A stretch of DNA of 64,000 nucleotides from Prevotella sp. (lineage in GTDB: Bacteria; Bacteroidota; Bacteroidia; Bacteroidales; Bacteroidaceae): positions 28,585-92,584 of the forward strand of contig JAFRRN010000020.1 in NCBI GenBank assembly GCA_017428055.1, read 5' to 3'. Below the pieces are notes generated by a model that searched no databases, was not told where the DNA came from, and saw nothing but the letters and a program-made list of their open reading frames with translations. How positions within the stretch are numbered: the stretch's first letter is position 1; every line of letters begins with the position of its first letter. Both the position numbers and the translations under genes were made by a program. Below are positions 1 to 64,000 of the stretch, in pieces.

Positions 1-1411
1 CCCCATTCAGTTGGATTTCCTCACTGACGAATGGCGTGTTGCCTAACTTGGTAAGTTGGCGAATGATGTTCTCATCCTGTGGCTTTTGTGCCAATTCCTT
101 TGTAAATGAAGAACGAAGAACGAAATGTGAAGAATCGTCTTTTAATGAAACATCGAGCACGAAGCATGAAGCATCTTCACTCAATACCATTTTGATGGGA
201 ATCTTCCGCTCGGCGGTCTTACCCGCCAAGAATTTGCTGAAAGCCTCGTCGTTGTTGCGATAGAGACGCATACCCACCTGCAAGCCCTGCGGCATAGACA
301 GGGGGAAGAGGTGGTTGCCATCGGCACGGTTGACACGGAAGCCCACCAACTGCCTATTGTCATCAAGAAAACACAGACCGTCGCCATTGGCGAATGCCGC
401 TGTCCCTGCCACGACAAGTGCCTTGGGCATGATGGTTTTCACCGTCCCCACAAATTCACCCTTTGCCTTGGGGGTGTCAAAGGAGGCGATGCCCGCCTTT
501 CTCCCATGGAGAAAATAGTCGGTATAGCCACGGTTGAAAGTCTTGTTGAGGTTAGGAGTGAAATGGTAAGTGACACGTCCGAGCGACGCACGGCAATATT
601 CATCGGGCCTTCGGGCGATGATGGCATTGAGCCGTTGGCTATAGGCAGACACCACATTTTTTACATAATCGATGTCCTTGAGCCGACCCTCTATCTTAAA
701 CGACACGACTCCCGCATCCGCCAACTCCTCCAAGTAGTCAATGCGGCACATATCTTTCAGGGAGAGGAAATGCCGCTGGCTGTCAATCACCTTGCCCTCG
801 CCATCCATTAAGTCATATTTCATTCGGCACATTTGGGCACACTCGCCACGGTTGGCACTCCGTTTCATGCAATGTTGTGACGCATAGCACACGCCGCTAT
901 AACTCACGCACAAAGCTCCATGAACGAATACTTCCAACTCCACGTTGGGTTCTTGATGATGGATGTCGCGAATCTCATCTACAGATAGCTCACGCGCCAA
1001 CACCACCCGCCGAAAGCCAATATCCCGTAGCCAAGCCACCTTCCCCGCCGAGCGGTTGTCGGTCTGCGTGGAAGCATGGAGCGTTATATCTTTAGTGGGA
1101 AACGAGGGAGACAGGAAAGCCATGTCCTGCACCAATAAGGCATCGACATCCGCTTGTTTCAAGTCGCTTACCATCCGCTTGGCATCCTCCAACTCATCGT
1201 CATAGACAATCGTGTTGGTGGTCACATAGACCTTGGCTTGAAACTGATGGGCATAGCGGCACAGTTCGGCGATGTCGGCAATGGTGTTGCCCGCAGCAGC
1301 CCGCGCACCATAGCGTGGCGCACCGATATACACCGCATCGGCTCCGTGGTCGATGGCGGCAATGCCCGTGGCAAGGTCTTTGGCGGGAGCCAGCAGTTCA
1401 AGCTTTCGCAT
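1..1411 (-). CDS. U32 family peptidase/hydroxylase, 3' end cut off by window edge
   Basis: The reading frame starts at 1411 (MRKLELLAPAKDLA) and stays open to the left edge, giving about 470 residues. The N-terminus carries the U32 signature (LLAPAKD, then HGADAVYIG), and the middle has the family cysteine cluster around CVSYSGVCYASQHC and GECAQMCRMKYD. The visible C-terminal part resembles the accessory domain that follows the U32 core in long family members. Relatives were annotated as collagenase-like proteases, but characterised members (RlhA, TrhP) act in RNA hydroxylation, so the substrate is open. One odd stretch near residues 415-435 is encoded by a short-period AAGAAC/AAGAAT repeat and may be an in-frame insertion. 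Confidence 0.9.
   Translation of the reverse strand, partial: MRKLELLAPAKDLATGIAAIDHGADAVYIGAPRYGARAAAGNTIADIAELCRYAHQFQAKVYVTTNTIVYDDELEDAKRMVSDLKQADVDALLVQDMAFLSPSFPTKDITLHASTQTDNRSAGKVAWLRDIGFRRVVLARELSVDEIRDIHHQEPNVELEVFVHGALCVSYSGVCYASQHCMKRSANRGECAQMCRMKYDLMDGEGKVIDSQRHFLSLKDMCRIDYLEELADAGVVSFKIEGRLKDIDYVKNVVSAYSQRLNAIIARRPDEYCRASLGRVTYHFTPNLNKTFNRGYTDYFLHGRKAGIASFDTPKAKGEFVGTVKTIMPKALVVAGTAAFANGDGLCFLDDNRQLVGFRVNRADGNHLFPLSMPQGLQVGMRLYRNNDEAFSKFLAGKTAERKIPIKMVLSEDASCFVLDVSLKDDSSHFVLRSSFTKELAQKPQDENIIRQLTKLGNTPFVSEEIQLNG
105..140. repeat. 7-bp-period GAAGAAY microrepeat inside the U32 gene
   Basis: A run of GAAGAAC-like units lies inside the coding region in an open frame and encodes FVLRSSF on the minus strand. 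It shares the 16-mer AATGAAGAACGAAGAA with the repeat at 12011-12040. Confidence 0.6.
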
Positions 1412-1473
1412 CGTTCTACATTCCGTGGAAAAGAAAAATCCTTTTAGTACTATTCAGTCCCTTTTCAACCCAT

Positions 1474-2436
1474 TCACAATGCCTGAATTTCTTCTTCTGA
1501 TAATCCCGTGACTTCCGAAATGAAAGAAGTAGCCATGCCACTCGACTTTAAATTCCTCGCAATTTCCATCGACTTTTTCCTTTCGCCTTCTACCATGCCC
1601 TCGGCTCTTCCCTCGACTCTTCCCTCAACAATTCCCTCGGCTCTTCCCTCAACTAATCCTTTTGCTCTTCCCTCAGCCATTCCCTTGGCTTGCGCTTCTT
1701 TACGGGCTGTGGTGAGGGCATATTTCAAAGTATTGTAATTGTCAAGGTAAACCTTCCAACTTTCATCGTATTCAAGTCTATCCTGCTCATTGAAGTTTGC
1801 TATCTTGGCCTGCTCAAACAATTTCGTGAATATCCGCTCTTGAAGTGCTGCCGGCCTATCCAATAGCCGCGAAAGGTTCTTGAGAACGAAAAGCCACTTG
1901 TCGAACATTCCCTCCAGTTCCTCCTCGGTCTTCTTGAACTTGGGCATCTCGAGATAAATGAAGGTCAGTTTGTCATAAAACACCTCATGTGTCTTCGTAT
2001 CCATCAACTTCACCTCATGATGATAATAATTATCATCTTTGAAGTCAAAGGTGAAATTCAGGATTCCAATGGTATATACACCCTTCAAATGATAGTCCCA
2101 TTTCTTGCCACGCTCCGCCTGTTGCCGAATAGGGGTCGTGGCATAATAGATAGTCCTGTCCTTGAAGAACTCCTGCGTCATGTTTTGCATCTCGACGATG
2201 AACCTCTCTCCCCTTTCGTTTTCACAATAGACATCAAACACCTGCACCCTTTCCAAGGCATTATCCCCAAATTGTTCGGTTTTCAGGTATGTCAAGTCTT
2301 TGATCTCCTGCTCTCCTTTGAGAAGAGCATTTAAGAAACTGATAAGGAACTCTTTGTTAAACTCCGTCCCAAACAAATACTTAAAACCAAAATCGGTATA
2401 AGGATTGACGAATACATCTGGTGAATTTGTTATCAT
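1474..2436 (-). CDS. Rpn family recombination-promoting nuclease / PD-(D/E)XK nuclease family transposase
   Basis: 320 residues. The N-terminal two thirds match the PDDEXK_2 family (Rpn-like, often labelled putative transposase): NPYTDFGFKYLFGTE at the start, then the nuclease core with Asp68 (VFDVYC) and the Glu82-x-Gln84 pair (IVEMQN), the ExQ variant typical of this family. Rpn proteins are DNA endonucleases that promote RecA-independent recombination. Residues about 250-285 are a degenerate run of EGRAEG/EGRVEG units, a common length-variable linker in the family. The C-terminus (ISEVTGLSEEEI) is the usual short helical tail. A TAnnTTTG-type element lies 52 nt upstream. Confidence 0.88.
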   Translation of the reverse strand: MITNSPDVFVNPYTDFGFKYLFGTEFNKEFLISFLNALLKGEQEIKDLTYLKTEQFGDNALERVQVFDVYCENERGERFIVEMQNMTQEFFKDRTIYYATTPIRQQAERGKKWDYHLKGVYTIGILNFTFDFKDDNYYHHEVKLMDTKTHEVFYDKLTFIYLEMPKFKKTEEELEGMFDKWLFVLKNLSRLLDRPAALQERIFTKLFEQAKIANFNEQDRLEYDESWKVYLDNYNTLKYALTTARKEAQAKGMAEGRAKGLVEGRAEGIVEGRVEGRAEGMVEGERKKSMEIARNLKSSGMATSFISEVTGLSEEEIQAL

Positions 2437-2487
2437 AAGAATAGATTTATGTTACTGTTGTTTCATTATATATATACTTACTTGCGG

Positions 2488-2495
2488 CAAAGATA
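2488..2495 (-). promoter_or_regulatory. Bacteroidota -7 element upstream of the Rpn gene
   Basis: Read on the minus strand this is TATCTTTG, matching TAnnTTTG. No TTG is correctly spaced upstream (nearest about 23 nt), so the call rests on the -7 box and its position. Confidence 0.45.
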
Positions 2496-2531
2496 AGAAA
2501 AAAAGTTGACATATCCACCAAAACCCCTTAA

Positions 2532-2597
2532 TTATTGAAATTCCTCTCTCGTAACGGGTGTTTGGGAATCTATTACGCACACCTCGTCGTAGGTCAT
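2532..2597 (-). pseudogene. Remnant of a second type IIG restriction gene: C-terminal tail only
   Basis: On the minus strand this stretch reads MTYDEVCVIDSQTPVTREEF and then a stop after one more residue. The intact restriction gene at 3771-6995 ends with TYDEVVIVDPQTPITRDEYM, so 13 of 20 residues agree. Immediately upstream in this frame there is a stop, so only the tail survives. The DUF1016 gene therefore sits between the intact gene and a relic of a homologous 3' end, which suggests duplication or replacement at this restriction locus. Too short for a functional protein. Confidence 0.7.
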
Positions 2598-2615
2598 AAC
2601 AATCCTTTACGCATT

Positions 2616-3743
2616 TCATCTTTCCTTTTCCCCACCTATAGTGGTTGGTGAGGATGATTCTATGAACTCACAAAACTCATTCAACGACTGTTGGATAACC
2701 TCTTTTGGTATTAGCATTCGATGGTATTCCGCAACCATTGTTGGACTTAGACTACGACTCATAGCATATTCCACGACGCTATGGTCTGCTGAAGGACAAA
2801 GCAGAATCCCAATACTTGGATTCTCGTTGCTACGTCTAACATCCCTATCCAAGGCCTCAAGATAAAATTCCAATTGTCCTATATACTCTGGCTTGAAATG
2901 TTTTGCTTTCAACTCAATAGCAACCAAACATTGCAATCCCCTATGATAGAACAGCAAATCTATCTTAAACATAGAACCACCAACTTGCAGAGGATATTCA
3001 CTATCAACGAACAAGAAATCCTTACCTAGCTCCAAGATGAATTGTTTGATGTGTTCCAAAATGCCTTTATGCAATTGCTTCTCACTATGTCGGCTTGGTA
3101 AATTGAGGAAATCGATGAAAGCCCTGTCTTTAAACTGTGCCACCGACTGTGGATAAGCAGACTTGAGGCCAATCGACAAATTCTTCTTGTCGCCCATGAG
3201 CGAGCCAAAAGTATCATTCAAGATACATCGTTGTAGTTCTTTATACTTCAAATGTTCTCTATTGGCATATATGATGTAGAAGATTTGTCGCTCTACATCC
3301 TTGCAACGGTTCAATATCTCAATATGGTTGGAGAATGTCGTTAATGTCAAAACTTTCGGCATTTGTGCAGATGCCGTCTGCACAATTTCTGTGTTTATTT
3401 GTGCAGATGCCGCCTGCACAGAAAGAGGAAAAGACAAAGATGCCACTCGCGAATAGAATTCCGTGGAGGAATATGCTTCATAGAACATAACCATATTATA
3501 CAAATTCCTTCGACTATATCCTTTTAGTGTAGGGTCCTTTGCCCTCAGATATTCCGACAATTGTGTGACGACCTTACTACCCCACTCTTTGCTTTTTAAC
3601 CGCTGTGACACTATCTGCCCAACCTTCCAACTCATCTGTAACGACTCCTCGTTGACATCAACAAGTGCCTTCGTGCGGTGAAACACTATGACATTGCGTA
3701 TTTCTTCAAATTGTTTCTCAAAATTTTGTAGCTCGTTGCTCAT
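2616..3743 (-). CDS. DUF1016 / YhcG-type PD-(D/E)XK nuclease
   Basis: 375 residues. The N-terminal DUF1016_N region (about 10-205) includes VGQIVSQRLK and LKGYSRRNLYNMVMFYEAY; the C-terminal nuclease domain (about 215-355) has Asp262 (FKIDLLFYHR) and Glu277-x-Lys279 (AIELKAKHF), the PD-(D/E)XK catalytic set. The family is often found in or beside type I and IIG restriction loci; its role is not settled. The gene begins 27 nt after the stop of the restriction-methyltransferase, so the two are likely one transcript. Oddly, residues 109-128 contain two 12-residue units (VQAASAQ and VQTASAQ) encoded by near-identical DNA palindromes, in a place where relatives vary in length. Confidence 0.9.
   Translation of the reverse strand: MSNELQNFEKQFEEIRNVIVFHRTKALVDVNEESLQMSWKVGQIVSQRLKSKEWGSKVVTQLSEYLRAKDPTLKGYSRRNLYNMVMFYEAYSSTEFYSRVASLSFPLSVQAASAQINTEIVQTASAQMPKVLTLTTFSNHIEILNRCKDVERQIFYIIYANREHLKYKELQRCILNDTFGSLMGDKKNLSIGLKSAYPQSVAQFKDRAFIDFLNLPSRHSEKQLHKGILEHIKQFILELGKDFLFVDSEYPLQVGGSMFKIDLLFYHRGLQCLVAIELKAKHFKPEYIGQLEFYLEALDRDVRRSNENPSIGILLCPSADHSVVEYAMSRSLSPTMVAEYHRMLIPKEVIQQSLNEFCEFIESSSPTTIGGEKER
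3363..3420. repeat. Two palindromic units 36 bp apart inside the DUF1016 gene
   Basis: Copy 1 (3363-3385) is TTGTGCAGA, loop TGCCG, TCTGCACAA: perfect 9-bp arms. Copy 2 starts at 3399 with the same left arm and loop, and a right arm with two changes. The 36-bp spacing equals 12 codons, so the frame is kept. Confidence 0.8.
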
Positions 3744-3770
3744 ATCTTTATATAGGTTATTTATCTACAA

Positions 3771-6700
3771 TTATTGCTCTCTCATATATTCATCCCGCGT
3801 GATGGGCGTTTGTGGGTCAACGATGACAACTTCATCATAGGTCAAGCCGTAGAGACGGTAGACGCGGAGGTCTATCTCCTTGTCGGTGTAGGCTATCTGT
3901 CGGGATAGGTCTTGGCAGGCCTGGGCGTTTTGGTTGAAGTAATCCTCCCACTCGTCTTGTTGCGAAAGCGAGAGTTTTACTTTCTGCTTCCTCAACTCCG
4001 AGACAAAGGAACCAAAGGTCATTTGGTCAAACTTCTGCAACGAACCCGTTATCCTTACGCCCTCCACGTTATCAACCAAACGGCGGAGGAAACGGTTTCG
4101 TTTCTCTTGCAACTCTTTGTTTAGGGAAATCATCGTGTCGGCAAGTGAAACGAAAGGCTGTTGAGATTCTATATCTATATTTGGAATAGGTACTTCAGCT
4201 AAAGGCTTATTAAAATATTCTCTGGCATTCCCCTTGGCTTTACCTATGAAACCATAAAACCAATCAAGTAACTTTGAATTGAGCAATGAGAGTAAATACT
4301 TAATTGAGATGTCTGAATTATCTTTAATGATAATAGCTCTAATGTCTCCTCCATCATTAAAGTATTGATTGTCATCAAATGCAAATCTGTTATGTTCGGC
4401 ACGATAAGGAACAATTAGCTTTTCTTTTGCATCGAAAACGACTTTGTTCCTTGGTCTTTCAAGTCTATACCATTTGTACGATCCCTTAATAACTTCATTT
4501 CTTTCAGATAAAACTTGTTTATGACTTAATAAATACTGATAAACGTTAGGATACTTCTCTATCTCTGTCGCATTGTCTGTGTATATTAAAACATTCCCAC
4601 GATTATTGATGAAATACGGCTGAATGTCTCCATTCTTCACATTTTTCCTAATGATGTCGGTTTCAAAATTGTTGACACGTGCAAATTCATCTGATACTGT
4701 AAACACATCGTTTTTCCCAGAAGTGGAGCCCTTCTCAATAATAGCAATATCTTCCATCCGAATAGAAACGCCTTTCATCTTATCTATAATAATGGATGAT
4801 GTTGTATCTGCTATAAGCCACGAATCTTGGAGAGTATTCCTTTCGAGGCGACAACTATTGAAATCACTTAACAAATCAATTCCATTGATTGATAAATCAT
4901 TCTTCTTGTTGTATATCTCAATGGGTTCCTTTAGTTCTTTCTTTTTTGCAAATAGAATGGCTGTATGAACATTTGCATCCTCAAATATCATTGCATTATG
5001 GAAATTGATAATTCGTTCTGCATAATTGCCAAGGAAAATCCTTAGTTTCTTTGCATATTCATTTCCTATATAATAATTTGAAGTGATGAAGCCAAGTAAT
5101 CCATGATGATTAAGCAAACCTACCCCTTGATATATAAAATAGTACATCAAATCATTATATCCTGTATGTATTTCTGAATAATGGGATTTGAAATATTCAT
5201 GATTATGTGGTTGTGTATTGATATTCACATACGGCGGGTTTCCAATCACCACATCGAATCCTCCTTTGGCAAAGACCTTTGGGAACTCGTGCTGCCAGTC
5301 AAACGCCTTGTCGCCTGCTACGGCGGGGTCGCTAATGAGGGAGTTGCCGCATTTGATGTTTTGGTTGAGGGAATTGAGCTTGCGGTGGGGCTTGGCGGTG
5401 CGGAGCCAGAGGGCGAGTTGTGCTATCTCCACGCTCTCCTCGTTGATGTCCACGCCATAGAGGTTGTTTTCGAGGATGCTTTTTTCCACGTCTTGGAAGA
5501 TGAGAGATGAGCCTGCCACCTTCGCTTCCATCTCATCGATGAGTCGATGCTCCGCGATGAGGAACGACAGGGCGGCGTTGAGGAAGGCACCGCTGCCGCA
5601 TGCGGGGTCGAGGATGGTGACCTGGAGGAGCCATTCGCGGTATTGCCGCAGCTGGTCGAGGAGACGTCGCTTGGTGGCGGTCTGTCGCTTTTGGTCGGCG
5701 AAGTATTGCTCCTCGTCGATGCCCAGCTCGTGTTTCTTCTCTTGGCAGAGCCGTCCCACGGTGTGGGTTACAATGTATTTCGTGATGTATTGCGGCGTGT
5801 AGAACACGCCGTCTTGCTTGCGCTTGGAGACGACAGGGGCTTCTGTTTGTTGCGGTGACACCGCAACAGACGGGACGAAGGGGGTTGTAGAGGCGAGAGC
5901 CTTTGCCTTGACCTCTTCAATCTCAGAGAGCGAATGCTCGAAGATATGCCCGAGGATGTTCACATCCACGTCGCTCTCGAAGTCGTAGGCGGAGAGGCGG
6001 CGGGTGTGTTCCACCAACAACGGGTCGCTGATGGTAAGCGCGTCGAGCACCTCGTCGGGCTTGAAGAGCCCTCCGTTATAGGCAAATATCTCGTATTTCT
6101 TGCCTTGGTAGCCCTCATTCAGATAGTTGAAGTGTTTTTTCAGGATGTCATAGAGAGGCCGGTATTCGTCATTGTCCTTCAGCAACTGCCACCGCTCGAT
6201 GATATGGGCAATCATGTTTGTGGGCAACAGCCCGCCATCCTCGGCGAAGAAGATGAAGAGGAGGCGGTCGAGCAGTTTCTGCGTCTTCTTGAAGAGCAGC
6301 AACTGCCAGTCCTTGATGTCGCTTGCCCAAGGGTTGCTCTCCCCATACGGATTGTTGGCGAGTATGTCTGCGAAGAGCAGACGCTTGAATTGCGAGTAGT
6401 CACGGTATAGGGCGTTGGTGATCTGGTCCTCTTTCGACACCGACTCCCCCATCATCCGCAACGCCGTGCCTTTCCTTACTTCCTGCCAGGCAAGGCAGAG
6501 ATAGAGTTCCTTGAAATCATCCTCAGCCATATAGAAGAGGCTCCACTCACGGTAAGCCACGGCATTGTCGATGTAAAGGCGCAGCTTCTCGAAATTGGAT
6601 GTGATGACCAGACGGGTGCCAACGTGCTGGTTCTTATACCCAAAGGCCTGTGCCTCGACCTTGGAGAGGTCGGTCGTCTTGTGGTCTTTCAGCTCAATCA

Positions 6701-6995
6701 CACCGATGACCTTGCCCTCGACGATGATTGCCCCGTCGGCTTTCTTGGCATTGGTGGCGTTTTTCTGCTCCGTGATGAGGTTGTAGCCGGGCGAGGGATT
6801 GAGGGTATAGCCCAATATTTTCACGAACAACTCGCGCAGGAAGCCCTCCTGGAACTGCTCTTCCTTCGACTGGAGGATGTTAGCCTGTATCTCCCTGTCC
6901 ATGAAATAACGGCGGTACTTGTCCCACGCCCCGTCGGTCTCCTCCTTTGGCAGGGCGGCAAGATACTTCTTGACGATATTCTTCTGAAACAACAT
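3771..6995 (-). CDS. Type IIG restriction enzyme / N6-adenine DNA methyltransferase (Eco57I-like)
   Basis: 1074 residues, one polypeptide that cuts and methylates DNA. The N-terminal nuclease domain (about 45-130) shows Asp87 (KKADGAII) and Glu101-x-Lys103 (GVIELKDHK). The methyltransferase core has the SAM-binding motif DPACGSGAF (463-471) and the catalytic NPPY (586-589), followed by a long C-terminal region that should carry target recognition. Length and order fit Eco57I-type enzymes (about 1000 residues). A good promoter lies about 60 nt upstream, and the DUF1016 nuclease follows after 27 nt. The middle of the recognition region (roughly 4200-5200) is visibly AT-richer than the flanks, as expected for an exchanged specificity segment. 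Confidence 0.92.
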   Translation of the reverse strand: MLFQKNIVKKYLAALPKEETDGAWDKYRRYFMDREIQANILQSKEEQFQEGFLRELFVKILGYTLNPSPGYNLITEQKNATNAKKADGAIIVEGKVIGVIELKDHKTTDLSKVEAQAFGYKNQHVGTRLVITSNFEKLRLYIDNAVAYREWSLFYMAEDDFKELYLCLAWQEVRKGTALRMMGESVSKEDQITNALYRDYSQFKRLLFADILANNPYGESNPWASDIKDWQLLLFKKTQKLLDRLLFIFFAEDGGLLPTNMIAHIIERWQLLKDNDEYRPLYDILKKHFNYLNEGYQGKKYEIFAYNGGLFKPDEVLDALTISDPLLVEHTRRLSAYDFESDVDVNILGHIFEHSLSEIEEVKAKALASTTPFVPSVAVSPQQTEAPVVSKRKQDGVFYTPQYITKYIVTHTVGRLCQEKKHELGIDEEQYFADQKRQTATKRRLLDQLRQYREWLLQVTILDPACGSGAFLNAALSFLIAEHRLIDEMEAKVAGSSLIFQDVEKSILENNLYGVDINEESVEIAQLALWLRTAKPHRKLNSLNQNIKCGNSLISDPAVAGDKAFDWQHEFPKVFAKGGFDVVIGNPPYVNINTQPHNHEYFKSHYSEIHTGYNDLMYYFIYQGVGLLNHHGLLGFITSNYYIGNEYAKKLRIFLGNYAERIINFHNAMIFEDANVHTAILFAKKKELKEPIEIYNKKNDLSINGIDLLSDFNSCRLERNTLQDSWLIADTTSSIIIDKMKGVSIRMEDIAIIEKGSTSGKNDVFTVSDEFARVNNFETDIIRKNVKNGDIQPYFINNRGNVLIYTDNATEIEKYPNVYQYLLSHKQVLSERNEVIKGSYKWYRLERPRNKVVFDAKEKLIVPYRAEHNRFAFDDNQYFNDGGDIRAIIIKDNSDISIKYLLSLLNSKLLDWFYGFIGKAKGNAREYFNKPLAEVPIPNIDIESQQPFVSLADTMISLNKELQEKRNRFLRRLVDNVEGVRITGSLQKFDQMTFGSFVSELRKQKVKLSLSQQDEWEDYFNQNAQACQDLSRQIAYTDKEIDLRVYRLYGLTYDEVVIVDPQTPITRDEYMREQ

Positions 6996-7057
6996 GTCCT
7001 TCCTTGTTTAACGTTTTCCAATCATCAATCCATGGTGAGCCATCCATGATTTGACGA

Positions 7058-7086
7058 CAAATATACACATAAAAATCCAAAGTCAA
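7058..7086 (-). promoter_or_regulatory. Promoter of the restriction operon
   Basis: Minus-strand TTG (7086-7084), an 18-nt spacer and TATATTTG (7065-7058) match the Bacteroidota sigma consensus. Transcription would start near 7050, about 55 nt before the ATG at 6995. The 22-bp palindrome array lies just upstream of this promoter. Confidence 0.7.
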
Positions 7087-7167
7087 CGTTGTTTGGGAAA
7101 GAAACTGATAGTATAAGACAAGTTCATCCTACGCTTTGCCATCGACAGAGTTATCATTTGGATTCGG

Positions 7168-7294
7168 TATCTGCCACAGATAATAAGATTATATGACACA
7201 TATAATCACTTTATATGATACAGATAATAACTTTATATGATACATATAAAATCATTATATGCCGCATATAATAAACGTAAATACGGCATTTACG
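7168..7294. repeat. 22-bp tandem palindrome array, five units plus an in-register sixth dyad
   Basis: Five head-to-tail 22-bp units start at 7168, 7190, 7212, 7234 and 7256. Each begins with a 6-3-6 dyad: TATCTG/CAGATA in unit 1, TATATG/CATATA in units 2, 4 and 5, and one mismatch in unit 3. Unit 1 differs from the others in both arms at paired positions, preserving symmetry. A sixth dyad with unrelated arms (CGTAAAT, ACGGC, ATTTACG; 7276-7294) has its centre at 7285, exactly 22 bp after that of unit 5. This fills most of the 337-bp gap between the restriction gene and trmO. No unique spacers exist, so this is not a CRISPR array. Confidence 0.9.
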
Positions 7295-7332
7295 AAACGC
7301 GAAGCATAAATCCGAAAAAAAGGAAGGGGGCA

Positions 7333-7998
7333 TCAGTCGATGACAAAGAGGTCTTTGCCCTCCACTCGGAAATGAATGTCGTGGCCGTCGAAGAGCATCC
7401 CATAGACCTTGTTGGGGTCGTCGTGGTAATGCGGACGTGGGTCGAGCGCGAGCGTTTGCGACAATGCCGCCCGCTCGTCATCGTCGAAAAGCGATGCCAC
7501 TGAGGACGACAGATGCACCGTGAGCCTCGGCCATGAGCGGCGGTCGGTGAACCCGCCCCGCGCCTCAGGGTGTGCATCGGCGTATGGAAGATAGGGCTTG
7601 ATGTCGTAGATGGGTGTGCCGTCCATGAGGTCTGCGCCAAGGACATGGATAATGGGGCCACGGGGCGACTCCCATTCGATACGGTCAATCTTCACCACCG
7701 ACAGCCCTAACGGGTTCGGACGATAGGGCGAGCGCGTGGCAAACACCCCCATACGCTCGTTGCCTCCCAACACGGGCGGTCGCACCACAGGGCTATTGGC
7801 ACCGTGCTTGTTGGCGGAAAACTCCCATATCAACCAGATATAGTCAAACTCTTCCATGCCACGGAGGGAATCGACGTTGCGAAACGCCGGTTCAAACACG
7901 ACTTCTCCTTGCAGCTCTTGCACCAGTCCGCTCTGCTTGGGAATGCCAAACTTGGTTGGAAAAGGGGAATGGAATGTGGCAATGGGCTGTATCTCCAT
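7333..7998 (-). CDS. trmO: tRNA (N6-threonylcarbamoyladenosine37-N6)-methyltransferase TrmO
   Basis: 221 residues, full length for the TrmO/TsaA family. It methylates t6A37 in tRNA-Thr using SAM. Family landmarks are visible: an N-terminal IATFHSPFPTKFGIPKQ segment, FDYIWLIWEFS, and GVFATRSPYRPNPLGLSVV, the strongly conserved SAM-site block. The C-terminal part (YDIKPYLPYAD) is also typical. The ATG lies one base after the stop of the upstream PAP2 gene, so the two are translationally coupled. Confidence 0.95.
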   Translation of the reverse strand: MEIQPIATFHSPFPTKFGIPKQSGLVQELQGEVVFEPAFRNVDSLRGMEEFDYIWLIWEFSANKHGANSPVVRPPVLGGNERMGVFATRSPYRPNPLGLSVVKIDRIEWESPRGPIIHVLGADLMDGTPIYDIKPYLPYADAHPEARGGFTDRRSWPRLTVHLSSSVASLFDDDERAALSQTLALDPRPHYHDDPNKVYGMLFDGHDIHFRVEGKDLFVID

Positions 7999-7999
7999 G

Positions 8000-8683
8000 T
8001 CAGATACGATAGAAGAATGAGGCGGCGAACAAACAGAACATGGTTAGAAGTCCCACGTATAGGGGTATATAAATGTGTTTTTGCCCTGTCTCCACATAAA
8101 CTCCTGTCAAGCGGACAAACACCCGATAGACCGTCCAAGCCCCGACAAGGCCCAACAACATCCCCACAAGGATGTCGCCAGGGTAATGTACGCCGAGGTA
8201 CAAGCGTGAGTAACATACCGTCATCGCCCACGCCGCCATGAACATCGAGAGCCATTTCTGGCGGAAAAGCAACACGATGAAAAAGGCGATGCCCCAACAA
8301 TTAGACGCATGGTTGGACGGAAAGCCGTACCTTCCGCCACGGTAGCCGTTGACCACATGGACCATCGCCGAGAGGGGGTTGTCGGTATTGGCGGGGCGCA
8401 GCCTCGCAAAGGATGACTTGAGGACGCTTGCCGTGAAGGCATCCGTGAACAAAATCATCACCCCTATCGCCACGGCGCACCACAGAAACGCCTTCAACGA
8501 GTGGTTTCTGAAGATGACATAGACCAATGCCACGTATAGGGGAATCCACATATATTTGTCGGATACGAGCCACATGAATGTGTCCCAATAGGTCGAGTGC
8601 ATCCCGTTGACCGCCAGAAGCATCTGGTGGTCGAGGTCAACGAGTTGCCTATAAAGACTTAAAGCCAATTCATTCATCATCAA
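8000..8683 (-). CDS. PAP2 superfamily membrane phosphatase
   Basis: 227 residues with about five or six hydrophobic segments. The three PAP2 phosphatase motifs are present: KSSFARLRP, GFPSNHAS and SRLYLGVHYPGD, with the catalytic histidines in motifs 2 and 3. Such enzymes hydrolyse lipid phosphates or undecaprenyl pyrophosphate at the periplasmic face; the substrate here cannot be told from sequence. The start is one of three adjacent ATGs. It is the first gene of a PAP2-trmO pair; a 128-nt gap separates it from queC upstream, where I see no clear promoter. Confidence 0.92.
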   Translation of the reverse strand: MMMNELALSLYRQLVDLDHQMLLAVNGMHSTYWDTFMWLVSDKYMWIPLYVALVYVIFRNHSLKAFLWCAVAIGVMILFTDAFTASVLKSSFARLRPANTDNPLSAMVHVVNGYRGGRYGFPSNHASNCWGIAFFIVLLFRQKWLSMFMAAWAMTVCYSRLYLGVHYPGDILVGMLLGLVGAWTVYRVFVRLTGVYVETGQKHIYIPLYVGLLTMFCLFAASFFYRI

Positions 8684-8811
8684 ATAGATTATGGATAGAT
8701 TCTTGAGGATGATTATCTTTGCAGGGCATCAGATGATGACTGACATCGTTTTTATCCCAAATTTGAGAATCAGGGAATTGTATTTTTACCTCTAACCTCT
8801 ATTTCACAAAT

Positions 8812-9474
8812 TCAGGATTCATCTATAGCGTAAACGGTGGGGTCGTCGATTCCCGCGTCATGCAATGCCTCGCGCCGCTCAACGCACGTACCGCACTTGC
8901 CGCAATGCACCTCGCCGCCCTTGTAGCAACTCCACGTCTCGGCATAGTCGATGCCCAACTGCTTGCCACGGAGGGCGATGTCGGTCTTGGTGATGTGGGT
9001 ATAGGGGGCAAAGATGCGGATATGCTGGTAGGTACCTGTCACGGCGGCGGAGTCCATCGCGGTGATGAACCCTCCCCGGCAATCGGGATAGATGGCATGG
9101 TCGCCATCGTGGTTGGCGATATAGACCCTGAACAATCCCTCGCTCTCGGCGATTCCCACGGCAATGGCGAGCATGATGCCATTGCGGAAGGGCACAACCG
9201 TGGACTTCATGTTGGCGTCAGCATAGTGTCCTTCGGGGATGGCATCGCCCCCCTGTAGCAACGAACTCTTGAAATACTGGTGCATAAAGTCGAGGGGAAT
9301 CACGATGTGACGGATGCCGAGACGCTCACAATGCAAGCGGGCAAAGGGTATCTCGCGGGCGTTATGGTTGCTGCCGTAGTCAAAGGAGATGGCGAGGGCG
9401 ATGTCTTCTTGATATTCATAGAGCAGGGTGATGGAATCCATCCCCCCGCTCACGATGATTGCACCCTTTTTCAT
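8812..9474 (-). CDS. queC: 7-cyano-7-deazaguanine synthase QueC
   Basis: 220 residues. QueC converts 7-carboxy-7-deazaguanine to preQ0 with ATP and ammonia in queuosine biosynthesis. The PP-loop SGGMDS is at residues 9-14 and the zinc-binding cysteines are in CYKGGEVHCGKCGTC near the C-terminus. I place the start at 9474 (MKKGAIIVSGG): its ATG overlaps the TGA of the POT gene as ATGA, and a longer in-frame extension to 9561 would lie inside that gene and has no family support. No other queuosine gene is in the window. Confidence 0.94.
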   Translation of the reverse strand: MKKGAIIVSGGMDSITLLYEYQEDIALAISFDYGSNHNAREIPFARLHCERLGIRHIVIPLDFMHQYFKSSLLQGGDAIPEGHYADANMKSTVVPFRNGIMLAIAVGIAESEGLFRVYIANHDGDHAIYPDCRGGFITAMDSAAVTGTYQHIRIFAPYTHITKTDIALRGKQLGIDYAETWSCYKGGEVHCGKCGTCVERREALHDAGIDDPTVYAIDES

Positions 9475-11006
9475 GCCACCCTCTCCAAGCGTTTCATCAT
9501 GGTGAACATGAAGATGGCGGCGACAAGGCAGACGGCGATAAACACGCCCCAGACAATCCACAAGGGGAGGTTGCCCCAGAGGTAGCCACCCACTCCCACG
9601 AGCTTGTTGCCGATGGCGGTGGAGACAAACCAGCCACCCATCATCAGTCCCTTATACTTGGGAGGTGCCACTTTGGACACAAACGAGATGCCCATAGGCG
9701 ACAGCAACAACTCGCCGAAGGTAAGGATGAGGTAAGTGCCTATCAGCAAATTGGGCGTCACATCGGCAACATGCTTGCCAACGGTGGTGCCATCTGCCAA
9801 CGTTTCCGTCTCCGGCATGGGCAGTCCCCACGAGAATACCGCCATCAATACGTATGCCAAAGCGGCGACAACCATACCGTATGCAATCTTGCGCGGGGCG
9901 GAAGGCTCCTTGCCCTTGGCTGCCAACGAGCCGAAGATGGCAAGGCTGACGGGTGTCAATGCCACGACATAGAAGGGGTTGAACTGTTGGAATATAGGAG
10001 CGGAAACGGCAACCGAACCGTCAAGGTTGGCATATTTGAAGCCAAGGAATGCCAGGGCGGCGAGGATGACAAGGGCAGAGATGGTCTTTGTCTTTGAGGT
10101 CTTGCCCTGGAAGAACGAGAAGCCGGCATAGACGATGAAGATGATGGCAACCAAGTTCCACACGTCGAATGCCATGCTTTGTACGCCCGTAGACGACTTA
10201 GCGGTGAACTCGTCCGCGAAATAGGTCAGCGAAAGACCGTTCTGATGGAATGCCATCCAGAAGAAGATGACCACGGCGAAGACGAGGCACAATGCCACTA
10301 TGCGCTGCTTGGTTTCCTCTTTCGTCAATTCGGGTTCGTTGGTTTCAGCCTTTCCCTTGGCAGCCTGTCCCTTTCCTCCCTCCACATGACGGAAGGTTGG
10401 GCGGAAGACGTAATAGATGCAGATGGAAAGAATCAACGACGCACACGCCACCGCGAAGGCGAAATGGTAGGAGTCGTTGACGCTCACGCCCAGATGTTGC
10501 TGAGCCCATTCCATAATCCTGACGGCAGCGGTCGGTGCGAAGAGGGCACCGATGTTGATCGCCATGTAGAAAATAGAGAAACCAGAGTCGCGCTTGTCCT
10601 TGTATTGCGGGTCGTTGTAGAGGTCGCCCACCATCACTTGCAAGTTGCCTTTGAACAGGCCAGTGCCGAACCCGATCAGCACCAATGCCGCCAACATCAC
10701 GACGAGTGCCAGCGTATTGCCGCCAAGGGGTACGGAAAGCAACAAATAACCCGCAAACATAATCAAGATGCCAATGGTAACCATGCGGCCAAAGCCGAAC
10801 TTGTCGGCGAGCCAGCCACCCACAATGGGGAGGAAATAGACGAGCATGAGGAAGTCGCTGTATATCTCGCCAGCCCATCCAGCATCCAGTCCGTAGTTTG
10901 CACGTAGAAACAAAGCGAAGACGGCTAACATGGTATAATAGCCGAACCGCTCTCCTGTGTTGGCAAGAGCCAACGCATAAAGTCCTTTAGGTTGTCCTTC
11001 AAACAT
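9471..11006 (-). CDS. POT family proton-dependent oligopeptide transporter
   Basis: 511 residues, highly hydrophobic, consistent with the 14-helix POT/PTR fold of the bacterial inner membrane. The N-terminus (GLYALALANTGERFGYYTML) contains the ExxER-like proton-coupling region on the first helix, and GFGTGLFKGNLQVMVGDLY matches the PTR2 signature area. A cytoplasmic, Lys/Glu-rich linker (about 215-235) precedes the second half. Imports di- and tripeptides with protons. It overlaps queC by four bases (ATGA), an unexpected operon partner. Confidence 0.93.
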   Translation of the reverse strand: MFEGQPKGLYALALANTGERFGYYTMLAVFALFLRANYGLDAGWAGEIYSDFLMLVYFLPIVGGWLADKFGFGRMVTIGILIMFAGYLLLSVPLGGNTLALVVMLAALVLIGFGTGLFKGNLQVMVGDLYNDPQYKDKRDSGFSIFYMAINIGALFAPTAAVRIMEWAQQHLGVSVNDSYHFAFAVACASLILSICIYYVFRPTFRHVEGGKGQAAKGKAETNEPELTKEETKQRIVALCLVFAVVIFFWMAFHQNGLSLTYFADEFTAKSSTGVQSMAFDVWNLVAIIFIVYAGFSFFQGKTSKTKTISALVILAALAFLGFKYANLDGSVAVSAPIFQQFNPFYVVALTPVSLAIFGSLAAKGKEPSAPRKIAYGMVVAALAYVLMAVFSWGLPMPETETLADGTTVGKHVADVTPNLLIGTYLILTFGELLLSPMGISFVSKVAPPKYKGLMMGGWFVSTAIGNKLVGVGGYLWGNLPLWIVWGVFIAVCLVAAIFMFTMMKRLERVA

Positions 11007-11048
11007 AATAATTTATTGTTAAATCGATATTTATCAAATGAAAAATGA

Positions 11049-11251
11049 CTACACACCCAATACAATGGCAGGGTCAATGTTCAACTTATTCTGAATATTT
11101 CCTCTTCATAATCAGCTACCAAATCCGAAATCAAATCCAATTCTATCATATTCTTATCATCCGCAGGCGTATCATTACCAACGACCTTCAATAGTTCGTT
11201 GATACGATTACAAGCTGCATAGTATTGCTTTTCTGTCATTATCTGTCCCAT
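11049..11251 (-). pseudogene. HigA-like antitoxin remnant with internal deletion
   Basis: From 11251 an intact N-terminus reads MGQIMTEKQYYAACNRINEL and onward to SDLVADYEEEIF, the acidic helical region found at the N-terminus of HigA-type XRE antitoxins. The frame then stops at 11081. Shifted by one base, the following DNA reads KLNIDPAIVLGV and stops at 11049, the usual C-terminus of the same family. The helix-turn-helix region in between (roughly 50-60 residues) is gone, so this is one gene with an internal, frameshifting deletion. No HigB-like toxin lies nearby. The remainder of the 316-bp gap holds nothing I recognise. Confidence 0.75.
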
Positions 11252-11322
11252 AATCTATATTTCTGCTTATTATCATTACTTCTATATTATTCCACATATT
11301 GCAATAAACCAAATAAATTACA

Positions 11323-12117
11323 TTACTTTGTTTTGGTTATATCAAACAGATAAGTCAACTTGATGACAATATTGCCAAAGTTGGACTTGGAGAAATAGTC
11401 GCGTTTGGAATCGCCATAGATGTTTCCAAGGCCATAGTAATAGCGTCCTTCCAACAGGAAATGCCCCAGTTTGGGGATGGAGCACTCGAGACCAGCACCT
11501 ACGGCGATGCCATAATCGAAATGATGCTCTATCGACATGGTGTCCTGCGCACAGGTCTTGTTGATGCGGTCGTTGAGGTTCATCTGGGCGAAATCGAAGT
11601 TCGATTTAGAACTTTCATTGAGGTAAAAGCCAAATTGCGGACCTGCCTGGAAGAAGAATTGCACACCTTTTTGCTCCCTTCCCCATGCGAGATGGGCAAA
11701 GATGGGCAACTGGATGTAATTGGCGGTGCGGCTGTACTCCTCCGCCAATCCCGTGTAGGCATTGATGACGGGCTGGTCGTTTTTATCGAGAATATCCTCT
11801 TTCCATCCCAAGCTGGCATAGTTGAATTCTGCATAGACGGAACAAATCGTGTTAAAGTACTTCTCGCAGACATAACGGGCGGTGAAGCCTCCCGTGATGC
11901 CGCCATGAAGTCCCTGTGGGACAGTGGGGACAAAGCCTACATTGCTCAATACATATCCACCGTTAAAGCCAATGGCAAGGTCATTTCGGTGTTCTCCCAC
12001 CTGTGCCTGTGAATGAAGAACGAAGAATGAAGAATGAAGGACCATCAAACATATAACAAGTGTCGAATGAAGGTTTGACGATAGCCATACACCAACAGAT
12101 GCACCCTTTTTCACCAT
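11323..12117 (-). CDS. Outer-membrane beta-barrel protein (PorT-like)
   Basis: 264 residues from the ATG at 12117. After a hydrophobic signal region ending in HSQA/QVG, the mature part alternates as beta strands and has typical barrel features (GFNGGYVLSNVGF, NYIQLPIFAHLAWG, FFFQAGPQFGFYL, LLEGRYYYGLGNIY) with a terminal KLTYLFDI strand. This matches small porin-family/PorT-type proteins of unknown cargo. The signal peptide is odd: its end (HSSFFVLHS) is encoded by the 7-bp-period microrepeat at 12011-12040. An in-frame ATG at 12159 would add 14 residues that also derive from repeat-like DNA. Confidence 0.8.
   Translation of the reverse strand: MVKKGASVGVWLSSNLHSTLVICLMVLHSSFFVLHSQAQVGEHRNDLAIGFNGGYVLSNVGFVPTVPQGLHGGITGGFTARYVCEKYFNTICSVYAEFNYASLGWKEDILDKNDQPVINAYTGLAEEYSRTANYIQLPIFAHLAWGREQKGVQFFFQAGPQFGFYLNESSKSNFDFAQMNLNDRINKTCAQDTMSIEHHFDYGIAVGAGLECSIPKLGHFLLEGRYYYGLGNIYGDSKRDYFSKSNFGNIVIKLTYLFDITKTK
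12011..12040. repeat. 7-bp-period GAAGAAY microrepeat inside a signal-peptide coding region
   Basis: Four GAAGAAC/GAAGAAT-type units in tandem. A related, looser copy lies at 12147-12178 between this gene and its upstream neighbour, and another inside the U32 gene at 105-140. Confidence 0.7.
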
Positions 12118-12172
12118 CAAATCATTTTGTATGGCGGCAGAAGATTCTTCACTCTTCATTCCTCACCCTTCA

Positions 12173-13546
12173 TTAATAATTGATCGACTCGATGTTTCCA
12201 TTCTTCATGTAATGCACCAACATGAAAGCCTCGTTCTGCATACCACCCGTCGCGCCCGCCGACTTGAAGTTGAGGGGGGTCTGCAAGTGGGCGTATGCGT
12301 TCTGGTCTTTCGTCCCTTTGAAGTCCTTACCATATTGATGGAGACCCCGCAAGAAGAAGTTCGCCTGGTCATAACCAGTAATGGCGAAACGAGGGAGTGC
12401 CGTCATCATGTCACCTTTGAACCATTGTTTGTAATTGCGTTCTAATTGTTGGGTCTTGGCAGACTCGGCATTATAATAGAATGTGGTGGGGATATATGTC
12501 TCGTATTTGTGGAAATAGTTGTTGTAGACCTTCGTGTACATCAGCCATTCCGTATAGCCATACAGAGAAATATTGACATTGGGGTTGGCGGCGATGAGCG
12601 TGTTGATCTTCGCCAACGTGGCATTCAACTGGGGGGAACGACCCGTGTTGAGAATCACCACATTGGGCTGCGTGGCACTGAAAGCACGGGAAAACGCCTC
12701 ATCGGGCGACTTCAGGTTGGTGATGCTATATTTAACGCCCTTGCCATCCAACTGCTTCCGCAGTCCCGAAGTGAACACTCCTTTCTGGCTGGTGGAGTCG
12801 TTGCAATCCACGAAGATGGGATGATGCGACGGGAATCGCTCCATGAATGCCTTGATGGCATCGTCATTGAGGTTGGTGGGCGACTGGTAAACCTGGAACA
12901 CATTGGGATTGGTGAGTACGGCATCGCCTTGGATGGAGAAGGGGATGACCATCTTGATGTTGTACGTGCGGCAGAAATCAGACAGCGCATTCGTCTGTTT
13001 GGTATAGAGAGGACCGAAGATGATGTCACAATTGTCGGCATCCTTCTCCAACAAGGTTTGCCGTATGTCGGCATCGATGGGAACGTTCCATGCGTGGATG
13101 TCGGTGGAGATGCCCTCCGCCTTCAACGTCTCGCAAGCCATGAGGATGCCACGGTAGTATTCCACCATGCGTCGACCATCGCCATCAATATTGTGCAAGG
13201 GCAGCATCACGCCAACGCGGATGGCACGGTTGCGCACGTCGTTGGCACCATAGAGCTTGAGACGCTCCGCCTCTGCAGCTTTCTTCGCCTCCTCGGCTTT
13301 CTGTTCCTCTGTCTTTTCGTATGGGATAAACACCATGTCGCCTTTCTTCAGCTCATATCCCTCTTTCTTCATCTCGGGATTAGCCTCCATCAAATCGACC
13401 ATGGAGATGTTGTATTTCTTAGCTATGCCAAATACCGTGTCTTTCTTCTTAGCCTTATAAATGTCGCGCCATTGGGTGGTTTGCGACCAAGATACCATAC
13501 ATAGCGACAAGGATAAACACAACAAAATACTCCTTAATTTTATCAT
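12173..13546 (-). CDS. LysM domain plus periplasmic-binding-protein-like protein
   Basis: 457 residues. After a signal peptide ending near SWSQ there is a LysM domain (about 25-75: DTVFGIAKKYNISMVDLMEANP, KKGDMVFIP), a short Ala/Glu/Lys coiled linker, then a long domain with a type I periplasmic-binding fold (RVGVMLPLHNIDGDGRRMVEYYRG, CDIIFGPLYTKQTNALSDFC, VVILNTGRSPQLNATLAKIN). LysM should hold peptidoglycan; the ligand of the second domain is unknown. I start at the second of two adjacent ATGs (13546) because a GGAGG sits six bases before it. Confidence 0.85.
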   Translation of the reverse strand: MIKLRSILLCLSLSLCMVSWSQTTQWRDIYKAKKKDTVFGIAKKYNISMVDLMEANPEMKKEGYELKKGDMVFIPYEKTEEQKAEEAKKAAEAERLKLYGANDVRNRAIRVGVMLPLHNIDGDGRRMVEYYRGILMACETLKAEGISTDIHAWNVPIDADIRQTLLEKDADNCDIIFGPLYTKQTNALSDFCRTYNIKMVIPFSIQGDAVLTNPNVFQVYQSPTNLNDDAIKAFMERFPSHHPIFVDCNDSTSQKGVFTSGLRKQLDGKGVKYSITNLKSPDEAFSRAFSATQPNVVILNTGRSPQLNATLAKINTLIAANPNVNISLYGYTEWLMYTKVYNNYFHKYETYIPTTFYYNAESAKTQQLERNYKQWFKGDMMTALPRFAITGYDQANFFLRGLHQYGKDFKGTKDQNAYAHLQTPLNFKSAGATGGMQNEAFMLVHYMKNGNIESINY

Positions 13547-13575
13547 CATAACCCTCCGTTTTTGATTTCCGAATG

Positions 13576-13583
13576 CAAATATA
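13576..13583 (-). promoter_or_regulatory. Bacteroidota -7 element for the LysM gene
   Basis: Minus-strand TATATTTG lies 29 nt upstream of the start. The expected TTG is not found at 18-20 nt, so confidence is limited. Confidence 0.45.
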
Positions 13584-13616
13584 CACGTATTTTTGAAAAT
13601 TACGGACTGTTTTATC

Positions 13617-13656
13617 AAAAAAGTTGCGGGAAGTCCTTGCAGAACTCCCCACAACT
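13617..13656 (-). terminator. Rho-independent terminator of the fabD-GH13-alaX-araC operon
   Basis: On the minus strand AGTTGTGGG...AGT pairs with ACT...CCCGCAACT and is followed by six T. It begins 38 nt after the araC stop. Confidence 0.75.
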
Positions 13657-13694
13657 ATATGTAAATGAGTGTTATCCGTGGAATGTAAGTTTAC

Positions 13695-14570
13695 TCATTT
13701 CGTATCCTCCCGAAACTCCGAGGGCTTGCGCCCGGTCTTGATTTTAAACTTGGAGGAGAAATAGTCGGGGGAGTCGAAATTGAGACGATAGGCAATCTCC
13801 TTGATGCTGAGGTTGGTGGTGGAGAGCAGTTCCTTGGCTCGTTGCAGACGCAGTTCCTGTTGGTACATGGCGGGGGCGATGCCTGTATATTCCTTGAACA
13901 ACTTACGGAAATTGCTATATCCTATGCCGAGATCCATGGCGATTTGCTGGATGGTGAGGTTGCTCTCGAGCGACTCGCGTATGCGTAACCTCGCCTTGTT
14001 CATCACGTCGACATAGTCGTGTTGCTTCTTGAGTGTGATGTTGCGCTCCAGGGAATACATCAAACCGACAAGGTGGTTGACGATGCCGGCGAGGGTCTGT
14101 TGCGCGTAAGCCGCCTCTTCCTTCGCCTTATCGAATGCCTCGTCATAGAGATGGACTATCTCGCTGCTGAACCCCACGTGGTAAATGGGCTTGGTTGGCG
14201 ACAGGAAACCCGCCCTCACACGGTCATCCACGTTCCTCCCCTTAAAGCCTATCCAATAGCTTTTCCATCCTTTGGTCTCCAAGGGGTGGTAGGAATGCCA
14301 CTCGCCAGGGAACAACAGGAAGAGGTCTCCCTGCTTGATGCGGATGGGCTTTTGGTTGGTTGACTCAAACGTCCCCTCACCTTCCGTGAGATAGAGCAAT
14401 TGGTACTCGTTGAGGATGCGCCCCTTCTTGAGGTCGAAATAATAGCCATCGGCATGGCCGCGCGTGGGGTATTCATCACCCGGTGCTATCTCCTCGTAGC
14501 CCACTGTACTAACCGTGAGTCCCCAGAGGGCATCACGCTCGTTGGCAATCAGGTATTTACTCGTTTGCAT
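13695..14570 (-). CDS. AraC family transcriptional regulator
   Basis: 291 residues. The N-terminal cupin-like sensing domain (about 20-150) is followed by two helix-turn-helix units in the C-terminal 100 residues (LTIQQIAMDLGIGYSNFRKLF and LSIKEIAYRLNFDSPDYFSS, ending with KTGRKPSEFRE), the classic AraC/XylS DNA-binding block. It starts 24 nt after alaX and is last in the operon before the terminator at 13617-13656. The cupin suggests a small-molecule, perhaps sugar, ligand; a link to the amylase two genes upstream is inference. Confidence 0.92.
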   Translation of the reverse strand: MQTSKYLIANERDALWGLTVSTVGYEEIAPGDEYPTRGHADGYYFDLKKGRILNEYQLLYLTEGEGTFESTNQKPIRIKQGDLFLLFPGEWHSYHPLETKGWKSYWIGFKGRNVDDRVRAGFLSPTKPIYHVGFSSEIVHLYDEAFDKAKEEAAYAQQTLAGIVNHLVGLMYSLERNITLKKQHDYVDVMNKARLRIRESLESNLTIQQIAMDLGIGYSNFRKLFKEYTGIAPAMYQQELRLQRAKELLSTTNLSIKEIAYRLNFDSPDYFSSKFKIKTGRKPSEFREDTK

Positions 14571-14594
14571 GGTATGGAAAGGATTAAAAATGGA

Positions 14595-15098
14595 TTATTG
14601 GATAACCTTATAACGGATGCGGAAAGAACAGGCGGACTGGTCCCAATTGGTACCCAACATCTCAAAACGCCCGATCTGCGACGTGCTACGCACATGCTTA
14701 CCGATGCAGGGACAGACATCGAAGTCGCCGATGCGCACCAACCGAATGGTGTCGCTGGCATCGTCGGGCAACCGTTCCAAAGACAACAAAGCATCGGGCG
14801 ACCCCTCCTCGGCATCCATGACCATGCCCTCTAACTGTACGCGGGTGACAAATTCAAATGTCACGGGCAGGTCTTCCTCTAACAACTCGTTCATCCGACG
14901 TTCTATCTCCTTCTCCTCCTTGCGGTCAGGCATACGGTCGAGGATATAGGAAATCTTGCTCTTCTTGCGTTCAATGTGGGCATTGCGGCTACGCTCACAC
15001 CCGAACATCCGCACCATCACCTGGTTGAGCAGATGCTCCGCCGTGTGGGCAGGGGGAAATTCCTCCTTGTTATGGTCATTCAAAAAAATATCGTCCAT
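14595..15098 (-). CDS. AlaX-like alanyl-tRNA editing protein
   Basis: 167 residues from the ATG at 15098. It resembles the free-standing second additional domain of threonyl/alanyl-tRNA synthetases: the zinc-site pair HTAEH in the N-terminal part and CPCIGKHV in the C-terminal part provide His, His, Cys and His. AlaX-type enzymes deacylate mischarged Ser- or Gly-tRNA-Ala. The start codon shares bases with the stop of the GH13 gene (TAATG), indicating coupling; an in-frame ATG at 15122 would lie inside that gene. Confidence 0.8.
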   Translation of the reverse strand: MDDIFLNDHNKEEFPPAHTAEHLLNQVMVRMFGCERSRNAHIERKKSKISYILDRMPDRKEEKEIERRMNELLEEDLPVTFEFVTRVQLEGMVMDAEEGSPDALLSLERLPDDASDTIRLVRIGDFDVCPCIGKHVRSTSQIGRFEMLGTNWDQSACSFRIRYKVIQ

Positions 15099-16765
15099 TA
15101 TCTTTTGAGATTGATTTTCCATATATTGACACCACGGCTCTCCATCTGAACGTTGACACGACCATCCTTGCGAAGTGCAAAAGCCTGCCGTTTCTTGGAG
15201 AGTAGGTCAACCGCCTTCACATCCTCTTCGTCGATGTGCAGGAAGTCAAAAGCGTATGCGGGGATGCAGAAGTCTATGCTTACGGGTTGGTCATCGTAGT
15301 TAGCAGCGACCATCAACAAGTCGTCCCCCGCCTTTCGCAGGAACACATATTGGCGTTGGAGATGGGTATTGGCATACATCAAGTCAAAGAAGAATCCCTC
15401 GCTGACACATTTCTCCTGTCGGGCGATGTTCAATATCTTGTCGTGGATGGCATAAACCCACTTCTCCTCTGGGGTGAGTTGGTGCTTCGCAGCACGGCAT
15501 ACAGTGTCAACAGCCCAGTAATCGAAGATGGTCGTACGCCCATCCCTGCCGCTAAAGCCCTCGCTATCCATGCCTCTCTCGCCATATTCCTCTCCGAAAT
15601 AGAGCATAAAGGGGTTCTGTTGCATCAACACGGCAGAGGCAAGCGCAGGGATTCCCTTCAGCGGCGAGCCGGCGAAAAAGTCGCTGCCAATACGTTGCTC
15701 GTCATGGTTTTCGAGGAAATACAACATCTTGTCGCGTATGTCATCCGTCGATTGCCAGGCATGTGTGATGGCAGAAGTGGGTGCCTGGTGGCAGGTCACG
15801 GCACGTAACGTGTCGTACATCCCAACCTTATCATAGAGGAGATCAAATCCACTGGCGATGTAATGGCGGTATTCATGGGGATTATACACCTCGCCAATGA
15901 ACTGGATGTGCTTGAATTTCTTACGCACGATGGCTGTGGCGTATGCCCAAAATTCGGCAGGAACCATCTCCGCCATGTCGCATCGGAAGGCATCAACGCC
16001 CTTCTTCGCCCAAAAGAGGAGGATGTCCGTCATCTTCTTCCACGTGCTGGGAATGGGGTCGAAATGCCCTACCCTACCCGCATAATAGTCTACGCCATAG
16101 TTCAACTTAACTGTTTCATACCAGTCATCGTGTCCTGGGTAAGGATCGAAATGGTCATTGCCCGTCGCCTTGGCAGGCTCTTCGATGTAGGGTTTACCGT
16201 CTCCTTGCGACAAGTCAAAATGCGGCGCAAACCGCTGACCGGGACAATAATAAAAGTTATTCTGTGGGTCGAAGCCCTTGGAGGCATCATCCCCCACGCC
16301 CAAGTCCTTGACATTCCGTGGCTTGCATTGGGAATGGTACTGTCGGGCAACGTGGTTGGGGACGAAATCGATGATGACTTTCATTCCCGCTTGGTGTGTC
16401 CGTTCCACAAGATGCTCAAACTCCGCCATCCTATGATCGACGTTGGTCGCCAAGTCGGGGTCAACATCGTAGTAGTCTGTGATAGCGTATGGCGACCCCG
16501 CCTTGCCTTTCACGATGGCGGGGTGGTTGCGCGGGATGCCATAACCGATGTAGTCGGTTTGCGTAGCATGGCGGATGATTCCTGTATACCACACATGCGT
16601 AACTCCCAACTTGGCTATTTTCTTCAGCGCAGCGTCGGTGAAGTCATTCATCTTGCCACAACCGTTTTCGGCAATCGTGCCATTCGCGATGCGCGACGTG
16701 TTGCGATTGCCGAAAAGACGTGGTAAGACCTGGTATATGATTGTCTTCTCCATCCGAAATGTCAT
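15098..16765 (-). CDS. GH13 alpha-amylase family glycosidase
   Basis: 555 residues from 16765, without a signal peptide, so probably cytoplasmic. The catalytic (beta/alpha)8 barrel is recognised by VIIDFVPNHVAR (region I), GVDAFRCDMAEM with the nucleophile Asp (region II), FIGEVYNP with the acid/base Glu (region III) and FLENHDEQR (region IV). The enzyme should act on alpha-glucans or maltooligosaccharides. The ATG at 16765 overlaps the fabD stop (ATGA) and has GGAA just before it; the next ATG at 16753 is an equally possible start. Sitting between fabD and alaX is unusual. Confidence 0.9.
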   Translation of the reverse strand: MTFRMEKTIIYQVLPRLFGNRNTSRIANGTIAENGCGKMNDFTDAALKKIAKLGVTHVWYTGIIRHATQTDYIGYGIPRNHPAIVKGKAGSPYAITDYYDVDPDLATNVDHRMAEFEHLVERTHQAGMKVIIDFVPNHVARQYHSQCKPRNVKDLGVGDDASKGFDPQNNFYYCPGQRFAPHFDLSQGDGKPYIEEPAKATGNDHFDPYPGHDDWYETVKLNYGVDYYAGRVGHFDPIPSTWKKMTDILLFWAKKGVDAFRCDMAEMVPAEFWAYATAIVRKKFKHIQFIGEVYNPHEYRHYIASGFDLLYDKVGMYDTLRAVTCHQAPTSAITHAWQSTDDIRDKMLYFLENHDEQRIGSDFFAGSPLKGIPALASAVLMQQNPFMLYFGEEYGERGMDSEGFSGRDGRTTIFDYWAVDTVCRAAKHQLTPEEKWVYAIHDKILNIARQEKCVSEGFFFDLMYANTHLQRQYVFLRKAGDDLLMVAANYDDQPVSIDFCIPAYAFDFLHIDEEDVKAVDLLSKKRQAFALRKDGRVNVQMESRGVNIWKINLKR

Positions 16766-17649
16766 TGGATTCCGTGGGCGGTGACTTCCTTGGAAATCTT
16801 GGCGATCATGCCCTGCAATGCCTTGCCGGGACCGCACTCGGTGAAGTCGTCGGCACCATCGGCAATCATGTTCTGTACACTGGCAGTCCACCTGACAGAG
16901 CTTGTCAACTGGGCAATGAGGTTGGCCTTGATTTCCGCAGGGTCGGTATGGGGCTGTGCATCAACATTCTGGTAGATGGGACAGCGTGGTTCCTTGATGT
17001 CGGTAGCCTCGATGGCGGCTTGCAACTCATCCTTAGCGGGTTGCATCAGGGGTGAATGGAACGCGCCACTTACTGGCAATTGCAGGGCGCGCTTGGCTCC
17101 TGCCGCCTTCAACTTCTCACATGCGGTGGCAATGGCATCGACATTACCCGAGATAACCAATTGACCGGGGCAGTTGTAGTTGGCAGGCACCACCACGTTT
17201 CCATCCGTACTGACCTCCTTGCAAACCTCTTCGATGGTCTCGTCTGGCAGGGCAATGACTGCCGCCATGGTGCCGGGTGCTTTCTCACAAGCCTTCTGCA
17301 TCGCCAAGGCACGGGCATGGACGAGGCGCAAGCCGTCCTCAAACGACAACGCCCCTGCCGCCGTGAGGGCGGAGAACTCGCCGAGGGAATGTCCTGCCAC
17401 CATGTCTGGCTGGAAGGCATCGCCCATGCACAAGGCAGAAATGACGCTATGGAGGAACACGGCGGGCTGTGTCACCTTGGTTTGTTTCAGCTCTTCCGCC
17501 GTTCCATCAAACATGATGTCGGTAATATTGAAGCCAAGCACCTCATTCGCCTTGTCGAAAAGTTCCTTGGCTAAACTGTTGTTCTCATACAAATCCTTGC
17601 CCATTCCGACGAATTGGGCACCCTGTCCGGGGAAAACAAATGCTTTCAT
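16762..17649 (-). CDS. fabD: Malonyl-CoA:ACP transacylase FabD
   Basis: 295 residues, full length. It loads malonyl groups onto acyl carrier protein for fatty acid synthesis. The N-terminal FPGQGAQFVGMGKDLYE and the nucleophile elbow GHSLGEFSAL are diagnostic, with the catalytic His region at SGAFHSPLM. First gene of a four-gene operon with a good promoter 31 nt upstream of the start; its stop overlaps the GH13 start. Confidence 0.97.
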   Translation of the reverse strand: MKAFVFPGQGAQFVGMGKDLYENNSLAKELFDKANEVLGFNITDIMFDGTAEELKQTKVTQPAVFLHSVISALCMGDAFQPDMVAGHSLGEFSALTAAGALSFEDGLRLVHARALAMQKACEKAPGTMAAVIALPDETIEEVCKEVSTDGNVVVPANYNCPGQLVISGNVDAIATACEKLKAAGAKRALQLPVSGAFHSPLMQPAKDELQAAIEATDIKEPRCPIYQNVDAQPHTDPAEIKANLIAQLTSSVRWTASVQNMIADGADDFTECGPGKALQGMIAKISKEVTAHGIQ

Positions 17650-17679
17650 CTTTCTATGTTGTTAGTTTTGAATTGATTG

Positions 17680-17709
17680 CAAAGGTAACACAAACTTTAC
17701 ACAATGCAA
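17680..17709 (-). promoter_or_regulatory. fabD operon promoter
   Basis: Minus-strand TTG (17709-17707), exactly 19 nt, then TACCTTTG (17687-17680). Transcription would start near 17673. Confidence 0.78.
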
Positions 17710-17725
17710 AAATAATTAATCATTT

Positions 17726-18958
17726 TTATAGCTTACCCTGCTCACCCAAGTAACTATCCTTGAACCCAAGGAAGTAAAGTACGCCATCAAGACCAATGGT
17801 GTTGATGCTCTGCTTGGCATTGGCAACGACACGCGGCTTGGCGTGGAATGCGATGCCTAAACCCGCCTCGGAGAGCATGGGCAGGTCATTGGCTCCATCG
17901 CCCACGGCAATCGTTTGGGCGAGATTCACCTTTTCGACTTGCGCTATGAGTTTCAGCAATTCCAACTTCCGATGCCCATCGACGATTTCACCGACGTATC
18001 GACCCGTGAGTTTCCCGTCTTCATCTATCTCCAACTCGTTGGCATAGACATAGTCGATGCCATAGCGACGCTGGAGATATTCGCCGAAATAGGTGAAGCC
18101 ACCACTGAGAATGGCAATCTTATAGCCGCATCTCTTCAGGATGGTCATCAACCTGTCTACACCTTCCGTGATGGGAAGATGCTCGGCGATGTCTTGCATG
18201 ACGCTCACGTCGAGTCCCTTGAGGAGAGCCACACGCTGCGTAAAACTCTCCTTGAAATCAATCTCTCCCCGCATGGCTCGCTCGGTGATGGCTTTCACCT
18301 GTGCACCAACGCCGGCACGTTCCGCCAACTCGTCGATGCACTCTGTCTGTATAAGCGTGGAGTCCATGTCAAAGCAGATGAGCCGCCGCATACGTCGGAA
18401 CATGTCATCACGCTGGAAAGAAAAGTCTATATCCATCGTCGAGGAGATACGCATCAATTCCCCTTGCATTCGCGAGCGGTCCTTGGGCGTTCCACGCAAT
18501 GACAACTGAAGACACGCACGGACGTTCTTGCCAGGCATCTTAATGCTCTTGCGCCCTGTCAGTCGGATGATAGAGTCAATGTTAAGTCCCTGTTCAGCAA
18601 CCACTTGCGTGGCAGCCTCAATCTGTCTCGCCGACAGCGAGCGTCCAACGAGGGTCAGGATATAGCGGTGTTTGCCCTGCCTTCCCACCCAAGCCTCATA
18701 CTCATCGTCTGAGACAGGCGAGAATCCGATGTTCACGTTCAGTTCGGTTGCCTTAAACAACAATTCCTTCATCACCTGCCCGGAGTGTGCCTCATCAATA
18801 CGGATGAGGATTCCCAACGAGAGCGTGGAATGAATATCGGCTTGGCCGATGTCAAGGATATCGGCATCATACTTGGCAAGTATGCCCATGATGGATGCCG
18901 TCAAGCCAGGGCGATCCTGCCCTGTAATCCTTACGAGTATCTGTTCTTCTTGTTCCAT
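17726..18958 (-). CDS. serB: Phosphoserine phosphatase with N-terminal ACT domains
   Basis: About 410 residues. Two ACT-like regulatory domains (about 5-80, starting VRITGQDRPGLTASIMGILA, and 90-165) precede a HAD phosphatase domain with DMDSTLIQTECIDELAERAG (motif I, nucleophile Asp), ILSGGFTYFGEYL (motif II) and VGDGANDLPML (motif IV). It makes serine from phosphoserine. Starts at 18958 and 18964 are both possible; longer ones would run into the rplI terminator. The rplI terminator T-tract ends two bases before the 18964 ATG, so serB must be transcribed from inside that region or by read-through. Confidence 0.93.
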   Translation of the reverse strand: MEQEEQILVRITGQDRPGLTASIMGILAKYDADILDIGQADIHSTLSLGILIRIDEAHSGQVMKELLFKATELNVNIGFSPVSDDEYEAWVGRQGKHRYILTLVGRSLSARQIEAATQVVAEQGLNIDSIIRLTGRKSIKMPGKNVRACLQLSLRGTPKDRSRMQGELMRISSTMDIDFSFQRDDMFRRMRRLICFDMDSTLIQTECIDELAERAGVGAQVKAITERAMRGEIDFKESFTQRVALLKGLDVSVMQDIAEHLPITEGVDRLMTILKRCGYKIAILSGGFTYFGEYLQRRYGIDYVYANELEIDEDGKLTGRYVGEIVDGHRKLELLKLIAQVEKVNLAQTIAVGDGANDLPMLSEAGLGIAFHAKPRVVANAKQSINTIGLDGVLYFLGFKDSYLGEQGKL

Positions 18959-18965
18959 AATCATG

Positions 18966-19003
18966 AAAAAATCCCAGCCATCCGTGCAAGACAACCGGGA
19001 TTT
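18966..19003 (-). terminator. Terminator of the rpsF-rpsR-rplI operon
   Basis: AAATCCC (19003-18997 on the minus strand) pairs with GGGATTT (18975-18969) and is followed by a T run ending at 18966. The loop is long (about 21 nt), with possible further pairing inside. Confidence 0.65.
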
Positions 19004-19045
19004 CCTATCGAAACGCTGTTTTACAGTGCGAAAAATTCCTGATGA

Positions 19046-19591
19046 TTATGCTTCATCGAGCTCTTCCATCTCGGCCAACTCATCCTCGAAAGCCTCCTCT
19101 TCCACGGAAGCCTCTTCAACAGGAGCAGCCTCGGGAGCGGGGGCGGGCTCGTTCTCTGCCACAACCTTGACGGGTACTTTCACCTCTACCTCTTTGTGGA
19201 AGTGAATTGTAGCCTCGTAATCACCTACCTGCTTGGCGTCGCGCATGGTGACAATCTTGCGGTCAACCTCAATGCCCTTGGCGGCAAGAGCCTCGACCAC
19301 CTGTGCCACACCTACCGATCCATACAGCTGACCGGTGACAGCAACCTTTGCGGGAATCTCCAATGCCACGCCCTCAAATGCCTTCGCCTTGTCCTCGGCG
19401 GCTGCCTTCTGGGCTGCAAGCTTGTGGGCTTGTTGCTTTTGGTTCTCTGCCAACACCTTCTTTGCGGATGCCGAGGCGATGACAGCCTTACCCGTGGGAA
19501 TCAGGTAGTTGCGTCCATATCCGTTCTTGACGGTAACGATATCGTTCTTATATCCCAGGCCGATAATGTCTTCTTTCAATATAATTTCCAT
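19046..19591 (-). CDS. rplI: 50S ribosomal protein L9
   Basis: 181 residues. The N-terminal rRNA-binding domain (KEDIIGLGYKNDIVTVKNGYGRNYLIP) and the long central helix are clear. The usual length is near 150; here a very acidic, Ala/Pro/Glu-rich tail of about 35 residues is added (APAPEAAPVEEASVEEEAF region). Third gene of rpsF-rpsR-rplI, followed by a terminator. Confidence 0.97.
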   Translation of the reverse strand: MEIILKEDIIGLGYKNDIVTVKNGYGRNYLIPTGKAVIASASAKKVLAENQKQQAHKLAAQKAAAEDKAKAFEGVALEIPAKVAVTGQLYGSVGVAQVVEALAAKGIEVDRKIVTMRDAKQVGDYEATIHFHKEVEVKVPVKVVAENEPAPAPEAAPVEEASVEEEAFEDELAEMEELDEA

Positions 19592-19608
19592 AATGATTCC
19601 TCCTTTAA

Positions 19609-19878
19609 TTATTTCATCAAGTCAGTAACGTATGGAAGAAGGGCAATCTGGCGGGCGCGTTTCACGGCGGTAGCCACACGGCGCTGGTATTTCAGAGAGG
19701 TTCCCGTGATGCGACGGGGAAGGATCTTACCCTGCTCGTTCAAGAACTTCTTGAGGAACTCGGGGTCTTTATAGTCAATGTACTTGATGCCACTCTTCTT
19801 GAAACGGCAATACTTCTTCTTCTTCGTGTCGATGGAAGGAGCGTTCAGATAGCGGATTTCAGACTCTTGTGCTGCCAT
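19609..19878 (-). CDS. rpsR: 30S ribosomal protein S18
   Basis: 89 residues. The conserved core is visible ([40 protein letters not shown]-like [13 protein letters not shown]). Lies three bases after rpsF and 17 before rplI in the standard order; S6 and S18 bind 16S rRNA as a pair. Confidence 0.97.
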
Positions 19879-19881
19879 AGG

Positions 19882-20226
19882 TTAAGCCTCCTCTTTTTTC
19901 GCAAGCTTGGCGCGGCGCTTTTCAGCGTATGCTGCGGCATACTTGTCAAGTTTAACAATCATGTGACGGATTACTCTCTCATCGCGGCGATAGGCTGTCT
20001 CAAGGGTCTTGATGACAGATGGCTCTGCCTTGAACTCTACCAAGTTGTAGAAGCCGGATGTCTTCTTCTGGATTTGGTAAGCCAGCTTCTTCAATCCCCA
20101 CTGCTCTTCGTTCACGATCTCTGCGCGATTTTCAATGAGCAAGTTCTTGAATTTGGCAACCGCTTCCTTCATCTGGTCTTCAGACAAAACGGGAGTTAAA
20201 ATGAAAACGGTTTCGTATTGATTCAT
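19882..20226 (-). CDS. rpsF: 30S ribosomal protein S6
   Basis: 114 residues, standard length. [20 protein letters not shown] and [20 protein letters not shown] are typical of S6. First gene of the rpsF-rpsR-rplI operon; the short leader upstream is AT-rich, and I found no clear S6:S18 leader element in it. Confidence 0.97.
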
Positions 20227-20350
20227 ACTACTTTGTGAATAAAAAATGAATTAAATAAATGTTTGATTTGCAAATTGCGGCTGCAAAAGCACATTTTTTT
20301 TTACAAATGACCAAATTATTTTCGTAATTTTGCCACAAAAACCATTGATT

Positions 20351-20530
20351 ATGAAGATTTTATACCGTCTTATGGGCCTCCCAATGGTCATCTTCGGTGT
20401 TGCTTGGCTGGCTATCTGCCTTCTCACGGGTCTGTCCAATTACAACACCTGCCTCCTCATTGGAACGGTTTTGGTTATCCTCGGCATCGTCATGTATATA
20501 GCCAAGACGAAGCGGAAGAGTCCCTATTGA
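20351..20530 (+). CDS. Small two-helix membrane protein, function unknown
   Basis: 59 residues from the ATG at 20351 (MKILYRLMGLP). Two hydrophobic stretches, VIFGVAWLAICLL and CLLIGTVLVILGIVMYIA, predict two membrane helices, with a basic KTKRKSPY tail. A TAnnTTTG-like box (20325-20332, TAATTTTG) lies 18 nt upstream, supporting expression. It stands alone, divergent from rpsF. I do not recognise the family. Confidence 0.6.
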   Translation: MKILYRLMGLPMVIFGVAWLAICLLTGLSNYNTCLLIGTVLVILGIVMYIAKTKRKSPY

Positions 20531-20561
20531 CCATATCCGTCGCAAAACATTCGTTCATTTC

Positions 20562-20627
20562 GGCTATAGCCGCACGGCCTTTTGGCTTAAGCCGCAAGGT
20601 CTTTTGGCTATAGGCAAAAGGTGACAA
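20562..20627. repeat. 22-bp tandem palindrome array, three units
   Basis: Palindromic 10-mers GGCTATAGCC, GGCTTAAGCC and GGCTATAGGC start at 20562, 20584 and 20606, exactly 22 bp apart, separated by 12-nt spacers that all contain CTTTT or AAAAGG. The first two keep symmetry despite different centres; the third has one mismatch. It lies in the 258-bp gap between the small membrane gene and the rpmA terminator. Confidence 0.85.
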
Positions 20628-20700
20628 ATGATGCCTTTGTTCCCGATAACCGATAACGACACTCCCACCAACAGATACCTTCACACCCCAAGAGCCATAC

Positions 20701-20738
20701 AAAAAGGCTGGGCAACACGATGCTGCCCAGCCTTTCTT
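20701..20738 (-). terminator. Terminator of rplU-rpmA
   Basis: On the minus strand AAAGGCTGGGCA pairs with TGCCCAGCCTTT around a short loop, followed by five T. It lies about 50 nt after the rpmA stop. Confidence 0.85.
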
Positions 20739-20788
20739 ATCATGAAACCCACCATCCCTAAAGGGAATCTGTGGAACATAAATGCTAA

Positions 20789-21046
20789 CTATACTTCCGG
20801 CAAGACGCTGACAAAACTCTTGTCGCGGCGGCCCCTGTGGAATTGCACTGTGCCGTCGATGAGCGCATAGAGGGTGTCATCCTTGCCAATGCCGACATTC
20901 TTACCGGGGTTGTGCTTGGTACCGCGCTGGCGCACAATAATGTTTCCGGCGATACATTTCTGTCCGCCCCAAATCTTAACGCCTAACCTTTGCGATGCTG
21001 ACTCGCGTCCGTTCTTAGAACTACCAACTCCTTTTTTATGAGCCAT
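20789..21046 (-). CDS. rpmA: 50S ribosomal protein L27
   Basis: 85 residues, standard length, starting [16 protein letters not shown] with no extra N-terminal prepeptide; [20 protein letters not shown] is the conserved core near the peptidyl transferase centre. Follows rplU by 19 nt. Confidence 0.97.
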
Positions 21047-21065
21047 TTGAAAATCCTCCTAAACT

Positions 21066-21383
21066 TTAAGCGATAACTGATTTAACCTTTACCTCTGTGA
21101 ACTGCTGGCGATGGCCTCTCTTCTTGCGATAGCCCTTACGGCGCTTCATCTTGAAGACGATGACTTTCTCTCCCTTGACCAATGGGTTCACAACCTCTAC
21201 TACTACCTTTGCCCCTTCAACAGTGGGAGCACCAACTGTGACTGCGCCCTCATTGTCGATGAGGAGCACCTTGTCAAACTCAACAGTTGCGCCTTCCTCG
21301 GCGTCATTCATGTGGTTCACATAGAGCTTCTTGCCCTCTTCCACCCTGAACTGCTGACCGTTAATTTCTACAATTGCGTACAT
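21066..21383 (-). CDS. rplU: 50S ribosomal protein L21
   Basis: 105 residues from the ATG at 21383 ([20 protein letters not shown]), the usual start and length; a longer open frame upstream belongs to the leader. The C-terminus contains the typical [19 protein letters not shown] rRNA-binding segment. First gene of rplU-rpmA. Confidence 0.96.
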
Positions 21384-21511
21384 TTTAATATTTAAACGGT
21401 TAATCCGCAAGGCGTCTGGCATCGTGCCAGCACTTAACAGAGCCTCCACGGCATCTCATGATTATATCTTCCACAAGTCCCAAACAGTGCTGTTTTGGGC
21501 TTGCAAAGGTA
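21384..21511 (-). promoter_or_regulatory. rplU promoter and structured leader
   Basis: A minus-strand TACCTTTG box lies at 21511-21504. The roughly 115-nt leader opens with a strong hairpin (arms at 21475-21487 and 21490-21502) and holds a second one, CTGGCA-TCG-TGCCAG, at 21416-21430. Such structure upstream of rplU suggests L21 autoregulation, which is inference. Confidence 0.5.
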
Positions 21512-21546
21512 CGAATTATTACTGAAACATACGATTATATACGGTT

Positions 21547-21589
21547 GCAGCCGCCAAAAGATTAACTCAATTTAACTTTTGGCGGCTGC
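21547..21589. other. Perfect 14-bp inverted repeat downstream of rprY
   Basis: GCAGCCGCCAAAAG (21547-21560) and its exact complement (21576-21589) flank a 15-nt AT-rich loop. It lies just past the rprY stop and could end transcription, but there is no T-run in either direction. Confidence 0.6.
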
Positions 21590-21602
21590 TAAACCTTACT
21601 TT

Positions 21603-22301
21603 TCAGTCCTCTTCGGGTGTAATCAACTTATATCCCTTGCCGTGGATGTTGATGATTTCTATCTGGTCGTCGTCCTTCAAGTGCTTGCGCAACTTGGTGA
21701 TATACACGTCCATGGAGCGGGCGTTGAAGTAGTTGTCGTCGATCCAGATGGTCTTCAGGGCGAAGTCGCGCTGCAAGATCTCGTTGGCATGTGCGCAGAG
21801 CAGGGCGAGGAGTTCGTTCTCCTTGGTCGTCAACTTGGTCTGCTTGTCGCCGATGGTGAGCAATTGTTTCTGAGTATCGAATGTAAAACGCCCGATGCGA
21901 TACAACGTGGAGTCCTTGCTCTTCTTGCCATGCACGCGGCGCAGGATGGCCTCGATGCGCATTACCAGTTCTTCCATGGAGAACGGCTTGGTGATATAGT
22001 CGTCTGCCCCAATCTTAAACCCTTCAAGGATGTCCTCTTTGAGGGTCTTCGCCGTCAAGAATATGATGGGCATCTCTGCATTCGCCTGGCGTATTTCCTG
22101 TGCCAGGGTGTAGCCATCCTTCTTGGGCATCATCACGTCAAGCACGCAAATGTCGAACTTGGTCTTGAGGAAAGCCTTGTAACCTGCCTCCCCGTCGGGG
22201 CAAAGCTCGGTGGTATAGCCCTTTGCCTGTAAATACTCGCGAAGCAACATGCCGAGGTTCTCGTCGTCTTCGCACAACAAAATCTTCAGATTCTCTTCCA
22301 T
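21603..22301 (-). CDS. rprY: OmpR-type response regulator, RprY-like
   Basis: 232 residues. The receiver domain (about 5-120) has the acidic pair CEDDE, the phosphoacceptor region FDICVLDVMMPKKDGY and the conserved Lys in DYITKPFS. The C-terminal winged helix (about 135-230) has LTTKENELLALLC and RSMDVYITKLRKHLKDD. Paired with the kinase 18 nt upstream; the pair closely resembles RprX/RprY of Bacteroides, known there for effects on redox and envelope functions. Confidence 0.9.
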   Translation of the reverse strand: MEENLKILLCEDDENLGMLLREYLQAKGYTTELCPDGEAGYKAFLKTKFDICVLDVMMPKKDGYTLAQEIRQANAEMPIIFLTAKTLKEDILEGFKIGADDYITKPFSMEELVMRIEAILRRVHGKKSKDSTLYRIGRFTFDTQKQLLTIGDKQTKLTTKENELLALLCAHANEILQRDFALKTIWIDDNYFNARSMDVYITKLRKHLKDDDQIEIINIHGKGYKLITPEED

Positions 22302-22319
22302 AATGATTGTTTTTAGATG

Positions 22320-23882
22320 TTATGATTCTTTGATGATAGGTAATTTGAGAGTGAACGTCGTACCCTTGCCATACTCGCTATCGACCTTGATCTCGCCGTT
22401 ATGCAAGTCCACGATGTTCTTCACGTATGCCAGTCCGAGGCCAAATCCCTTCACGTCGTGTACGTTACCCGTATGGACGCGGTAGAACTTGTCGAACACT
22501 TTCTTGAGGTTATCCTTCTTGATGCCGATGCCCGTGTCACGGACGGAGAGGTATAGGCTATCCTTGTCGTTCCATGTACGTAGGTAGATGTCTATCGGCT
22601 GGTCGGGCTTTCGGTACTTCACGGCATTGTCAAGCAGGTTGTTGATGACATTCTGGAAATGCACCTCATCCACGTAGATGGCAGAGTCGATAGCTCCAAT
22701 GTCGGTGTAGATCTTGCCTCCCGTATGCTCCACGCGAAGGGTGAACGAGTTGGCGACGCTCTCAACCATCTCGTTGAGGTCGAGTTCCTTTTTCTTGAAC
22801 ACCGTCTTCTTACGGTCGAACATCGACATCTGCAACACTTTCTCCACGAGGAAACGCAATCTCTTCGTCTCATCGTTGATGACTGTCCCAAGGTGATTCA
22901 TCATCGCGGGGGTCTTGTTGACGCTCTCGTCGTTGAGCATCTGCGAGGCGAGGGATATGCTCGCGATGGGTGTCTTCAGCTCATGGGTCATGTTGTTGAT
23001 AAAGTCGTTTTTGATTTCCGAATACCGTTTCTGGCGGAATATCACGAAAATGGTGAAGATAAACGTAATCAACAGGACGACGGTGAATATCACGGCGGGG
23101 ATCATGAAACGCACCGAGGAGAAGATATAGCTGTTGATGTCGGGGAAATGCACCTTCAACACACCCATCTTCGACTGCGGGTCGTTGCGGAAAAGCACCT
23201 GCGAATAGGTGTATTCCTCGCCCTCCTCGGAGTATTCGGAACAACGGTACACCTCCCGACCGTCTTGTGTCAAGACCTTGAAGTGGTAGGGAATCTTGAT
23301 GCCATTGTTCATCAACTCGGCATTGAGGTCACGGTCGAGCAACTTGAAGTTGATCCTCTCCTTCAGCGGTTTCTCTGATGCGGAATAAAGAATGGAATAA
23401 ACCACCTCGTTGAGCAACGCCTTCTGGTAGACGAATCGGTTGTGAACGATCTCCTGCATCGACTTGCTCGCCTCGGAGATGACATTCTTGTCGGTGCGAA
23501 GAATCATCCCCTTGGGCATCTTGGAGGGCTTCGTGGCGATGGTTTTCAACTCAAAGGAGGAATAGACCGTACCATCCTTGCCCGCCACCGAATACTGGTG
23601 CGACTGCTGGACTGTGCCGTCGGGGAATCCTGAGCGCGACCCCATCGAGTCTTTGCTGAATGCCCGCCGCTCCGTCTCGTTGACATCTTTTTCCAAATAT
23701 CGTAAGGTTTCGTTCAATTCCAAGTTACGGCTGGCCTGGTAAAGGGCGCGGTTCACCGACTCATCAAATTGCTCCTTCTTCATCTCTGCCATCTCGCGGA
23801 TGTATTGCAGTTGAAGTAACAGAAGCCCAAGGAATGAGAGTCCCATGATTATCGCTATTGTCCAAATCGTTCTCTGTTTCAT
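22320..23882 (-). CDS. rprX: Sensor histidine kinase, RprX-like
   Basis: 520 residues from the ATG at 23882 (MKQRTIWTIAIIMGLSFLGL). One N-terminal membrane helix, a periplasmic domain (about 30-250) and a second helix (PAVIFTVVLLITFIFTIFVI) precede the HisKA site NNMTHELKTPIASISLA and an HATPase domain with NLLDNAVKY (N box), DTGIGI (G1) and GFGLGLAYVKNIVDLHNG (G2). The kinase gene comes first and the regulator second. A -7 box lies about 30 nt upstream. Confidence 0.9.
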   Translation of the reverse strand: MKQRTIWTIAIIMGLSFLGLLLLQLQYIREMAEMKKEQFDESVNRALYQASRNLELNETLRYLEKDVNETERRAFSKDSMGSRSGFPDGTVQQSHQYSVAGKDGTVYSSFELKTIATKPSKMPKGMILRTDKNVISEASKSMQEIVHNRFVYQKALLNEVVYSILYSASEKPLKERINFKLLDRDLNAELMNNGIKIPYHFKVLTQDGREVYRCSEYSEEGEEYTYSQVLFRNDPQSKMGVLKVHFPDINSYIFSSVRFMIPAVIFTVVLLITFIFTIFVIFRQKRYSEIKNDFINNMTHELKTPIASISLASQMLNDESVNKTPAMMNHLGTVINDETKRLRFLVEKVLQMSMFDRKKTVFKKKELDLNEMVESVANSFTLRVEHTGGKIYTDIGAIDSAIYVDEVHFQNVINNLLDNAVKYRKPDQPIDIYLRTWNDKDSLYLSVRDTGIGIKKDNLKKVFDKFYRVHTGNVHDVKGFGLGLAYVKNIVDLHNGEIKVDSEYGKGTTFTLKLPIIKES

Positions 23883-23912
23883 ATTTACGCCGTTACATCG
23901 GAATTGACACCG

Positions 23913-23920
23913 CAAAGATA
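23913..23920 (-). promoter_or_regulatory. rprXY -7 element
   Basis: Minus-strand TATCTTTG, 31 nt before the rprX start; no TTG exactly 19 nt further upstream. The remaining part of the 300-bp gap to the LUD gene is AT-rich, without other visible elements apart from the promoter at 24113-24142. Confidence 0.5.
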
Positions 23921-24112
23921 CGGATTTCTTAATTCTTTAACACGTAAATGTTAATTAATTACTCACTATTCAACTATTTTAACATTATCAATCATTTTTA
24001 TTTCAACATATCAAACTAACTTTACAAATCAGAAACCCAAAACCAGTCTTTCATTCATCTTGATGAAACAAATGGCAAAACGGGAAAAGATGATTTTTTC
24101 AGACAAACTCCT

Positions 24113-24142
24113 TTGTCTTTTGGTAAATTGTTTATACATTTG
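24113..24142 (+). promoter_or_regulatory. Promoter of the LUD-topB unit
   Basis: TTG (24113-24115), 19 nt, TACATTTG (24135-24142): a full match to the Bacteroidota consensus. Transcription would begin near 24149, which rules out the long upstream in-frame extension of the LUD gene. Confidence 0.8.
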
Positions 24143-24182
24143 TATGCGGAAAGCATTTACACAACCAGAAAAATTGATTATC

Positions 24183-24821
24183 ATGGCTACTCCACGCGAA
24201 TTAAGGAATGGCAAACTTGCCAACAAACTGATAGACAACTTGCACAAAAGACATTACGATGCTTATTATTGTCCCACTGGGGCAGATGTTATTGATAAGG
24301 TAAAAGAACTCATCCCCGAAGGAAGCTCCATCTCGTGGGGCGGGTCATATAGCATCAGGGACATCGGCTTGACGACTTATCTCAAAAACGGCAACTACCA
24401 AGTGTACGACCGCGATGACGTAACCACGCAAGAAGACAAGTTGCGCATCTACCGAAAAGCCTTCGAATGCGACTATTACCTCGCATCGGCCAATGCCATC
24501 AGCGAGGATGGGGTCATCGTCAACATCGACGGCAACGGCAACCGTGTGGCGGCCATCACGTGGGGACCGACCCACGTCATCCTCGTCATCGGCCTCAACA
24601 AGGTGTGCCAGGACGTGGACGCCGCCATCAAACGCGCCCGCTCCACCGCCGCCCCGTGGAACATGGCACGGTTCGACTTCAACACGCCCTGCCAGACGGA
24701 CGGCACCTGCCACGACTGCAAGTCGCCTAATTCCATCTGCAACTACATCAGCATCCAGCGAATGTCGCATCCCGCCAAGCGCCATATCGTCATCCTCGTG
24801 GGCGAAGACTTAGGCTATTAA
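24183..24821 (+). CDS. LUD domain protein (lactate-utilisation-like)
   Basis: 212 residues from the ATG at 24183. The LUD fold (as in LutB/LutC) is suggested by LIDNLHKRHYDAYYCPTGADV, GSSISWGGSYSIRDIGLT and VINIDGNGNRVAAI-like VNIDGNGNRVAAITWGPTHV. A Cys-containing segment near the C-terminus (CQTDGTCHDC) looks like a metal site. No lutA or lutB partner is present, so lactate oxidation is not implied; stand-alone copies are common in Bacteroidota. The topB start follows after 29 nt. Confidence 0.85.
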   Translation: MATPRELRNGKLANKLIDNLHKRHYDAYYCPTGADVIDKVKELIPEGSSISWGGSYSIRDIGLTTYLKNGNYQVYDRDDVTTQEDKLRIYRKAFECDYYLASANAISEDGVIVNIDGNGNRVAAITWGPTHVILVIGLNKVCQDVDAAIKRARSTAAPWNMARFDFNTPCQTDGTCHDCKSPNSICNYISIQRMSHPAKRHIVILVGEDLGY

Positions 24822-24850
24822 CCCCACCTAACGGCTACACCTTATTATAT

Positions 24851-26890
24851 ATGATTGTCTGCATAGCCGAAAAGCCCAGCGTGGCACGTGACATCGCACG
24901 GGTCATTGGTGCCACCAAGTCCATGCAGGGCTACATGGAGGGCAACGGATTCCAAGTGACATGGACTTTCGGACACCTCTGCACCCTCAAGGAGCCACAC
25001 GACTACCAACCCAACTGGAAGCATTGGAGTCTCTCGGCTTTACCCATGCTGCCCCAGCGGTTTGGCATCAAACTTATCGAAGACGACGGCATCAAGAAGC
25101 AATTTGCCATCATTGAGCGGCTCATGCAACAGGCCGACGGCATCATCAACTGTGGTGACGCCGGGCAAGAGGGTGAGTTGATACAGCGATGGGTGATGCA
25201 AAAGGCACAAGCCAAATGCCCCGTGCGGCGGTTGTGGATTTCCTCGATGACAGACGAGGCGATCAAGGAGGGCTTCCAGACGCTCAAAGACCAGTCGGAA
25301 TACCAACCTCTATACTTGGCAGGATTGTCAAGAGCCATCGGCGACTGGATCCTCGGCATGAACGCCACGCGCCTCTATACGTTGAAATATGGACAGAACC
25401 GACAGGTGTTGAGCATCGGAAGGGTGCAAACCCCTACCCTTGCGCTCATCGTCAACCGCCAAAAAGAGATCGACAACTTCACGCCCGAGCCATATTGGAT
25501 TCTCGCCACCATCTACCGCGACACGCAATTCACCGCCACCAAGGGGAAGTTCACGTCGAAAGAGGAGGGTGAGAAAGCTTTTGCCACCATCGAGGGGAAG
25601 CCCTTTACCGTGACCGACGTGCAAAAGAAGAAAGGTACCGAGGCTCCGCCAAGGCTCTTCGACCTCACCTCCCTGCAAGTGGAATGCAACAGGAAGTTCG
25701 CCTATTCCGCCGAGACGACGCTCAATCTTATCCAAAGCCTGTACGAGAAGAAATACACCACCTACCCCCGTGTAGACACCCAGTTTCTCCCCGATGATGT
25801 CTATCCCAAGTGTCCGAACATCATGAACGGGCTATACCAAACCACGTTTGGCGGCATCAAGCCCTACGCACCAATCGTCAAGCCATTGGGCGGAAAGCCC
25901 CTCCTCAAAAGCAAGAAGGTGTTTGACACTTCCAAAGTTACCGACCACCACGCCATCATTCCCACGGGGGTTATTCCGAAAGCCCTCTCCGACATGGAGC
26001 GCAACGTGTTCGACCTGATCGCGAAGCGGTTTATCGCGGCTTTCTATCCCGATTGCAAGTTTTCCACCACGACGGTATTGGGCGAGGTGGGCAATCCTGA
26101 AGACCAAGAACGCATCGAGTTCAAGGTGACAGGCAAGGAAATCCTTTCACCTGGATGGCGCACCGTATATGCCTCGGAGGCAAAAACCGTGGAAGAGGAT
26201 GATGCAAAGAAAGACAATGAGGAGCGTACCTTGCCCAATTTTGTCAAGGGAGAGAGCGGCCCGCACCAACCCACTCTCACGGAGAAGTGGACTACGCCGC
26301 CAAAATACTACACGGAAGCCACCCTGCTCAGGGCAATGGAGACGGCGGGCAAGTTCGTGGAAGACGAGGAACTTCGTGCCGCATTGAAGGAAAATGGCAT
26401 AGGAAGGCCATCGTCAAGGGCGGGCATCATCGAGACGCTCTTCAAACGGCATTACATCCGTCGCGAGCGAAAGAATCTCATCGCCACGCCCACGGGCATC
26501 GAACTCATCGACATCATCAAGGAGGAACTGCTGAAGAGTTGCGAACTGACAGGCATCTGGGAGAAGAAACTCCGCGACATCGAGCATCGCAAATACGATG
26601 CCGCACAATTCGTAGATGAGCTGAAACAGCAGATCACCACCATCGTCAACGATGTGATGCGGGAAAACAACACGCACCACATCACCCTCACCACCGACGA
26701 GGATGTCAAGAAAAAGAAGCCCAAACGCCAAGCCACCAAGAAAGAAACCACGCTAAAACCCTCCGATAGCCTCATCGGCAAGCCCTGTCCCGTCTGCGGC
26801 AAAGGAACCATCGTCAAGGGGAGAACCGCCTACGGCTGCTCTGATTGGCAGCATTGCCAATACCGCCTGCCATTTAATGATAACTCATAA
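24851..26890 (+). CDS. topB: DNA topoisomerase III
   Basis: 679 residues. The TOPRIM domain opens the protein (IAEKPSVARDIARVIGA); DAGQEGELIQRW is its acidic metal motif. The type IA core follows, with VQTPTLALIVNRQKEIDNF and the catalytic Tyr in YTTYPRVDTQFL. A Lys-rich linker leads to a C-terminal zinc ribbon (PCPVCGKGTIVKGR...CSDWQHC). It relaxes and decatenates DNA through single-strand passage. The stop codon lies in the first unit of the 9-bp repeat that follows. Confidence 0.95.
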   Translation: MIVCIAEKPSVARDIARVIGATKSMQGYMEGNGFQVTWTFGHLCTLKEPHDYQPNWKHWSLSALPMLPQRFGIKLIEDDGIKKQFAIIERLMQQADGIINCGDAGQEGELIQRWVMQKAQAKCPVRRLWISSMTDEAIKEGFQTLKDQSEYQPLYLAGLSRAIGDWILGMNATRLYTLKYGQNRQVLSIGRVQTPTLALIVNRQKEIDNFTPEPYWILATIYRDTQFTATKGKFTSKEEGEKAFATIEGKPFTVTDVQKKKGTEAPPRLFDLTSLQVECNRKFAYSAETTLNLIQSLYEKKYTTYPRVDTQFLPDDVYPKCPNIMNGLYQTTFGGIKPYAPIVKPLGGKPLLKSKKVFDTSKVTDHHAIIPTGVIPKALSDMERNVFDLIAKRFIAAFYPDCKFSTTTVLGEVGNPEDQERIEFKVTGKEILSPGWRTVYASEAKTVEEDDAKKDNEERTLPNFVKGESGPHQPTLTEKWTTPPKYYTEATLLRAMETAGKFVEDEELRAALKENGIGRPSSRAGIIETLFKRHYIRRERKNLIATPTGIELIDIIKEELLKSCELTGIWEKKLRDIEHRKYDAAQFVDELKQQITTIVNDVMRENNTHHITLTTDEDVKKKKPKRQATKKETTLKPSDSLIGKPCPVCGKGTIVKGRTAYGCSDWQHCQYRLPFNDNS

Positions 26891-26975
26891 GACTTATAAG
26901 ACCTATAAGACTCATAAGACAAATAAGACTTATAAGACCTATAAGACCAATAAGACCAATAAGACCTATAAACCT
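26886..26975. repeat. Ten-unit 9-bp tandem repeat (NATAAGACN)
   Basis: Ten contiguous 9-bp units such as TATAAGACC and AATAAGACC run from the topB stop towards the next gene. The open frame through it (THKTYKTYK...) is a by-product of the repeat and is not called as a gene. Confidence 0.9.
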
Positions 26976-27009
26976 CAATTATTCAATAATCACAAAAATC
27001 ATCAATATT

Positions 27010-27588
27010 ATGAAAACAGACAAATCCTTCCTCCCACTAAGAGGCAATTATCGTTCACTCATCGTATTCCAAAAAGCGGAATGCATTTATGATGTCACCT
27101 ATTATTTCGCCCACAAATTTTTAGAAAAAGGCGACCGCACCATCGACCAAATGATACAAGCCGCAAGGTCTGGCAAACAAAACATCGCCGAGGGAAGCTC
27201 TGCCAGCTCAACATCAAGAGAAACAGAACTTAAACTAATGAATGTTGCAAAGGCAAGTCTCCAAGAACTTCTCATTGACTATGAAGATTACTTACGTGTG
27301 CGTAACCTGCAACAATGGAAGGAAAACGACCAAAGATACATACAAACACGTAGCGTCTTGGCGAAACACAATGATTCAAGTTATTATAGAGAAGCGATTA
27401 CTACCCGTTCTGCGGAAACGATAGCGAATATCGCCATTACGCTAATTCACCAGACAGACACAATGCTCCTCAGGCTGATAGAAACGCTAAAGCGACAATT
27501 TATCCAACAAGGAGGAATCCGTGAGGAAATGACCAGGGCACGCATACATTTTCGCAATCAGCAAGACAATAAAATTGACAAGAAATAA
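27010..27588 (+). CDS. Four-helix-bundle protein (S23/IVP-like) with extended suffix
   Basis: 192 residues. The core (about 15-115) matches the four-helix proteins related to S23 intervening-sequence ORFs: FQKAECIYDVTYYFAHKFL, DRTIDQMIQAARSGKQNIAEG and SLQELLIDYEDYLR. The C-terminal part from about 120 is the suffix seen in larger members and is helical. These proteins form oligomeric bundles of unknown cellular role and are frequent as single genes in Bacteroidota. The 9-bp repeat lies just upstream; I see no Bacteroidota promoter between topB and this gene. Confidence 0.85.
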   Translation: MKTDKSFLPLRGNYRSLIVFQKAECIYDVTYYFAHKFLEKGDRTIDQMIQAARSGKQNIAEGSSASSTSRETELKLMNVAKASLQELLIDYEDYLRVRNLQQWKENDQRYIQTRSVLAKHNDSSYYREAITTRSAETIANIAITLIHQTDTMLLRLIETLKRQFIQQGGIREEMTRARIHFRNQQDNKIDKK

Positions 27589-27674
27589 CAACTATGCCCA
27601 ATAAAAACCCAATAAATGCTATTATTTGTTTCAGTTTTTATCTCCAACATGCTTATAAACTCGAATTATTTACC

Positions 27675-27682
27675 TATATTTG
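27675..27682 (+). promoter_or_regulatory. -7 element upstream of the mosaic lipoprotein
   Basis: TATATTTG lies 32 nt before the ATG at 27715; the -33 TTG is missing. Confidence 0.45.
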
Positions 27683-27714
27683 CAAAAACAAACATATCAT
27701 CATCAACAATACCT

Positions 27715-29568
27715 ATGAGGAAATCTATCAAACCCATCGCACTCCTCATGCTCGCCATGACAATGTCATGCGGTAGCAACAATGAAGACGAATCGCAAGT
27801 GCCAGACAAGACCGATGGCACCATCACCATCACAAACGCTGGCAACGAGGGAACGCCAGAGAATCCCGCAATAGCCACGGCAGGACACCCCGCCACCATC
27901 ACGCTCTCGCAGAAGAGCACTTACCAAGAGCCCGACGGTTCGACATTTACCTGTCAGCCACAAGCCTCCATCCACATGACCGTGGACAGAGACACCGTGA
28001 GGGCAAAGACCTTGGCAGACCTGCTCAAACTCAAACTGACAACCAATAACAATGCCACTACAGGCGAAAACCCCAGCGTAGTGAGCAAGGTACAAGACTA
28101 CAACGTGGGCGACCTCACCGTCTCTTTCGACATCAAGCACGAAGTATATACCCACCGCAACACCAAGGGCAAAGATATTGAAATGCCCTATCTCCGCCTC
28201 TCCTCCGCCAAGCTCGGCGAAGCACACTCCGAGGAACAAGCAGCCAAAGGCATCAAGAACGTCTCTGTGAGAGGTGTCAAGTTGACGCGCGTAGCCCCGT
28301 CATCAGCAAGGCGCATCAAGCACACCACCGAACAAGCCTACCATGTGCAAGTGAGTTTCACCATCGATGCGGAAACCGTGCATCAAGAAGATGGTAACAT
28401 GAATACAACCTATTCGTTGGAAGCCGACTATGTGGGCATCGTGGAAACCACCAAGGATTATCCAGACCCAACGCTCACATACGACTATACCATCAACCCA
28501 CTAAGCGGTACCACCGACAAACAATCGCCTTTCACCATCAGCGCAGATGCCACGGAGATGAAGATAGATTTCCAACAAACGGCACAATATTCATGGTTCG
28601 ACTTCACGCAGATGGAACTCCGCGTAGTTACATACGAACCGAAGGCGTATGTTGAGGTGAATGCCGCTAAGGCAGACACCATTTGGGTGAGTGATATCTC
28701 TGAACTTGAAAAGAAATTGGAGCCCGCTCCAACTATAACCAACAGCGGCGATAATCCGGTTGAAAATACCGGTATCCGCACGTTTGAAGTTGCAAAAGGG
28801 CAGAAAATAACTTGCAAGTGGGGAGATCAAACTTATAAGCCAATCACAGTTGAAGGAACAGAGGTTAAGCTTCCATATCTGACCCTGAGCACACCTGAAA
28901 TCAGTGATATTAAGGTGGCTGAAGTGGCAAACGGGACGTTGATAGGTAAAAAAGGTAAGCTTTATACGGTAACAATCACGATTTCACAAGATTTGACGGT
29001 GGCAAACGCCAGCGAGCCAAAAAGCGAGCATTTGCAATATGTGGTGAAATTTCTTGCCGCTATTGCAAAAGAACAGCCGAAACTTGCGAATATTAAGTAC
29101 CGCAAAGGTGATCCTAAGGATATGTGGCGTGAACCGCATGATAACATTCCTTTGACCTATCAATACCTTGTCTATCGTGACAGCATCTTCTCTGATGGTT
29201 CTGTCCGCACGGCAGTAACCGGTAGCGGTAGAACAGCATTATCATGGGCACTTGATATTAAGTCTATCCATGGCTCTTACAATCAGCGCAAAGAAGATGT
29301 GCGAGGTGTACCGGTCTACTATTTTGCGGATCAAACGGATTTATTAGATGAAGCTTACGGAAATGTGAAGGTATCACGAAAAATTGCGGTGCCGGATATT
29401 TCCCTGGTAACACTGGAGGAAAGAAATCTGGCTAAAGCAGAGCCTGATGAGTGGACACGCTATCCGCAATATAATCCGAATGCCCCTAAACCCGGCTGGT
29501 ATTGGAGTGACTTTGGTTGGGCAAAAGATGCATATATATACTATAATTATGCAGGCGGGGGGGTTTAA
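27715..29568 (+). CDS. Large surface lipoprotein of unknown function, frame broken at a poly-G tract
   Basis: 617 residues as it stands. A signal peptide with Cys near residue 21 (LLMLAMTMSCGSN) suggests a lipoprotein. Two diverged copies of a beta-rich module are visible: one around TITITNAGNEGTPENP and EMPYLRLSSAKLG, the other around APTITNSGDNPVEN and KLPYLTLSTPEIS. The gene is mosaic: up to about 28.65 kb it has C-ending, GC-richer codons like its neighbours; afterwards codons turn AT-rich with many GGT, CGT and CCG. The frame ends at a G7 tract; one extra G would extend it to 29855. I do not recognise the family. Confidence 0.75.
   Translation: MRKSIKPIALLMLAMTMSCGSNNEDESQVPDKTDGTITITNAGNEGTPENPAIATAGHPATITLSQKSTYQEPDGSTFTCQPQASIHMTVDRDTVRAKTLADLLKLKLTTNNNATTGENPSVVSKVQDYNVGDLTVSFDIKHEVYTHRNTKGKDIEMPYLRLSSAKLGEAHSEEQAAKGIKNVSVRGVKLTRVAPSSARRIKHTTEQAYHVQVSFTIDAETVHQEDGNMNTTYSLEADYVGIVETTKDYPDPTLTYDYTINPLSGTTDKQSPFTISADATEMKIDFQQTAQYSWFDFTQMELRVVTYEPKAYVEVNAAKADTIWVSDISELEKKLEPAPTITNSGDNPVENTGIRTFEVAKGQKITCKWGDQTYKPITVEGTEVKLPYLTLSTPEISDIKVAEVANGTLIGKKGKLYTVTITISQDLTVANASEPKSEHLQYVVKFLAAIAKEQPKLANIKYRKGDPKDMWREPHDNIPLTYQYLVYRDSIFSDGSVRTAVTGSGRTALSWALDIKSIHGSYNQRKEDVRGVPVYYFADQTDLLDEAYGNVKVSRKIAVPDISLVTLEERNLAKAEPDEWTRYPQYNPNAPKPGWYWSDFGWAKDAYIYYNYAGGGV
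29557..29563. repeat. G7 homopolymer at the point of frame loss
   Basis: Seven G in a row directly before GTTTAA. With eight G the reading frame continues through 29855; with six it stops within a few codons. This is the arrangement expected of slipped-strand phase variation, or of a sequencing error. Confidence 0.85.
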
Positions 29569-29855
29569 CATTTTTTAACATCGCCTCCGTGTGGTATAAC
29601 CATATCCTCTATGTAGAAGATAGCATCAATGGTGGGCAATTGATTGATTTCTTGGGTGATGAAAATGATATTGATGATGTGGATTATCGTCCGCATTTTG
29701 ATTTCAGCTTCAATGAGGAAGAAACAACCATGCCAACCGGCGAGCCGGCAAAAGTGTTTACACACAAATGTATTACTACTTTTTTGGGCAAGCAATTCCA
29801 CTACGAAATTGTAGATAGCGTTTACCAATACGATCCTGCTAATCCGCCATTTTGA
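29565..29855 (+). pseudogene. Out-of-frame 3' part of the mosaic lipoprotein gene
   Basis: Read one base out of phase with the upstream frame, this encodes about 95 residues (FNIASVWYNHILYVEDSING ... FHYEIVDSVYQYDPANPPF) with the same AT-rich codon style as the preceding 900 bases. It has only a GTG near its beginning and no start signals, so it is taken as the end of the upstream gene. Restored, the protein would have about 713 residues. Confidence 0.75.
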
Positions 29856-29892
29856 GCTTTAATGGATGTGAAACGGTGAACGAAAAGGTATG

Positions 29893-29958
29893 GTTTACTC
29901 GAAATAAACATATCGTTTACAACTATTAAACATGGTGTTTACACCGACTAAACCATAC
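29893..29958. repeat. 22-bp tandem palindrome array, three units
   Basis: Units start at 29893, 29915 and 29937. Each has GTTTA, a 7-nt variable centre, TAAAC and 5 nt, giving exactly 22 bp. The array ends form a further 14-bp inverted repeat (AAAGGTATGGTTTA at 29884, complement ending at 29962). It occupies the gap between two converging genes and could also work as a bidirectional terminator. Confidence 0.88.
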
Positions 29959-29977
29959 CTTTCTTCATGCTTAAAGT

Positions 29978-30613
29978 CTAATCTTCCTCTTCCTTAAAGA
30001 AAGAACCCTTGGCGGGCATGGGAGCGTCATTCGCTAAATAAGCCGAATAGCGTCTACGGCTACGACGTTCACAGGCAAACATCTTCTTGGTACCCTCCTC
30101 GTCTTGATGGAAATTCATGTGTTCGTCAATGGCAAAAGAGTGCGCCATGGATTCCACATCGAGGTTGTCCGTGCCAATGAGGGTGAAAGTCCACCCCTGC
30201 GTCTTCAGCTTTTCAATCAGTCCGCGCACCATCTTGAGCGTCCATTCGCGTGAGCTGTTCTCCTCTCCGTCTGTGATAATGGTCACCAGCACGTGGTCAT
30301 CCTTACCAACGACGGCATTGAGTTTCGATACCGAGAGCCCGATGGCATCATAGAGAGGGGTGCAACCGCCAGGGTTGTAGTTCTCCCACTTCAAATCGAC
30401 CACCTCCTCTGCTGCCCTGTTGTCGTAGTGCCAAGTGGTGTGTGTGCTATCGAAGGTGATGAGCGACACGCGCTGGTCGGTGTCAGGGTACTGCCTCTGG
30501 ATGGACCGGATGGTGGCGAGGGTTTCATTCATGCCCGAGAAGGCTTGCTTACGGATGACAGACATGCTGCCACTCTCGTCAACGATAATCAAATTAAAAA
30601 CTTTCTTCTTCAT
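29978..30613 (-). CDS. VWA domain protein
   Basis: 211 residues from the ATG at 30613 (MKKKVFNLIIVDESGSMS); ATGs further upstream are possible. A von Willebrand factor A fold covers most of the chain: the MIDAS motif DESGSMS near residue 12, the Thr of CTPLYDAIGLS and the Asp of IITDGEENSS. No signal peptide, so cytoplasmic. The tail is basic then acidic (ERRSRRRYSAYL ... FFKEEED). Such proteins often act with AAA ATPases or in Ter-type stress systems, but no such partner is here; its only close neighbour is the divergent sigma-fusion gene. Confidence 0.88.
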   Translation of the reverse strand: MKKKVFNLIIVDESGSMSVIRKQAFSGMNETLATIRSIQRQYPDTDQRVSLITFDSTHTTWHYDNRAAEEVVDLKWENYNPGGCTPLYDAIGLSVSKLNAVVGKDDHVLVTIITDGEENSSREWTLKMVRGLIEKLKTQGWTFTLIGTDNLDVESMAHSFAIDEHMNFHQDEEGTKKMFACERRSRRRYSAYLANDAPMPAKGSFFKEEED

Positions 30614-30738
30614 GTTCGTCATGTTTTGATAGGTGAAAAAATGTTTGTTTTGAATGCTCTCTCTATCTTTAAAGAAATTTTTCAAGGAAAATTAAGCAGT
30701 AATCTAAATTTTTTGTTTAATTTCGCAAAAAACAATGA

Positions 30739-31833
30739 ATGACCATGTACGGACAATTGACAGACAACGAGATCCTTGATGGCTTCCAAAGGGGAGACTC
30801 AACGACGATACGCTATTACTTCTACGAATATTGCCACACCGCCTATCATATCTATGACCGGAAATACGAGTTAAGCCATAAGCAGAACCTTGACTTCATG
30901 TCATTGGCTCACCAGTATGCCCTTTATCTGATGGAACACCATTGGCAACCGCTGAAAAACCGTTCTCCAAACGTCACGCTACGCACATGGATGATCAACG
31001 GCTTCCGTTACATCGTACTCGATGCCTTGAAATGGTACAAGAAGGAATATGGCAGTATCACCTTCGAAGAGTATCTTCGCACATTTGATGTGACAGACGA
31101 TTTAAGGCTCCTGTTTAACAAGACCATCGAGGACATCTGCGATTATCACCTACAGCATCAAGATCGAGTGATTGTCCAGTTGCTGCTGATAGCGGGCTTT
31201 AGGACAAAAGACGTGGCCGGAATCTTGGACATTACACCTTCGGCTGTCTCCCAGAGGTATAGAAAGATCTTGGAAAAGGTGATTATCCCTTATTTCCGTG
31301 AGAATTTCGATATGGACTTTGACACGCCTGAGATGTTTGACGAACAAGAAACCATCTCTTATTACAGTATGCCAGAGACAAGTTATGCTGGAATATGCCC
31401 TTCAGAGGACAGGCCTCTCTATCAAAAGAAAGCCACAAATAGCGCAACGTATGCTGACACCGTTAAGAAGAGAACAGATAAGAGATTCATGAATTCGCTC
31501 GAAGCTGATGAGATTTTCGTGTTTGGAAGCAACCTCCGAGGGTTGCATGAATATGGTGCTGCCCGCTTGGCATACGTGAGATATGGTGCCATTATGGGGC
31601 AAGGCGTTGGTTTACAGGGACAAAGCTACGCCATTCCAATGATGCAGGGGGGAGTTGATACCATCAAGCCGTATGTGGATGAGTTCATCATGTTCGCCAA
31701 GGAGCACGGTAAACAAAAGTTCTTGGTCACACCCATGGGTTGGGACATAGCTGGCTTCAATGAAAGCGAGATTTCGCCCTTGTTCGAGGAAGCCCATGTT
31801 GTGAACAATATCGTGTTGCCCCTTTGGTGGTGA
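30739..31833 (+). CDS. Sigma-70-like factor fused to a C-terminal FGSN (macro-like) domain
   Basis: 364 residues. The N-terminal half looks like an ECF-type sigma factor: a region-2-like part (about 50-105, TLRTWMINGFRYIVLDALKW) and a region-4-like helix-turn-helix (about 140-185, LIAGFRTKDVAGILDITPSA). After a linker, residues about 255-364 form a separate domain (EIFVFGSNLRGLHEYGAARL, YGAIMGQGVGLQGQSYAIP, FLVTPMGWDIAGFNESEISP) seen alone in phages and bacteria as a small protein of unknown activity with a nucleotide- or ADP-ribose-binding look. No signal or membrane segment. It diverges from the VWA gene across about 125 bp. Confidence 0.75.
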   Translation: MTMYGQLTDNEILDGFQRGDSTTIRYYFYEYCHTAYHIYDRKYELSHKQNLDFMSLAHQYALYLMEHHWQPLKNRSPNVTLRTWMINGFRYIVLDALKWYKKEYGSITFEEYLRTFDVTDDLRLLFNKTIEDICDYHLQHQDRVIVQLLLIAGFRTKDVAGILDITPSAVSQRYRKILEKVIIPYFRENFDMDFDTPEMFDEQETISYYSMPETSYAGICPSEDRPLYQKKATNSATYADTVKKRTDKRFMNSLEADEIFVFGSNLRGLHEYGAARLAYVRYGAIMGQGVGLQGQSYAIPMMQGGVDTIKPYVDEFIMFAKEHGKQKFLVTPMGWDIAGFNESEISPLFEEAHVVNNIVLPLWW

Positions 31834-31860
31834 TGGAAGAATGGAAGAATGGATAAAAAC

Positions 31861-31891
31861 TTGTCCATATCGAAAAAAAAGCTTATCTTTG
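31861..31891 (+). promoter_or_regulatory. Promoter of the DUF3472 gene
   Basis: TTG (31861-31863), 20 nt, TATCTTTG (31884-31891); start of transcription near 31898, ATG at 31927. Confidence 0.75.
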
Positions 31892-31926
31892 TAGCTTGAA
31901 ATCCTAAACAATCTAACTTATATCAA

Positions 31927-34900
31927 ATGAAAAATCTGACAATGAAAATGGCGGTTCTCCTATCCATGTTGTTGTGGAGACCGCAAGCCTATGCAACGGA
32001 ATGGACCATTTCCGTAACACCCAATGGCACCTATGGAGGCTATATAGAGACGACGGACGGGCTGTCGCAGCACGACGTGGCATATTCCACGACGTGGCCC
32101 ATCGAGGGTTATCTGCCCGTGTTCTATGTACACTTCCCCGTGGGAACGTTCACCGTCACGTCCAATAACGCTAACGCCGTGCGCGTGAATGTGCGGGATG
32201 TGTCAACGGGAACGGACGTAGCCACCAACAAGTCAGCCAGAAACTTCACTTTCACCTCGTCGGAAGAGGGATGGTACAGGCTTCAACTGACGGGCGGAAC
32301 ACCCGGCACGACCGTTCTACAAGACTTCACCGTGACCTCAACTAACGCCACGGGAACCAACAGCAACGTCTTTCTGGCGGGCTGGCGTTCAGCACCATCG
32401 CTCCATTTGTTCACCTTCGGCTCCTCTGACCCAAGCCTTCCATCGGGCAATGCCTTCGACTGGATCTACGACGAGGTGATGATTCCCACCGATGCCGACT
32501 ATTATGGCACGTATGCGGAGGCGTTTGGATTCAACAGCGGGTATATAGGCATCCAAAACAATGGCAGCAACGGCGGCACCACCAAACGCACCATCATCTT
32601 CTCCAGTTGGGACAATGGCGACACAGACTCCGACCCCGAACTGGCAGACTTCAAGCGCAGCGGCATCATCGCCACGGGCGAGGCCGACGAGATCACCGCC
32701 GAGCGCTTTGGCGGAGAGGGCACGGGATGCCACATCATGATGAACGGCGGCCTATGGAAGCCGGGGCAATGGGTGCGGTTCCTGCTGAATACCCGTCCCG
32801 AGCAAATCACGCTCAGCGACGGCACCACCTACAACAACACGTTGCTTTCCGCCTGGTACTGGGCAGAGGGTGTGGACACCGAGTGGCATTACATCGGCAC
32901 AATTCGCCAGTCGGGCACAACCAATTACTTCGGGTCGGGATTCAACGCCTTCCTTGAGGAATACACCCGGGGCAACACGAGCCAAGGATGCGCCCAGCAC
33001 AAGGCATACTACCGCAGGATTTTCACCCGCTCCATGCAGACGGGGACGTGGTACAACCGCAACCTGTTTGACTGGAGCCACACCGACGGGGGCACCAGCG
33101 ACGGCGCACGAAACGACTGGTACCAGTCTGCCATCGACGATTTCCAAGGTGAGCCCGCCATCTACATGCAGTCTGGCGGTTACACCGACAAGTACGAGGG
33201 CAACAGCAACCTCCCCCTAATCCAACCAGACAACATCGTCCCCGACGACGAAACGTTGCAGTCACTCATCACGACATACATCGAGCCAGCCATCCAAAAG
33301 CAAGACGAAGACCGCATGGCTCTCGCCATACAGGATGTCTACACCCAATTAGACCAAACGGAATGGACCGTCATTGACAAATCCTCGGAGGAGACCGTCG
33401 GCGAAGGTGACAACGGAAGGGCGTCGATGGCGGTAGATAATGACAACTCCACCTATTGGCACACATCATGGTGGAGCAGCGGAAACCAAAGCTACCCGCA
33501 TTCCCTGTCGCTCTTGCACGACGGGGCTGTCACCATCGACATGATCCGAGTCAACATCCCCAGCGGCAGAAGCAGCATCTACCGACCCAAAACCGTGGAG
33601 GTGATGACATCCGCCAACGGCAGTTCGTGGACATCGGTGGGGTCATACGACCTGCCCGACGCATCGGAGCAAGACATCGTGTTGGGGTCTTCCCTCACGA
33701 CAAAGTACCTGAAACTGAACTTCACGGCGGGCTATGGACAGTATCTTGTCATCAGCGAACTCGAATTCTTCCAAAAAGACGAGGCAACGATGTTGGCAAA
33801 CCTTCGCGCCATAGCACAAGACTATCTTGACCGAGCCGACCTATTTAACAGTTACTCCACGGAAGACCTTGCCGCCTTACAGGCCGTCTATGACAACAAT
33901 GCCAGCACCATCACTGACTACCAGACGGCTTTAAGCGACCTCGCCAAGAACGGTCAGTTGCTGAAATATGGCGAGGTGACGGAGGTAGCCCATCTCAGTG
34001 CCGAGAAAGCCTACTATGTTTTCAACGCATCGGGCTATGGGGCGATGGTCGCCAATGGGGGCATCCCCACCCTCCGCAACGCCAACCCCGTCTCGGGATC
34101 TGGCCATTATTATGACTGCCAAAATACCTATAAGGCAAAGGCAAGGGTGCAAGACGAGGCGAATAACTGGATGATCCTGACCACCGACAAGTTCCCGGGC
34201 TACTATTACCTATATAATATTGGAGAGGGAAAGTATCTCAACCCACAGTATAACTCCAACTTCAGCGAGACGCCACAACCCTTCAGCATCACCCTGAAGA
34301 ATGGATACTTCGTGCTGACAGCCCTCAACTACAATTACAATGGGCAGACACAGGTTTGCGTGGCACCACAATTCGACAGCTCCCCCATATCGGTATGGAA
34401 CAACGACGCGGGCAACTATTTCGTCATTTACGACAACTATAGCATCACCCCGTCGGCAGAACTCATCGACGAATTGCGCACCGAGGTGTACAAAGACTCA
34501 CGCCAACAGGCAGGAACCGTGGCGGTCATCAACATCAGCGACGGCATGGAAACCTACGCTAACACCAGCGCGCTCGACTTCAGCAACGTGGAAGGGCTAC
34601 GGGCTTACCGTGCCTCTGAATACAACCAACAGACAAACGCCCTCCTGCTCCAGCAAACCTCGAAGACGGCAGCGGGAGAGGGATTGTTGCTGAAGGGCGA
34701 AAACGGCGAATATGAAGTTCCTTACATCAACTCCGCTGACGCCGGCACGAATATGTTTGTTGGCGTGACACAAGCCTCTTCCATCCCTTCCACCTCTGGG
34801 TCGAACACCAACTTCACCCTATCCAATGGCACCAATGGCCGTACTTTCTATCCTTTTGCTGGCGGTACCATCCCTGCCAATAAAGCCTACCTCCGCATCC

Positions 34901-35139
34901 CCACCGACAAGGTTGCAGACAACCCCGAGGACGGGATGGCATTGTTCTTCGATAGGGGTACCAAAGGTGATGTGAACGACGATGGAAAAATCGACGTGAC
35001 AGACGTCGTGCTGATGGTCAACGTCATACTAAACAATCGTTCGGCTTTCTTCAACCCCTGGGCTGCCGATGCCAACGATGACGATGAAGTGAACATCAAC
35101 GACGTGGTGATAATTGTCAATTTAATACTCAACAATTAA
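31927..35139 (+). CDS. Secreted DUF3472 / discoidin-like / dockerin-like protein
   Basis: 1070 residues with a signal peptide (cut near QAYA/TEW). Domains in order: a DUF5077-like beta domain (about 25-135), DUF3472 (about 140-330, [16 protein letters not shown] and [20 protein letters not shown]), a linker, an F5/8 type C domain (about 475-615, [18 protein letters not shown]), further beta-rich regions, and a C-terminal dockerin-like pair of calcium loops ([20 protein letters not shown] and [18 protein letters not shown]). Likely binds or processes a polysaccharide outside the cell. It has its own promoter and stands alone. Confidence 0.82.
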   Translation: [1070 protein letters not shown]

Positions 35140-35190
35140 GGAAAGACCCACAGACACATATCTGTTGGAATGCAAAAAATGAATCGACTA

Positions 35191-35221
35191 TTGGGAAGTT
35201 AAAATATATTTCGTAACTTTG
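35191..35221 (+). promoter_or_regulatory. nhaD promoter
   Basis: TTG (35191-35193), 20 nt, TAACTTTG (35214-35221), 20 nt before the ATG. Confidence 0.75.
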
Positions 35222-35240
35222 CGTTGGTAAAGCATCAGCC

Positions 35241-36581
35241 ATGACACTAATCATCATAACCATTTTGCTATTGTGCTATGTTCTCATCGCCACCGAGAAC
35301 GTGACGAACGTGAACAAGGCCGCCGTCGCCATATTCGCCGGGGCGGTGGGATGGGTGCTATACATCTGCTATGGCACTGACTACGTGATGAGCCAGCACC
35401 CCACGGAATACTTCGACTTCCTCAATGGGGCAAGCCCAACGAGCCGCGCGGTGAAGGAATACATCGCCGGCAACGTGTTCCTGACCTACGTGGGCAGGGC
35501 ATCGGAGGTGGTGACATTCCTCCTGGCGACCATGGCCATCGTGGAAATCCTCAACAACAACGGCTGCTTTGACTTCATCACGCAGTTGCTCAAGACCCGT
35601 TCCAGCCAGAAGATGCTATGGGTGCTGACGGGCGTGACATTCCTTCTCTCCGCCAATCTCGATAACCTGACCGTCACCATCATGATGCTCACGATGATGC
35701 ACAAGGTCATTTCCAACCGACGGCAGCGGATGATCTTCGGCTCCGCCATCGTCATCGCCGCCAACATGGGGGGAGCGTTGACGGTCATTGGCGACCCCAC
35801 AGGCCTCGTCTTGTGGAACATGAGCAAGGTCACGGCTACCCATTTCTCCATGTCGTTGCTCATCCCCTGCCTGATAGCTTGTGTGGTTCCCATCTGGTGG
35901 ATCGGCAGGAAGTTGCCCGAACGGTGCGACACGGAGTGGATCACCATGCCCTACCGTGGCGACGACACGCGCCTCAACGTCTGGCAGCGGCTCGTGATGC
36001 TCTTCGTGGGAATAGGCGGACTGTGGTTTATACCCACCTTCCACAACATCACGAGGCTCAGTCCGTTTGTCGGCGCACTATGCGTGTTGGCTGTCCTTTG
36101 GATTGTCAACGAAATCTTCAACCATCGGTTGATGAACAGCGAGCAGATGATGCGCAGCCACGTGCCGGGCATTTTCCAATACGGCGTGGTGCAGATGATG
36201 CTCTTCGTGATGGGCATGATGCTCGCCATCGGCGTGGTGCAAGAGACGGGAGTCACGGGATGGCTGATGGCAAAGGGCGGCGCGTATGTGGAAAGCGTAT
36301 GGCTGATGGGCATCCTCTCGGGCATCGTCAGCACCGTGTTGGATAACTTCGCCACGGCAGTCAGTTTCTTCGCCCTCTCCGACGCGCCCACCAACGACTG
36401 CTGTTGGATGATGATAGCCTATTGCACCGCCGTGGGCGGCAACATCCTCTGCGTAGGTAGCATGGGCGGACTGGCGTTCATCAAGATGGAACGGGTACAC
36501 ATCGGCTGGTATTTCCGCCACGTGGGATGGATGTCACTCATCGCCTCCCTCCTCGGCTTGGCAGTATTCATAATCCTATAA
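35241..36581 (+). CDS. nhaD: NhaD-type sodium/proton antiporter
   Basis: 446 residues with about 11-12 membrane helices in the ion-transporter (ArsB/NhaD) fold. LLSANLDNLTVTIMML and IVIAANMGGALTVIGDPTGLVLW are the characteristic inverted re-entrant regions, repeated in STVLDNFATAVSFFAL and GGNILCVGSMGGLAFI of the second half. Exchanges sodium (or lithium) for protons across the inner membrane. Own promoter; pfkA follows after 58 nt. Confidence 0.92.
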   Translation: MTLIIITILLLCYVLIATENVTNVNKAAVAIFAGAVGWVLYICYGTDYVMSQHPTEYFDFLNGASPTSRAVKEYIAGNVFLTYVGRASEVVTFLLATMAIVEILNNNGCFDFITQLLKTRSSQKMLWVLTGVTFLLSANLDNLTVTIMMLTMMHKVISNRRQRMIFGSAIVIAANMGGALTVIGDPTGLVLWNMSKVTATHFSMSLLIPCLIACVVPIWWIGRKLPERCDTEWITMPYRGDDTRLNVWQRLVMLFVGIGGLWFIPTFHNITRLSPFVGALCVLAVLWIVNEIFNHRLMNSEQMMRSHVPGIFQYGVVQMMLFVMGMMLAIGVVQETGVTGWLMAKGGAYVESVWLMGILSGIVSTVLDNFATAVSFFALSDAPTNDCCWMMIAYCTAVGGNILCVGSMGGLAFIKMERVHIGWYFRHVGWMSLIASLLGLAVFIIL

Positions 36582-36583
36582 CC

Positions 36584-36618
36584 CCCATTAATCCCCAAAA
36601 CCCCATTAATCCCATAAA
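36584..36618. repeat. CCCATTAAT 9-bp repeat before pfkA
   Basis: Imperfect CCCATTAAT units lie between nhaD and pfkA. The same 9-mer recurs in tandem before the kinase gene at 51380-51406. Confidence 0.7.
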
Positions 36619-36639
36619 CCCTAAATAATTAAAACAACT

Positions 36640-37617
36640 ATGGCAAAAATCAAGACAATCGGAGTGATGACATCTGGCGGCGACGCTCCCGGAATGAATG
36701 CCGCCATCCGGGCCGTGACTCGCGCGGGCATCTGCAACGGCTTCAACATCAAGGGCATATACCGTGGCTACGACGGACTCATCAATGGGGAGATCAAGGA
36801 CTTCACCACCGAGAACGTGAGTGGCATCATCATGTCGGGCGGAACAATCCTGAAAACCGCCCGTTCCAAGGAGTTCATGACGATGGCAGGGATGCAAAAG
36901 GCATACGACAACATGCAGAAGCATGACATACAGGCACTAATCGTCATCGGCGGAAACGGCTCCCTAACGGGCGCGATGAACTTCGCGCGGGAGTTTGACG
37001 TATGCTGCATCGGCCTCCCCGGCACCATCGACAACGACCTTTATGGCACGGACTCCACCATCGGGTACGACACCACGATGAACACCATCATGGACTGCGT
37101 GGACCGCATACGCGACACGGCGCAGAGCCATGAGCGCATCTTCTTCGTCGAAGTGATGGGGCGCGACGCGGGATTCCTCGCACAAAACTCCGCCATCGCC
37201 TCGGGCGCGGAGGCCGCCATTATCCCCGAGGACTCCACGAATGTAGACCAATTGGCACGATTCATGGAACGCGGCATCCGCAAGTCTAAGAAAAGTTGCA
37301 TCGTGATTGTGTCAGAGAGCCCCAAATGCGGCGCACTCTACTATGCCGACCGCGTGAAAAAGGAATTCCCGGAATACGATGTGCGCGTCTCCATCCTCGG
37401 ACATCTCCAGCGCGGAGGTCGCCCCACCGCCCACGACCGCATATTGGCGAGCCGCACGGGTGTGGGAGCCATCGAGGCAATCATCCAAGGACAGCGCAAC
37501 GTGATGGTTGGAGTGAGGAACAACGAGGTGGTCTATGTCCCCCTCTCCGAGGCCATCCGCTCCGACAAACCCTTTGACCGCAAGCTCATCAAAGTATTGG
37601 ATGAGCTGAGTATCTGA
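36640..37617 (+). CDS. pfkA: ATP-dependent 6-phosphofructokinase
   Basis: 325 residues, standard length. Converts fructose 6-phosphate to fructose 1,6-bisphosphate. [20 protein letters not shown] opens the protein; GTIDNDL carries the catalytic Asp pair region and MGRDAGFLA contacts substrate. The stop is three bases before the start of the fructan regulator, so the two may be co-transcribed. Confidence 0.95.
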
Positions 37618-37620
37618 CGT

Positions 37621-39876
37621 ATGCAAAAGACCTTGGCATATTTGGCTCTGCTATGGGCAGCGATGCTTGTATCTTGTTCTTCAGACAGCAACAAGTATCG
37701 CATTGGCGTGTCTCAATGCTCTGCCGATATCTGGCGCGACAAGCAGAATGCGGAGTTGAAGATGGGAGCGTATTTCCACGACAACGTGGAATTGTGCTTC
37801 GCTGCGGCATACGACAGCGACGAGCGACAGGTGCAACAGATTGACAGCCTCCTCTCGATGGGCATCGACCTGCTCATCGTCGCCCCCAACCAAGTGGCAA
37901 CCATCTCTCCCGCCATCGACCGCGCCTACGACAAGGGCATCCCCGTCATCGTATTTGAGCGCAAGACCAACTCTCAAAAATACACCGCTTACATGGGTGC
38001 TGACAACTACGAGATGGGAAAGATGATGGGCGAGTACATTGCCTCCCGTCTCCAAGGCAAGGGAAGAGTGATGGAGGTGATGGGGCTGAAAGGCTCGTCG
38101 CCCGCCATAGAGCGGCACAAGGGATTCCGTGAAGCGATGGCAGCATACCCCAAGGTGGAGATTGTCGCCACGTTGCAAGGAGACTGGACAGAGCCCACCG
38201 CCTACAAGATGGTCAAGGAATGGCTATCCAAAAATGCCGACACGCCCATCGACCTGGTATTTGGCATGAACGACCGATCCGCGATGGGTGCACGAAAGGC
38301 ATTCTTGGAGACGCAAACCCCCACTCCACTCTTCTGTGGCATCGACGGCTTGCCCGGTGAGAATGGCGGCATCCAACAGGTACGCGACTCGCTGCTTGAT
38401 GCCTCGTATATCTATCCCACGCACGGTGACCAACTGCTACAGTTGGCTGTCGATATCCTCGATGGCAAGCCCTATCCCAAGGAGACGGCCCTGATGTCTG
38501 CCATCGTGACCCCTGCCAATGCCCATGTGTTGCTGATGGAGAGCAAAGAGATTATCCGTCAGTCGCGAGAATTGGAATTGCTGCACCACAAAGCGAGCGA
38601 CTATATGGAACAGCTTGCCGCCCAACGGCTCGTCAATATCCTCACCATCAGCCTTGCCCTGTTGCTCCTGCTCCTTGTCATTGGCATCTGGATGTTGTTC
38701 AGACAGCGCACACGCATCCAGCGAGAACGTACGGAGATGGAACGCGAGCAACTCGACTTCTACACACAGGTGAGCCATGAGCTACGCACACCCCTCACTC
38801 TCATTGAGGGTCCTTTGACCCAGCTGGCAGAGAGACCAGACATCCAACAGGCAAGTGCGGAGACATCCCGCATTTTCGCCATCGTCAGGCGCAACACCCA
38901 TCAACTGACATCGCTCATCAACAAGATGCTCGATGTGCAGGTGAAGGGGACAAGATGGCAAGCAATACCCGTGGAAGACGCTCCCCTCACCGCCAGCATC
39001 GACCCCATTTCCTCTCCCCTTGATGACACTCCCTCCTCCCAACAAGACCCGGAAGAGATGCCCACCGTCCTCATTGTCGATGACAATGCCGACATCCGTA
39101 CCTACCTCCACACCATTTTACAGGGCCAGTACCAGCTGTTTGAGGCGGCAGATGGCAAGGAGGGGCTGGCGGTGGCACGTGAGCAGGTGCCAGACCTGAT
39201 TATCTCCGACGTGATGATGCCTGTAATGAATGGCTTGGAGTTTTGCCTACATGTCAAAACCGACGAGGTTACCAGCCACATCCCCGTCATTCTCCTGACT
39301 GCGCGGGCATTGAACCGTCACCAGATCGAGGGCTATGAGAGCGGTGCCGATGCCTATATCACAAAGCCCTTCCAACCCGACCTGCTATTGGCACGCATCA
39401 CTAACCTGCTCCGAAGCCGTCACTTGCTGAAGGACTTATGGAGCATCCCCCAGGGTGGAAGCGACGGTTCTACGGAAAGCCACACCGACATACCTTCATC
39501 TGACGATGAAGAAACCACGCGTCGAACCACCGACCCATCCCCGCAATTATCGGCACAGGGGATGGCGTTCATCACCCGTTTCAAGACCGTCGTGGAGGAA
39601 CGGATGGGGAATAGCGAACTGAGCGTGGAAGACATCGGTAGCGACATGGGGTTGAGCAGGGTGCAACTCTATCGTAAGGTGAAAGCATTAACAGGCAGCT
39701 CGCCCGTTGACCTCTTGCGCAAGGCGCGGCTTGTGCGCGCCAAGCAACTCCTCCTAACCACCGACCTCAGCGTGAGCGAGGTGGCCTATAAGGTGGGATT
39801 CACCTCGCCCTCCTATTTCTCTAAGTGTTTCAAGGACGAATACGGGATGGTGCCAGGCGATGCCAGAAAACTTTAG
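37621..39876 (+). CDS. Hybrid two-component regulator with periplasmic sugar-binding sensor, lacking the ATPase domain
   Basis: 751 residues. A signal or anchor (MLVSCSSD) leads to a type I periplasmic-binding domain (about 26-320, RIGVSQCSADIWRDKQNAEL), one membrane helix (about 338-363), a HisKA phosphoacceptor helix pair (QVSHELRTPLTLIEGPL), a receiver (about 481-600; IVDDNAD, IISDVMMPVMNGL, YITKPF) and an AraC helix-turn-helix block at the C-terminus. This is the layout of the B. theta fructose sensor BT1754, and the position next to a fructan locus agrees. Between HisKA and the receiver there are only about 35 residues: no N, G1 or G2 box, so the HATPase domain is absent. Confidence 0.88.
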   Translation: MQKTLAYLALLWAAMLVSCSSDSNKYRIGVSQCSADIWRDKQNAELKMGAYFHDNVELCFAAAYDSDERQVQQIDSLLSMGIDLLIVAPNQVATISPAIDRAYDKGIPVIVFERKTNSQKYTAYMGADNYEMGKMMGEYIASRLQGKGRVMEVMGLKGSSPAIERHKGFREAMAAYPKVEIVATLQGDWTEPTAYKMVKEWLSKNADTPIDLVFGMNDRSAMGARKAFLETQTPTPLFCGIDGLPGENGGIQQVRDSLLDASYIYPTHGDQLLQLAVDILDGKPYPKETALMSAIVTPANAHVLLMESKEIIRQSRELELLHHKASDYMEQLAAQRLVNILTISLALLLLLLVIGIWMLFRQRTRIQRERTEMEREQLDFYTQVSHELRTPLTLIEGPLTQLAERPDIQQASAETSRIFAIVRRNTHQLTSLINKMLDVQVKGTRWQAIPVEDAPLTASIDPISSPLDDTPSSQQDPEEMPTVLIVDDNADIRTYLHTILQGQYQLFEAADGKEGLAVAREQVPDLIISDVMMPVMNGLEFCLHVKTDEVTSHIPVILLTARALNRHQIEGYESGADAYITKPFQPDLLLARITNLLRSRHLLKDLWSIPQGGSDGSTESHTDIPSSDDEETTRRTTDPSPQLSAQGMAFITRFKTVVEERMGNSELSVEDIGSDMGLSRVQLYRKVKALTGSSPVDLLRKARLVRAKQLLLTTDLSVSEVAYKVGFTSPSYFSKCFKDEYGMVPGDARKL

Positions 39877-39886
39877 GGCAAAAGCA

Positions 39887-39916
39887 TTGCCCATTAGAAT
39901 TATTTTATTATCTTTG
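39887..39916 (+). promoter_or_regulatory. Promoter of the structured ncRNA
   Basis: TTG (39887-39889), exactly 19 nt, TATCTTTG (39909-39916), just 11 nt after the regulator stop. Transcription would start near 39921-39923. Confidence 0.78.
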
Positions 39917-39920
39917 CCGA

Positions 39921-40139
39921 AGAAGACCGCCTTGATGCAAAAAGGCAAGACATTGTGGGAAAAATAACGAGTTACTGACTCTTTTCGAACCAAACTGCGA
40001 CCTTGGGAGATGAATAGGGAGTTCGGGACTTCACCATAGCATTATATATATAAATATGGTGTGGACTGACATTTCATCTGTTCAAAGGTTGTCGCAGACC
40101 AAGGTTCGAAAGTGAAATGATTTCGTCCACACCTTTTTT
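39921..40139 (+). ncRNA. Long-hairpin structured RNA, 6S-like
   Basis: About 219 nt bounded by a strong promoter and a T6 terminator. The two halves pair over nearly the whole length: CAAAAAGG with CCTTTTTTG at the ends, TGTGGgA with TCCACA, then an open bubble, CTTTCGAACC/GGTTCGAAAG (one bulge), CTGCGAC/GTCGCAG, AGATGAA/TTCATCT and CACCATA/TATGGTG around an AT-rich tip. A closing stem, a large central bubble and a long apical stem at this length are the hallmarks of 6S RNA, and a 6S-like Bacteroidales-1 RNA is known in this order. No open frame of note. A competing hairpin, GGTGTGGAC with GTCCACACC, can serve as the terminator. A leader or regulatory RNA for susC is the alternative. Confidence 0.68.
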
Positions 40140-40275
40140 GTTTCCCTACGCAAAGGTACGACGAACCATCGGAAAGGAATGGCAATAATCGTTCATTCAC
40201 TCGCAAAAATGTTTCAATGCAACAAATATGGGAATGGAAGAACGAAAAATGACAGCCTGAACCTCGTAATGACAC

Positions 40276-40283
40276 TAACTTTG
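40276..40283 (+). promoter_or_regulatory. susC promoter -7 element
   Basis: TAACTTTG lies 58 nt before the susC ATG. No good TTG 19-20 nt upstream, as expected for a promoter that needs an activator such as the adjacent hybrid regulator (inference). The stretch 40140-40275 shows no other element. Confidence 0.55.
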
Positions 40284-40341
40284 CAGCAAAACAACAATTT
40301 ATTACAATTATCAAATAATACTAACTTAAAGCAAAAAGCAA

Positions 40342-43300
40342 ATGAAACATCTACAACGATTGCTTCTGAGCACCATGCTCATCGTTGCAAGTACAGTAAT
40401 GTACGCGCAGACGGAAATCATGGGCACCGTCGTCGACGCGACAGGCGAGCCCATCATCGGCGCCACCGTCATGGAATCAGGCACCACCAACGGAGCGGTG
40501 ACCGACATCGACGGAAACTTCAAGTTGAAGGTAGAGGCAGGAAAGACCCTCGTCTTCACCTACATCGGTTTCGACAAGCAGGAATTACCCGCAACACAGG
40601 GGATGCAAGTCATCATGAAAGACAATGCCAGCGAGTTGGCAGAGGTGGTGGTGACAGGTTACCAGGTGCAGCGTAAGGCCGACCTGACGGGTTCTGTGGC
40701 AGTGGTCAAGACGGAGGAGCTGAAGACTTCTTCAGACACCGACCCCATGCGCGCCTTGCAGGGAAAGGTGCCGGGCATGACCATTACCAGCGACGGTTCG
40801 CCCGTGGGTGCCGGTAGGGTACGCATCCGTGGTATTGGCTCGTTCAATTCCTCGCAGGATCCCTTGTTCATCATCGACGGTGTGCCTACCACCACCAACC
40901 TGAACACGCTCAACATGAACGACATCGAGTCGATGCAGGTGTTGAAAGATGCCGCATCGGCCTCCATCTACGGTTCGCGCGCTGCCAATGGTGTGATCAT
41001 CATCACCACCCGTAGCGGAAAGAAAGGCGACAAGGTGAAAGTGGACTTTTCAGCCAATCTCACCACGCAGTTCTACAACTCGCAGACCATGATGAAGCTC
41101 GCCAACACGGCTGAATATGCCACAGCGATGGCACAGGCTGCCCTGAACGACGGGTTGGACCCCGTGGCTTATGCCTCGAACTATGGATTGAACCTCAATG
41201 CCCCGGCTGGAACATCCATCCGTGCATACGACCCCGCCACGGGACAGTACAATGAATATACGGTGAACGGCCTGTATGATGGTTTCATCAACTCGAAGCG
41301 CACCATGCGTTTCTCGGATACCGACTGGCTGGACGAAATCTCACGCACGGGATTCTCACAGAACTATGACCTGTCTGTATCGAATGCCAGCGACAAGTCG
41401 TCAGCCCTGTTCTCCATCGGATACAAGAAGAACAATGGTATCTTGAAATATACCGACTTCGAGAGCATCTCCGGACGTATCAACACCAGCTACAAGATTA
41501 ACAGCATCGTGACCGTTGGCGAGAATGCCACTATCACCTATTCAAACCAAGTGGACTGCCAGCCATTGGAGAATGCGCTCAAGATGGCGCCCACCGTACC
41601 CGTATATGAGGAGGATGGCGTGACATTCTCAGGACCCGTGGGAGGTATGAGCGACCGCCAGAACCCCTTGCGCGAGCTTTACCACAACCGCGACAACCGT
41701 CTGAAAATCTGGCGTATCTTCGGTAACGCATACGTCAACATCACCCCCATCAAGGGTTTGGTGCTCCGTTCCAACTTCGGTATCGACTATGATGCAGGAT
41801 TCATCCACTCCGTCACTTACACCTGGCACTCCGACGTGGTGAACAACAGCACGCCTTCTGCCACCGTGTCGCAAGCCAACGACATGAAGTGGACATGGTC
41901 TAACACTGCCACATACAACTTCAACATTGGCGCAGAGCATACGTTTAATGTCCTCGCCGGTCTGGAGTTGCACTCCCAAAACCGTGACGACTTCTCCAGC
42001 TACGCCCAGATGTATGCCCTGGAGACCTATAAGTACATGTGGCCCAATGCCGCAACGGGCACGCAACGTGCATCGGGTATTGCTGAAGGCTACCACCTCG
42101 TCTCGCTCTTTGGCAAGTTAGACTACAACTGGAAAGACCTGCTCCTGGCATCGTTCACCATCCGTCGCGACGGTTCGTCACGCTTCGGAGAGAACAACCG
42201 CTATGGTACCTTCCCCGCCGTCACCCTCGGCTACCGTCTCTCACAACACCTCAACCAAAACTGGATCGACGACTTGAAGGTTCGCGCATCATGGGGTGAG
42301 ACAGGTAACCAAGCCATCAGCAACTATGCACGTTACGGACTCTATGCCGCCACGTATGGTGGAGGCAGGAACGAATCTACCGCCTACGACTTGGCATTGG
42401 CAGGCTCCGGCATATTCCCATCAGGCTTCCGCGCCACACAGTCGCAGAACAACAACCTGAAATGGGAGACGACAGAGCAATATAACTTCGGTATCGACTA
42501 CACTCTCTTAGGCAACTCACTCTATGGAACGGTGGACGCATACGTCAAGAAGGTAAAGGACATGCTCATCAATCCCGCCTACCTCGGCTCAATGGGTGAG
42601 GGCGGCGCTTCCTGGCTCAACGGACCCAGCCTCCAGAACTGGGGTATGGAATTTGCTGTAGGCTATCGCCATACCACATCCTACGGTCTGCGTTACAACA
42701 TCAACGGCAACCTGGACTTCTATCGCAGCAAGGTGACCTACCTGCCCGAGACGACGACAGGCTCCTACGTACACACCTCCAAAGAGAACCTTGTGGAGTC
42801 GAAGAAGCCCTACGGTTCCATCGTCGGATATGTGGTGGACGGACTCTTCCAAAGCCGTGAGGAGGTTTTGGCAAGCGGACAGGAGAATGCCCGTGTGGGT
42901 GGACTCAAATATGCCGACCTTGATGGCAATGGCCTCATCAACGAAAACGACCAGACGTGGATTTTCAATCCCGTTCCCAATTTCTCATGGGGTCTCAACA
43001 TCGACCTGTCGTACAAGGGATTTGACTTCTCGATGTTCTGGCAAGGCGTAGCCGGACAGGATGTCTATAACAACCAGAAATTCCAGACAGACTTCTACAG
43101 CATCACCGATGCCGGTTCCAACAAGGGTAACCGTATGCTCGGCGCATGGACACTCGCCAATACCTCGTCGGACATCCCCGCACTGACCACCAACAACACA
43201 GGTAACGAGGGACGTGCCAGCAGCTACTTCGTGGAGAATGGCTCATACGGTAAGCTACGCCAGGTGCAAATCGGCTACAACCTGCCGACAAGCCTGTTGG

Positions 43301-43455
43301 AGAAAGCAAAGATAAGCAACGCCCGCGTCTATGTCTCCGGCCATAACCTGCTGACGCTGAAAGGCAGCAGCCTGACATGCTCCGACCCGGAGAACCCCAA
43401 CTGGGCTTATCCTAACAGCACCTCTTTCTCCCTCGGTTTACAAGTGAGTTTTTAA
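40342..43455 (+). CDS. SusC-like TonB-dependent outer-membrane transporter, fructan locus
   Basis: 1037 residues. Signal peptide (ends STVMYAQ), an N-terminal carboxypeptidase-D-like domain (about 25-100, GTVVDATGEPIIGATV), the SusC plug (VVVTGYQVQRKADLTGSVAVV, RIRGIGSFNSSQDPLFIIDG and ASIYGSRAANGVIIITTRSG), then a 22-strand barrel ending in a typical SFSLGLQVSF strand. Imports oligosaccharides, here most likely fructo-oligosaccharides, using TonB energy. First gene of the locus, followed by susD. Confidence 0.95.
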   Translation: MKHLQRLLLSTMLIVASTVMYAQTEIMGTVVDATGEPIIGATVMESGTTNGAVTDIDGNFKLKVEAGKTLVFTYIGFDKQELPATQGMQVIMKDNASELAEVVVTGYQVQRKADLTGSVAVVKTEELKTSSDTDPMRALQGKVPGMTITSDGSPVGAGRVRIRGIGSFNSSQDPLFIIDGVPTTTNLNTLNMNDIESMQVLKDAASASIYGSRAANGVIIITTRSGKKGDKVKVDFSANLTTQFYNSQTMMKLANTAEYATAMAQAALNDGLDPVAYASNYGLNLNAPAGTSIRAYDPATGQYNEYTVNGLYDGFINSKRTMRFSDTDWLDEISRTGFSQNYDLSVSNASDKSSALFSIGYKKNNGILKYTDFESISGRINTSYKINSIVTVGENATITYSNQVDCQPLENALKMAPTVPVYEEDGVTFSGPVGGMSDRQNPLRELYHNRDNRLKIWRIFGNAYVNITPIKGLVLRSNFGIDYDAGFIHSVTYTWHSDVVNNSTPSATVSQANDMKWTWSNTATYNFNIGAEHTFNVLAGLELHSQNRDDFSSYAQMYALETYKYMWPNAATGTQRASGIAEGYHLVSLFGKLDYNWKDLLLASFTIRRDGSSRFGENNRYGTFPAVTLGYRLSQHLNQNWIDDLKVRASWGETGNQAISNYARYGLYAATYGGGRNESTAYDLALAGSGIFPSGFRATQSQNNNLKWETTEQYNFGIDYTLLGNSLYGTVDAYVKKVKDMLINPAYLGSMGEGGASWLNGPSLQNWGMEFAVGYRHTTSYGLRYNINGNLDFYRSKVTYLPETTTGSYVHTSKENLVESKKPYGSIVGYVVDGLFQSREEVLASGQENARVGGLKYADLDGNGLINENDQTWIFNPVPNFSWGLNIDLSYKGFDFSMFWQGVAGQDVYNNQKFQTDFYSITDAGSNKGNRMLGAWTLANTSSDIPALTTNNTGNEGRASSYFVENGSYGKLRQVQIGYNLPTSLLEKAKISNARVYVSGHNLLTLKGSSLTCSDPENPNWAYPNSTSFSLGLQVSF

Positions 43456-43489
43456 TTGATGATGTAAATTGAAATTGAATAATAAGATT

Positions 43490-45250
43490 ATGAAAAAGAT
43501 ATATATAAATAAGGTGGCAGCAGGAGTGTCCTCTTTACTTCTTTCAACAACACTCCTTACTACTTTGAGCAGCTGCAATGACTTCATCGATGTGGAGCCG
43601 CAAGGTGTCATCAGTGAAGAACTGGCGATGAGCCAGCCCAACGAGATGGTGACAGCCGCTTACGCCAAGCTCGGCGACGACTGGTACACCTATCCTTTCA
43701 ACATGTGGCCCTACGGCGACGTGACCAGCGACGATGCCATGAAAGGCGGGTCGGGAACAACCGACACCAACTACCATCCCTTCGAGGTGTGGTCAACGTT
43801 GACCGCCTCCACCCCCGACCACATGGACGAGATGTGGTATCACCTGTATTGCTCCATCAGTAGATGCAACCGCGCCCTGGTTTCCCTGGAAGAGCATGGT
43901 GAGAAACTCGACCCCACCGTCAAGGCACAACGCGAGGGTGAAGTGAGATTCCTCCGCGCACACTTCTACTTCAAGCTCATACAAATCTGGAACCAAGTGC
44001 CTTGGGTGGATGAGGAAGTGTATCGCAACCACACAGAGGAGCAGACACCTAACAATGCCTTCTCACACGAGGAACTGATGGAAAAGGTCGTTGCCGACTT
44101 CAAGGCAGCTTACGACATCCTGCCCGTGCAACAGCAAGAGGGTGGACGTGCCAACAAGATTGCCGCTGCCGCTTACCTGGCAAAATGCTATCTCACGATG
44201 GCATGGGGAGACGGATATGAGGCCAACACCGGCGCAAGCCACATCAACCAGCAATATATGCAGGAGGTGCTGAAATATACCGATGAGGTAAGAAAGTCGC
44301 AATACGGCTACCTTGAGGACTTCGGCGACATCTTCCTCCCCGAATACAAGAACTCCAAGGAGAGCATCTTCGCCGTCCAGCACTCCGACTACCAAGACGA
44401 CAACACACTCTATGGACGTGCCAACTGGTCGAACATGCTCAATGGATGCTGGGGTATGTGGTCATGTGGATGGGATTTCCACAAGCCTACCCAGAACCTT
44501 GTAAATGCCTTTAAGACCAAGGACGGACTGCCCATGTTCAACGACTTCAACAACGAGATTGCATATCCTATCAATGGTGTGCCAACGGCACAGAAATGGG
44601 ATCCACGCCTCTTCCACACCGTAGGCTTGCCAACATTCCCCTACAAATACGAAGTGGAATACACCATGACAAAGGATAACTCACGTACCCCCAACACCTA
44701 TGGCTACTATGCCTCCTTGAAGGAAGTGCCGCAACGTTCCAAGGGCGAGACCTTTGACAACCCCTGGCAGGCATTCGCCATGAACGACTATGTGCTGCGT
44801 TACACCGACGTGATGCTCATGCGCGCAGAGGCACTCATCGAGACAGGCTCTCTCGAGGAAGCCCGCACCATCATCAATGACATCCGCCAACGTGCCAAGA
44901 ACTCCGTTTCCAAGCATATCGCCTACGCTGCCGACCAATGCGAGATTGCCTTGTATCCCTCCTCCTATTTCTCTACGAAGGAACAAGCCCGCCAATGCCT
45001 GCAGTGGGAGCGTCGATTGGAGCTGGCCATGGAGAATGGACGTTTCTTCGACCTGCGCCGTTGGGGTATTGCCTCGCAGACATTAAACAAGTTCTTCGAG
45101 ACCGAGCAAAACAGCGTCTATGACGGTCAAACCTATGCCCAGTATTATAAGGATGCACACTTCACCACGGGCAAGAACGAGTACTTCCCCATCCCTTATA
45201 TCCAGCTCTTCTATGTACCGGGGCTTTACACTCAGAATAAAGGATATTGA
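43490..45250 (+). CDS. SusD-like glycan-binding lipoprotein
   Basis: 586 residues from 43490 (MKKIYINKVAAG); lipobox near LTTLSSCNDF. SusD/RagB landmarks are CNDFIDVEPQG at the mature N-terminus, RFLRAHFYFKLIQIWNQVPW (the TPR part) and WERRLELAMENGRFFDLRRW at the C-terminal end. Forms the lid of the SusC barrel and captures glycan at the cell surface. It starts 34 nt after susC. Confidence 0.94.
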   Translation: MKKIYINKVAAGVSSLLLSTTLLTTLSSCNDFIDVEPQGVISEELAMSQPNEMVTAAYAKLGDDWYTYPFNMWPYGDVTSDDAMKGGSGTTDTNYHPFEVWSTLTASTPDHMDEMWYHLYCSISRCNRALVSLEEHGEKLDPTVKAQREGEVRFLRAHFYFKLIQIWNQVPWVDEEVYRNHTEEQTPNNAFSHEELMEKVVADFKAAYDILPVQQQEGGRANKIAAAAYLAKCYLTMAWGDGYEANTGASHINQQYMQEVLKYTDEVRKSQYGYLEDFGDIFLPEYKNSKESIFAVQHSDYQDDNTLYGRANWSNMLNGCWGMWSCGWDFHKPTQNLVNAFKTKDGLPMFNDFNNEIAYPINGVPTAQKWDPRLFHTVGLPTFPYKYEVEYTMTKDNSRTPNTYGYYASLKEVPQRSKGETFDNPWQAFAMNDYVLRYTDVMLMRAEALIETGSLEEARTIINDIRQRAKNSVSKHIAYAADQCEIALYPSSYFSTKEQARQCLQWERRLELAMENGRFFDLRRWGIASQTLNKFFETEQNSVYDGQTYAQYYKDAHFTTGKNEYFPIPYIQLFYVPGLYTQNKGY

Positions 45251-45289
45251 TAATTGAACATTGAACAAAGTATATTAAAATTGAAGATT

Positions 45290-46807
45290 ATGATAACCAA
45301 GATTAATAAAACATGGTGTGCAGCCATCAGCCTACTCTGTTTGTTCTGTGCCGTCAGCGTCTCCTGCCAAGACAAGGACTATGACCGTGAGGGAATGAAG
45401 CTCGCCGCACCCGACGTGACACAGATTACAGGCGCACTCTCTGGTGACGACTACACCTGGACATGGCCGGCACAAAACGCCCAAATGCAAGTGACCATCT
45501 ACCGCAATGGCACACTCTCTGCCAGCGAGATTGTCAGTGGGACAAGCTACACACAGAGGGAAGTACCCACGAATGTCCCCTTTGAATATGTTTTCAAGTT
45601 GACAGACGGAACCAACTTCTCACAAGGCGTAGTGAAAAGCTACACCCGCGAGGGCGCAACGAGCATCAGCGGCGTACAAATGCGCCAAGTGGACAAGGCT
45701 GGCGGCTATGATGCCCTCATCGAATGGAACAGGGCAGTGGATGCCACCAGCATCACACTGGTAGCCACCAATGGTAAAGATATCATCCGTGAGACATTGC
45801 CCGGCACATCCACCAGCTACACCATCAGCGATGTGCAGACGGGAGACACATGGGAGGTGACATTGACGGCAATCAACGAGAAAGGTACCGCCCTCTCCAC
45901 CCGCTCCTCCCTCCGCATCGGCAAGACCGCCATTGGTTTCCTGAGCGTCTATGCCACACCCGATGAGCTTATTGCAAACGGAGACGACGACGAGGCATCT
46001 GCATGGTTATGGTTACAAGAGACCTATCCCACCGCCCAATACATCTATTTCGGCGACGTGAAGTCGGCAAACGACGTGGAGCCTTACCGCGTACTCTTCT
46101 GGCTACGCGACCTGGAGGGCGTAGGCGAGGATGCCGTATGGGCTATCCCCGATGTGGTGCAAGCAGCCACACCTGTCATCAAGGAATGGTATAAGCAAGG
46201 TGGAAGCCTCCTGCTCTGGAGCCATGCCACAACCTATGTGGGACACCTCGGACGGTTGAACCTGGACGATATGAAGAACAATGACCATGCCATCGGCACA
46301 GGTATTGGCGGTATCAACAACGACGTGTGGAAGATGGCTGTCCAACTGAATCCCGGTAGCCGCTTCTCGAAAGACCACTCCACACATCCCATCTATAAGG
46401 GACTGGAGGTAGAGAGCACCGACCGCACAAAGCTCATCGCCTTCAAGGGACCGGGATGGACAGAAGACCACAACTGTCTCTTCTTCAACCTTCCATCGCT
46501 GCTCACTGGCATCGGCAACCAAGAGGAGGCTTGCTACACCCAAGTGACACAAACCTACGGCATCTATCCGCTCGGCACATGGGATAGCCAGATCGACTGG
46601 GTGAGCCAGATGAACGTATGGGAGGCACAACAAGGAAACACCGAGTTCCAAGGTACCATCCTCTGCATCGGCAATGGCGGTTGCGAGTTCTCGATGAAGA
46701 ACGCCGACGGCACCCCCGACAAGAGCGCACACCCCAAGAACAACATCTATCAAGACAATGTCCTTACGCTTGCCAAGAACGCACTGGAATATCTGAAGAC
46801 AAGATAG
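45290..46807 (+). CDS. DUF4960 surface lipoprotein, SusE-position fructan-binding protein
   Basis: 505 residues from 45290. Lipobox AVSVSCQDK, two fibronectin-like beta domains (about 30-215) and a C-terminal DUF4960 domain (about 225-505, with WLWLQETYPTAQYIYFGDV and WYKQGGSLLLWSHATTYVGH). The place and domain match BT1761 of the B. theta levan locus, a surface glycan-binding protein. Between susD and the first GH32 gene; two bases separate it from the latter. Confidence 0.87.
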   Translation: MITKINKTWCAAISLLCLFCAVSVSCQDKDYDREGMKLAAPDVTQITGALSGDDYTWTWPAQNAQMQVTIYRNGTLSASEIVSGTSYTQREVPTNVPFEYVFKLTDGTNFSQGVVKSYTREGATSISGVQMRQVDKAGGYDALIEWNRAVDATSITLVATNGKDIIRETLPGTSTSYTISDVQTGDTWEVTLTAINEKGTALSTRSSLRIGKTAIGFLSVYATPDELIANGDDDEASAWLWLQETYPTAQYIYFGDVKSANDVEPYRVLFWLRDLEGVGEDAVWAIPDVVQAATPVIKEWYKQGGSLLLWSHATTYVGHLGRLNLDDMKNNDHAIGTGIGGINNDVWKMAVQLNPGSRFSKDHSTHPIYKGLEVESTDRTKLIAFKGPGWTEDHNCLFFNLPSLLTGIGNQEEACYTQVTQTYGIYPLGTWDSQIDWVSQMNVWEAQQGNTEFQGTILCIGNGGCEFSMKNADGTPDKSAHPKNNIYQDNVLTLAKNALEYLKTR

Positions 46808-46808
46808 T

Positions 46809-48338
46809 ATGAGGAGACTTAGGTTTATTATTTCAACCGCAATGGTAGCCATCGCAATGGTGGCTACTGTTGTGGCTTGTTCCAAGGACGAGTACAAGAA
46901 GGACTACAACCCTCTGATTGACGACCCACAAACCGATACACCCTCTACACCGACAGACCCCACCCCTACGAGTGGCCGCACGGAGCAATACCGTCCGCAG
47001 ATTCATTTCACTCCTGCCAAGAACTGGATAAACGACCCTAACGGAATGGTCTTCGCCGATGGCGTGTACCACCTGTTCTACCAATACAACCCACAGGGCA
47101 ATGACTGGGGGAACATGTCATGGGGACACGCCACGTCCAACGACCTCATCCACTGGACAGAACAAGCTGTTGCCATAACACGCAACGAATGGGGAGACAT
47201 CTTCTCTGGGTCTGCCATCATCGACAAGGACAACACTGCGGGGTTCGGCACCAACACCATGGTGGCTATCTACACCTCTGCCGGCACGGCTCAACAGCAA
47301 AGCATCGCCTATTCCACGGATGGCGGAAAGACTTTCACACAATATGCCGGCAATCCCGTCGTGAAAAACGACGATGATAACCTACGCGACCCAAAAGTGT
47401 TCTGGCACAGTGAGAGCAAGCAATGGGTCATGGCACTCGCCAAGGGCTGGAAGATGGGCGTGGAATTCTATGGTTCCACCGACCTGAAGAACTGGAAACA
47501 CCTCAGCACATTCTTTGTGCCATTGTCCGGTCGTCCCAGCATCCAATGGGAATGTCCCGACCTCATTCAGTTTGGAAACAAATGGGTGTTGCTCGTCAGC
47601 GTCAATCCCGGTGGTCCTATCCTTGGGTCAGGGACGATGTATTTCGTGGGCGACTTCGATGGTACGACATTCACCGCCGATGCTCTTGACTATCCCCTAT
47701 GGCTTGACTATGGCATGGACAACTACGCCGGCGTGACCTGGAGCAACACGGGAAACCGCAAGGTGATGATTGGATGGATGAACAACTGGCAGTATGCCGG
47801 CAATGTTCCCTGCTCGCCCTGGCGTTCAGCCATGACCTTGCCAAGGGAACTGAGTCTCTCCGAGTATAATGGCAAGCCCATCCTCACCAGCACGGTCGTC
47901 AAGGAAATAGACAACATCGCCGACACATGGAAGCCTGCCGGCGCGCAGTTAGACGTAAAGGATGCCTATCAATTGCGCCTCACCATAGACCTCGACCGTA
48001 ACTCCACCATCACCTTGGGCAATGACAACAACGAGTCGTACGTCCTCGACATCAATGCGAATGCACGCACGATAACGGCTCATCGTACATCCGCCACGGG
48101 ACAAAGCAGTTTCAACGGCACTTTCTCAGTACCTTCCATCCAGGCTCCGCTCAACGTGACAGGCAACAAGGTGACTCTCGACATCTACGTCGATCAATCG
48201 TCTGTGGAGACATTGACGCAAAACGGTACCATGTCCATGACCAACCTGGTGTTCCCCAAGTCATTGTATAACCACTTGACTGTCACGGGAGCCAACCACG
48301 AGGCACAACTGCGCCAGTTGAAGAGCATTTGGAACTAA
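46809..48338 (+). CDS. GH32 lipoprotein, likely surface endo-fructanase
   Basis: 509 residues with lipobox VATVVACSKDE. The five-bladed propeller of GH32 has the nucleophile Asp in NWINDPNGMVF, the transition-state Asp in RDPKVF and the acid/base Glu in WECPDLIQF; a beta-sandwich follows from about 360. A lipoprotein anchor suggests a surface enzyme that cuts fructan before import, as BT1760 does with levan. Levan versus inulin preference cannot be read from sequence alone. Confidence 0.93.
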   Translation: MRRLRFIISTAMVAIAMVATVVACSKDEYKKDYNPLIDDPQTDTPSTPTDPTPTSGRTEQYRPQIHFTPAKNWINDPNGMVFADGVYHLFYQYNPQGNDWGNMSWGHATSNDLIHWTEQAVAITRNEWGDIFSGSAIIDKDNTAGFGTNTMVAIYTSAGTAQQQSIAYSTDGGKTFTQYAGNPVVKNDDDNLRDPKVFWHSESKQWVMALAKGWKMGVEFYGSTDLKNWKHLSTFFVPLSGRPSIQWECPDLIQFGNKWVLLVSVNPGGPILGSGTMYFVGDFDGTTFTADALDYPLWLDYGMDNYAGVTWSNTGNRKVMIGWMNNWQYAGNVPCSPWRSAMTLPRELSLSEYNGKPILTSTVVKEIDNIADTWKPAGAQLDVKDAYQLRLTIDLDRNSTITLGNDNNESYVLDINANARTITAHRTSATGQSSFNGTFSVPSIQAPLNVTGNKVTLDIYVDQSSVETLTQNGTMSMTNLVFPKSLYNHLTVTGANHEAQLRQLKSIWN

Positions 48339-48477
48339 AGATTATAGATTGCAGGTATTATCTCCACTATTAGGGTAAAAGATTGTTTTTTCAGGATAAT
48401 GATAACAAAAATGTTGCAAGGAACGATATTTCCCTACAAATGCAACATAATTGACAGCGTTTATCGGTAAATAACCG

Positions 48478-48485
48478 TATTTTTG
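48478..48485 (+). promoter_or_regulatory. Possible -7 element for the second GH32 gene
   Basis: TATTTTTG, 29 nt before the ATG. The nearest TTG is 24 nt upstream, longer than usual. The 176-bp gap between the two GH32 genes shows no other element, so a separate promoter is plausible. Confidence 0.35.
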
Positions 48486-48514
48486 CAAACAGATAACTAA
48501 AAACTTGAGTAAAT

Positions 48515-50191
48515 ATGAACAAATTACTGACATTGGCAACCTTGATGTTTCTATCGCTCGCGATAAAAGCCCAAGCTCCCCAGATACTGGGCGAGAGTCA
48601 TGCCATTCAAAGAATCGGAGTAACAAGCAAGTACCTTTTACTACCCGTGCAGGAGAAAGAGGAAATAGCCAACATCCGCATCATCGTGAACAACGAGCAG
48701 CGACAAACATTCAACGTGAAGTTGGCTGTTGACAAGGTGGATTATTTCGTACCTGTTGACATCAAGCGATTTGGAAGTGACAACGTGCTTCTCGACATCA
48801 ACTTCCATGGAGACAGACGTACCAAGGGTGCCATCAAGGACTTTGCTTGTTGGAAAGAGATGAAGCAATCCAACGAGTTTGATACCGCTAACAGGGAACG
48901 TTTCCGTCCTCTTTACCATCACACACCCGTATATGGTTGGATGAACGACCCCAACGGTATGTTCTATAAGGATGGTGTATATCACCTATATTACCAATGG
49001 AACCCATACGGTTCGCAATGGGAGAACATGACATGGGGACACAGCACCTCGCGCGACCTCATTCACTGGGAGGCACAACCCACAGCCATTGAGCCAGATG
49101 CCATCGGTACGATTTTCAGCGGTTCGTGCGTGGTGGACAAGAAAAACGACCGTGTGGTGGCTTTCTATACGTCAGCCGGACAAAACCAAGTACAGTCAAT
49201 GGCTGTGTCGAAAGATAACGGTATGACTTTCCAAAAGGAAGCCTCCAATCCAATCCTCACCTCCAACGAGCCAGACTTCCGTGACCCGAAGGCTTTCTGG
49301 AATCCAGATATTCAGAAATGGAACCTCGTCTTGGCAGTAGGCCAGGAAATGCGAATCTACTCTTCGCCCAACCTCAAGGACTGGACTTACGAGAGTAGCT
49401 TTGGCAAGGGATATGGCAACCACGATGGCGTGTGGGAATGCCCCGACCTCATGAAGCTGCAAGTTCGCGGAACTGACAAGCAGAAATGGATGCTCATCTG
49501 CAACATCAACCCCGGTGGGCCGTTCGGCGGCAGTGCCACACAATATTTCATTGGCGACTTTGACGGTAAGAAGTTTACCTGTGAACATAAGGACACACGA
49601 TGGATGGACTATGGTAAAGACCATTATGCCACCGTTACTTTCGACAATGCTCCCGACGGCAGAAAGATTGCCTTGGCTTGGATGAGCAACTGGCAGTATG
49701 CTAACTCTGTACCTACCATGCAATACCGCAGCGCCAACTCGGTGCCTCGCGACTTAAATCTCTTTGATTATCAAGGTGAGACCTATTGCAGCGTTACTCC
49801 TTCCAAGGAATTGCTCACCGCGCGTGGCAAGAAAGTGAAGAAACTCAGTGAGACTTGCGAAGTGGTGATAGACATGAAAGGCAAGACCGAAATCGTGCTT
49901 TCCAATACCAAGGGCGAACAAGTCATCATGAGCTACGATGGCAAGAACGGCACCTTCTCCATGGATCGCACCAAGAGTGGCAATGTTTCGTTCAGCGAGG
50001 CATTCCCCGCAGTGACCGTGGCTCCCACCTATGGCGACATCCATCAGTTGTGCATCTTCATCGACCGTTGCAGCATTGAGGCTATTGATGCCGACGGCAA
50101 GATGGCAATGACCAATCTCGTATTCCCCTCTGAACCATATAACAACATCAAAGTGAAAAGCGGAAAAGCTACCATTTACGAAATCAAGTAA
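48515..50191 (+). CDS. Secreted GH32 with N-terminal DUF4980 domain, likely exo-fructosidase
   Basis: 558 residues. Signal peptide (FLSLAIKAQA) without a lipobox, so probably periplasmic. Residues about 25-115 form a small beta domain (DUF4980), then the GH32 propeller with GWMNDPNGMFY (nucleophile Asp), FRDPKAF and WECPDLMKL (acid/base Glu), and a C-terminal beta-sandwich. The layout matches exo-acting fructosidases of Bacteroides fructan loci. It would release fructose, the ligand expected for the hybrid regulator. The importer gene follows after 11 nt. Confidence 0.92.
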   Translation: MNKLLTLATLMFLSLAIKAQAPQILGESHAIQRIGVTSKYLLLPVQEKEEIANIRIIVNNEQRQTFNVKLAVDKVDYFVPVDIKRFGSDNVLLDINFHGDRRTKGAIKDFACWKEMKQSNEFDTANRERFRPLYHHTPVYGWMNDPNGMFYKDGVYHLYYQWNPYGSQWENMTWGHSTSRDLIHWEAQPTAIEPDAIGTIFSGSCVVDKKNDRVVAFYTSAGQNQVQSMAVSKDNGMTFQKEASNPILTSNEPDFRDPKAFWNPDIQKWNLVLAVGQEMRIYSSPNLKDWTYESSFGKGYGNHDGVWECPDLMKLQVRGTDKQKWMLICNINPGGPFGGSATQYFIGDFDGKKFTCEHKDTRWMDYGKDHYATVTFDNAPDGRKIALAWMSNWQYANSVPTMQYRSANSVPRDLNLFDYQGETYCSVTPSKELLTARGKKVKKLSETCEVVIDMKGKTEIVLSNTKGEQVIMSYDGKNGTFSMDRTKSGNVSFSEAFPAVTVAPTYGDIHQLCIFIDRCSIEAIDADGKMAMTNLVFPSEPYNNIKVKSGKATIYEIK

Positions 50192-50202
50192 CGTACAAAA
50201 CT

Positions 50203-51363
50203 ATGAGCAAGCAAAATAAATCTATCTATCTCATCCCCGTCATGCTCTGCTTCTTCTGCATGGGCTTCGTGGATCTCGTGGGCATTGCCTCCAACTACGT
50301 GAAAGAAGACCTCGGACTAACCGACTCCGTGGCAAACATCTTCCCCTCTCTCGTATTCTTCTGGTTCCTTATCTTCAGCGTACCCACGGGTATGCTGATG
50401 AACAAGATAGGACGTAAAAACACCGTACTGCTATCTCTCGTGGTAACAGTCATCTCATTGTTCATTCCCTTGTTTGGCAATTCGTTTGCCATCATGCTCA
50501 TCGCATTCTCCTTGTTGGGCATTGGTAACGCCCTGATGCAAACGAGCATCAACCCCCTTGCCATGCTTATCATTGGCGACAAGAACTTAGCCTCTACGCT
50601 CACCTTCGGACAGTTTGTCAAAGCCATCGCCTCATTCCTCGCCCCTTACCTTGCTATGTGGGGAGCTACGCAGGTTATCCCCTCATTCGGTCTCGACTGG
50701 CGCGTGTTGTTCCTCATCTATTTTGTCGTGGGTACATTGGCAACGCTCCTGCTATGGTTCACACCCATTCAGGAGGAGCTCTCGGGCGGTAAGTATTCTT
50801 CTTTCATGGACTGCCTACGCCTATTGGGCAAGCCCATCGTGCTGCTGTCGTTCTTCGCCATCATGTGCCATGTGGGCATCGACGTAGGGACCAACAACAC
50901 TGCCCCCAAATTGCTGATGGAACGTGTGGGGATGACCCTCAACGAGGCAGCCTTTGCCACGTCATTGTATTTCATCTTCCGTACCATTGGGGCACTTACG
51001 GGGTCTTTCTTCCTACGGATTATGAAGACACGATGGTTCTTTATCTTCAGCGTCATCCTGATGGCCATAAGCATGGCACTCATGTTTGGAGGCCAGACGA
51101 AAACGATGTTGTATGTAGCCATCGCATTGGTTGGCTATGGCAACTCCAACATCTTCTCCATGGCATTCTCCGAGGCGCTGCTCTCCGTGCCTGACAAGCA
51201 GAACGAAGTGAGCGGCTTGATGATCATGGGACTGTTTGGCGGCACGGTGTTCCCCTTGCTCATGGGTTTCATGAGTGACGCCATGGGACAGGCTGGCGCA
51301 GTGGCAGTCATGGCCATCGGAGTCATCTATCTCATCTCATATATCCCCAAAGTCAAGCATTAA
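50203..51363 (+). CDS. MFS sugar importer (FucP-like), probably fructose
   Basis: 386 residues with about 12 membrane helices. CFFCMGFVDLVGIASNYV and GIGNALMQTSINPL are typical of FucP/GluP-like proton symporters. Its place between an exo-fructosidase and a PfkB kinase, as for BT1758, points to monosaccharide (fructose) uptake across the inner membrane. Confidence 0.88.
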   Translation: MSKQNKSIYLIPVMLCFFCMGFVDLVGIASNYVKEDLGLTDSVANIFPSLVFFWFLIFSVPTGMLMNKIGRKNTVLLSLVVTVISLFIPLFGNSFAIMLIAFSLLGIGNALMQTSINPLAMLIIGDKNLASTLTFGQFVKAIASFLAPYLAMWGATQVIPSFGLDWRVLFLIYFVVGTLATLLLWFTPIQEELSGGKYSSFMDCLRLLGKPIVLLSFFAIMCHVGIDVGTNNTAPKLLMERVGMTLNEAAFATSLYFIFRTIGALTGSFFLRIMKTRWFFIFSVILMAISMALMFGGQTKTMLYVAIALVGYGNSNIFSMAFSEALLSVPDKQNEVSGLMIMGLFGGTVFPLLMGFMSDAMGQAGAVAVMAIGVIYLISYIPKVKH

Positions 51364-51379
51364 GATAGCTATCAGCACC

Positions 51380-51406
51380 CCCATTAATCCCATTAATCCC
51401 ATAAAA
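51380..51406. repeat. CCCATTAAT tandem repeat before the kinase gene
   Basis: Three 9-bp units (CCCATTAAT, CCCATTAAT, CCCATAAAA) immediately before the ATG at 51412. Same unit as at 36584-36618. Confidence 0.75.
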
Positions 51407-51411
51407 AAATC

Positions 51412-52296
51412 ATGGAAACAAAACGTTATGTAGTAGGACTCGGCGAAGTCCTGTGGGACGTACTCCCCGAAGGAAAGAAGCTCGGTGGCGCCCCTGCCAA
51501 TTTCGCCTATCATGCCGGACAGTTCTTAGGAAGCGACAACACCATCGCCATCAGTGCCCTTGGCGAGGACAAGCTGGCCGACGAGACCTTTGAGGCTCTT
51601 CGTGAGCATAACCTGAACGACCTACTGCCACGCGTCCCTTACCCCACGGGAACTGTGCAGGTACAACTCGACGAGCAAGGCATTCCCACATACGACATCA
51701 AGGAGAACGTGGCTTGGGACAACATCCCCTACGACGATGACATCCAACAGATAGCCCGCAACTGCCGTGCCGTGTGTTTTGGCTCCCTCGCCCAGCGCAA
51801 TGTGGTGAGCCGCGACACCATCCACAAGTTCCTCGATGCCACTCCCGATGACTGTGTCAAGATCTTCGACATCAACCTTCGCCAACAATTCTACACGAAG
51901 GAAATCATCCAAGAGTCATTGTTGCGTTGCAACATCTTGAAAATCAACGACGAGGAGTTGGTACTCATCGGCAGGATGTTCGGCTATCCCGGTCTTGACA
52001 TCGAAAACAAATGCTGGCTTATCCTCGGCAAATACAACCTCGACATGTTGGTGTTGACATGTGGCACCAATGGCTCCTACGTGTTTGCGCCGGGGAAGAT
52101 GTCGTTCCAAGAGACACCCAAAGTGGTAGTAGCAGACACAGTAGGTGCCGGCGACTCGTTCACAGGGTCATTCTGTGCCGCCATACTCAACGGCAAGCCC
52201 ATCGAGGAGGCACACCAAATCGCCGTGAATGTCAGCGCATTCGTCTGCACACAGAATGGGGCAATGCCTGTATTGCCCGAGGAATTGAAGAATTAA
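51412..52296 (+). CDS. PfkB family carbohydrate kinase, likely fructokinase
   Basis: 294 residues. GLGEVLWDVLPEGKKLGGAP opens the protein with the family substrate motif, and DTVGAGDSFTGSFCAAI holds the catalytic Asp and anion hole. Equivalent in position to the BT1757 fructokinase. Product fructose 6-phosphate would pass to PfkA. Last gene of the fructan locus; the terminator follows nine bases after its stop. Confidence 0.92.
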   Translation: METKRYVVGLGEVLWDVLPEGKKLGGAPANFAYHAGQFLGSDNTIAISALGEDKLADETFEALREHNLNDLLPRVPYPTGTVQVQLDEQGIPTYDIKENVAWDNIPYDDDIQQIARNCRAVCFGSLAQRNVVSRDTIHKFLDATPDDCVKIFDINLRQQFYTKEIIQESLLRCNILKINDEELVLIGRMFGYPGLDIENKCWLILGKYNLDMLVLTCGTNGSYVFAPGKMSFQETPKVVVADTVGAGDSFTGSFCAAILNGKPIEEAHQIAVNVSAFVCTQNGAMPVLPEELKN

Positions 52297-52304
52297 AAGG
52301 AACC

Positions 52305-52360
52305 AAAATCCACACCAATCATCCTCAAATATGATTGAGGATGATTGGTGTGGATTTTTT
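52305..52360 (+). terminator. Terminator of the fructan locus
   Basis: A perfect stem of about 21 bp (AATCCACACC ... GGTGTGGATT) with a 6-nt loop and six T. It probably also stops transcripts of the converging gene. Confidence 0.92.
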
Positions 52361-52370
52361 ATTGCATCTC

Positions 52371-53516
52371 TTACTTGACAAATTTCACCTTCGACGCGTC
52401 GCGGGGCCTTGCCTCGGGCGACTCGTCGGGATAACCTACGGCAATGATGTAATTCAGCTTGTAGTCGGCGGGAATGTCCAATCGGTCGATGAAGAACTTG
52501 GCATCGGCATTCGATTGCAGGAAACGCACCGGCCCGCCGAGGCAACAGGTGCCCAGTCCTAACGACACCGCCGCCAACTGGATATTCTCTCCCAGCAGCC
52601 CAGCGTCCAATTCGCCGCCGCCATTGGCAGGTGTGCAGATGCAGATGAGGTTAGGCGCGTTGCGAAACATGTTCTTAAAGTTGGCATCACGTGCCACTTG
52701 GTCGGGGTTGGCTTTCTTAAACACCTCGTTCACCTGACTGATTAGTTCCTGGCTTTCCACCACCCGCAACAGCCACGGCTGGCGGTTCATGCCACTCGGG
52801 GCATTGATGCCGCAACGCGCGAGAGCCTCCAACTTCTCATGCTCCACGGGCTTATCCAGATATTTGCGGATGGAGCGTCGCTGCATGATGGTGTTGATGA
52901 CCTCATTAGACAGCAACTCAAAGCACACGTCTGCCTCAATGTCGCTCACCTTCGTTGTAGGCTCGTAGCGTTTCACCACTCGTCCGTCCTTGGAAATGAG
53001 GAATTTCGTGAAGTTCCATTTGATGCTGGGCGACTTGTCATAGTCTGGGTCCATCTTCCTGAACCTGTCATCGAGAAACTTTCCCGTCCTGTCATTGAGG
53101 TCGAAACCGCCAAATCCCTTCTGCGACTTGAGGTAAGTAAAGAGCGGCGACTCATTATCGCCGTTCACGTCAATCTTGTCAAATTGCGGGAACTGGATGT
53201 CATAATTGGCGGTGCAGAATTGGTGTATCTCCTGAAAGGTGCCAGGTGCCTGCTCGCCGAACTGGTTACAGGGGAAGTCCAGGATTTCCAATCCCATGTC
53301 CCGATACTTGGCATACAGACTCTCGAGGTCCGTGTACTGCGGGGTGAAGCCACACCTTGTCGCCGTGTTGACGATGAGCAACACCTTCCCACGGTATTGC
53401 GAGAGCGATGTCTCATGGCCATTACCGTCCTTCACGTTGTACGAGTAAATGTCCTGTGCCATACTTGGGAGAATGCCCAAGAATGCCATCAGGGATGCTA
53501 AAATTGTCCTTTTCAT
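52371..53516 (-). CDS. Exported glutathione peroxidase-nitroreductase fusion
   Basis: 381 residues from 53516 (MKRTILASLMAFLGIL), with a signal peptide ending PSMAQ. Residues about 23-180 are a thiol peroxidase of the glutathione-peroxidase family: Cys in TATRCGFTP, Gln in FPCNQFGEQ and Trp-Asn in WNFTKFL, with Cys in place of Sec. Residues about 205-381 are an FMN nitroreductase (MQRRSIRKYLDKPVEHEKL, INAPSGMNRQPW, LGTCCLGGPVRFL). The fusion joins peroxide reduction to a flavin oxidoreductase in one exported chain. Possible extension upstream of 53516 would run into the 22-bp array and is rejected. Confidence 0.9.
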   Translation of the reverse strand: MKRTILASLMAFLGILPSMAQDIYSYNVKDGNGHETSLSQYRGKVLLIVNTATRCGFTPQYTDLESLYAKYRDMGLEILDFPCNQFGEQAPGTFQEIHQFCTANYDIQFPQFDKIDVNGDNESPLFTYLKSQKGFGGFDLNDRTGKFLDDRFRKMDPDYDKSPSIKWNFTKFLISKDGRVVKRYEPTTKVSDIEADVCFELLSNEVINTIMQRRSIRKYLDKPVEHEKLEALARCGINAPSGMNRQPWLLRVVESQELISQVNEVFKKANPDQVARDANFKNMFRNAPNLICICTPANGGGELDAGLLGENIQLAAVSLGLGTCCLGGPVRFLQSNADAKFFIDRLDIPADYKLNYIIAVGYPDESPEARPRDASKVKFVK

Positions 53517-53563
53517 GTCTTTATATGTTTGGTTAGAAAAATCATCCGATGCATAGACTGGCC

Positions 53564-53629
53564 GTCCAAAAGGCTTGGACACCCCGTCCAAGATACTTGG
53601 ACGACTCGTCCAAAAGGCTTGGACGGCAC
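53564..53629. repeat. 22-bp tandem palindrome array, three units
   Basis: Units begin at 53564, 53586 and 53608: GTCCAA, a 5-nt centre (AAGGC, GATAC, AAGGC), TTGGAC and five variable bases, exactly 22 bp each. Arms are invariant within the array and unlike those of the other three arrays. It fills most of the gap between the C1 peptidase stop and the peroxidase fusion start. Confidence 0.9.
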
Positions 53630-53646
53630 GTAAAAGCCCTATCCAT

Positions 53647-54744
53647 TCATTGTCGTTGGGGCATCCATGTTGTCCCATCCATGCTTTTGGGCGCGATGGC
53701 TTGCCTATTGAGGAAGATGTAGGTGGTATTGGCGGCGATGTAGTCACGTGACATGTACCAAGTACCCTTGTATTTGCCCGACTCGCCCCATGAGTTTTTC
53801 ACCAGGTAGAACGGCCTGCCGTCTTGGTCCTGCGCCTTTCCGTAGATGAGCATCACATGGTCGTAGGTGGCATCCCAATTGTCAAACCGGATTTGGCGGC
53901 CAATCTGCGAGGGTGCGACTTGGTTGGGCGTGTCGGCAACGCCCGTCCTGGCAAAACCGTTGCCGCTCACATCACCACCCCAACAGACGGTGTAGCCCGC
54001 CTCCAAGGCTTGGTCGATGGTTGCCATCAGTGTATCAAGGGGGATGTTGAGGCTTGGTTTTGGCCGCCATTTGTAGGGTGCCTCGATGACGAAAGGCTCA
54101 TAAAACGGGTGATGGGTGAAACTCGTAAGACTCATATAGTCGTCCCAATCCAGCCCCAAACTGGCAGCGAAAGAGTGCGGGGTGTACGTCTGCCCCTCGT
54201 ACTCAAACGAGGTGGGACACTTCCCAAGGTAAGCGTCCAAGATAGCTTGCATCCCTTCTTTCCATTGGGGCGACAACTTTTTCGCCTTGCTTGTGGCAAC
54301 CGCCTCCACGTAAGGCTCCAACAAGGAGAAAAACTCCGTGAAGTTGGCGAGGGAGTCGCCCGTCAACGTGCCGGGCAAGGGCATCGCCTCCTCGGGGCAG
54401 ATGCCATGCTGGCGGATGACATCGAGAGCGTCGTCTGCCGACCCACCCTCCGAAAAGCGGCTGTCGCCGTGCATCCGCACATGGTAGATGGCGCAATCCA
54501 TATAGTCCTTGTTTGCCACAAACATCTCGCAGAGGTCCACCGTGCGCCCCGTCTGGCGCAGCACCTCCGCCTCGAAGAACCCCAATGTGGCATAGCACCA
54601 ACACGTTCCCGAGCGGTTTTGGTCCTTGACGCTCGTGATGGGTACTTTCATGATGTCGGTAAACACATGCTCCTCCTGCCCTTGCACACTCCCTCCCCAC
54701 CATGCCAAAAGGGTTGCCAAAACGAAGTATCTCATTCTTTTCAT
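53647..54744 (-). CDS. C1 family (papain-like) peptidase, bleomycin-hydrolase type
   Basis: 365 residues with a signal peptide (ends GSVQGQ). The catalytic Cys is in QNRSGTCWCYAT, the His in ATYDHVMLIYG and the Asn in LVKNSWGESG. It resembles aminopeptidase C/bleomycin hydrolase but is shorter than the usual 450 residues and exported. Alone on the minus strand between the array and the NotI-like locus; no promoter recognised. Confidence 0.9.
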   Translation of the reverse strand: MKRMRYFVLATLLAWWGGSVQGQEEHVFTDIMKVPITSVKDQNRSGTCWCYATLGFFEAEVLRQTGRTVDLCEMFVANKDYMDCAIYHVRMHGDSRFSEGGSADDALDVIRQHGICPEEAMPLPGTLTGDSLANFTEFFSLLEPYVEAVATSKAKKLSPQWKEGMQAILDAYLGKCPTSFEYEGQTYTPHSFAASLGLDWDDYMSLTSFTHHPFYEPFVIEAPYKWRPKPSLNIPLDTLMATIDQALEAGYTVCWGGDVSGNGFARTGVADTPNQVAPSQIGRQIRFDNWDATYDHVMLIYGKAQDQDGRPFYLVKNSWGESGKYKGTWYMSRDYIAANTTYIFLNRQAIAPKSMDGTTWMPQRQ

Positions 54745-54814
54745 TGATTCATTATTTATCTTCCTTGATAAGACATATCTGCTTCATCTATATTGTAGAT
54801 TGTTCAACCATCAT

Positions 54815-55720
54815 TTATATCGGACTTTCCGAAAGCCATTCAAAGTCATTCGAAATGAGTAATTCCTCTTTTGTCACTAAATGAGTGGTTTGCATAGGAA
54901 TCGTTCTGTATGGTAAACCAAAAGAATCTGCCCAAGACCGCACCTCTGGAGTGTCATCGTATGTCAATAAAAAACACCCACGCATCTGACTCACCAATTC
55001 AAAGATACGGTGGTGGTCCACCTCATAATGGGTATAAAGCCTACGCCCTGCAACGGTATATGGAGGGTCTATAAAGAAAAAAGCATCCTCATCTTTCAAG
55101 CAACGTTCCATCACTTCAAAAGCATCGCCATGGATGAAAGTGAAACAATGGCGCATTTTGTTTATTTCACGAATACGCTTAATAAGCGTTCTCGCATACC
55201 AACGGGATGAGAGACCGCGGCCATTCTCTCCGGTTTTAATATGCCCGGACCCCTTTGCCAATATCCCTCCATGGTTAGTACGATTACGTACAATTGTCGA
55301 AAAAGCGAGTTCCTTTGTCCCTTCCTTTGAATGTGAAATCGCTTCATTCACATTCTCTATAGTGACATGAAATGAGGCTATCCTCTCTATAATCCACTGA
55401 CAATCGTCTGACAGTATTGTCTGCCACGTTGCGGCAATATCATCATCCATCTCTACCATGACGGCATGGCTAAAAAAATGTTCCGCAATAGCGGTCAAGC
55501 TGATAATCCCCCCTCCAGCAAATGGTTCTATCAGATGAGAGCCAACGTGTGCCTGGGCAAACCATTTCCGTGCTGTGGGAACAAGCCATGTCTTCCCCCC
55601 GGGGTAGCGAAAAGGGCTGCGTTGTGGGACAGAGGCCACATTAATGACGTTTTGCCTTGTGGCAAAAGACCCCATTTCCTCTTTAGGAAAAAGGCTTAAT
55701 TGTATGCTTTGGGGTTTCAT
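54815..55720 (-). CDS. D12-class N6-adenine DNA methyltransferase
   Basis: 301 residues. FRYPGGKTWLVP and EPFAGGG (65-71) form the SAM site, and DPPY (218-221) is the catalytic motif, in the order of the Dam/D12 class. It should protect the host from the restriction enzyme encoded just upstream, with which it overlaps by four bases (ATGA). The locus is AT-richer than its flanks, suggesting transfer. Confidence 0.9.
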   Translation of the reverse strand: MKPQSIQLSLFPKEEMGSFATRQNVINVASVPQRSPFRYPGGKTWLVPTARKWFAQAHVGSHLIEPFAGGGIISLTAIAEHFFSHAVMVEMDDDIAATWQTILSDDCQWIIERIASFHVTIENVNEAISHSKEGTKELAFSTIVRNRTNHGGILAKGSGHIKTGENGRGLSSRWYARTLIKRIREINKMRHCFTFIHGDAFEVMERCLKDEDAFFFIDPPYTVAGRRLYTHYEVDHHRIFELVSQMRGCFLLTYDDTPEVRSWADSFGLPYRTIPMQTTHLVTKEELLISNDFEWLSESPI

Positions 55721-56580
55721 AACAATGTATAAGGGGAATGAGTTTCGGGATTATGGGTGATTTGTTCGTCAAGTTTGCCTTGGAGCAATGCTTGAAAATC
55801 AGACAAAGGGCATGGACTTGTAAAGATGACTTGCTGCAAGGCATCATGGAAATCCGTATAAATGGTATCTACCAAGGATAAATGAAAACGACCGTCAGTT
55901 TGACTATATACCAAGTCATAGAGAAGCCAAGCGATGTCGGCTTGATCTTTCGACGTTACAGGAAGCGATGGAAGGGTATCAAAGAATGACTTTTGGATGA
56001 CAATACATTGTTTTTTATTCCATGCCTTAAAGATGCCTCCTTTATAAAGCATTTGCGGAATGAGCCGTTTCCGGGATGATGATAGGTAATCAGGATGTGG
56101 AAAATTGCGCCCTGACCATTCAAAAGTATCAATGGGATGGTTCATGAATTCACGGTATGGATTTCTCAAATTCCCGCTGATATATACACCCTGCACTTCT
56201 ACTGATGCAAAATCGGTGATTTGCCCTTCATGATTATAGCTGACTATCACGTAATCCACATTGCCAGCAGTCATTCCATTACCATCAGTTAACCTAATCT
56301 CAGGCAATGCTGTCCATCTCGTTCCTCTTGGCCAAACAAACGATGCGGCATCATGTAAAAGTTTCCAATTCTCCCGAAAACGCGAGGGGCAAGTGATGAC
56401 TTTATTGTTCCCATGATAAATACTACATACCCCCAACGGGTCATCAGCCTTGTCTTTAGTACAATTAGGAAACCTGTTATGAAAAGGGCATAGTCTATTT
56501 TCACGATAATAAATGGCATCTTCAGATTTATTTGTAATGGGAAACCCAAAGACTTCAGCTAATGGATTATTCTTTTGCAC
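55717..56580 (-). CDS. NotI-like type II restriction endonuclease
   Basis: 287 residues. It begins with the family mark NPLAEVFGFP. Cys31, Cys40, Cys52 and Cys64 are placed to form the iron-binding Cys4 site of NotI, and the active site is readable as Asp109 (GNVDYVIVSY) with Glu128-x-Gln130 (SVEVQG), the D...ExQ set known from NotI. NotI recognises an 8-bp GC-rich site; this enzyme may too, but specificity is not predictable. The endonuclease gene precedes its methyltransferase, an order that needs tight timing of expression. Confidence 0.85.
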   Translation of the reverse strand: MQKNNPLAEVFGFPITNKSEDAIYYRENRLCPFHNRFPNCTKDKADDPLGVCSIYHGNNKVITCPSRFRENWKLLHDAASFVWPRGTRWTALPEIRLTDGNGMTAGNVDYVIVSYNHEGQITDFASVEVQGVYISGNLRNPYREFMNHPIDTFEWSGRNFPHPDYLSSSRKRLIPQMLYKGGIFKAWNKKQCIVIQKSFFDTLPSLPVTSKDQADIAWLLYDLVYSQTDGRFHLSLVDTIYTDFHDALQQVIFTSPCPLSDFQALLQGKLDEQITHNPETHSPYTLL

Positions 56581-56617
56581 AATATTATGTATATTCGCTT
56601 TGTTAGTATTTCCACCG

Positions 56618-56625
56618 CAAAAATA
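56618..56625 (-). promoter_or_regulatory. -7 element of the NotI-like operon
   Basis: Minus-strand TATTTTTG, 38 nt before the start at 56580; no well-placed TTG. Confidence 0.4.
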
Positions 56626-56735
56626 GGCATTTTTCTTGACAATATAGCGTTAATGTTCCATAATTGTGCATGATTATACATTGTTTTTTTTTATTTTTGC
56701 AGACACATTATATATAATAAATAAACAAGACAAAA

Positions 56736-59192
56736 ATGAAAAGTTTGATGAATGTAAGCGTGAAGGGCTGCATGATGTTGCTCTTCGCTATGCTTGTGTC
56801 GCTATCAGCCAATGCCGTTCCCGCCAAGCCGGGGCTGGTGAGGACGCTGAATTTGAGCGACGGGACGACGGTTTCCGCCCGTTTGGTGGGCGATGAGTTT
56901 GGTCATTACTGGCTCGGAACGGACGGCAAGGCATACCGTGCAGACGCCGCCACGGGCCTCTTCCAGGCTGTGGACGCTCAGGCGGTCATGGCAAGTGCCA
57001 AGGTGAAACGCACCCAGGCTAACACGAGGCGCACGGCTCGTATGGCTCCGCGCAAGGTGGGCGGCGGAGGCAACTATACCGGAAAGAAGAAAGGATTGAT
57101 CATCTTGGTCAATTTCTATGGCACCACATTCAAGTCTGCCAACAACAATGCACTTTACCAGCGCATCGCGAATGAGGAGAATTTCGTCTACGACAATTTC
57201 GTCGGTTCGATGTATGACTACTTCTATGCCCAGAGCGAGGGGCAGTTTGAGTTGACATTCGACGTGGTGGGGCCCGTGGAGGTATCTAACACTCAGTCGT
57301 ATTACGGCAGCAACGACTCCGAGGGCAACGATAAACATCCTGCGGAGATGGTGATCGAGGCACTGAAGAAAGCAGACAGCTACGTGAACTATGCCGACTA
57401 TGACTGGGATGGTGACGGAGAGGTAGACCAGGTGTATGTGGTGTATGCCGGGAAGGGCGAAGCCGACGGCGGTGGGTCATCCACCATCTGGCCACATGAG
57501 TGGGATTTGAGTACCGCCGCCTATTATGGCGACGGTGCCGGAAGGCAGAAATTGGACGGCGTATACATCGATACCTACGCCTGTGGGGCGGAGTTGGACG
57601 GCACAACAGGAACCATCGCCGGCATCGGCACGATGTGCCACGAGTTCAGCCATTGCCTCGGCTACCCCGACTTCTATGACACGGACTACAGCGGAGGCCA
57701 AGGCATGGGCTACTGGGACCTCATGGACGGAGGCTCATACAACGGCGACAGCTTCCAGCCGGCGGGCTATACCAGCTACGAGCGCTGGGTGGCAGGATGG
57801 AAAGAGCCTATCGAACTGACTGCTTCTAAAGCTGTCACAGGAATGAAAGGACTGCAAGAGGGTGGCGAGAGCTACATCATCTACAATGGCGGGAATAGCA
57901 ACGAATACTTCCTCTTGGAGAACCGCCAGTTTGTTGGATGGGATGCAAGTCTACCGGCAGAGGGTTTGCTCATCCTCCATGTGGACTATGACGCATCGGC
58001 ATGGTCCAATAACACACCTAATGATGAACCAAGCCACCAGCGAATGACATGGATTCCCGCCGACAACACCTACCAATACACCACCTACCAAGGCACGAAG
58101 TATTATACGTTTGACGGCATGGCCAACGACACCTATCCCTACGGATCAGTCAACTCATTCAACAAGAGTACGACTCCCGCCGCCAAGTTCTATAACAAGA
58201 ACACCGACGGAACGTATTACCTTGACTCTTCCGTGGAGAATATCACGCTGAACTCTGACGGCACCATCTCGTTCAACTTCGTTGGCATAAGCAATGTCGC
58301 CACGCCGACATTCTCCCCCAAGGCGGGCGTGTACACCGAGGCACAGAGCGTGACCATCAGTTGCGAAACGGAGGGAGCCGCCATCTATTACACCCTTGAC
58401 GGAAGCACACCGACCGCCAGCAGCACTCCATACACCCAACCCATCTTGGTGGAGACGACAACCACCATCAAGGCGATTGCCATTGCCGACGGCGAGGAGA
58501 GCGCAGTGGCAATAGGCAAGTTTGCGATAGGTTCGGATATTTACCGTCTCGTCACCAGTGCCGATGAATTGGAGGCGGGCAAGAACTATCTACTTGTGTA
58601 TGAGGACGGAATGGTGGCATACAATGGATTTGACAGCAACAAAGGAAAGTCAGGCGATGTCATCATTGAAAACAACGAGATTGACATGATCAACCCCGAC
58701 AACGAAGCCACAATCCTTGTGTTGGAGAACTCCAACGATGGCAATTGGCTCATCAAGGATGGCGACGATTACCTTGCACTCACAACTAAAAGGAACACAT
58801 TGAACACGCAGACATCCGCCACGGCGACGGGAACAGAGTGGGCAATTTCCATCACTAACGGCAAGGCATATATCAAAAACCTGAATTACACGGATTACTA
58901 TCTGCAATACAATGCCATGACAACAGGCATGATATTCCGTTGCTACAAGGGTACACAGAAATACCCTTCCTTATATAAGGAGGTAGAAACGACACCCCAA
59001 TTGAAGAAGGGCGACGTGAACGGCGACGGCAAGATTGACATAGGCGATGTCGTGGCTATTGTCAGCCATATATTGGGCGACACTCCTCCCATCTTCCACG
59101 AGGATGTGGCAGACTGGGACGACAATGGAAGCATCAATATCAGCGATGCCGTCTCGCTTGTGAATTACCTTTTAACGAATGGAGAGGAATGA
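56736..59192 (+). CDS. Secreted M6-type metalloprotease with dockerin-like C-terminus
   Basis: 818 residues. Signal peptide (ends SANA), a propeptide-like region to about 115, then the M6 catalytic domain with the zinc site HEFSHCLGYPD (about 302-312) and GYWDLMDGGSYNG. From about 525 a chitobiase-type beta domain (VYTEAQSVTISCETEGAAIY), an uncharacterised beta domain, and a C-terminal dockerin-like calcium pair (KGDVNGDGKIDIGDVVAIVS, DWDDNGSINISDAVSLVNYL). Degrades extracellular protein. Its stop overlaps the next start as ATGA. Confidence 0.9.
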   Translation: MKSLMNVSVKGCMMLLFAMLVSLSANAVPAKPGLVRTLNLSDGTTVSARLVGDEFGHYWLGTDGKAYRADAATGLFQAVDAQAVMASAKVKRTQANTRRTARMAPRKVGGGGNYTGKKKGLIILVNFYGTTFKSANNNALYQRIANEENFVYDNFVGSMYDYFYAQSEGQFELTFDVVGPVEVSNTQSYYGSNDSEGNDKHPAEMVIEALKKADSYVNYADYDWDGDGEVDQVYVVYAGKGEADGGGSSTIWPHEWDLSTAAYYGDGAGRQKLDGVYIDTYACGAELDGTTGTIAGIGTMCHEFSHCLGYPDFYDTDYSGGQGMGYWDLMDGGSYNGDSFQPAGYTSYERWVAGWKEPIELTASKAVTGMKGLQEGGESYIIYNGGNSNEYFLLENRQFVGWDASLPAEGLLILHVDYDASAWSNNTPNDEPSHQRMTWIPADNTYQYTTYQGTKYYTFDGMANDTYPYGSVNSFNKSTTPAAKFYNKNTDGTYYLDSSVENITLNSDGTISFNFVGISNVATPTFSPKAGVYTEAQSVTISCETEGAAIYYTLDGSTPTASSTPYTQPILVETTTTIKAIAIADGEESAVAIGKFAIGSDIYRLVTSADELEAGKNYLLVYEDGMVAYNGFDSNKGKSGDVIIENNEIDMINPDNEATILVLENSNDGNWLIKDGDDYLALTTKRNTLNTQTSATATGTEWAISITNGKAYIKNLNYTDYYLQYNAMTTGMIFRCYKGTQKYPSLYKEVETTPQLKKGDVNGDGKIDIGDVVAIVSHILGDTPPIFHEDVADWDDNGSINISDAVSLVNYLLTNGEE

Positions 59193-61306
59193 ACTTTAAC
59201 CGGTTTTCCCTCATAGCATGTTTCACCTGTTTGGGGTATGCCACCATAGGCATGGCCCAAACAGGCAACTTGCAAGACCGCGCACTATGGGGGTCGATAG
59301 CGGCAGACCCAAACAGTAAGAGTCCCATTTCCCTCGGCGACTACAAACAATACAACAACAAAATCCTGCTGACATGGAGGATGTTGCCTGGCGATGACGA
59401 GAACACGCAGTTTGACCTATACCGAAAGATTGGCAACGGCTCAGAGTCGAAAGTCAATTACTTAAAGCCCATCACGGAAACCAATTATTCCATAACGCCA
59501 AGCACGGCAAAGGGCGACTATACATTCCGCCTTACCTACCACGGACAGACGGAAACGCTGGCAACCTACACCATGACACAGGAACAAATCGATGCCCGAC
59601 TGCCCTATATCACCATACCCTTGCGCAGCACAGAAGACGTGAGCGAGCGCACGGACATCTGCTTCACCGCCAACGACGTGAGTGTTGGCGACTTGGATGG
59701 AGACGGCCAGTTTGAGATTGTCGTCAAGCGGTTGCAGTCTATCAAGGATGCCAACGGCAACATCACCAGCGATGGCACGGGGGCAGGCACGTCACAAAAA
59801 GACGTGCGCCACCAGATCATCTGGGATGCCTACAAACTCGACGGCACGTTTATGTGGCGCGTGATGTCGGGACCTAACGGCATGTTGGGAAACAGCTCCG
59901 CTTTTGCCATAGCCGACTTTGACGGCGACGGCAAGGCAGAGATGGCCATACGCACGGCGGAGGGTACCATCTTCGGCGACGGAACGGAAATCGGCGACAC
60001 CAACGGCGACGGAAAGACCGACTACCGCACATGGACGGGCGGATGGATAGACCATTATTGCTCCGACGGGCCAGAATTTCTCTCCATCATTGACGGTGTG
60101 ACGGGTAAGGAACTTGCACGTACCAACTTCATCACACGCGGCAAGAGCGAGGACTGGGGCGACGGCTATTTCAAGCGCGCCAACTCCCTGCGCATTGGCG
60201 TGGGATGCTTTGACGACACGCGGTTGCCGTCGGTGGTGCTGGGGCGCGGCGTGTATGCCCGCTCGGTCATCGAGGCTTGGGACTATCGCGGCGGCACCCT
60301 CTCACGACGTTTCCACTTCGACAGCAGCGTCAGTGGCAAGGGCAAGGACGGCAATCCCAACAGTGCATACGCCGCACAGGGCAACCACTCACTCAATGTG
60401 GCTGACCTCGATGGCGACGGGATGGATGAGATCATGTATGGCTCTATGGCCATCGACCATGACGGCATAGGCCTGTGGACTACCAAACTGGGACATGGCG
60501 ATGCCAACCACGTCGGGAAATTCCTGCCCGGGCGCGAGGGCTTGCAGATGTACCATTGCTTAGAGTCGGGCAAGACGATGGTTGCCCTCCACGATGCCGC
60601 GACGGGCGAGACCATTTGGAGCAAGGTTTCCAGTTCCGACAACGACATGGGACGCTGCTTGGTGGCAGACATCGACCCCAATTCCCCAGGATGCGAGTTT
60701 TGGTGGTATGGCTCCAACGCCCACTCACAAGACGGGAGCAAGGACTTGGGGTATAAGCCCGCGTCGTGCAACATGGCGATTTGGTTTGACGGTTCGCTAT
60801 CCCGGCAGCTCATCAACGAGAACATTATCGCCAGCCAGCCCTACGGTCGCACATTCACGATGTACCGATACAGCGAGACTTTCATCAACGGCACCAAGTC
60901 TAACCCCGCATGGTATGGCGACATCCTCGGCGACTGGCGCGAAGAGGTTATCTTGCCCGATGCCACACGATTGGCAGACATCAAGGTATTCTCCACCTGG
61001 TATCCCACAGACCATCGCTTCCCATGGCTCATGACCGACCACACCTATTGGATGAGTGCATTGAACGAGAACATCGGCTACAACCAACCCACCAACCTGG
61101 GATATTACCTGGGTACCGACCTCAAGAGCGACCAAGAGGCATGGGAGGCTGGAGGCTATCTCACAAATGGCATTAAGACGCTGTATCACGATGCCTCCAA
61201 CGAAGCACAAGACGACGCTTGGTATAACTTGATGGGGCAAAAGGTACTGGTGTCACACCAAGGCGGCATCTATATCCACCAAGGAAAGAAAGTTGTAAGG
61301 CAATAA
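59189..61306 (+). CDS. PL11 rhamnogalacturonan lyase
   Basis: 705 residues with a signal peptide (ends IGMAQ). An N-terminal beta domain (about 25-135) precedes the eight-bladed propeller of PL11, full of calcium-binding Asp repeats (DVSVGDLDGDGQFEIVVK, AIADFDGDGKAEMAIRT, GDTNGDGKTDYRTW, NVADLDGDGMDEIMYG). Cleaves rhamnogalacturonan I by beta-elimination. The end, WYNLMGQKV...GGIYIHQGKKVV, is a tail common to secreted Prevotella proteins. Coupled to the M6 protease, which is an unusual pairing, and closed by a terminator. Confidence 0.92.
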   Translation: MNFNRFSLIACFTCLGYATIGMAQTGNLQDRALWGSIAADPNSKSPISLGDYKQYNNKILLTWRMLPGDDENTQFDLYRKIGNGSESKVNYLKPITETNYSITPSTAKGDYTFRLTYHGQTETLATYTMTQEQIDARLPYITIPLRSTEDVSERTDICFTANDVSVGDLDGDGQFEIVVKRLQSIKDANGNITSDGTGAGTSQKDVRHQIIWDAYKLDGTFMWRVMSGPNGMLGNSSAFAIADFDGDGKAEMAIRTAEGTIFGDGTEIGDTNGDGKTDYRTWTGGWIDHYCSDGPEFLSIIDGVTGKELARTNFITRGKSEDWGDGYFKRANSLRIGVGCFDDTRLPSVVLGRGVYARSVIEAWDYRGGTLSRRFHFDSSVSGKGKDGNPNSAYAAQGNHSLNVADLDGDGMDEIMYGSMAIDHDGIGLWTTKLGHGDANHVGKFLPGREGLQMYHCLESGKTMVALHDAATGETIWSKVSSSDNDMGRCLVADIDPNSPGCEFWWYGSNAHSQDGSKDLGYKPASCNMAIWFDGSLSRQLINENIIASQPYGRTFTMYRYSETFINGTKSNPAWYGDILGDWREEVILPDATRLADIKVFSTWYPTDHRFPWLMTDHTYWMSALNENIGYNQPTNLGYYLGTDLKSDQEAWEAGGYLTNGIKTLYHDASNEAQDDAWYNLMGQKVLVSHQGGIYIHQGKKVVRQ

Positions 61307-61317
61307 GGAAAAGAAAG

Positions 61318-61360
61318 AAGCCAATGGGGCATGCTTTTCCGACATACCCCATTGGCTTTT
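61318..61360 (+). terminator. Terminator of the protease-PL11 operon
   Basis: AAGCCAATGGGG pairs perfectly with CCCCATTGGCTT, followed by four T in all; 11 nt after the PL11 stop. Confidence 0.85.
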
Positions 61361-61434
61361 GTTATGGATGGGTTAATAAGCAATTATAGAAGGGCAAATC
61401 AAATGCTTGTGCATCCTATACCCGTAAGATAGTA

Positions 61435-61468
61435 CATGCCCCTCGTTAGCTTTCGTACAGGGGGCATG
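61435..61468. other. Inverted repeat in the gap before the Sel1/LysM gene
   Basis: CATGCCCC (61435-61442) and GGGGCATG (61461-61468) flank an 18-nt loop. T-rich DNA follows on the plus strand only. Its role is unclear; the rest of this 250-bp gap shows nothing recognisable. Confidence 0.45.
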
Positions 61469-61556
61469 TTCGTTTATTTTTACACTATAGAGTAAGCAAC
61501 TTCTTTATAAAACACCCTAACGAAGATAGCGGGGTTAGGCAAGAAAGATTCCTTTT

Positions 61557-62819
61557 TTAATATGAATCTCTTTTACCTGTTCCGTCACACATTACACATT
61601 TCTTATGATTAGTATTGTTTCGGCAATGTGTTTTCGCACATTGACTACAATAGACATCTACGCATCCAAATATAGATGTAGGACACGAAATGCTCTTGAG
61701 CGTCAGACCTGTTCCATTACACCATGTGCAAGTTGATTTTTCTTTCTTAACAGTAGATTCACTTGATATAATAGGTGTTGATGTTTGAGATTGCCTGTTA
61801 TTTAATTGTAAAATTGATTCATGCGCATATCGTTGGTTTTCTTCTGCTTGCCTATACCATCTTTCTGCAATTGTGTTATTCTTCTCGACCCCTTTACCTT
61901 CGGCGTACATATCTCCAACTTTATATTGTGCTTCAATATTGCCATTTTCTGCAGCTTTCTTAAACCATTTTAATGCTTCAGTATAATTGCCCCCATTATA
62001 TAATTCTAAAGCTTTGTTGTATATCTTTTCTTTCTCCTCTTTTATTTTTCTTTGTTCTTCCTCAAATTTGGCATGATCTTCGTCGGCTTTAGCTAATACA
62101 TTTTCAGCATATCTTTTCATTTCATCAATTCCGTTATTAATAATCTGTGAAGAGCGATTATTATAAGTGGAAACTGGTGTTCTATTTGGCACATTCGTTC
62201 CCCTCTGTATTGCATCTATTTCATAAGCATTTTGGCTCATAACCCTCAATGATTGTTCCGCTTTTTTCAAACCAGTTTCCAAATTGTCAAAAAAAGCCGA
62301 TAATCTTTCTCTTCTTTCTTCTTTAGCGTTTTCTATCTGTGCTAACATTTTTTTCGCCTTGTTATTCTGTTCGGCTGTACATCTGTCATCATTCAAGACA
62401 AGCTCTATCCACTTTGTGGCTTTCTTATATTTTTTATTGTTTATTAAGCTTTGACTCAACGATAAATACTTATCTATAGGACTTGAGGTTGGCCTTGATT
62501 CTGATTTAATCGTATTGGAGGACAGGACAGATGGTTCCACCTTATCATGCAATGTTGTTTCGTTGTTTGTCGCTATGGACTTATTTTGCATTGTTGTTGT
62601 TTCCTGGCTCCCAATTCTTTTTCCAACATTCAGTTTCGTCCCAGAATAGCAGTTTTTCACATTAGGATTTGCGTTACGAAGTTCGCTCTCTGTCATTCCA
62701 TATTTCGAGGCGATGCTGGCGAATGTTTCTCCACGTTGAACTACATGGATTTTCTGAGATTGAGCCATGACAAACATTGTCCATAACATAATGATGGCAG
62801 TAATGAAGGACTTCTTCAT
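61557..62819 (-). CDS. LysM plus Sel1-like repeat protein with C-terminal zinc ribbon
   Basis: 420 residues from 62819 (MKKSFITAIIMLW), signal peptide ending MAQS. A LysM domain (about 15-60, VVQRGETFASIASKYGMTES), a Ser/Thr-rich linker, helical and coiled-coil stretches, Sel1/TPR repeats (about 285-335, ALKWFKKAAENGNIEAQYKV and GDMYAEGKGVEKNNTIAERW) and a cysteine-rich end (CTWCNGTG ... CMC-like CVMCDGTGKR) like the DnaJ zinc centre. Probably a periplasmic peptidoglycan-bound scaffold. AT-rich; lies 45 nt after the lipoprotein gene upstream. Confidence 0.8.
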   Translation of the reverse strand: MKKSFITAIIMLWTMFVMAQSQKIHVVQRGETFASIASKYGMTESELRNANPNVKNCYSGTKLNVGKRIGSQETTTMQNKSIATNNETTLHDKVEPSVLSSNTIKSESRPTSSPIDKYLSLSQSLINNKKYKKATKWIELVLNDDRCTAEQNNKAKKMLAQIENAKEERRERLSAFFDNLETGLKKAEQSLRVMSQNAYEIDAIQRGTNVPNRTPVSTYNNRSSQIINNGIDEMKRYAENVLAKADEDHAKFEEEQRKIKEEKEKIYNKALELYNGGNYTEALKWFKKAAENGNIEAQYKVGDMYAEGKGVEKNNTIAERWYRQAEENQRYAHESILQLNNRQSQTSTPIISSESTVKKEKSTCTWCNGTGLTLKSISCPTSIFGCVDVYCSQCAKTHCRNNTNHKKCVMCDGTGKRDSY

Positions 62820-62864
62820 CGTCTGTCTAAAGTGAATTTGATATTGCATAATTTTAAGATATTA

Positions 62865-63773
62865 TTAATCGGCTTGAATAACAAGATAATTTGACACGCT
62901 CCAAAAAGTTGTTGGGTCATTGATAGATAATCTGTACCCTGTCTCCTCCCTGATCAGCGAATATGAAGAAGATGGAGCTGGCGACACGAGGGTGACATTC
63001 TTTCCTTGGATTGTCAATTGGGTGAAGTTGCGAATGTCCACCTTCTTGAAATTACCTGTAGGCAAATTACTAAGATTCGTTTTACTCTTCTTAAACAAAT
63101 TTCCACCAGACTTAATGCCCATATCCTTTAACTCCTTTTTGCTCGCTACCAAGTAGAAACCTTCATTCATCATCTTATCCTGTATAGAAAGAGCTTCTTC
63201 CTGTGAAGTTATTGTTTCCTCTTGCGATGAGATTATTTCTCGTTGGCTTTGATTTGTAGCATTGAGCGAGGATACACTCTTTTGCAATTCGATGACGCTC
63301 TTATTACTATTTTCCAATTGAACTTTCAGATCTTGAATTTCCCTATCCTTTTGCTCAATTTGTTTTTTCATCAATTGAATGACGTTTCTTAAATTTGCCG
63401 TCTCTTTGTTGTTGTCATTATACTTTGTTTCAAGTTCAGTTATCCTTATCTTTTGTCTTTGGAGCATTTCACTAAAAGACTTGACATTGTCTTTAATTCG
63501 ATTTCGGTCGCTACGCACCTCATTCTTATCATTATTAGTAAGAAAAAGGGTTTCCTCTTGATAGCTTATACTATCCATCATCAAAGAGATTTCACTTAAT
63601 GTTCCGTTCAATTCGTTAATGGTAAGAGCCTGTCCATTGGAAAGTTCTAACAAAGAATCACGTTCTTTCAACAATTGATTTTTCATGTGTCCACCATTAC
63701 ACGCTATCAACGTCATACAATTCACAATGATGACACAAAATGTAGTATTTAATGTTTTCATCATATTCTTCAA
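62865..63773 (-). CDS. Coiled-coil lipoprotein, Cbp1-type putative collagen-binding adhesin
   Basis: 302 residues. Lipobox CMTLIACNGG near residue 25, then a long heptad-like coiled coil (about 75-195: LQRQKIRITELETKYNDNNK, IQLMKKQIEQKDREIQDLKV) and a C-terminal globular part (FYLVASKKELKDMGIKSGG, KKVDIRNFTQLTIQGK). The arrangement matches the Bacteroidota family named after the collagen-binding glycoprotein Cbp1; adhesion itself is not demonstrated by sequence. First gene of a probable pair with the LysM/Sel1 protein. Confidence 0.72.
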   Translation of the reverse strand: MKNMMKTLNTTFCVIIVNCMTLIACNGGHMKNQLLKERDSLLELSNGQALTINELNGTLSEISLMMDSISYQEETLFLTNNDKNEVRSDRNRIKDNVKSFSEMLQRQKIRITELETKYNDNNKETANLRNVIQLMKKQIEQKDREIQDLKVQLENSNKSVIELQKSVSSLNATNQSQREIISSQEETITSQEEALSIQDKMMNEGFYLVASKKELKDMGIKSGGNLFKKSKTNLSNLPTGNFKKVDIRNFTQLTIQGKNVTLVSPAPSSSYSLIREETGYRLSINDPTTFWSVSNYLVIQAD

Positions 63774-63788
63774 GATAATCCAATCAAT

Positions 63789-63832
63789 AAAAACTGTAGT
63801 TTCCCACTTGTTGTGTGGGAAATTACAGTTTT
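63789..63832. terminator. Hairpin terminator next to the insertion sequence
   Basis: AAAACTGTAgTTTCCCAC pairs with GTGGGAAAtTACAGTTTT around a 7-nt loop. The minus side continues into TTTTTATTG, so it best ends leftward transcription from the transposase. Confidence 0.7.
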
Positions 63833-63882
63833 GCTATTTTCCTAATGACTAAATAGGATATACGCGAGTTCGGTATAAGGAA

Positions 63883-64000
63883 TCAGAAAAGTTCCAACTG
63901 TTTTGAGTTTTCAACATGTACAGCCAATGCTTCTGGCTTGTTGTCAAAGAAGCAATAGGCAGCAAGCCCAGCGCAGATGTTCATGATGAAATTGTGTACC
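63883..64000 (-). CDS. Transposase C-terminus (IS982-like), cut by window edge
   Basis: The last 38 codons of a minus-strand frame entering from the right read VHNFIMNICAGLAAYCFFDN, then KPEALAVHVENSKQLELF and stop. The HNF..N..AGLAAYCFF..KP pattern with a KQLELF ending is familiar from IS982-type transposases of Bacteroidota. Family assignment rests on this short tail, and the element's other end lies outside the window. Confidence 0.6.
   Translation of the reverse strand, partial: VHNFIMNICAGLAAYCFFDNKPEALAVHVENSKQLELF

What the first reader, a model, noticed from the sequence alone, without database searches (positions are those of the whole stretch)
7168..7294. 22-bp palindrome array beside a restriction operon; a sixth unit keeps the register with different arms
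Five tandem 22-bp units carry 6-3-6 dyads (TAT[CA]TG/CA[GT]ATA), and unit 1 differs from the others at paired positions in both arms. A sixth dyad with unrelated arms (CGTAAAT/ATTTACG) is centred exactly 22 bp after the fifth. Three further arrays in this window share the 22-bp period but not the sequence. A constant period with changeable, self-complementary arms suggests selection or a copying process acting on symmetry and spacing (two helical turns), for example binding of a dimeric protein family, hairpin-templated expansion, or arrayed RNA hairpins. I know of no described family like this.
Basis: partly seen in the sequence, partly recalled or inferred. Interest (0 to 1): 0.87.

Follow-up and report, generated by a model that had tools for sequence, protein, structure and literature searches.

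The report
22-bp phased binding-site arrays in Prevotella
A Prevotella genome and several of its relatives carry short DNA elements between genes, built from mirror-image sites placed 22 base pairs (two helix turns) apart; the sites differ between element families and species while the spacing stays fixed, which points to an unidentified protein that docks in rows on DNA.

Summary
Window 7168-7270 has five 22-bp units and a sixth dyad (7276-7294) centred exactly 22 bp on. A sister species keeps the unit count and the sixth unit. The array is one of 11 class-A arrays in this genome, beside 19 class-C and about 28 class-B arrays. Its place next to a restriction operon looks incidental.

Class B is the clearest case. 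GTCCAA-N5-TTGGAC occurs 83 times in 4.2 Mb (reversed-pattern control 0), nearly always in triplets at exact 22-bp steps. Its six-base arms are constant in 97-100% of 67 units while loops and linkers vary. Class C adds exactly 11 bp in one kind of unit. Arrays with other arms but the same period occur patchily in other Prevotella. None were seen in small samples of other families.

Constant half-sites with constant helical phasing fit rows of protein dimers on DNA better than RNA hairpins or slippage. Arrays come and go between species, so they probably also spread as REP/MITE-like repeats. PINSR, a published Prevotella repeat of unknown function, is very probably one. No binding protein is shown. 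HU-HIG proteins are a weak candidate: 3 of 7 such genes have an array within about 225 bp.

The parts
7168..7182 (.). dyad 1 TATCTG-CCA-CAGATA (end unit; on the - strand its centre is GTGGC)
   Evidence: end-unit type; TATATG/CATATA at the same place in L153
7190..7204 (.). dyad 2 TATATG-ACA-CATATA
7212..7226 (.). dyad 3 TATATG-ATA-CAGATA (one mismatched pair)
7234..7248 (.). dyad 4 TATATG-ATA-CATATA
7256..7270 (.). dyad 5 TATATG-CCG-CATATA (end-unit centre type)
7276..7294 (.). sixth dyad CGTAAAT-ACGGC-ATTTACG, other arms, centre exactly 22 bp after dyad 5; kept in register in the sister species (one arm base changed there)
53562..53625 (.). class-B triplet, three GTCCAA-N5-TTGGAC at 22-bp steps
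   Evidence: G000:C6:82148-82208
20556..20621 (.). class-E array (GGCTATAGCC-like), 22-bp period; same class in L024 and, at exact 22-bp steps, in the sister species (L245)
29891..29956 (.). weak 22-bp array of three GTTTAC...TAAAC dyads, half-sites like class C
7333..7998 (-). trmO (tRNA methyltransferase O) gene; its 3' end faces the array
3771..6995 (-). Eco57I/MmeI-like restriction-modification protein; its 5' end faces the array

Best explanation
The array is one copy of a species-specific family of dispersed intergenic elements whose working part is a row of inverted half-sites laid down at multiples of 11 bp (dyad centres at 22 bp). I infer that a dimeric, sequence-specific DNA-binding protein family occupies neighbouring dyads on one face of the helix, so that the 22-bp step is set by contacts between dimers, and that each class (A, B, C ...) answers to its own specificity, which diverges fast between species. 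The elements lie between genes of any function and orientation, mostly nearer the 3' end of the upstream gene, and appear, change class or vanish at orthologous sites. They have therefore most likely spread as non-autonomous REP/MITE-like repeats and are kept intact because the bound complex matters (to the element's spread, to the nucleoid, or both). Shown: architecture, constancy of arms, spacing, dispersal, turnover. Inferred: the protein, cooperative binding, mobility. Unknown: which protein and which benefit; HU-HIG proteins are a candidate only.
For: Class B arm pairs are constant in 65-67 of 67 units of 22 arrays, with 0 paired double changes, while the commonest base of central and linker columns is at 33-70%. 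With spacers of 0-14 allowed, all 67 exact units in 23 loci have spacer 5 and all 44 successive centre distances are 22; in 461 kb, GTCCAA followed by TTGGAC within 59 bases occurs only at spacers 5, 27, 49 (18 of 18; in the outward order 9 of 10 fit, one at 42). Genome-wide: 83 units, control 0; the 50 listed by place are 16 triplets and one doublet; 54 neighbour pairs, control 0. Class C: TGTTT/AAACA spacers 9 (51) and 20 (14) of 70 in 19 loci, i.e. plus 11 bp. Census of repeated half-site pairs: period 22 has 11 places in this genome against a mean of 0.14 at other periods; 10 against 1.24 in 80 named loci; 0 in 20 loci of other families of the order. Orthologous array with the same unit number. 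103 neighbouring genes miscellaneous.
Against: No binding protein was tested. The strands fold strongly (z -3.8 to -8.3), and loops 1 and 3 of class B are complementary more often than expected (6 perfect of 27 against 1.5, P=0.0025, but P=0.07 on the mean), as a nested hairpin would predict; classes C and A lean the same way (P 0.04-0.05), and in class A one outer linker pair is complementary (P=0.009). Class A shows some paired changes in inner arm positions and one between orthologs. Constant arms could partly reflect how copies were found, since the queries carried those arms. One pair of class-B arrays is 58 of 61 alike, so some copies may be young. The geometry is patchy: 2 of 37 further loci of the genus, both of one genome. 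G003 has arrays at 21 and 23 bp, so 22 is not absolute. The arm-swapped ortholog (L275) has a 1-bp longer third unit.
Confidence: 0.55

Rival explanations
1. RNA or single-stranded DNA hairpin arrays (REP/BIME-like): the palindromes act as transcript-end structures, RNA stabilisers or cruciforms.
For: Strong folds of all six stretches folded; loop 1-loop 3 complementarity; in same-strand contexts 23 of 28 arrays lie nearer the upstream gene's 3' end, P=0.0009 (genes from a simple finder of mine); class A paired changes.
Against: Class-B arms are constant in sequence instead of covarying; class-B and -C linkers that face each other in the nested fold are not complementary (P=0.96 and 0.97); 12 of 52 arrays lie between divergent genes; no terminator-like site at the window array; exact 11-bp insertion in class C.
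Confidence: 0.2
2. Purely selfish mobile repeats (MITE/PINSR-like): the phased sites are recognition sites of a transposase or recombinase, and the copies do nothing for the host.
For: Species-specific copy number (class B: 54 exact pairs here, 1 in one other of 398 genomes); the G374 copy is 87.5% alike to L059 over 80 bp, about 19 bp of it beyond the third unit; no array at two of five orthologous sites readable on both sides; class F is a fixed 95-bp element with inverted ends.
Against: Arms stay intact while loops and linkers of most copies have diverged, so something keeps old copies intact; I saw no inverted ends beyond the arrays in classes A-C; no linked transposase found.
Confidence: 0.15
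3. Ordinary minisatellite made by replication slippage.
For: Tandem units; about ten units in G392.
Against: Class B is nearly always three units; unit number conserved between species with 82% DNA identity; neighbouring units with different arms hold the register; dyad symmetry is not expected from slippage.
Confidence: 0.05
4. Operator array of the neighbouring restriction operon.
For: The array lies 170-300 bp upstream of the Eco57I-like gene.
Against: 103 genes beside class A-C arrays hit 179 Pfam families, none in more than 3 proteins.
Confidence: 0.04

Closest known systems
[quoted passage not shown] abstract, outline and sections 2.3 and 3.4 read)
   Same: Intergenic, 177-184 copies, no terminal inverted repeats, lineage-specific, function unknown; about three quarters of sites shared by two strains. 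Genome G108 (two contigs, tnaA-positive) has a dispersed repeat of about 140-230 bp, five copies in 40 kb outside predicted genes and one within about 240 bp of the tnaA match, made of 22-bp-phased dyads.
   Different: Reported as a 188-bp sequence; the sections read do not mention a 22-bp phase or dyads. The name of G108 is not told and the PINSR letters were not available to me, so the identity is probable, not proven.
BrickBuilt MITE of Porphyromonas gingivalis (PMC4596501; abstract and passages read)
   Same: Bacteroidales, dispersed, tandem short units, many copies.
   Different: 23-nt unit, leader and tail with small inverted ends; no constant half-site arms in the passages read.
REP/BIME elements and RAYT-linked GTAG and CGTC repeats (PMC3733652; abstract and passages read)
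   Same: 20-40 bp extragenic palindromes, often species-specific, several families per genome.
   Different: No GTAG tag and no unpaired CGTC tag in classes A-C, head-to-tail triplets at exact 22 bp instead of mainly inverted dimers, no 22-bp array at the one RAYT locus.
Chromosomal dimer-site systems such as parS/ParB, matS/MatP, Noc sites (recalled)
   Same: Dispersed palindromic sites of one specificity.
   Different: Those are single sites and widely conserved (recalled); here fixed triplets, several classes, species-specific.

Membership tests
REP element of a RAYT system | palindrome tagged by an unpaired GTAG (or CGTC) at one end | tested here: not met
   units of classes A-C: no GTAG; CGTC of class B lies inside the paired arm
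REP element of a RAYT system | RAYT (Y1_Tnp) gene flanked by the repeat | tested here: not met
   one PF01797 gene in the genome, flanked by GATGCCGTAGGCATC-type repeats and no 22-bp array in its 2.2-kb locus
MITE | terminal inverted repeats and fixed length | tested here: inconclusive
   class F yes (five copies of 95 bp); in classes A-C no inverted ends recognised beyond the array
MITE | target-site duplication and empty sites | not tested
   two orthologous sites lack an array but flanks are too diverged to read a duplication
PINSR | 188-bp consensus sequence | not testable with these tools
   consensus figure and primer table not held in the text read
PINSR | intergenic, many copies, copy beside tnaA | tested here: met
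   for the G108 repeat only: five copies in 40 kb, none overlapping a predicted gene, and one near tnaA; the species of G108 is not told, the total copy number was not counted
BrickBuilt | 23-nt tandem unit | tested here: not met
   period 22
CRISPR array | repeats separated by unique spacers, cas genes | tested here: not met
   no spacers between units; the five window proteins checked are not Cas
Array of operator or nucleoid-protein sites | sequence-specific half-sites, fixed spacing, helical phase | tested here: met
Array of operator or nucleoid-protein sites | a protein that binds them | not testable with these tools
   no binding data; HU-HIG neighbourhood only suggestive

The most novel reading that the evidence does not exclude
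A DNA-organising or mobile system of a new kind in Prevotella: a dimeric protein family with fast-changing specificity (perhaps the multi-copy HU-HIG proteins) that assembles as a fixed row of dimers (three on class B) at two-turn steps. Across species the half-sites of whole element families are replaced while the geometry (22 bp, 11-bp inserts, special end units, mirror-image outer sites) stays the same, in one case at the same orthologous site.
Probability: 0.3. Interest if true: 0.88.

Novelty: new variant of a known kind. Interest (0 to 1): 0.74.

Why it matters
Dispersed intergenic repeats of Bacteroidales have been catalogued by sequence and left without function. Here the sequence is the variable part and the geometry is the constant part, so searches by sequence miss the family: the exact class-B pair is in 2 of 398 genomes of the genus (this one included), while a sequence-blind scan finds the same geometry with other arms in several more. 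This gives a direct test (pull-down with a triplet), ties PINSR to a wider class, and may reveal a nucleoid protein or transposition system with rapidly evolving DNA specificity in abundant gut and rumen bacteria.

Tried and rejected
Rejected or set aside: operator of the restriction operon (neighbours miscellaneous); terminator (no terminator-like site at the window array; divergent contexts); Rfam family (no hit at gathering thresholds in the window); RAYT-driven REP. Peaks at 33 and 55 bp between dyads are mostly trivial, because an array of palindromes also has dyads between its units; they are not counted as evidence. A looser pair-score scan was noisy: at scores 14 and 15 period 22 (121 and 30) did not lead and period 33 exceeded it (138 and 49); at 16 both had 15 against 0-7 for the others. 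A motif-spacing scan gave weak peaks and led to class F. Register of flanking dyads: clear for class B, but for class C the offsets one unit out are not the top ones. Arrays just downstream of trmO in other species (clear in L153, L172 and L214 of 80 loci) hint at a favoured site, but the mean score at period 22 hardly exceeds the others (12.26 against 11.82-12.19), so I do not claim it. The idea that no two loops of one class-B array are alike (23 arrays) fell when four missing arrays were added: the window's own 53562 array has two equal loops.

HU-HIG: first only counted (7 genes); when checked, 3 of 7 loci hold a 22-bp array within about 225 bp of the gene (L282, L283, L285) against 9 of 118 windows of 3.3 kb from the genome sample (binomial about 0.012, worked by hand). 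This is post hoc and one of two families looked at, so it is a lead.

Literature: searches (held library only) found no description of 22-bp-phased dyad arrays in Prevotella. PMC5771137 was seen in passages.

Dropped rows: reverse-strand duplicates of the same place; L066 (contig edge) left out, kept in 78, 91, 92; one class-B array (L050) fell inside a predicted gene and one class-A array had no right neighbour. In the genus searches at most two candidates per genome were scored.

Full report
WHAT IS THERE. Unit 3 has one unpaired position, so four of five are perfect. It lies between the 3' end of trmO (7333-7998, minus strand) and the 5' end of an Eco57I/MmeI-like gene (3771-6995, minus strand). 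Further 22-bp dyad runs lie at 53562-53625, 20556-20621 and, weakly, 29891-29956.

MORE THAN CHANCE. A scan blind to sequence looked for runs of dyads at any period. In 461,538 bases of this genome, runs of three or more dyads with stems of 6 or more number 8 at period 22, 2 at 33, 1 at 44 and none at any other period from 14 to 66; shuffles gave none. A sharper statistic counts places where an inverted pair of identical 5-mer half-sites recurs with the same spacer at distance p. It gives 11 places at p=22 and 10 at 44 against a mean of 0.14 (maximum 2) for the other periods 14-44.

A GENOME-WIDE SET OF CLASSES. The window's array has relatives at ten other places in its genome (class A, 11 in all). 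Class B (CGTCCAAGCATCTTGGACG-like) and class C (TTGTTTACGTATCGTAAACAA-like) add about 28 and 19 places. Smaller classes have GTACCA/TGGTAC (D), GGCTATAGCC (E), and a 95-bp element with inverted ends AACATTTTTTGGG... (F, five copies of equal length in the sample). Of 52 class A-C arrays examined with a simple gene finder, 28 lie between genes of one strand, 12 between divergent and 10 between convergent genes; one is in a predicted gene and one has an undefined neighbour. In same-strand contexts 23 of 28 are nearer the upstream gene's 3' end (P=0.0009). The 103 neighbouring genes match 179 Pfam families, none in more than three proteins. So this does not look like a regulon of one function, and the restriction operon looks like a chance neighbour.

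STRICT ARCHITECTURE. Class B is the cleanest. The pattern GTCCAA-N5-TTGGAC occurs 83 times in 4.2 Mb, its reversed control 0 times. Two such units at exactly 22 bp occur 54 times, control 0. These numbers fit 26 triplets, two doublets and one lone unit, or 25 triplets and four doublets. Two doublets are visible; in each an outer third unit has a changed base in an arm (L054, L073). The 50 units listed by place are 16 triplets and one doublet. With spacers of 0-14 allowed, all 44 successive centre distances in 23 loci are 22 and all 67 spacers are 5. In class C the half-sites TGTTT and AAACA stand 9 bp apart in 51 and 20 bp apart in 14 of 70 cases, that is one turn (11 bp) more. Class-A arrays have end units with G[CT]GGC-type centres (9 of 22 ends against 1 of 33 inner units, P=0.0006); the window's units 1 and 5 are of that type. 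Class-B flanks keep the register: of all flanking offsets, -22 and +66 from the first unit have the highest mean dyad scores (2.73 and 2.59, background 1.79, sd 0.27), though the arms there differ.

ARMS ARE READ BY SEQUENCE. Across 67 class-B units of 22 arrays each arm pair is constant in 65 to 67 units with no double change, while central and linker positions vary. A structure that only needs pairing would show compensating changes. Class A does show some in inner arm positions (offsets 2, 4, 5), and the ortholog comparison has one clear case (below). Class-B arrays mostly differ well outside the arms (median pair 49 of 66), though the closest pair, in either orientation, is 58 of 61.

ORTHOLOGS. 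The nearest named relative (L153, Prevotella sp. RGIG7572, genome G422, 82% DNA identity over 2.9 kb) has the same array after trmO with five units and the sixth. The unit next to the restriction gene is TATCTG/CAGATA here and TATATG/CATATA there, a change on both sides; the sixth unit is CGTAAAT/ATTTACG here and CGTCAAT/ATTTACG there. Among five sites of own arrays readable on both flanks in the sister genome sample, one keeps the same class (L001); one holds an array with other arms (L008 against L275: TTACCA at 22-bp steps three times with TGGTAA partners, the third unit 1 bp longer; read by eye and checked, not called by the strict scan); one holds a class-E array at exact 22-bp steps beside other new sequence (L081 against L245); two have none (L002, L063). 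Arrays thus persist, change class, or vanish.

DISTRIBUTION. Class A was found in 1 of 398 sampled genomes of the genus (this one) and in the sister genome outside that sample (two places). The exact class-B pair is in 2 of 398, this one and a single copy in G374; by similarity two more genomes (G392, G078) have GTACAAG/CTTGTAC relatives with up to about ten units. The geometry is wider but patchy: 10 of 80 named loci around trmO (62 of the 80 titled Prevotella or Prevotellaceae) have a period-22 place, against a mean of 1.24 places for other periods, and each has its own arms, for example GTTCCCA/TGGGAAC and GTTTG/CAAAC; 2 of 37 other loci of the genus, both from G026; 3 of 34 loci of the tnaA set with G108 and G085; 2 of 40 of the sister genome. 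Twenty loci of other families of the order (270,942 bases) and 50 kb of E. coli gave none; these negative samples are small. G003 has arrays at 21 and 23 bp.

KNOWN RELATIVES. PINSR, a 188-bp intergenic repeat with 177-184 copies in P. intermedia and no known function (PMC4755523, section 3.4 read), is very probably one of these elements: genome G108 has a dispersed repeat outside predicted genes, with a copy near tnaA, made of 22-bp-phased dyads such as GTTTTGCGATGCAAAAC. The name of G108 and the PINSR letters were not available. BrickBuilt (23-nt units, PMC4596501) and GTAG/CGTC REPs (PMC3733652) differ in defining features. The one RAYT gene of this genome has other repeats around it and no 22-bp array.

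MECHANISM. Constant half-sites, variable spacers, exact two-turn steps and an 11-bp insert that keeps the helical face are what a row of dimeric DNA-binding proteins needs. The outer sites of class B tend to be mirror images (loops 1 and 3 perfectly complementary in 6 of 27 arrays, 1.5 expected, P=0.0025; mean complementarity P=0.07), which fits a complex with a two-fold axis on the middle site, but also a nested hairpin. Class-B and -C linkers that would face each other in that hairpin are not complementary, so I prefer the protein reading at 0.55. Dispersal and turnover suggest the elements also move or once moved. The protein is unknown. One lead: this genome has seven HU-HIG genes, and three of the seven have a 22-bp array within about 225 bp (L282, at least three and by eye about six units 150 bp downstream; L283; L285), against 9 of 118 windows of similar size; this was seen late, is post hoc, and proves nothing.

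Noticed in passing
L282:2101-2230, L283:1993-2058, L285:665-752: Three of the seven HU-HIG genes of the genome have a 22-bp dyad array close by (150 bp downstream, 225 bp upstream, about 100 bp downstream); base rate 9 of 118 windows.
   Followed up: partly
L029:19044-19138, L024:4105-4199, L021:13653-13747, L012:11761-11855, L027:18501-18595: Class F: five elements of exactly 95 bp with conserved inverted ends and diverged insides that still carry GGCAT/ATGCC at 22-bp steps.
   Followed up: partly
L112 (G000:C28, first 1100 bases): The only Y1_Tnp/RAYT-like gene found in the genome, flanked by GATGCCGTAGGCATC and GCCTGCCTTTAGGTAGGC repeats; a separate repeat system.
   Followed up: partly
L105:3191-3275 and L106:1985-2053 (genome G003): Arrays of dyads with 21-bp (TTATC...GATAA) and 23-bp periods instead of 22.
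   Followed up: no
L237 (genome G392, about 1420-1660): About ten units of GTACAAGCATCTTGTAGCGTCA at 22 bp: class-B-like centres with arms changed at paired positions.
   Followed up: partly
L009:1440-1600: Class-A-like array of at least seven units in which one arm pair has changed to GCT(T/C)T/AAAGC; RAYT-type repeats follow.
   Followed up: no
window 1474-2436: PD-(D/E)XK transposase-family gene (PF12784) with an in-frame 24-bp repeat near its end, beside a YhcG-type nuclease gene (2616-3743).
   Followed up: no
window 26887-26975: Ten copies of a 9-bp repeat (ATAAGACCT), not related to the 22-bp arrays.
   Followed up: no
L172:10680-10860 and L214:5225-5310: In two other species a 22-bp array with unrelated arms also lies just downstream of trmO.
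   Followed up: partly
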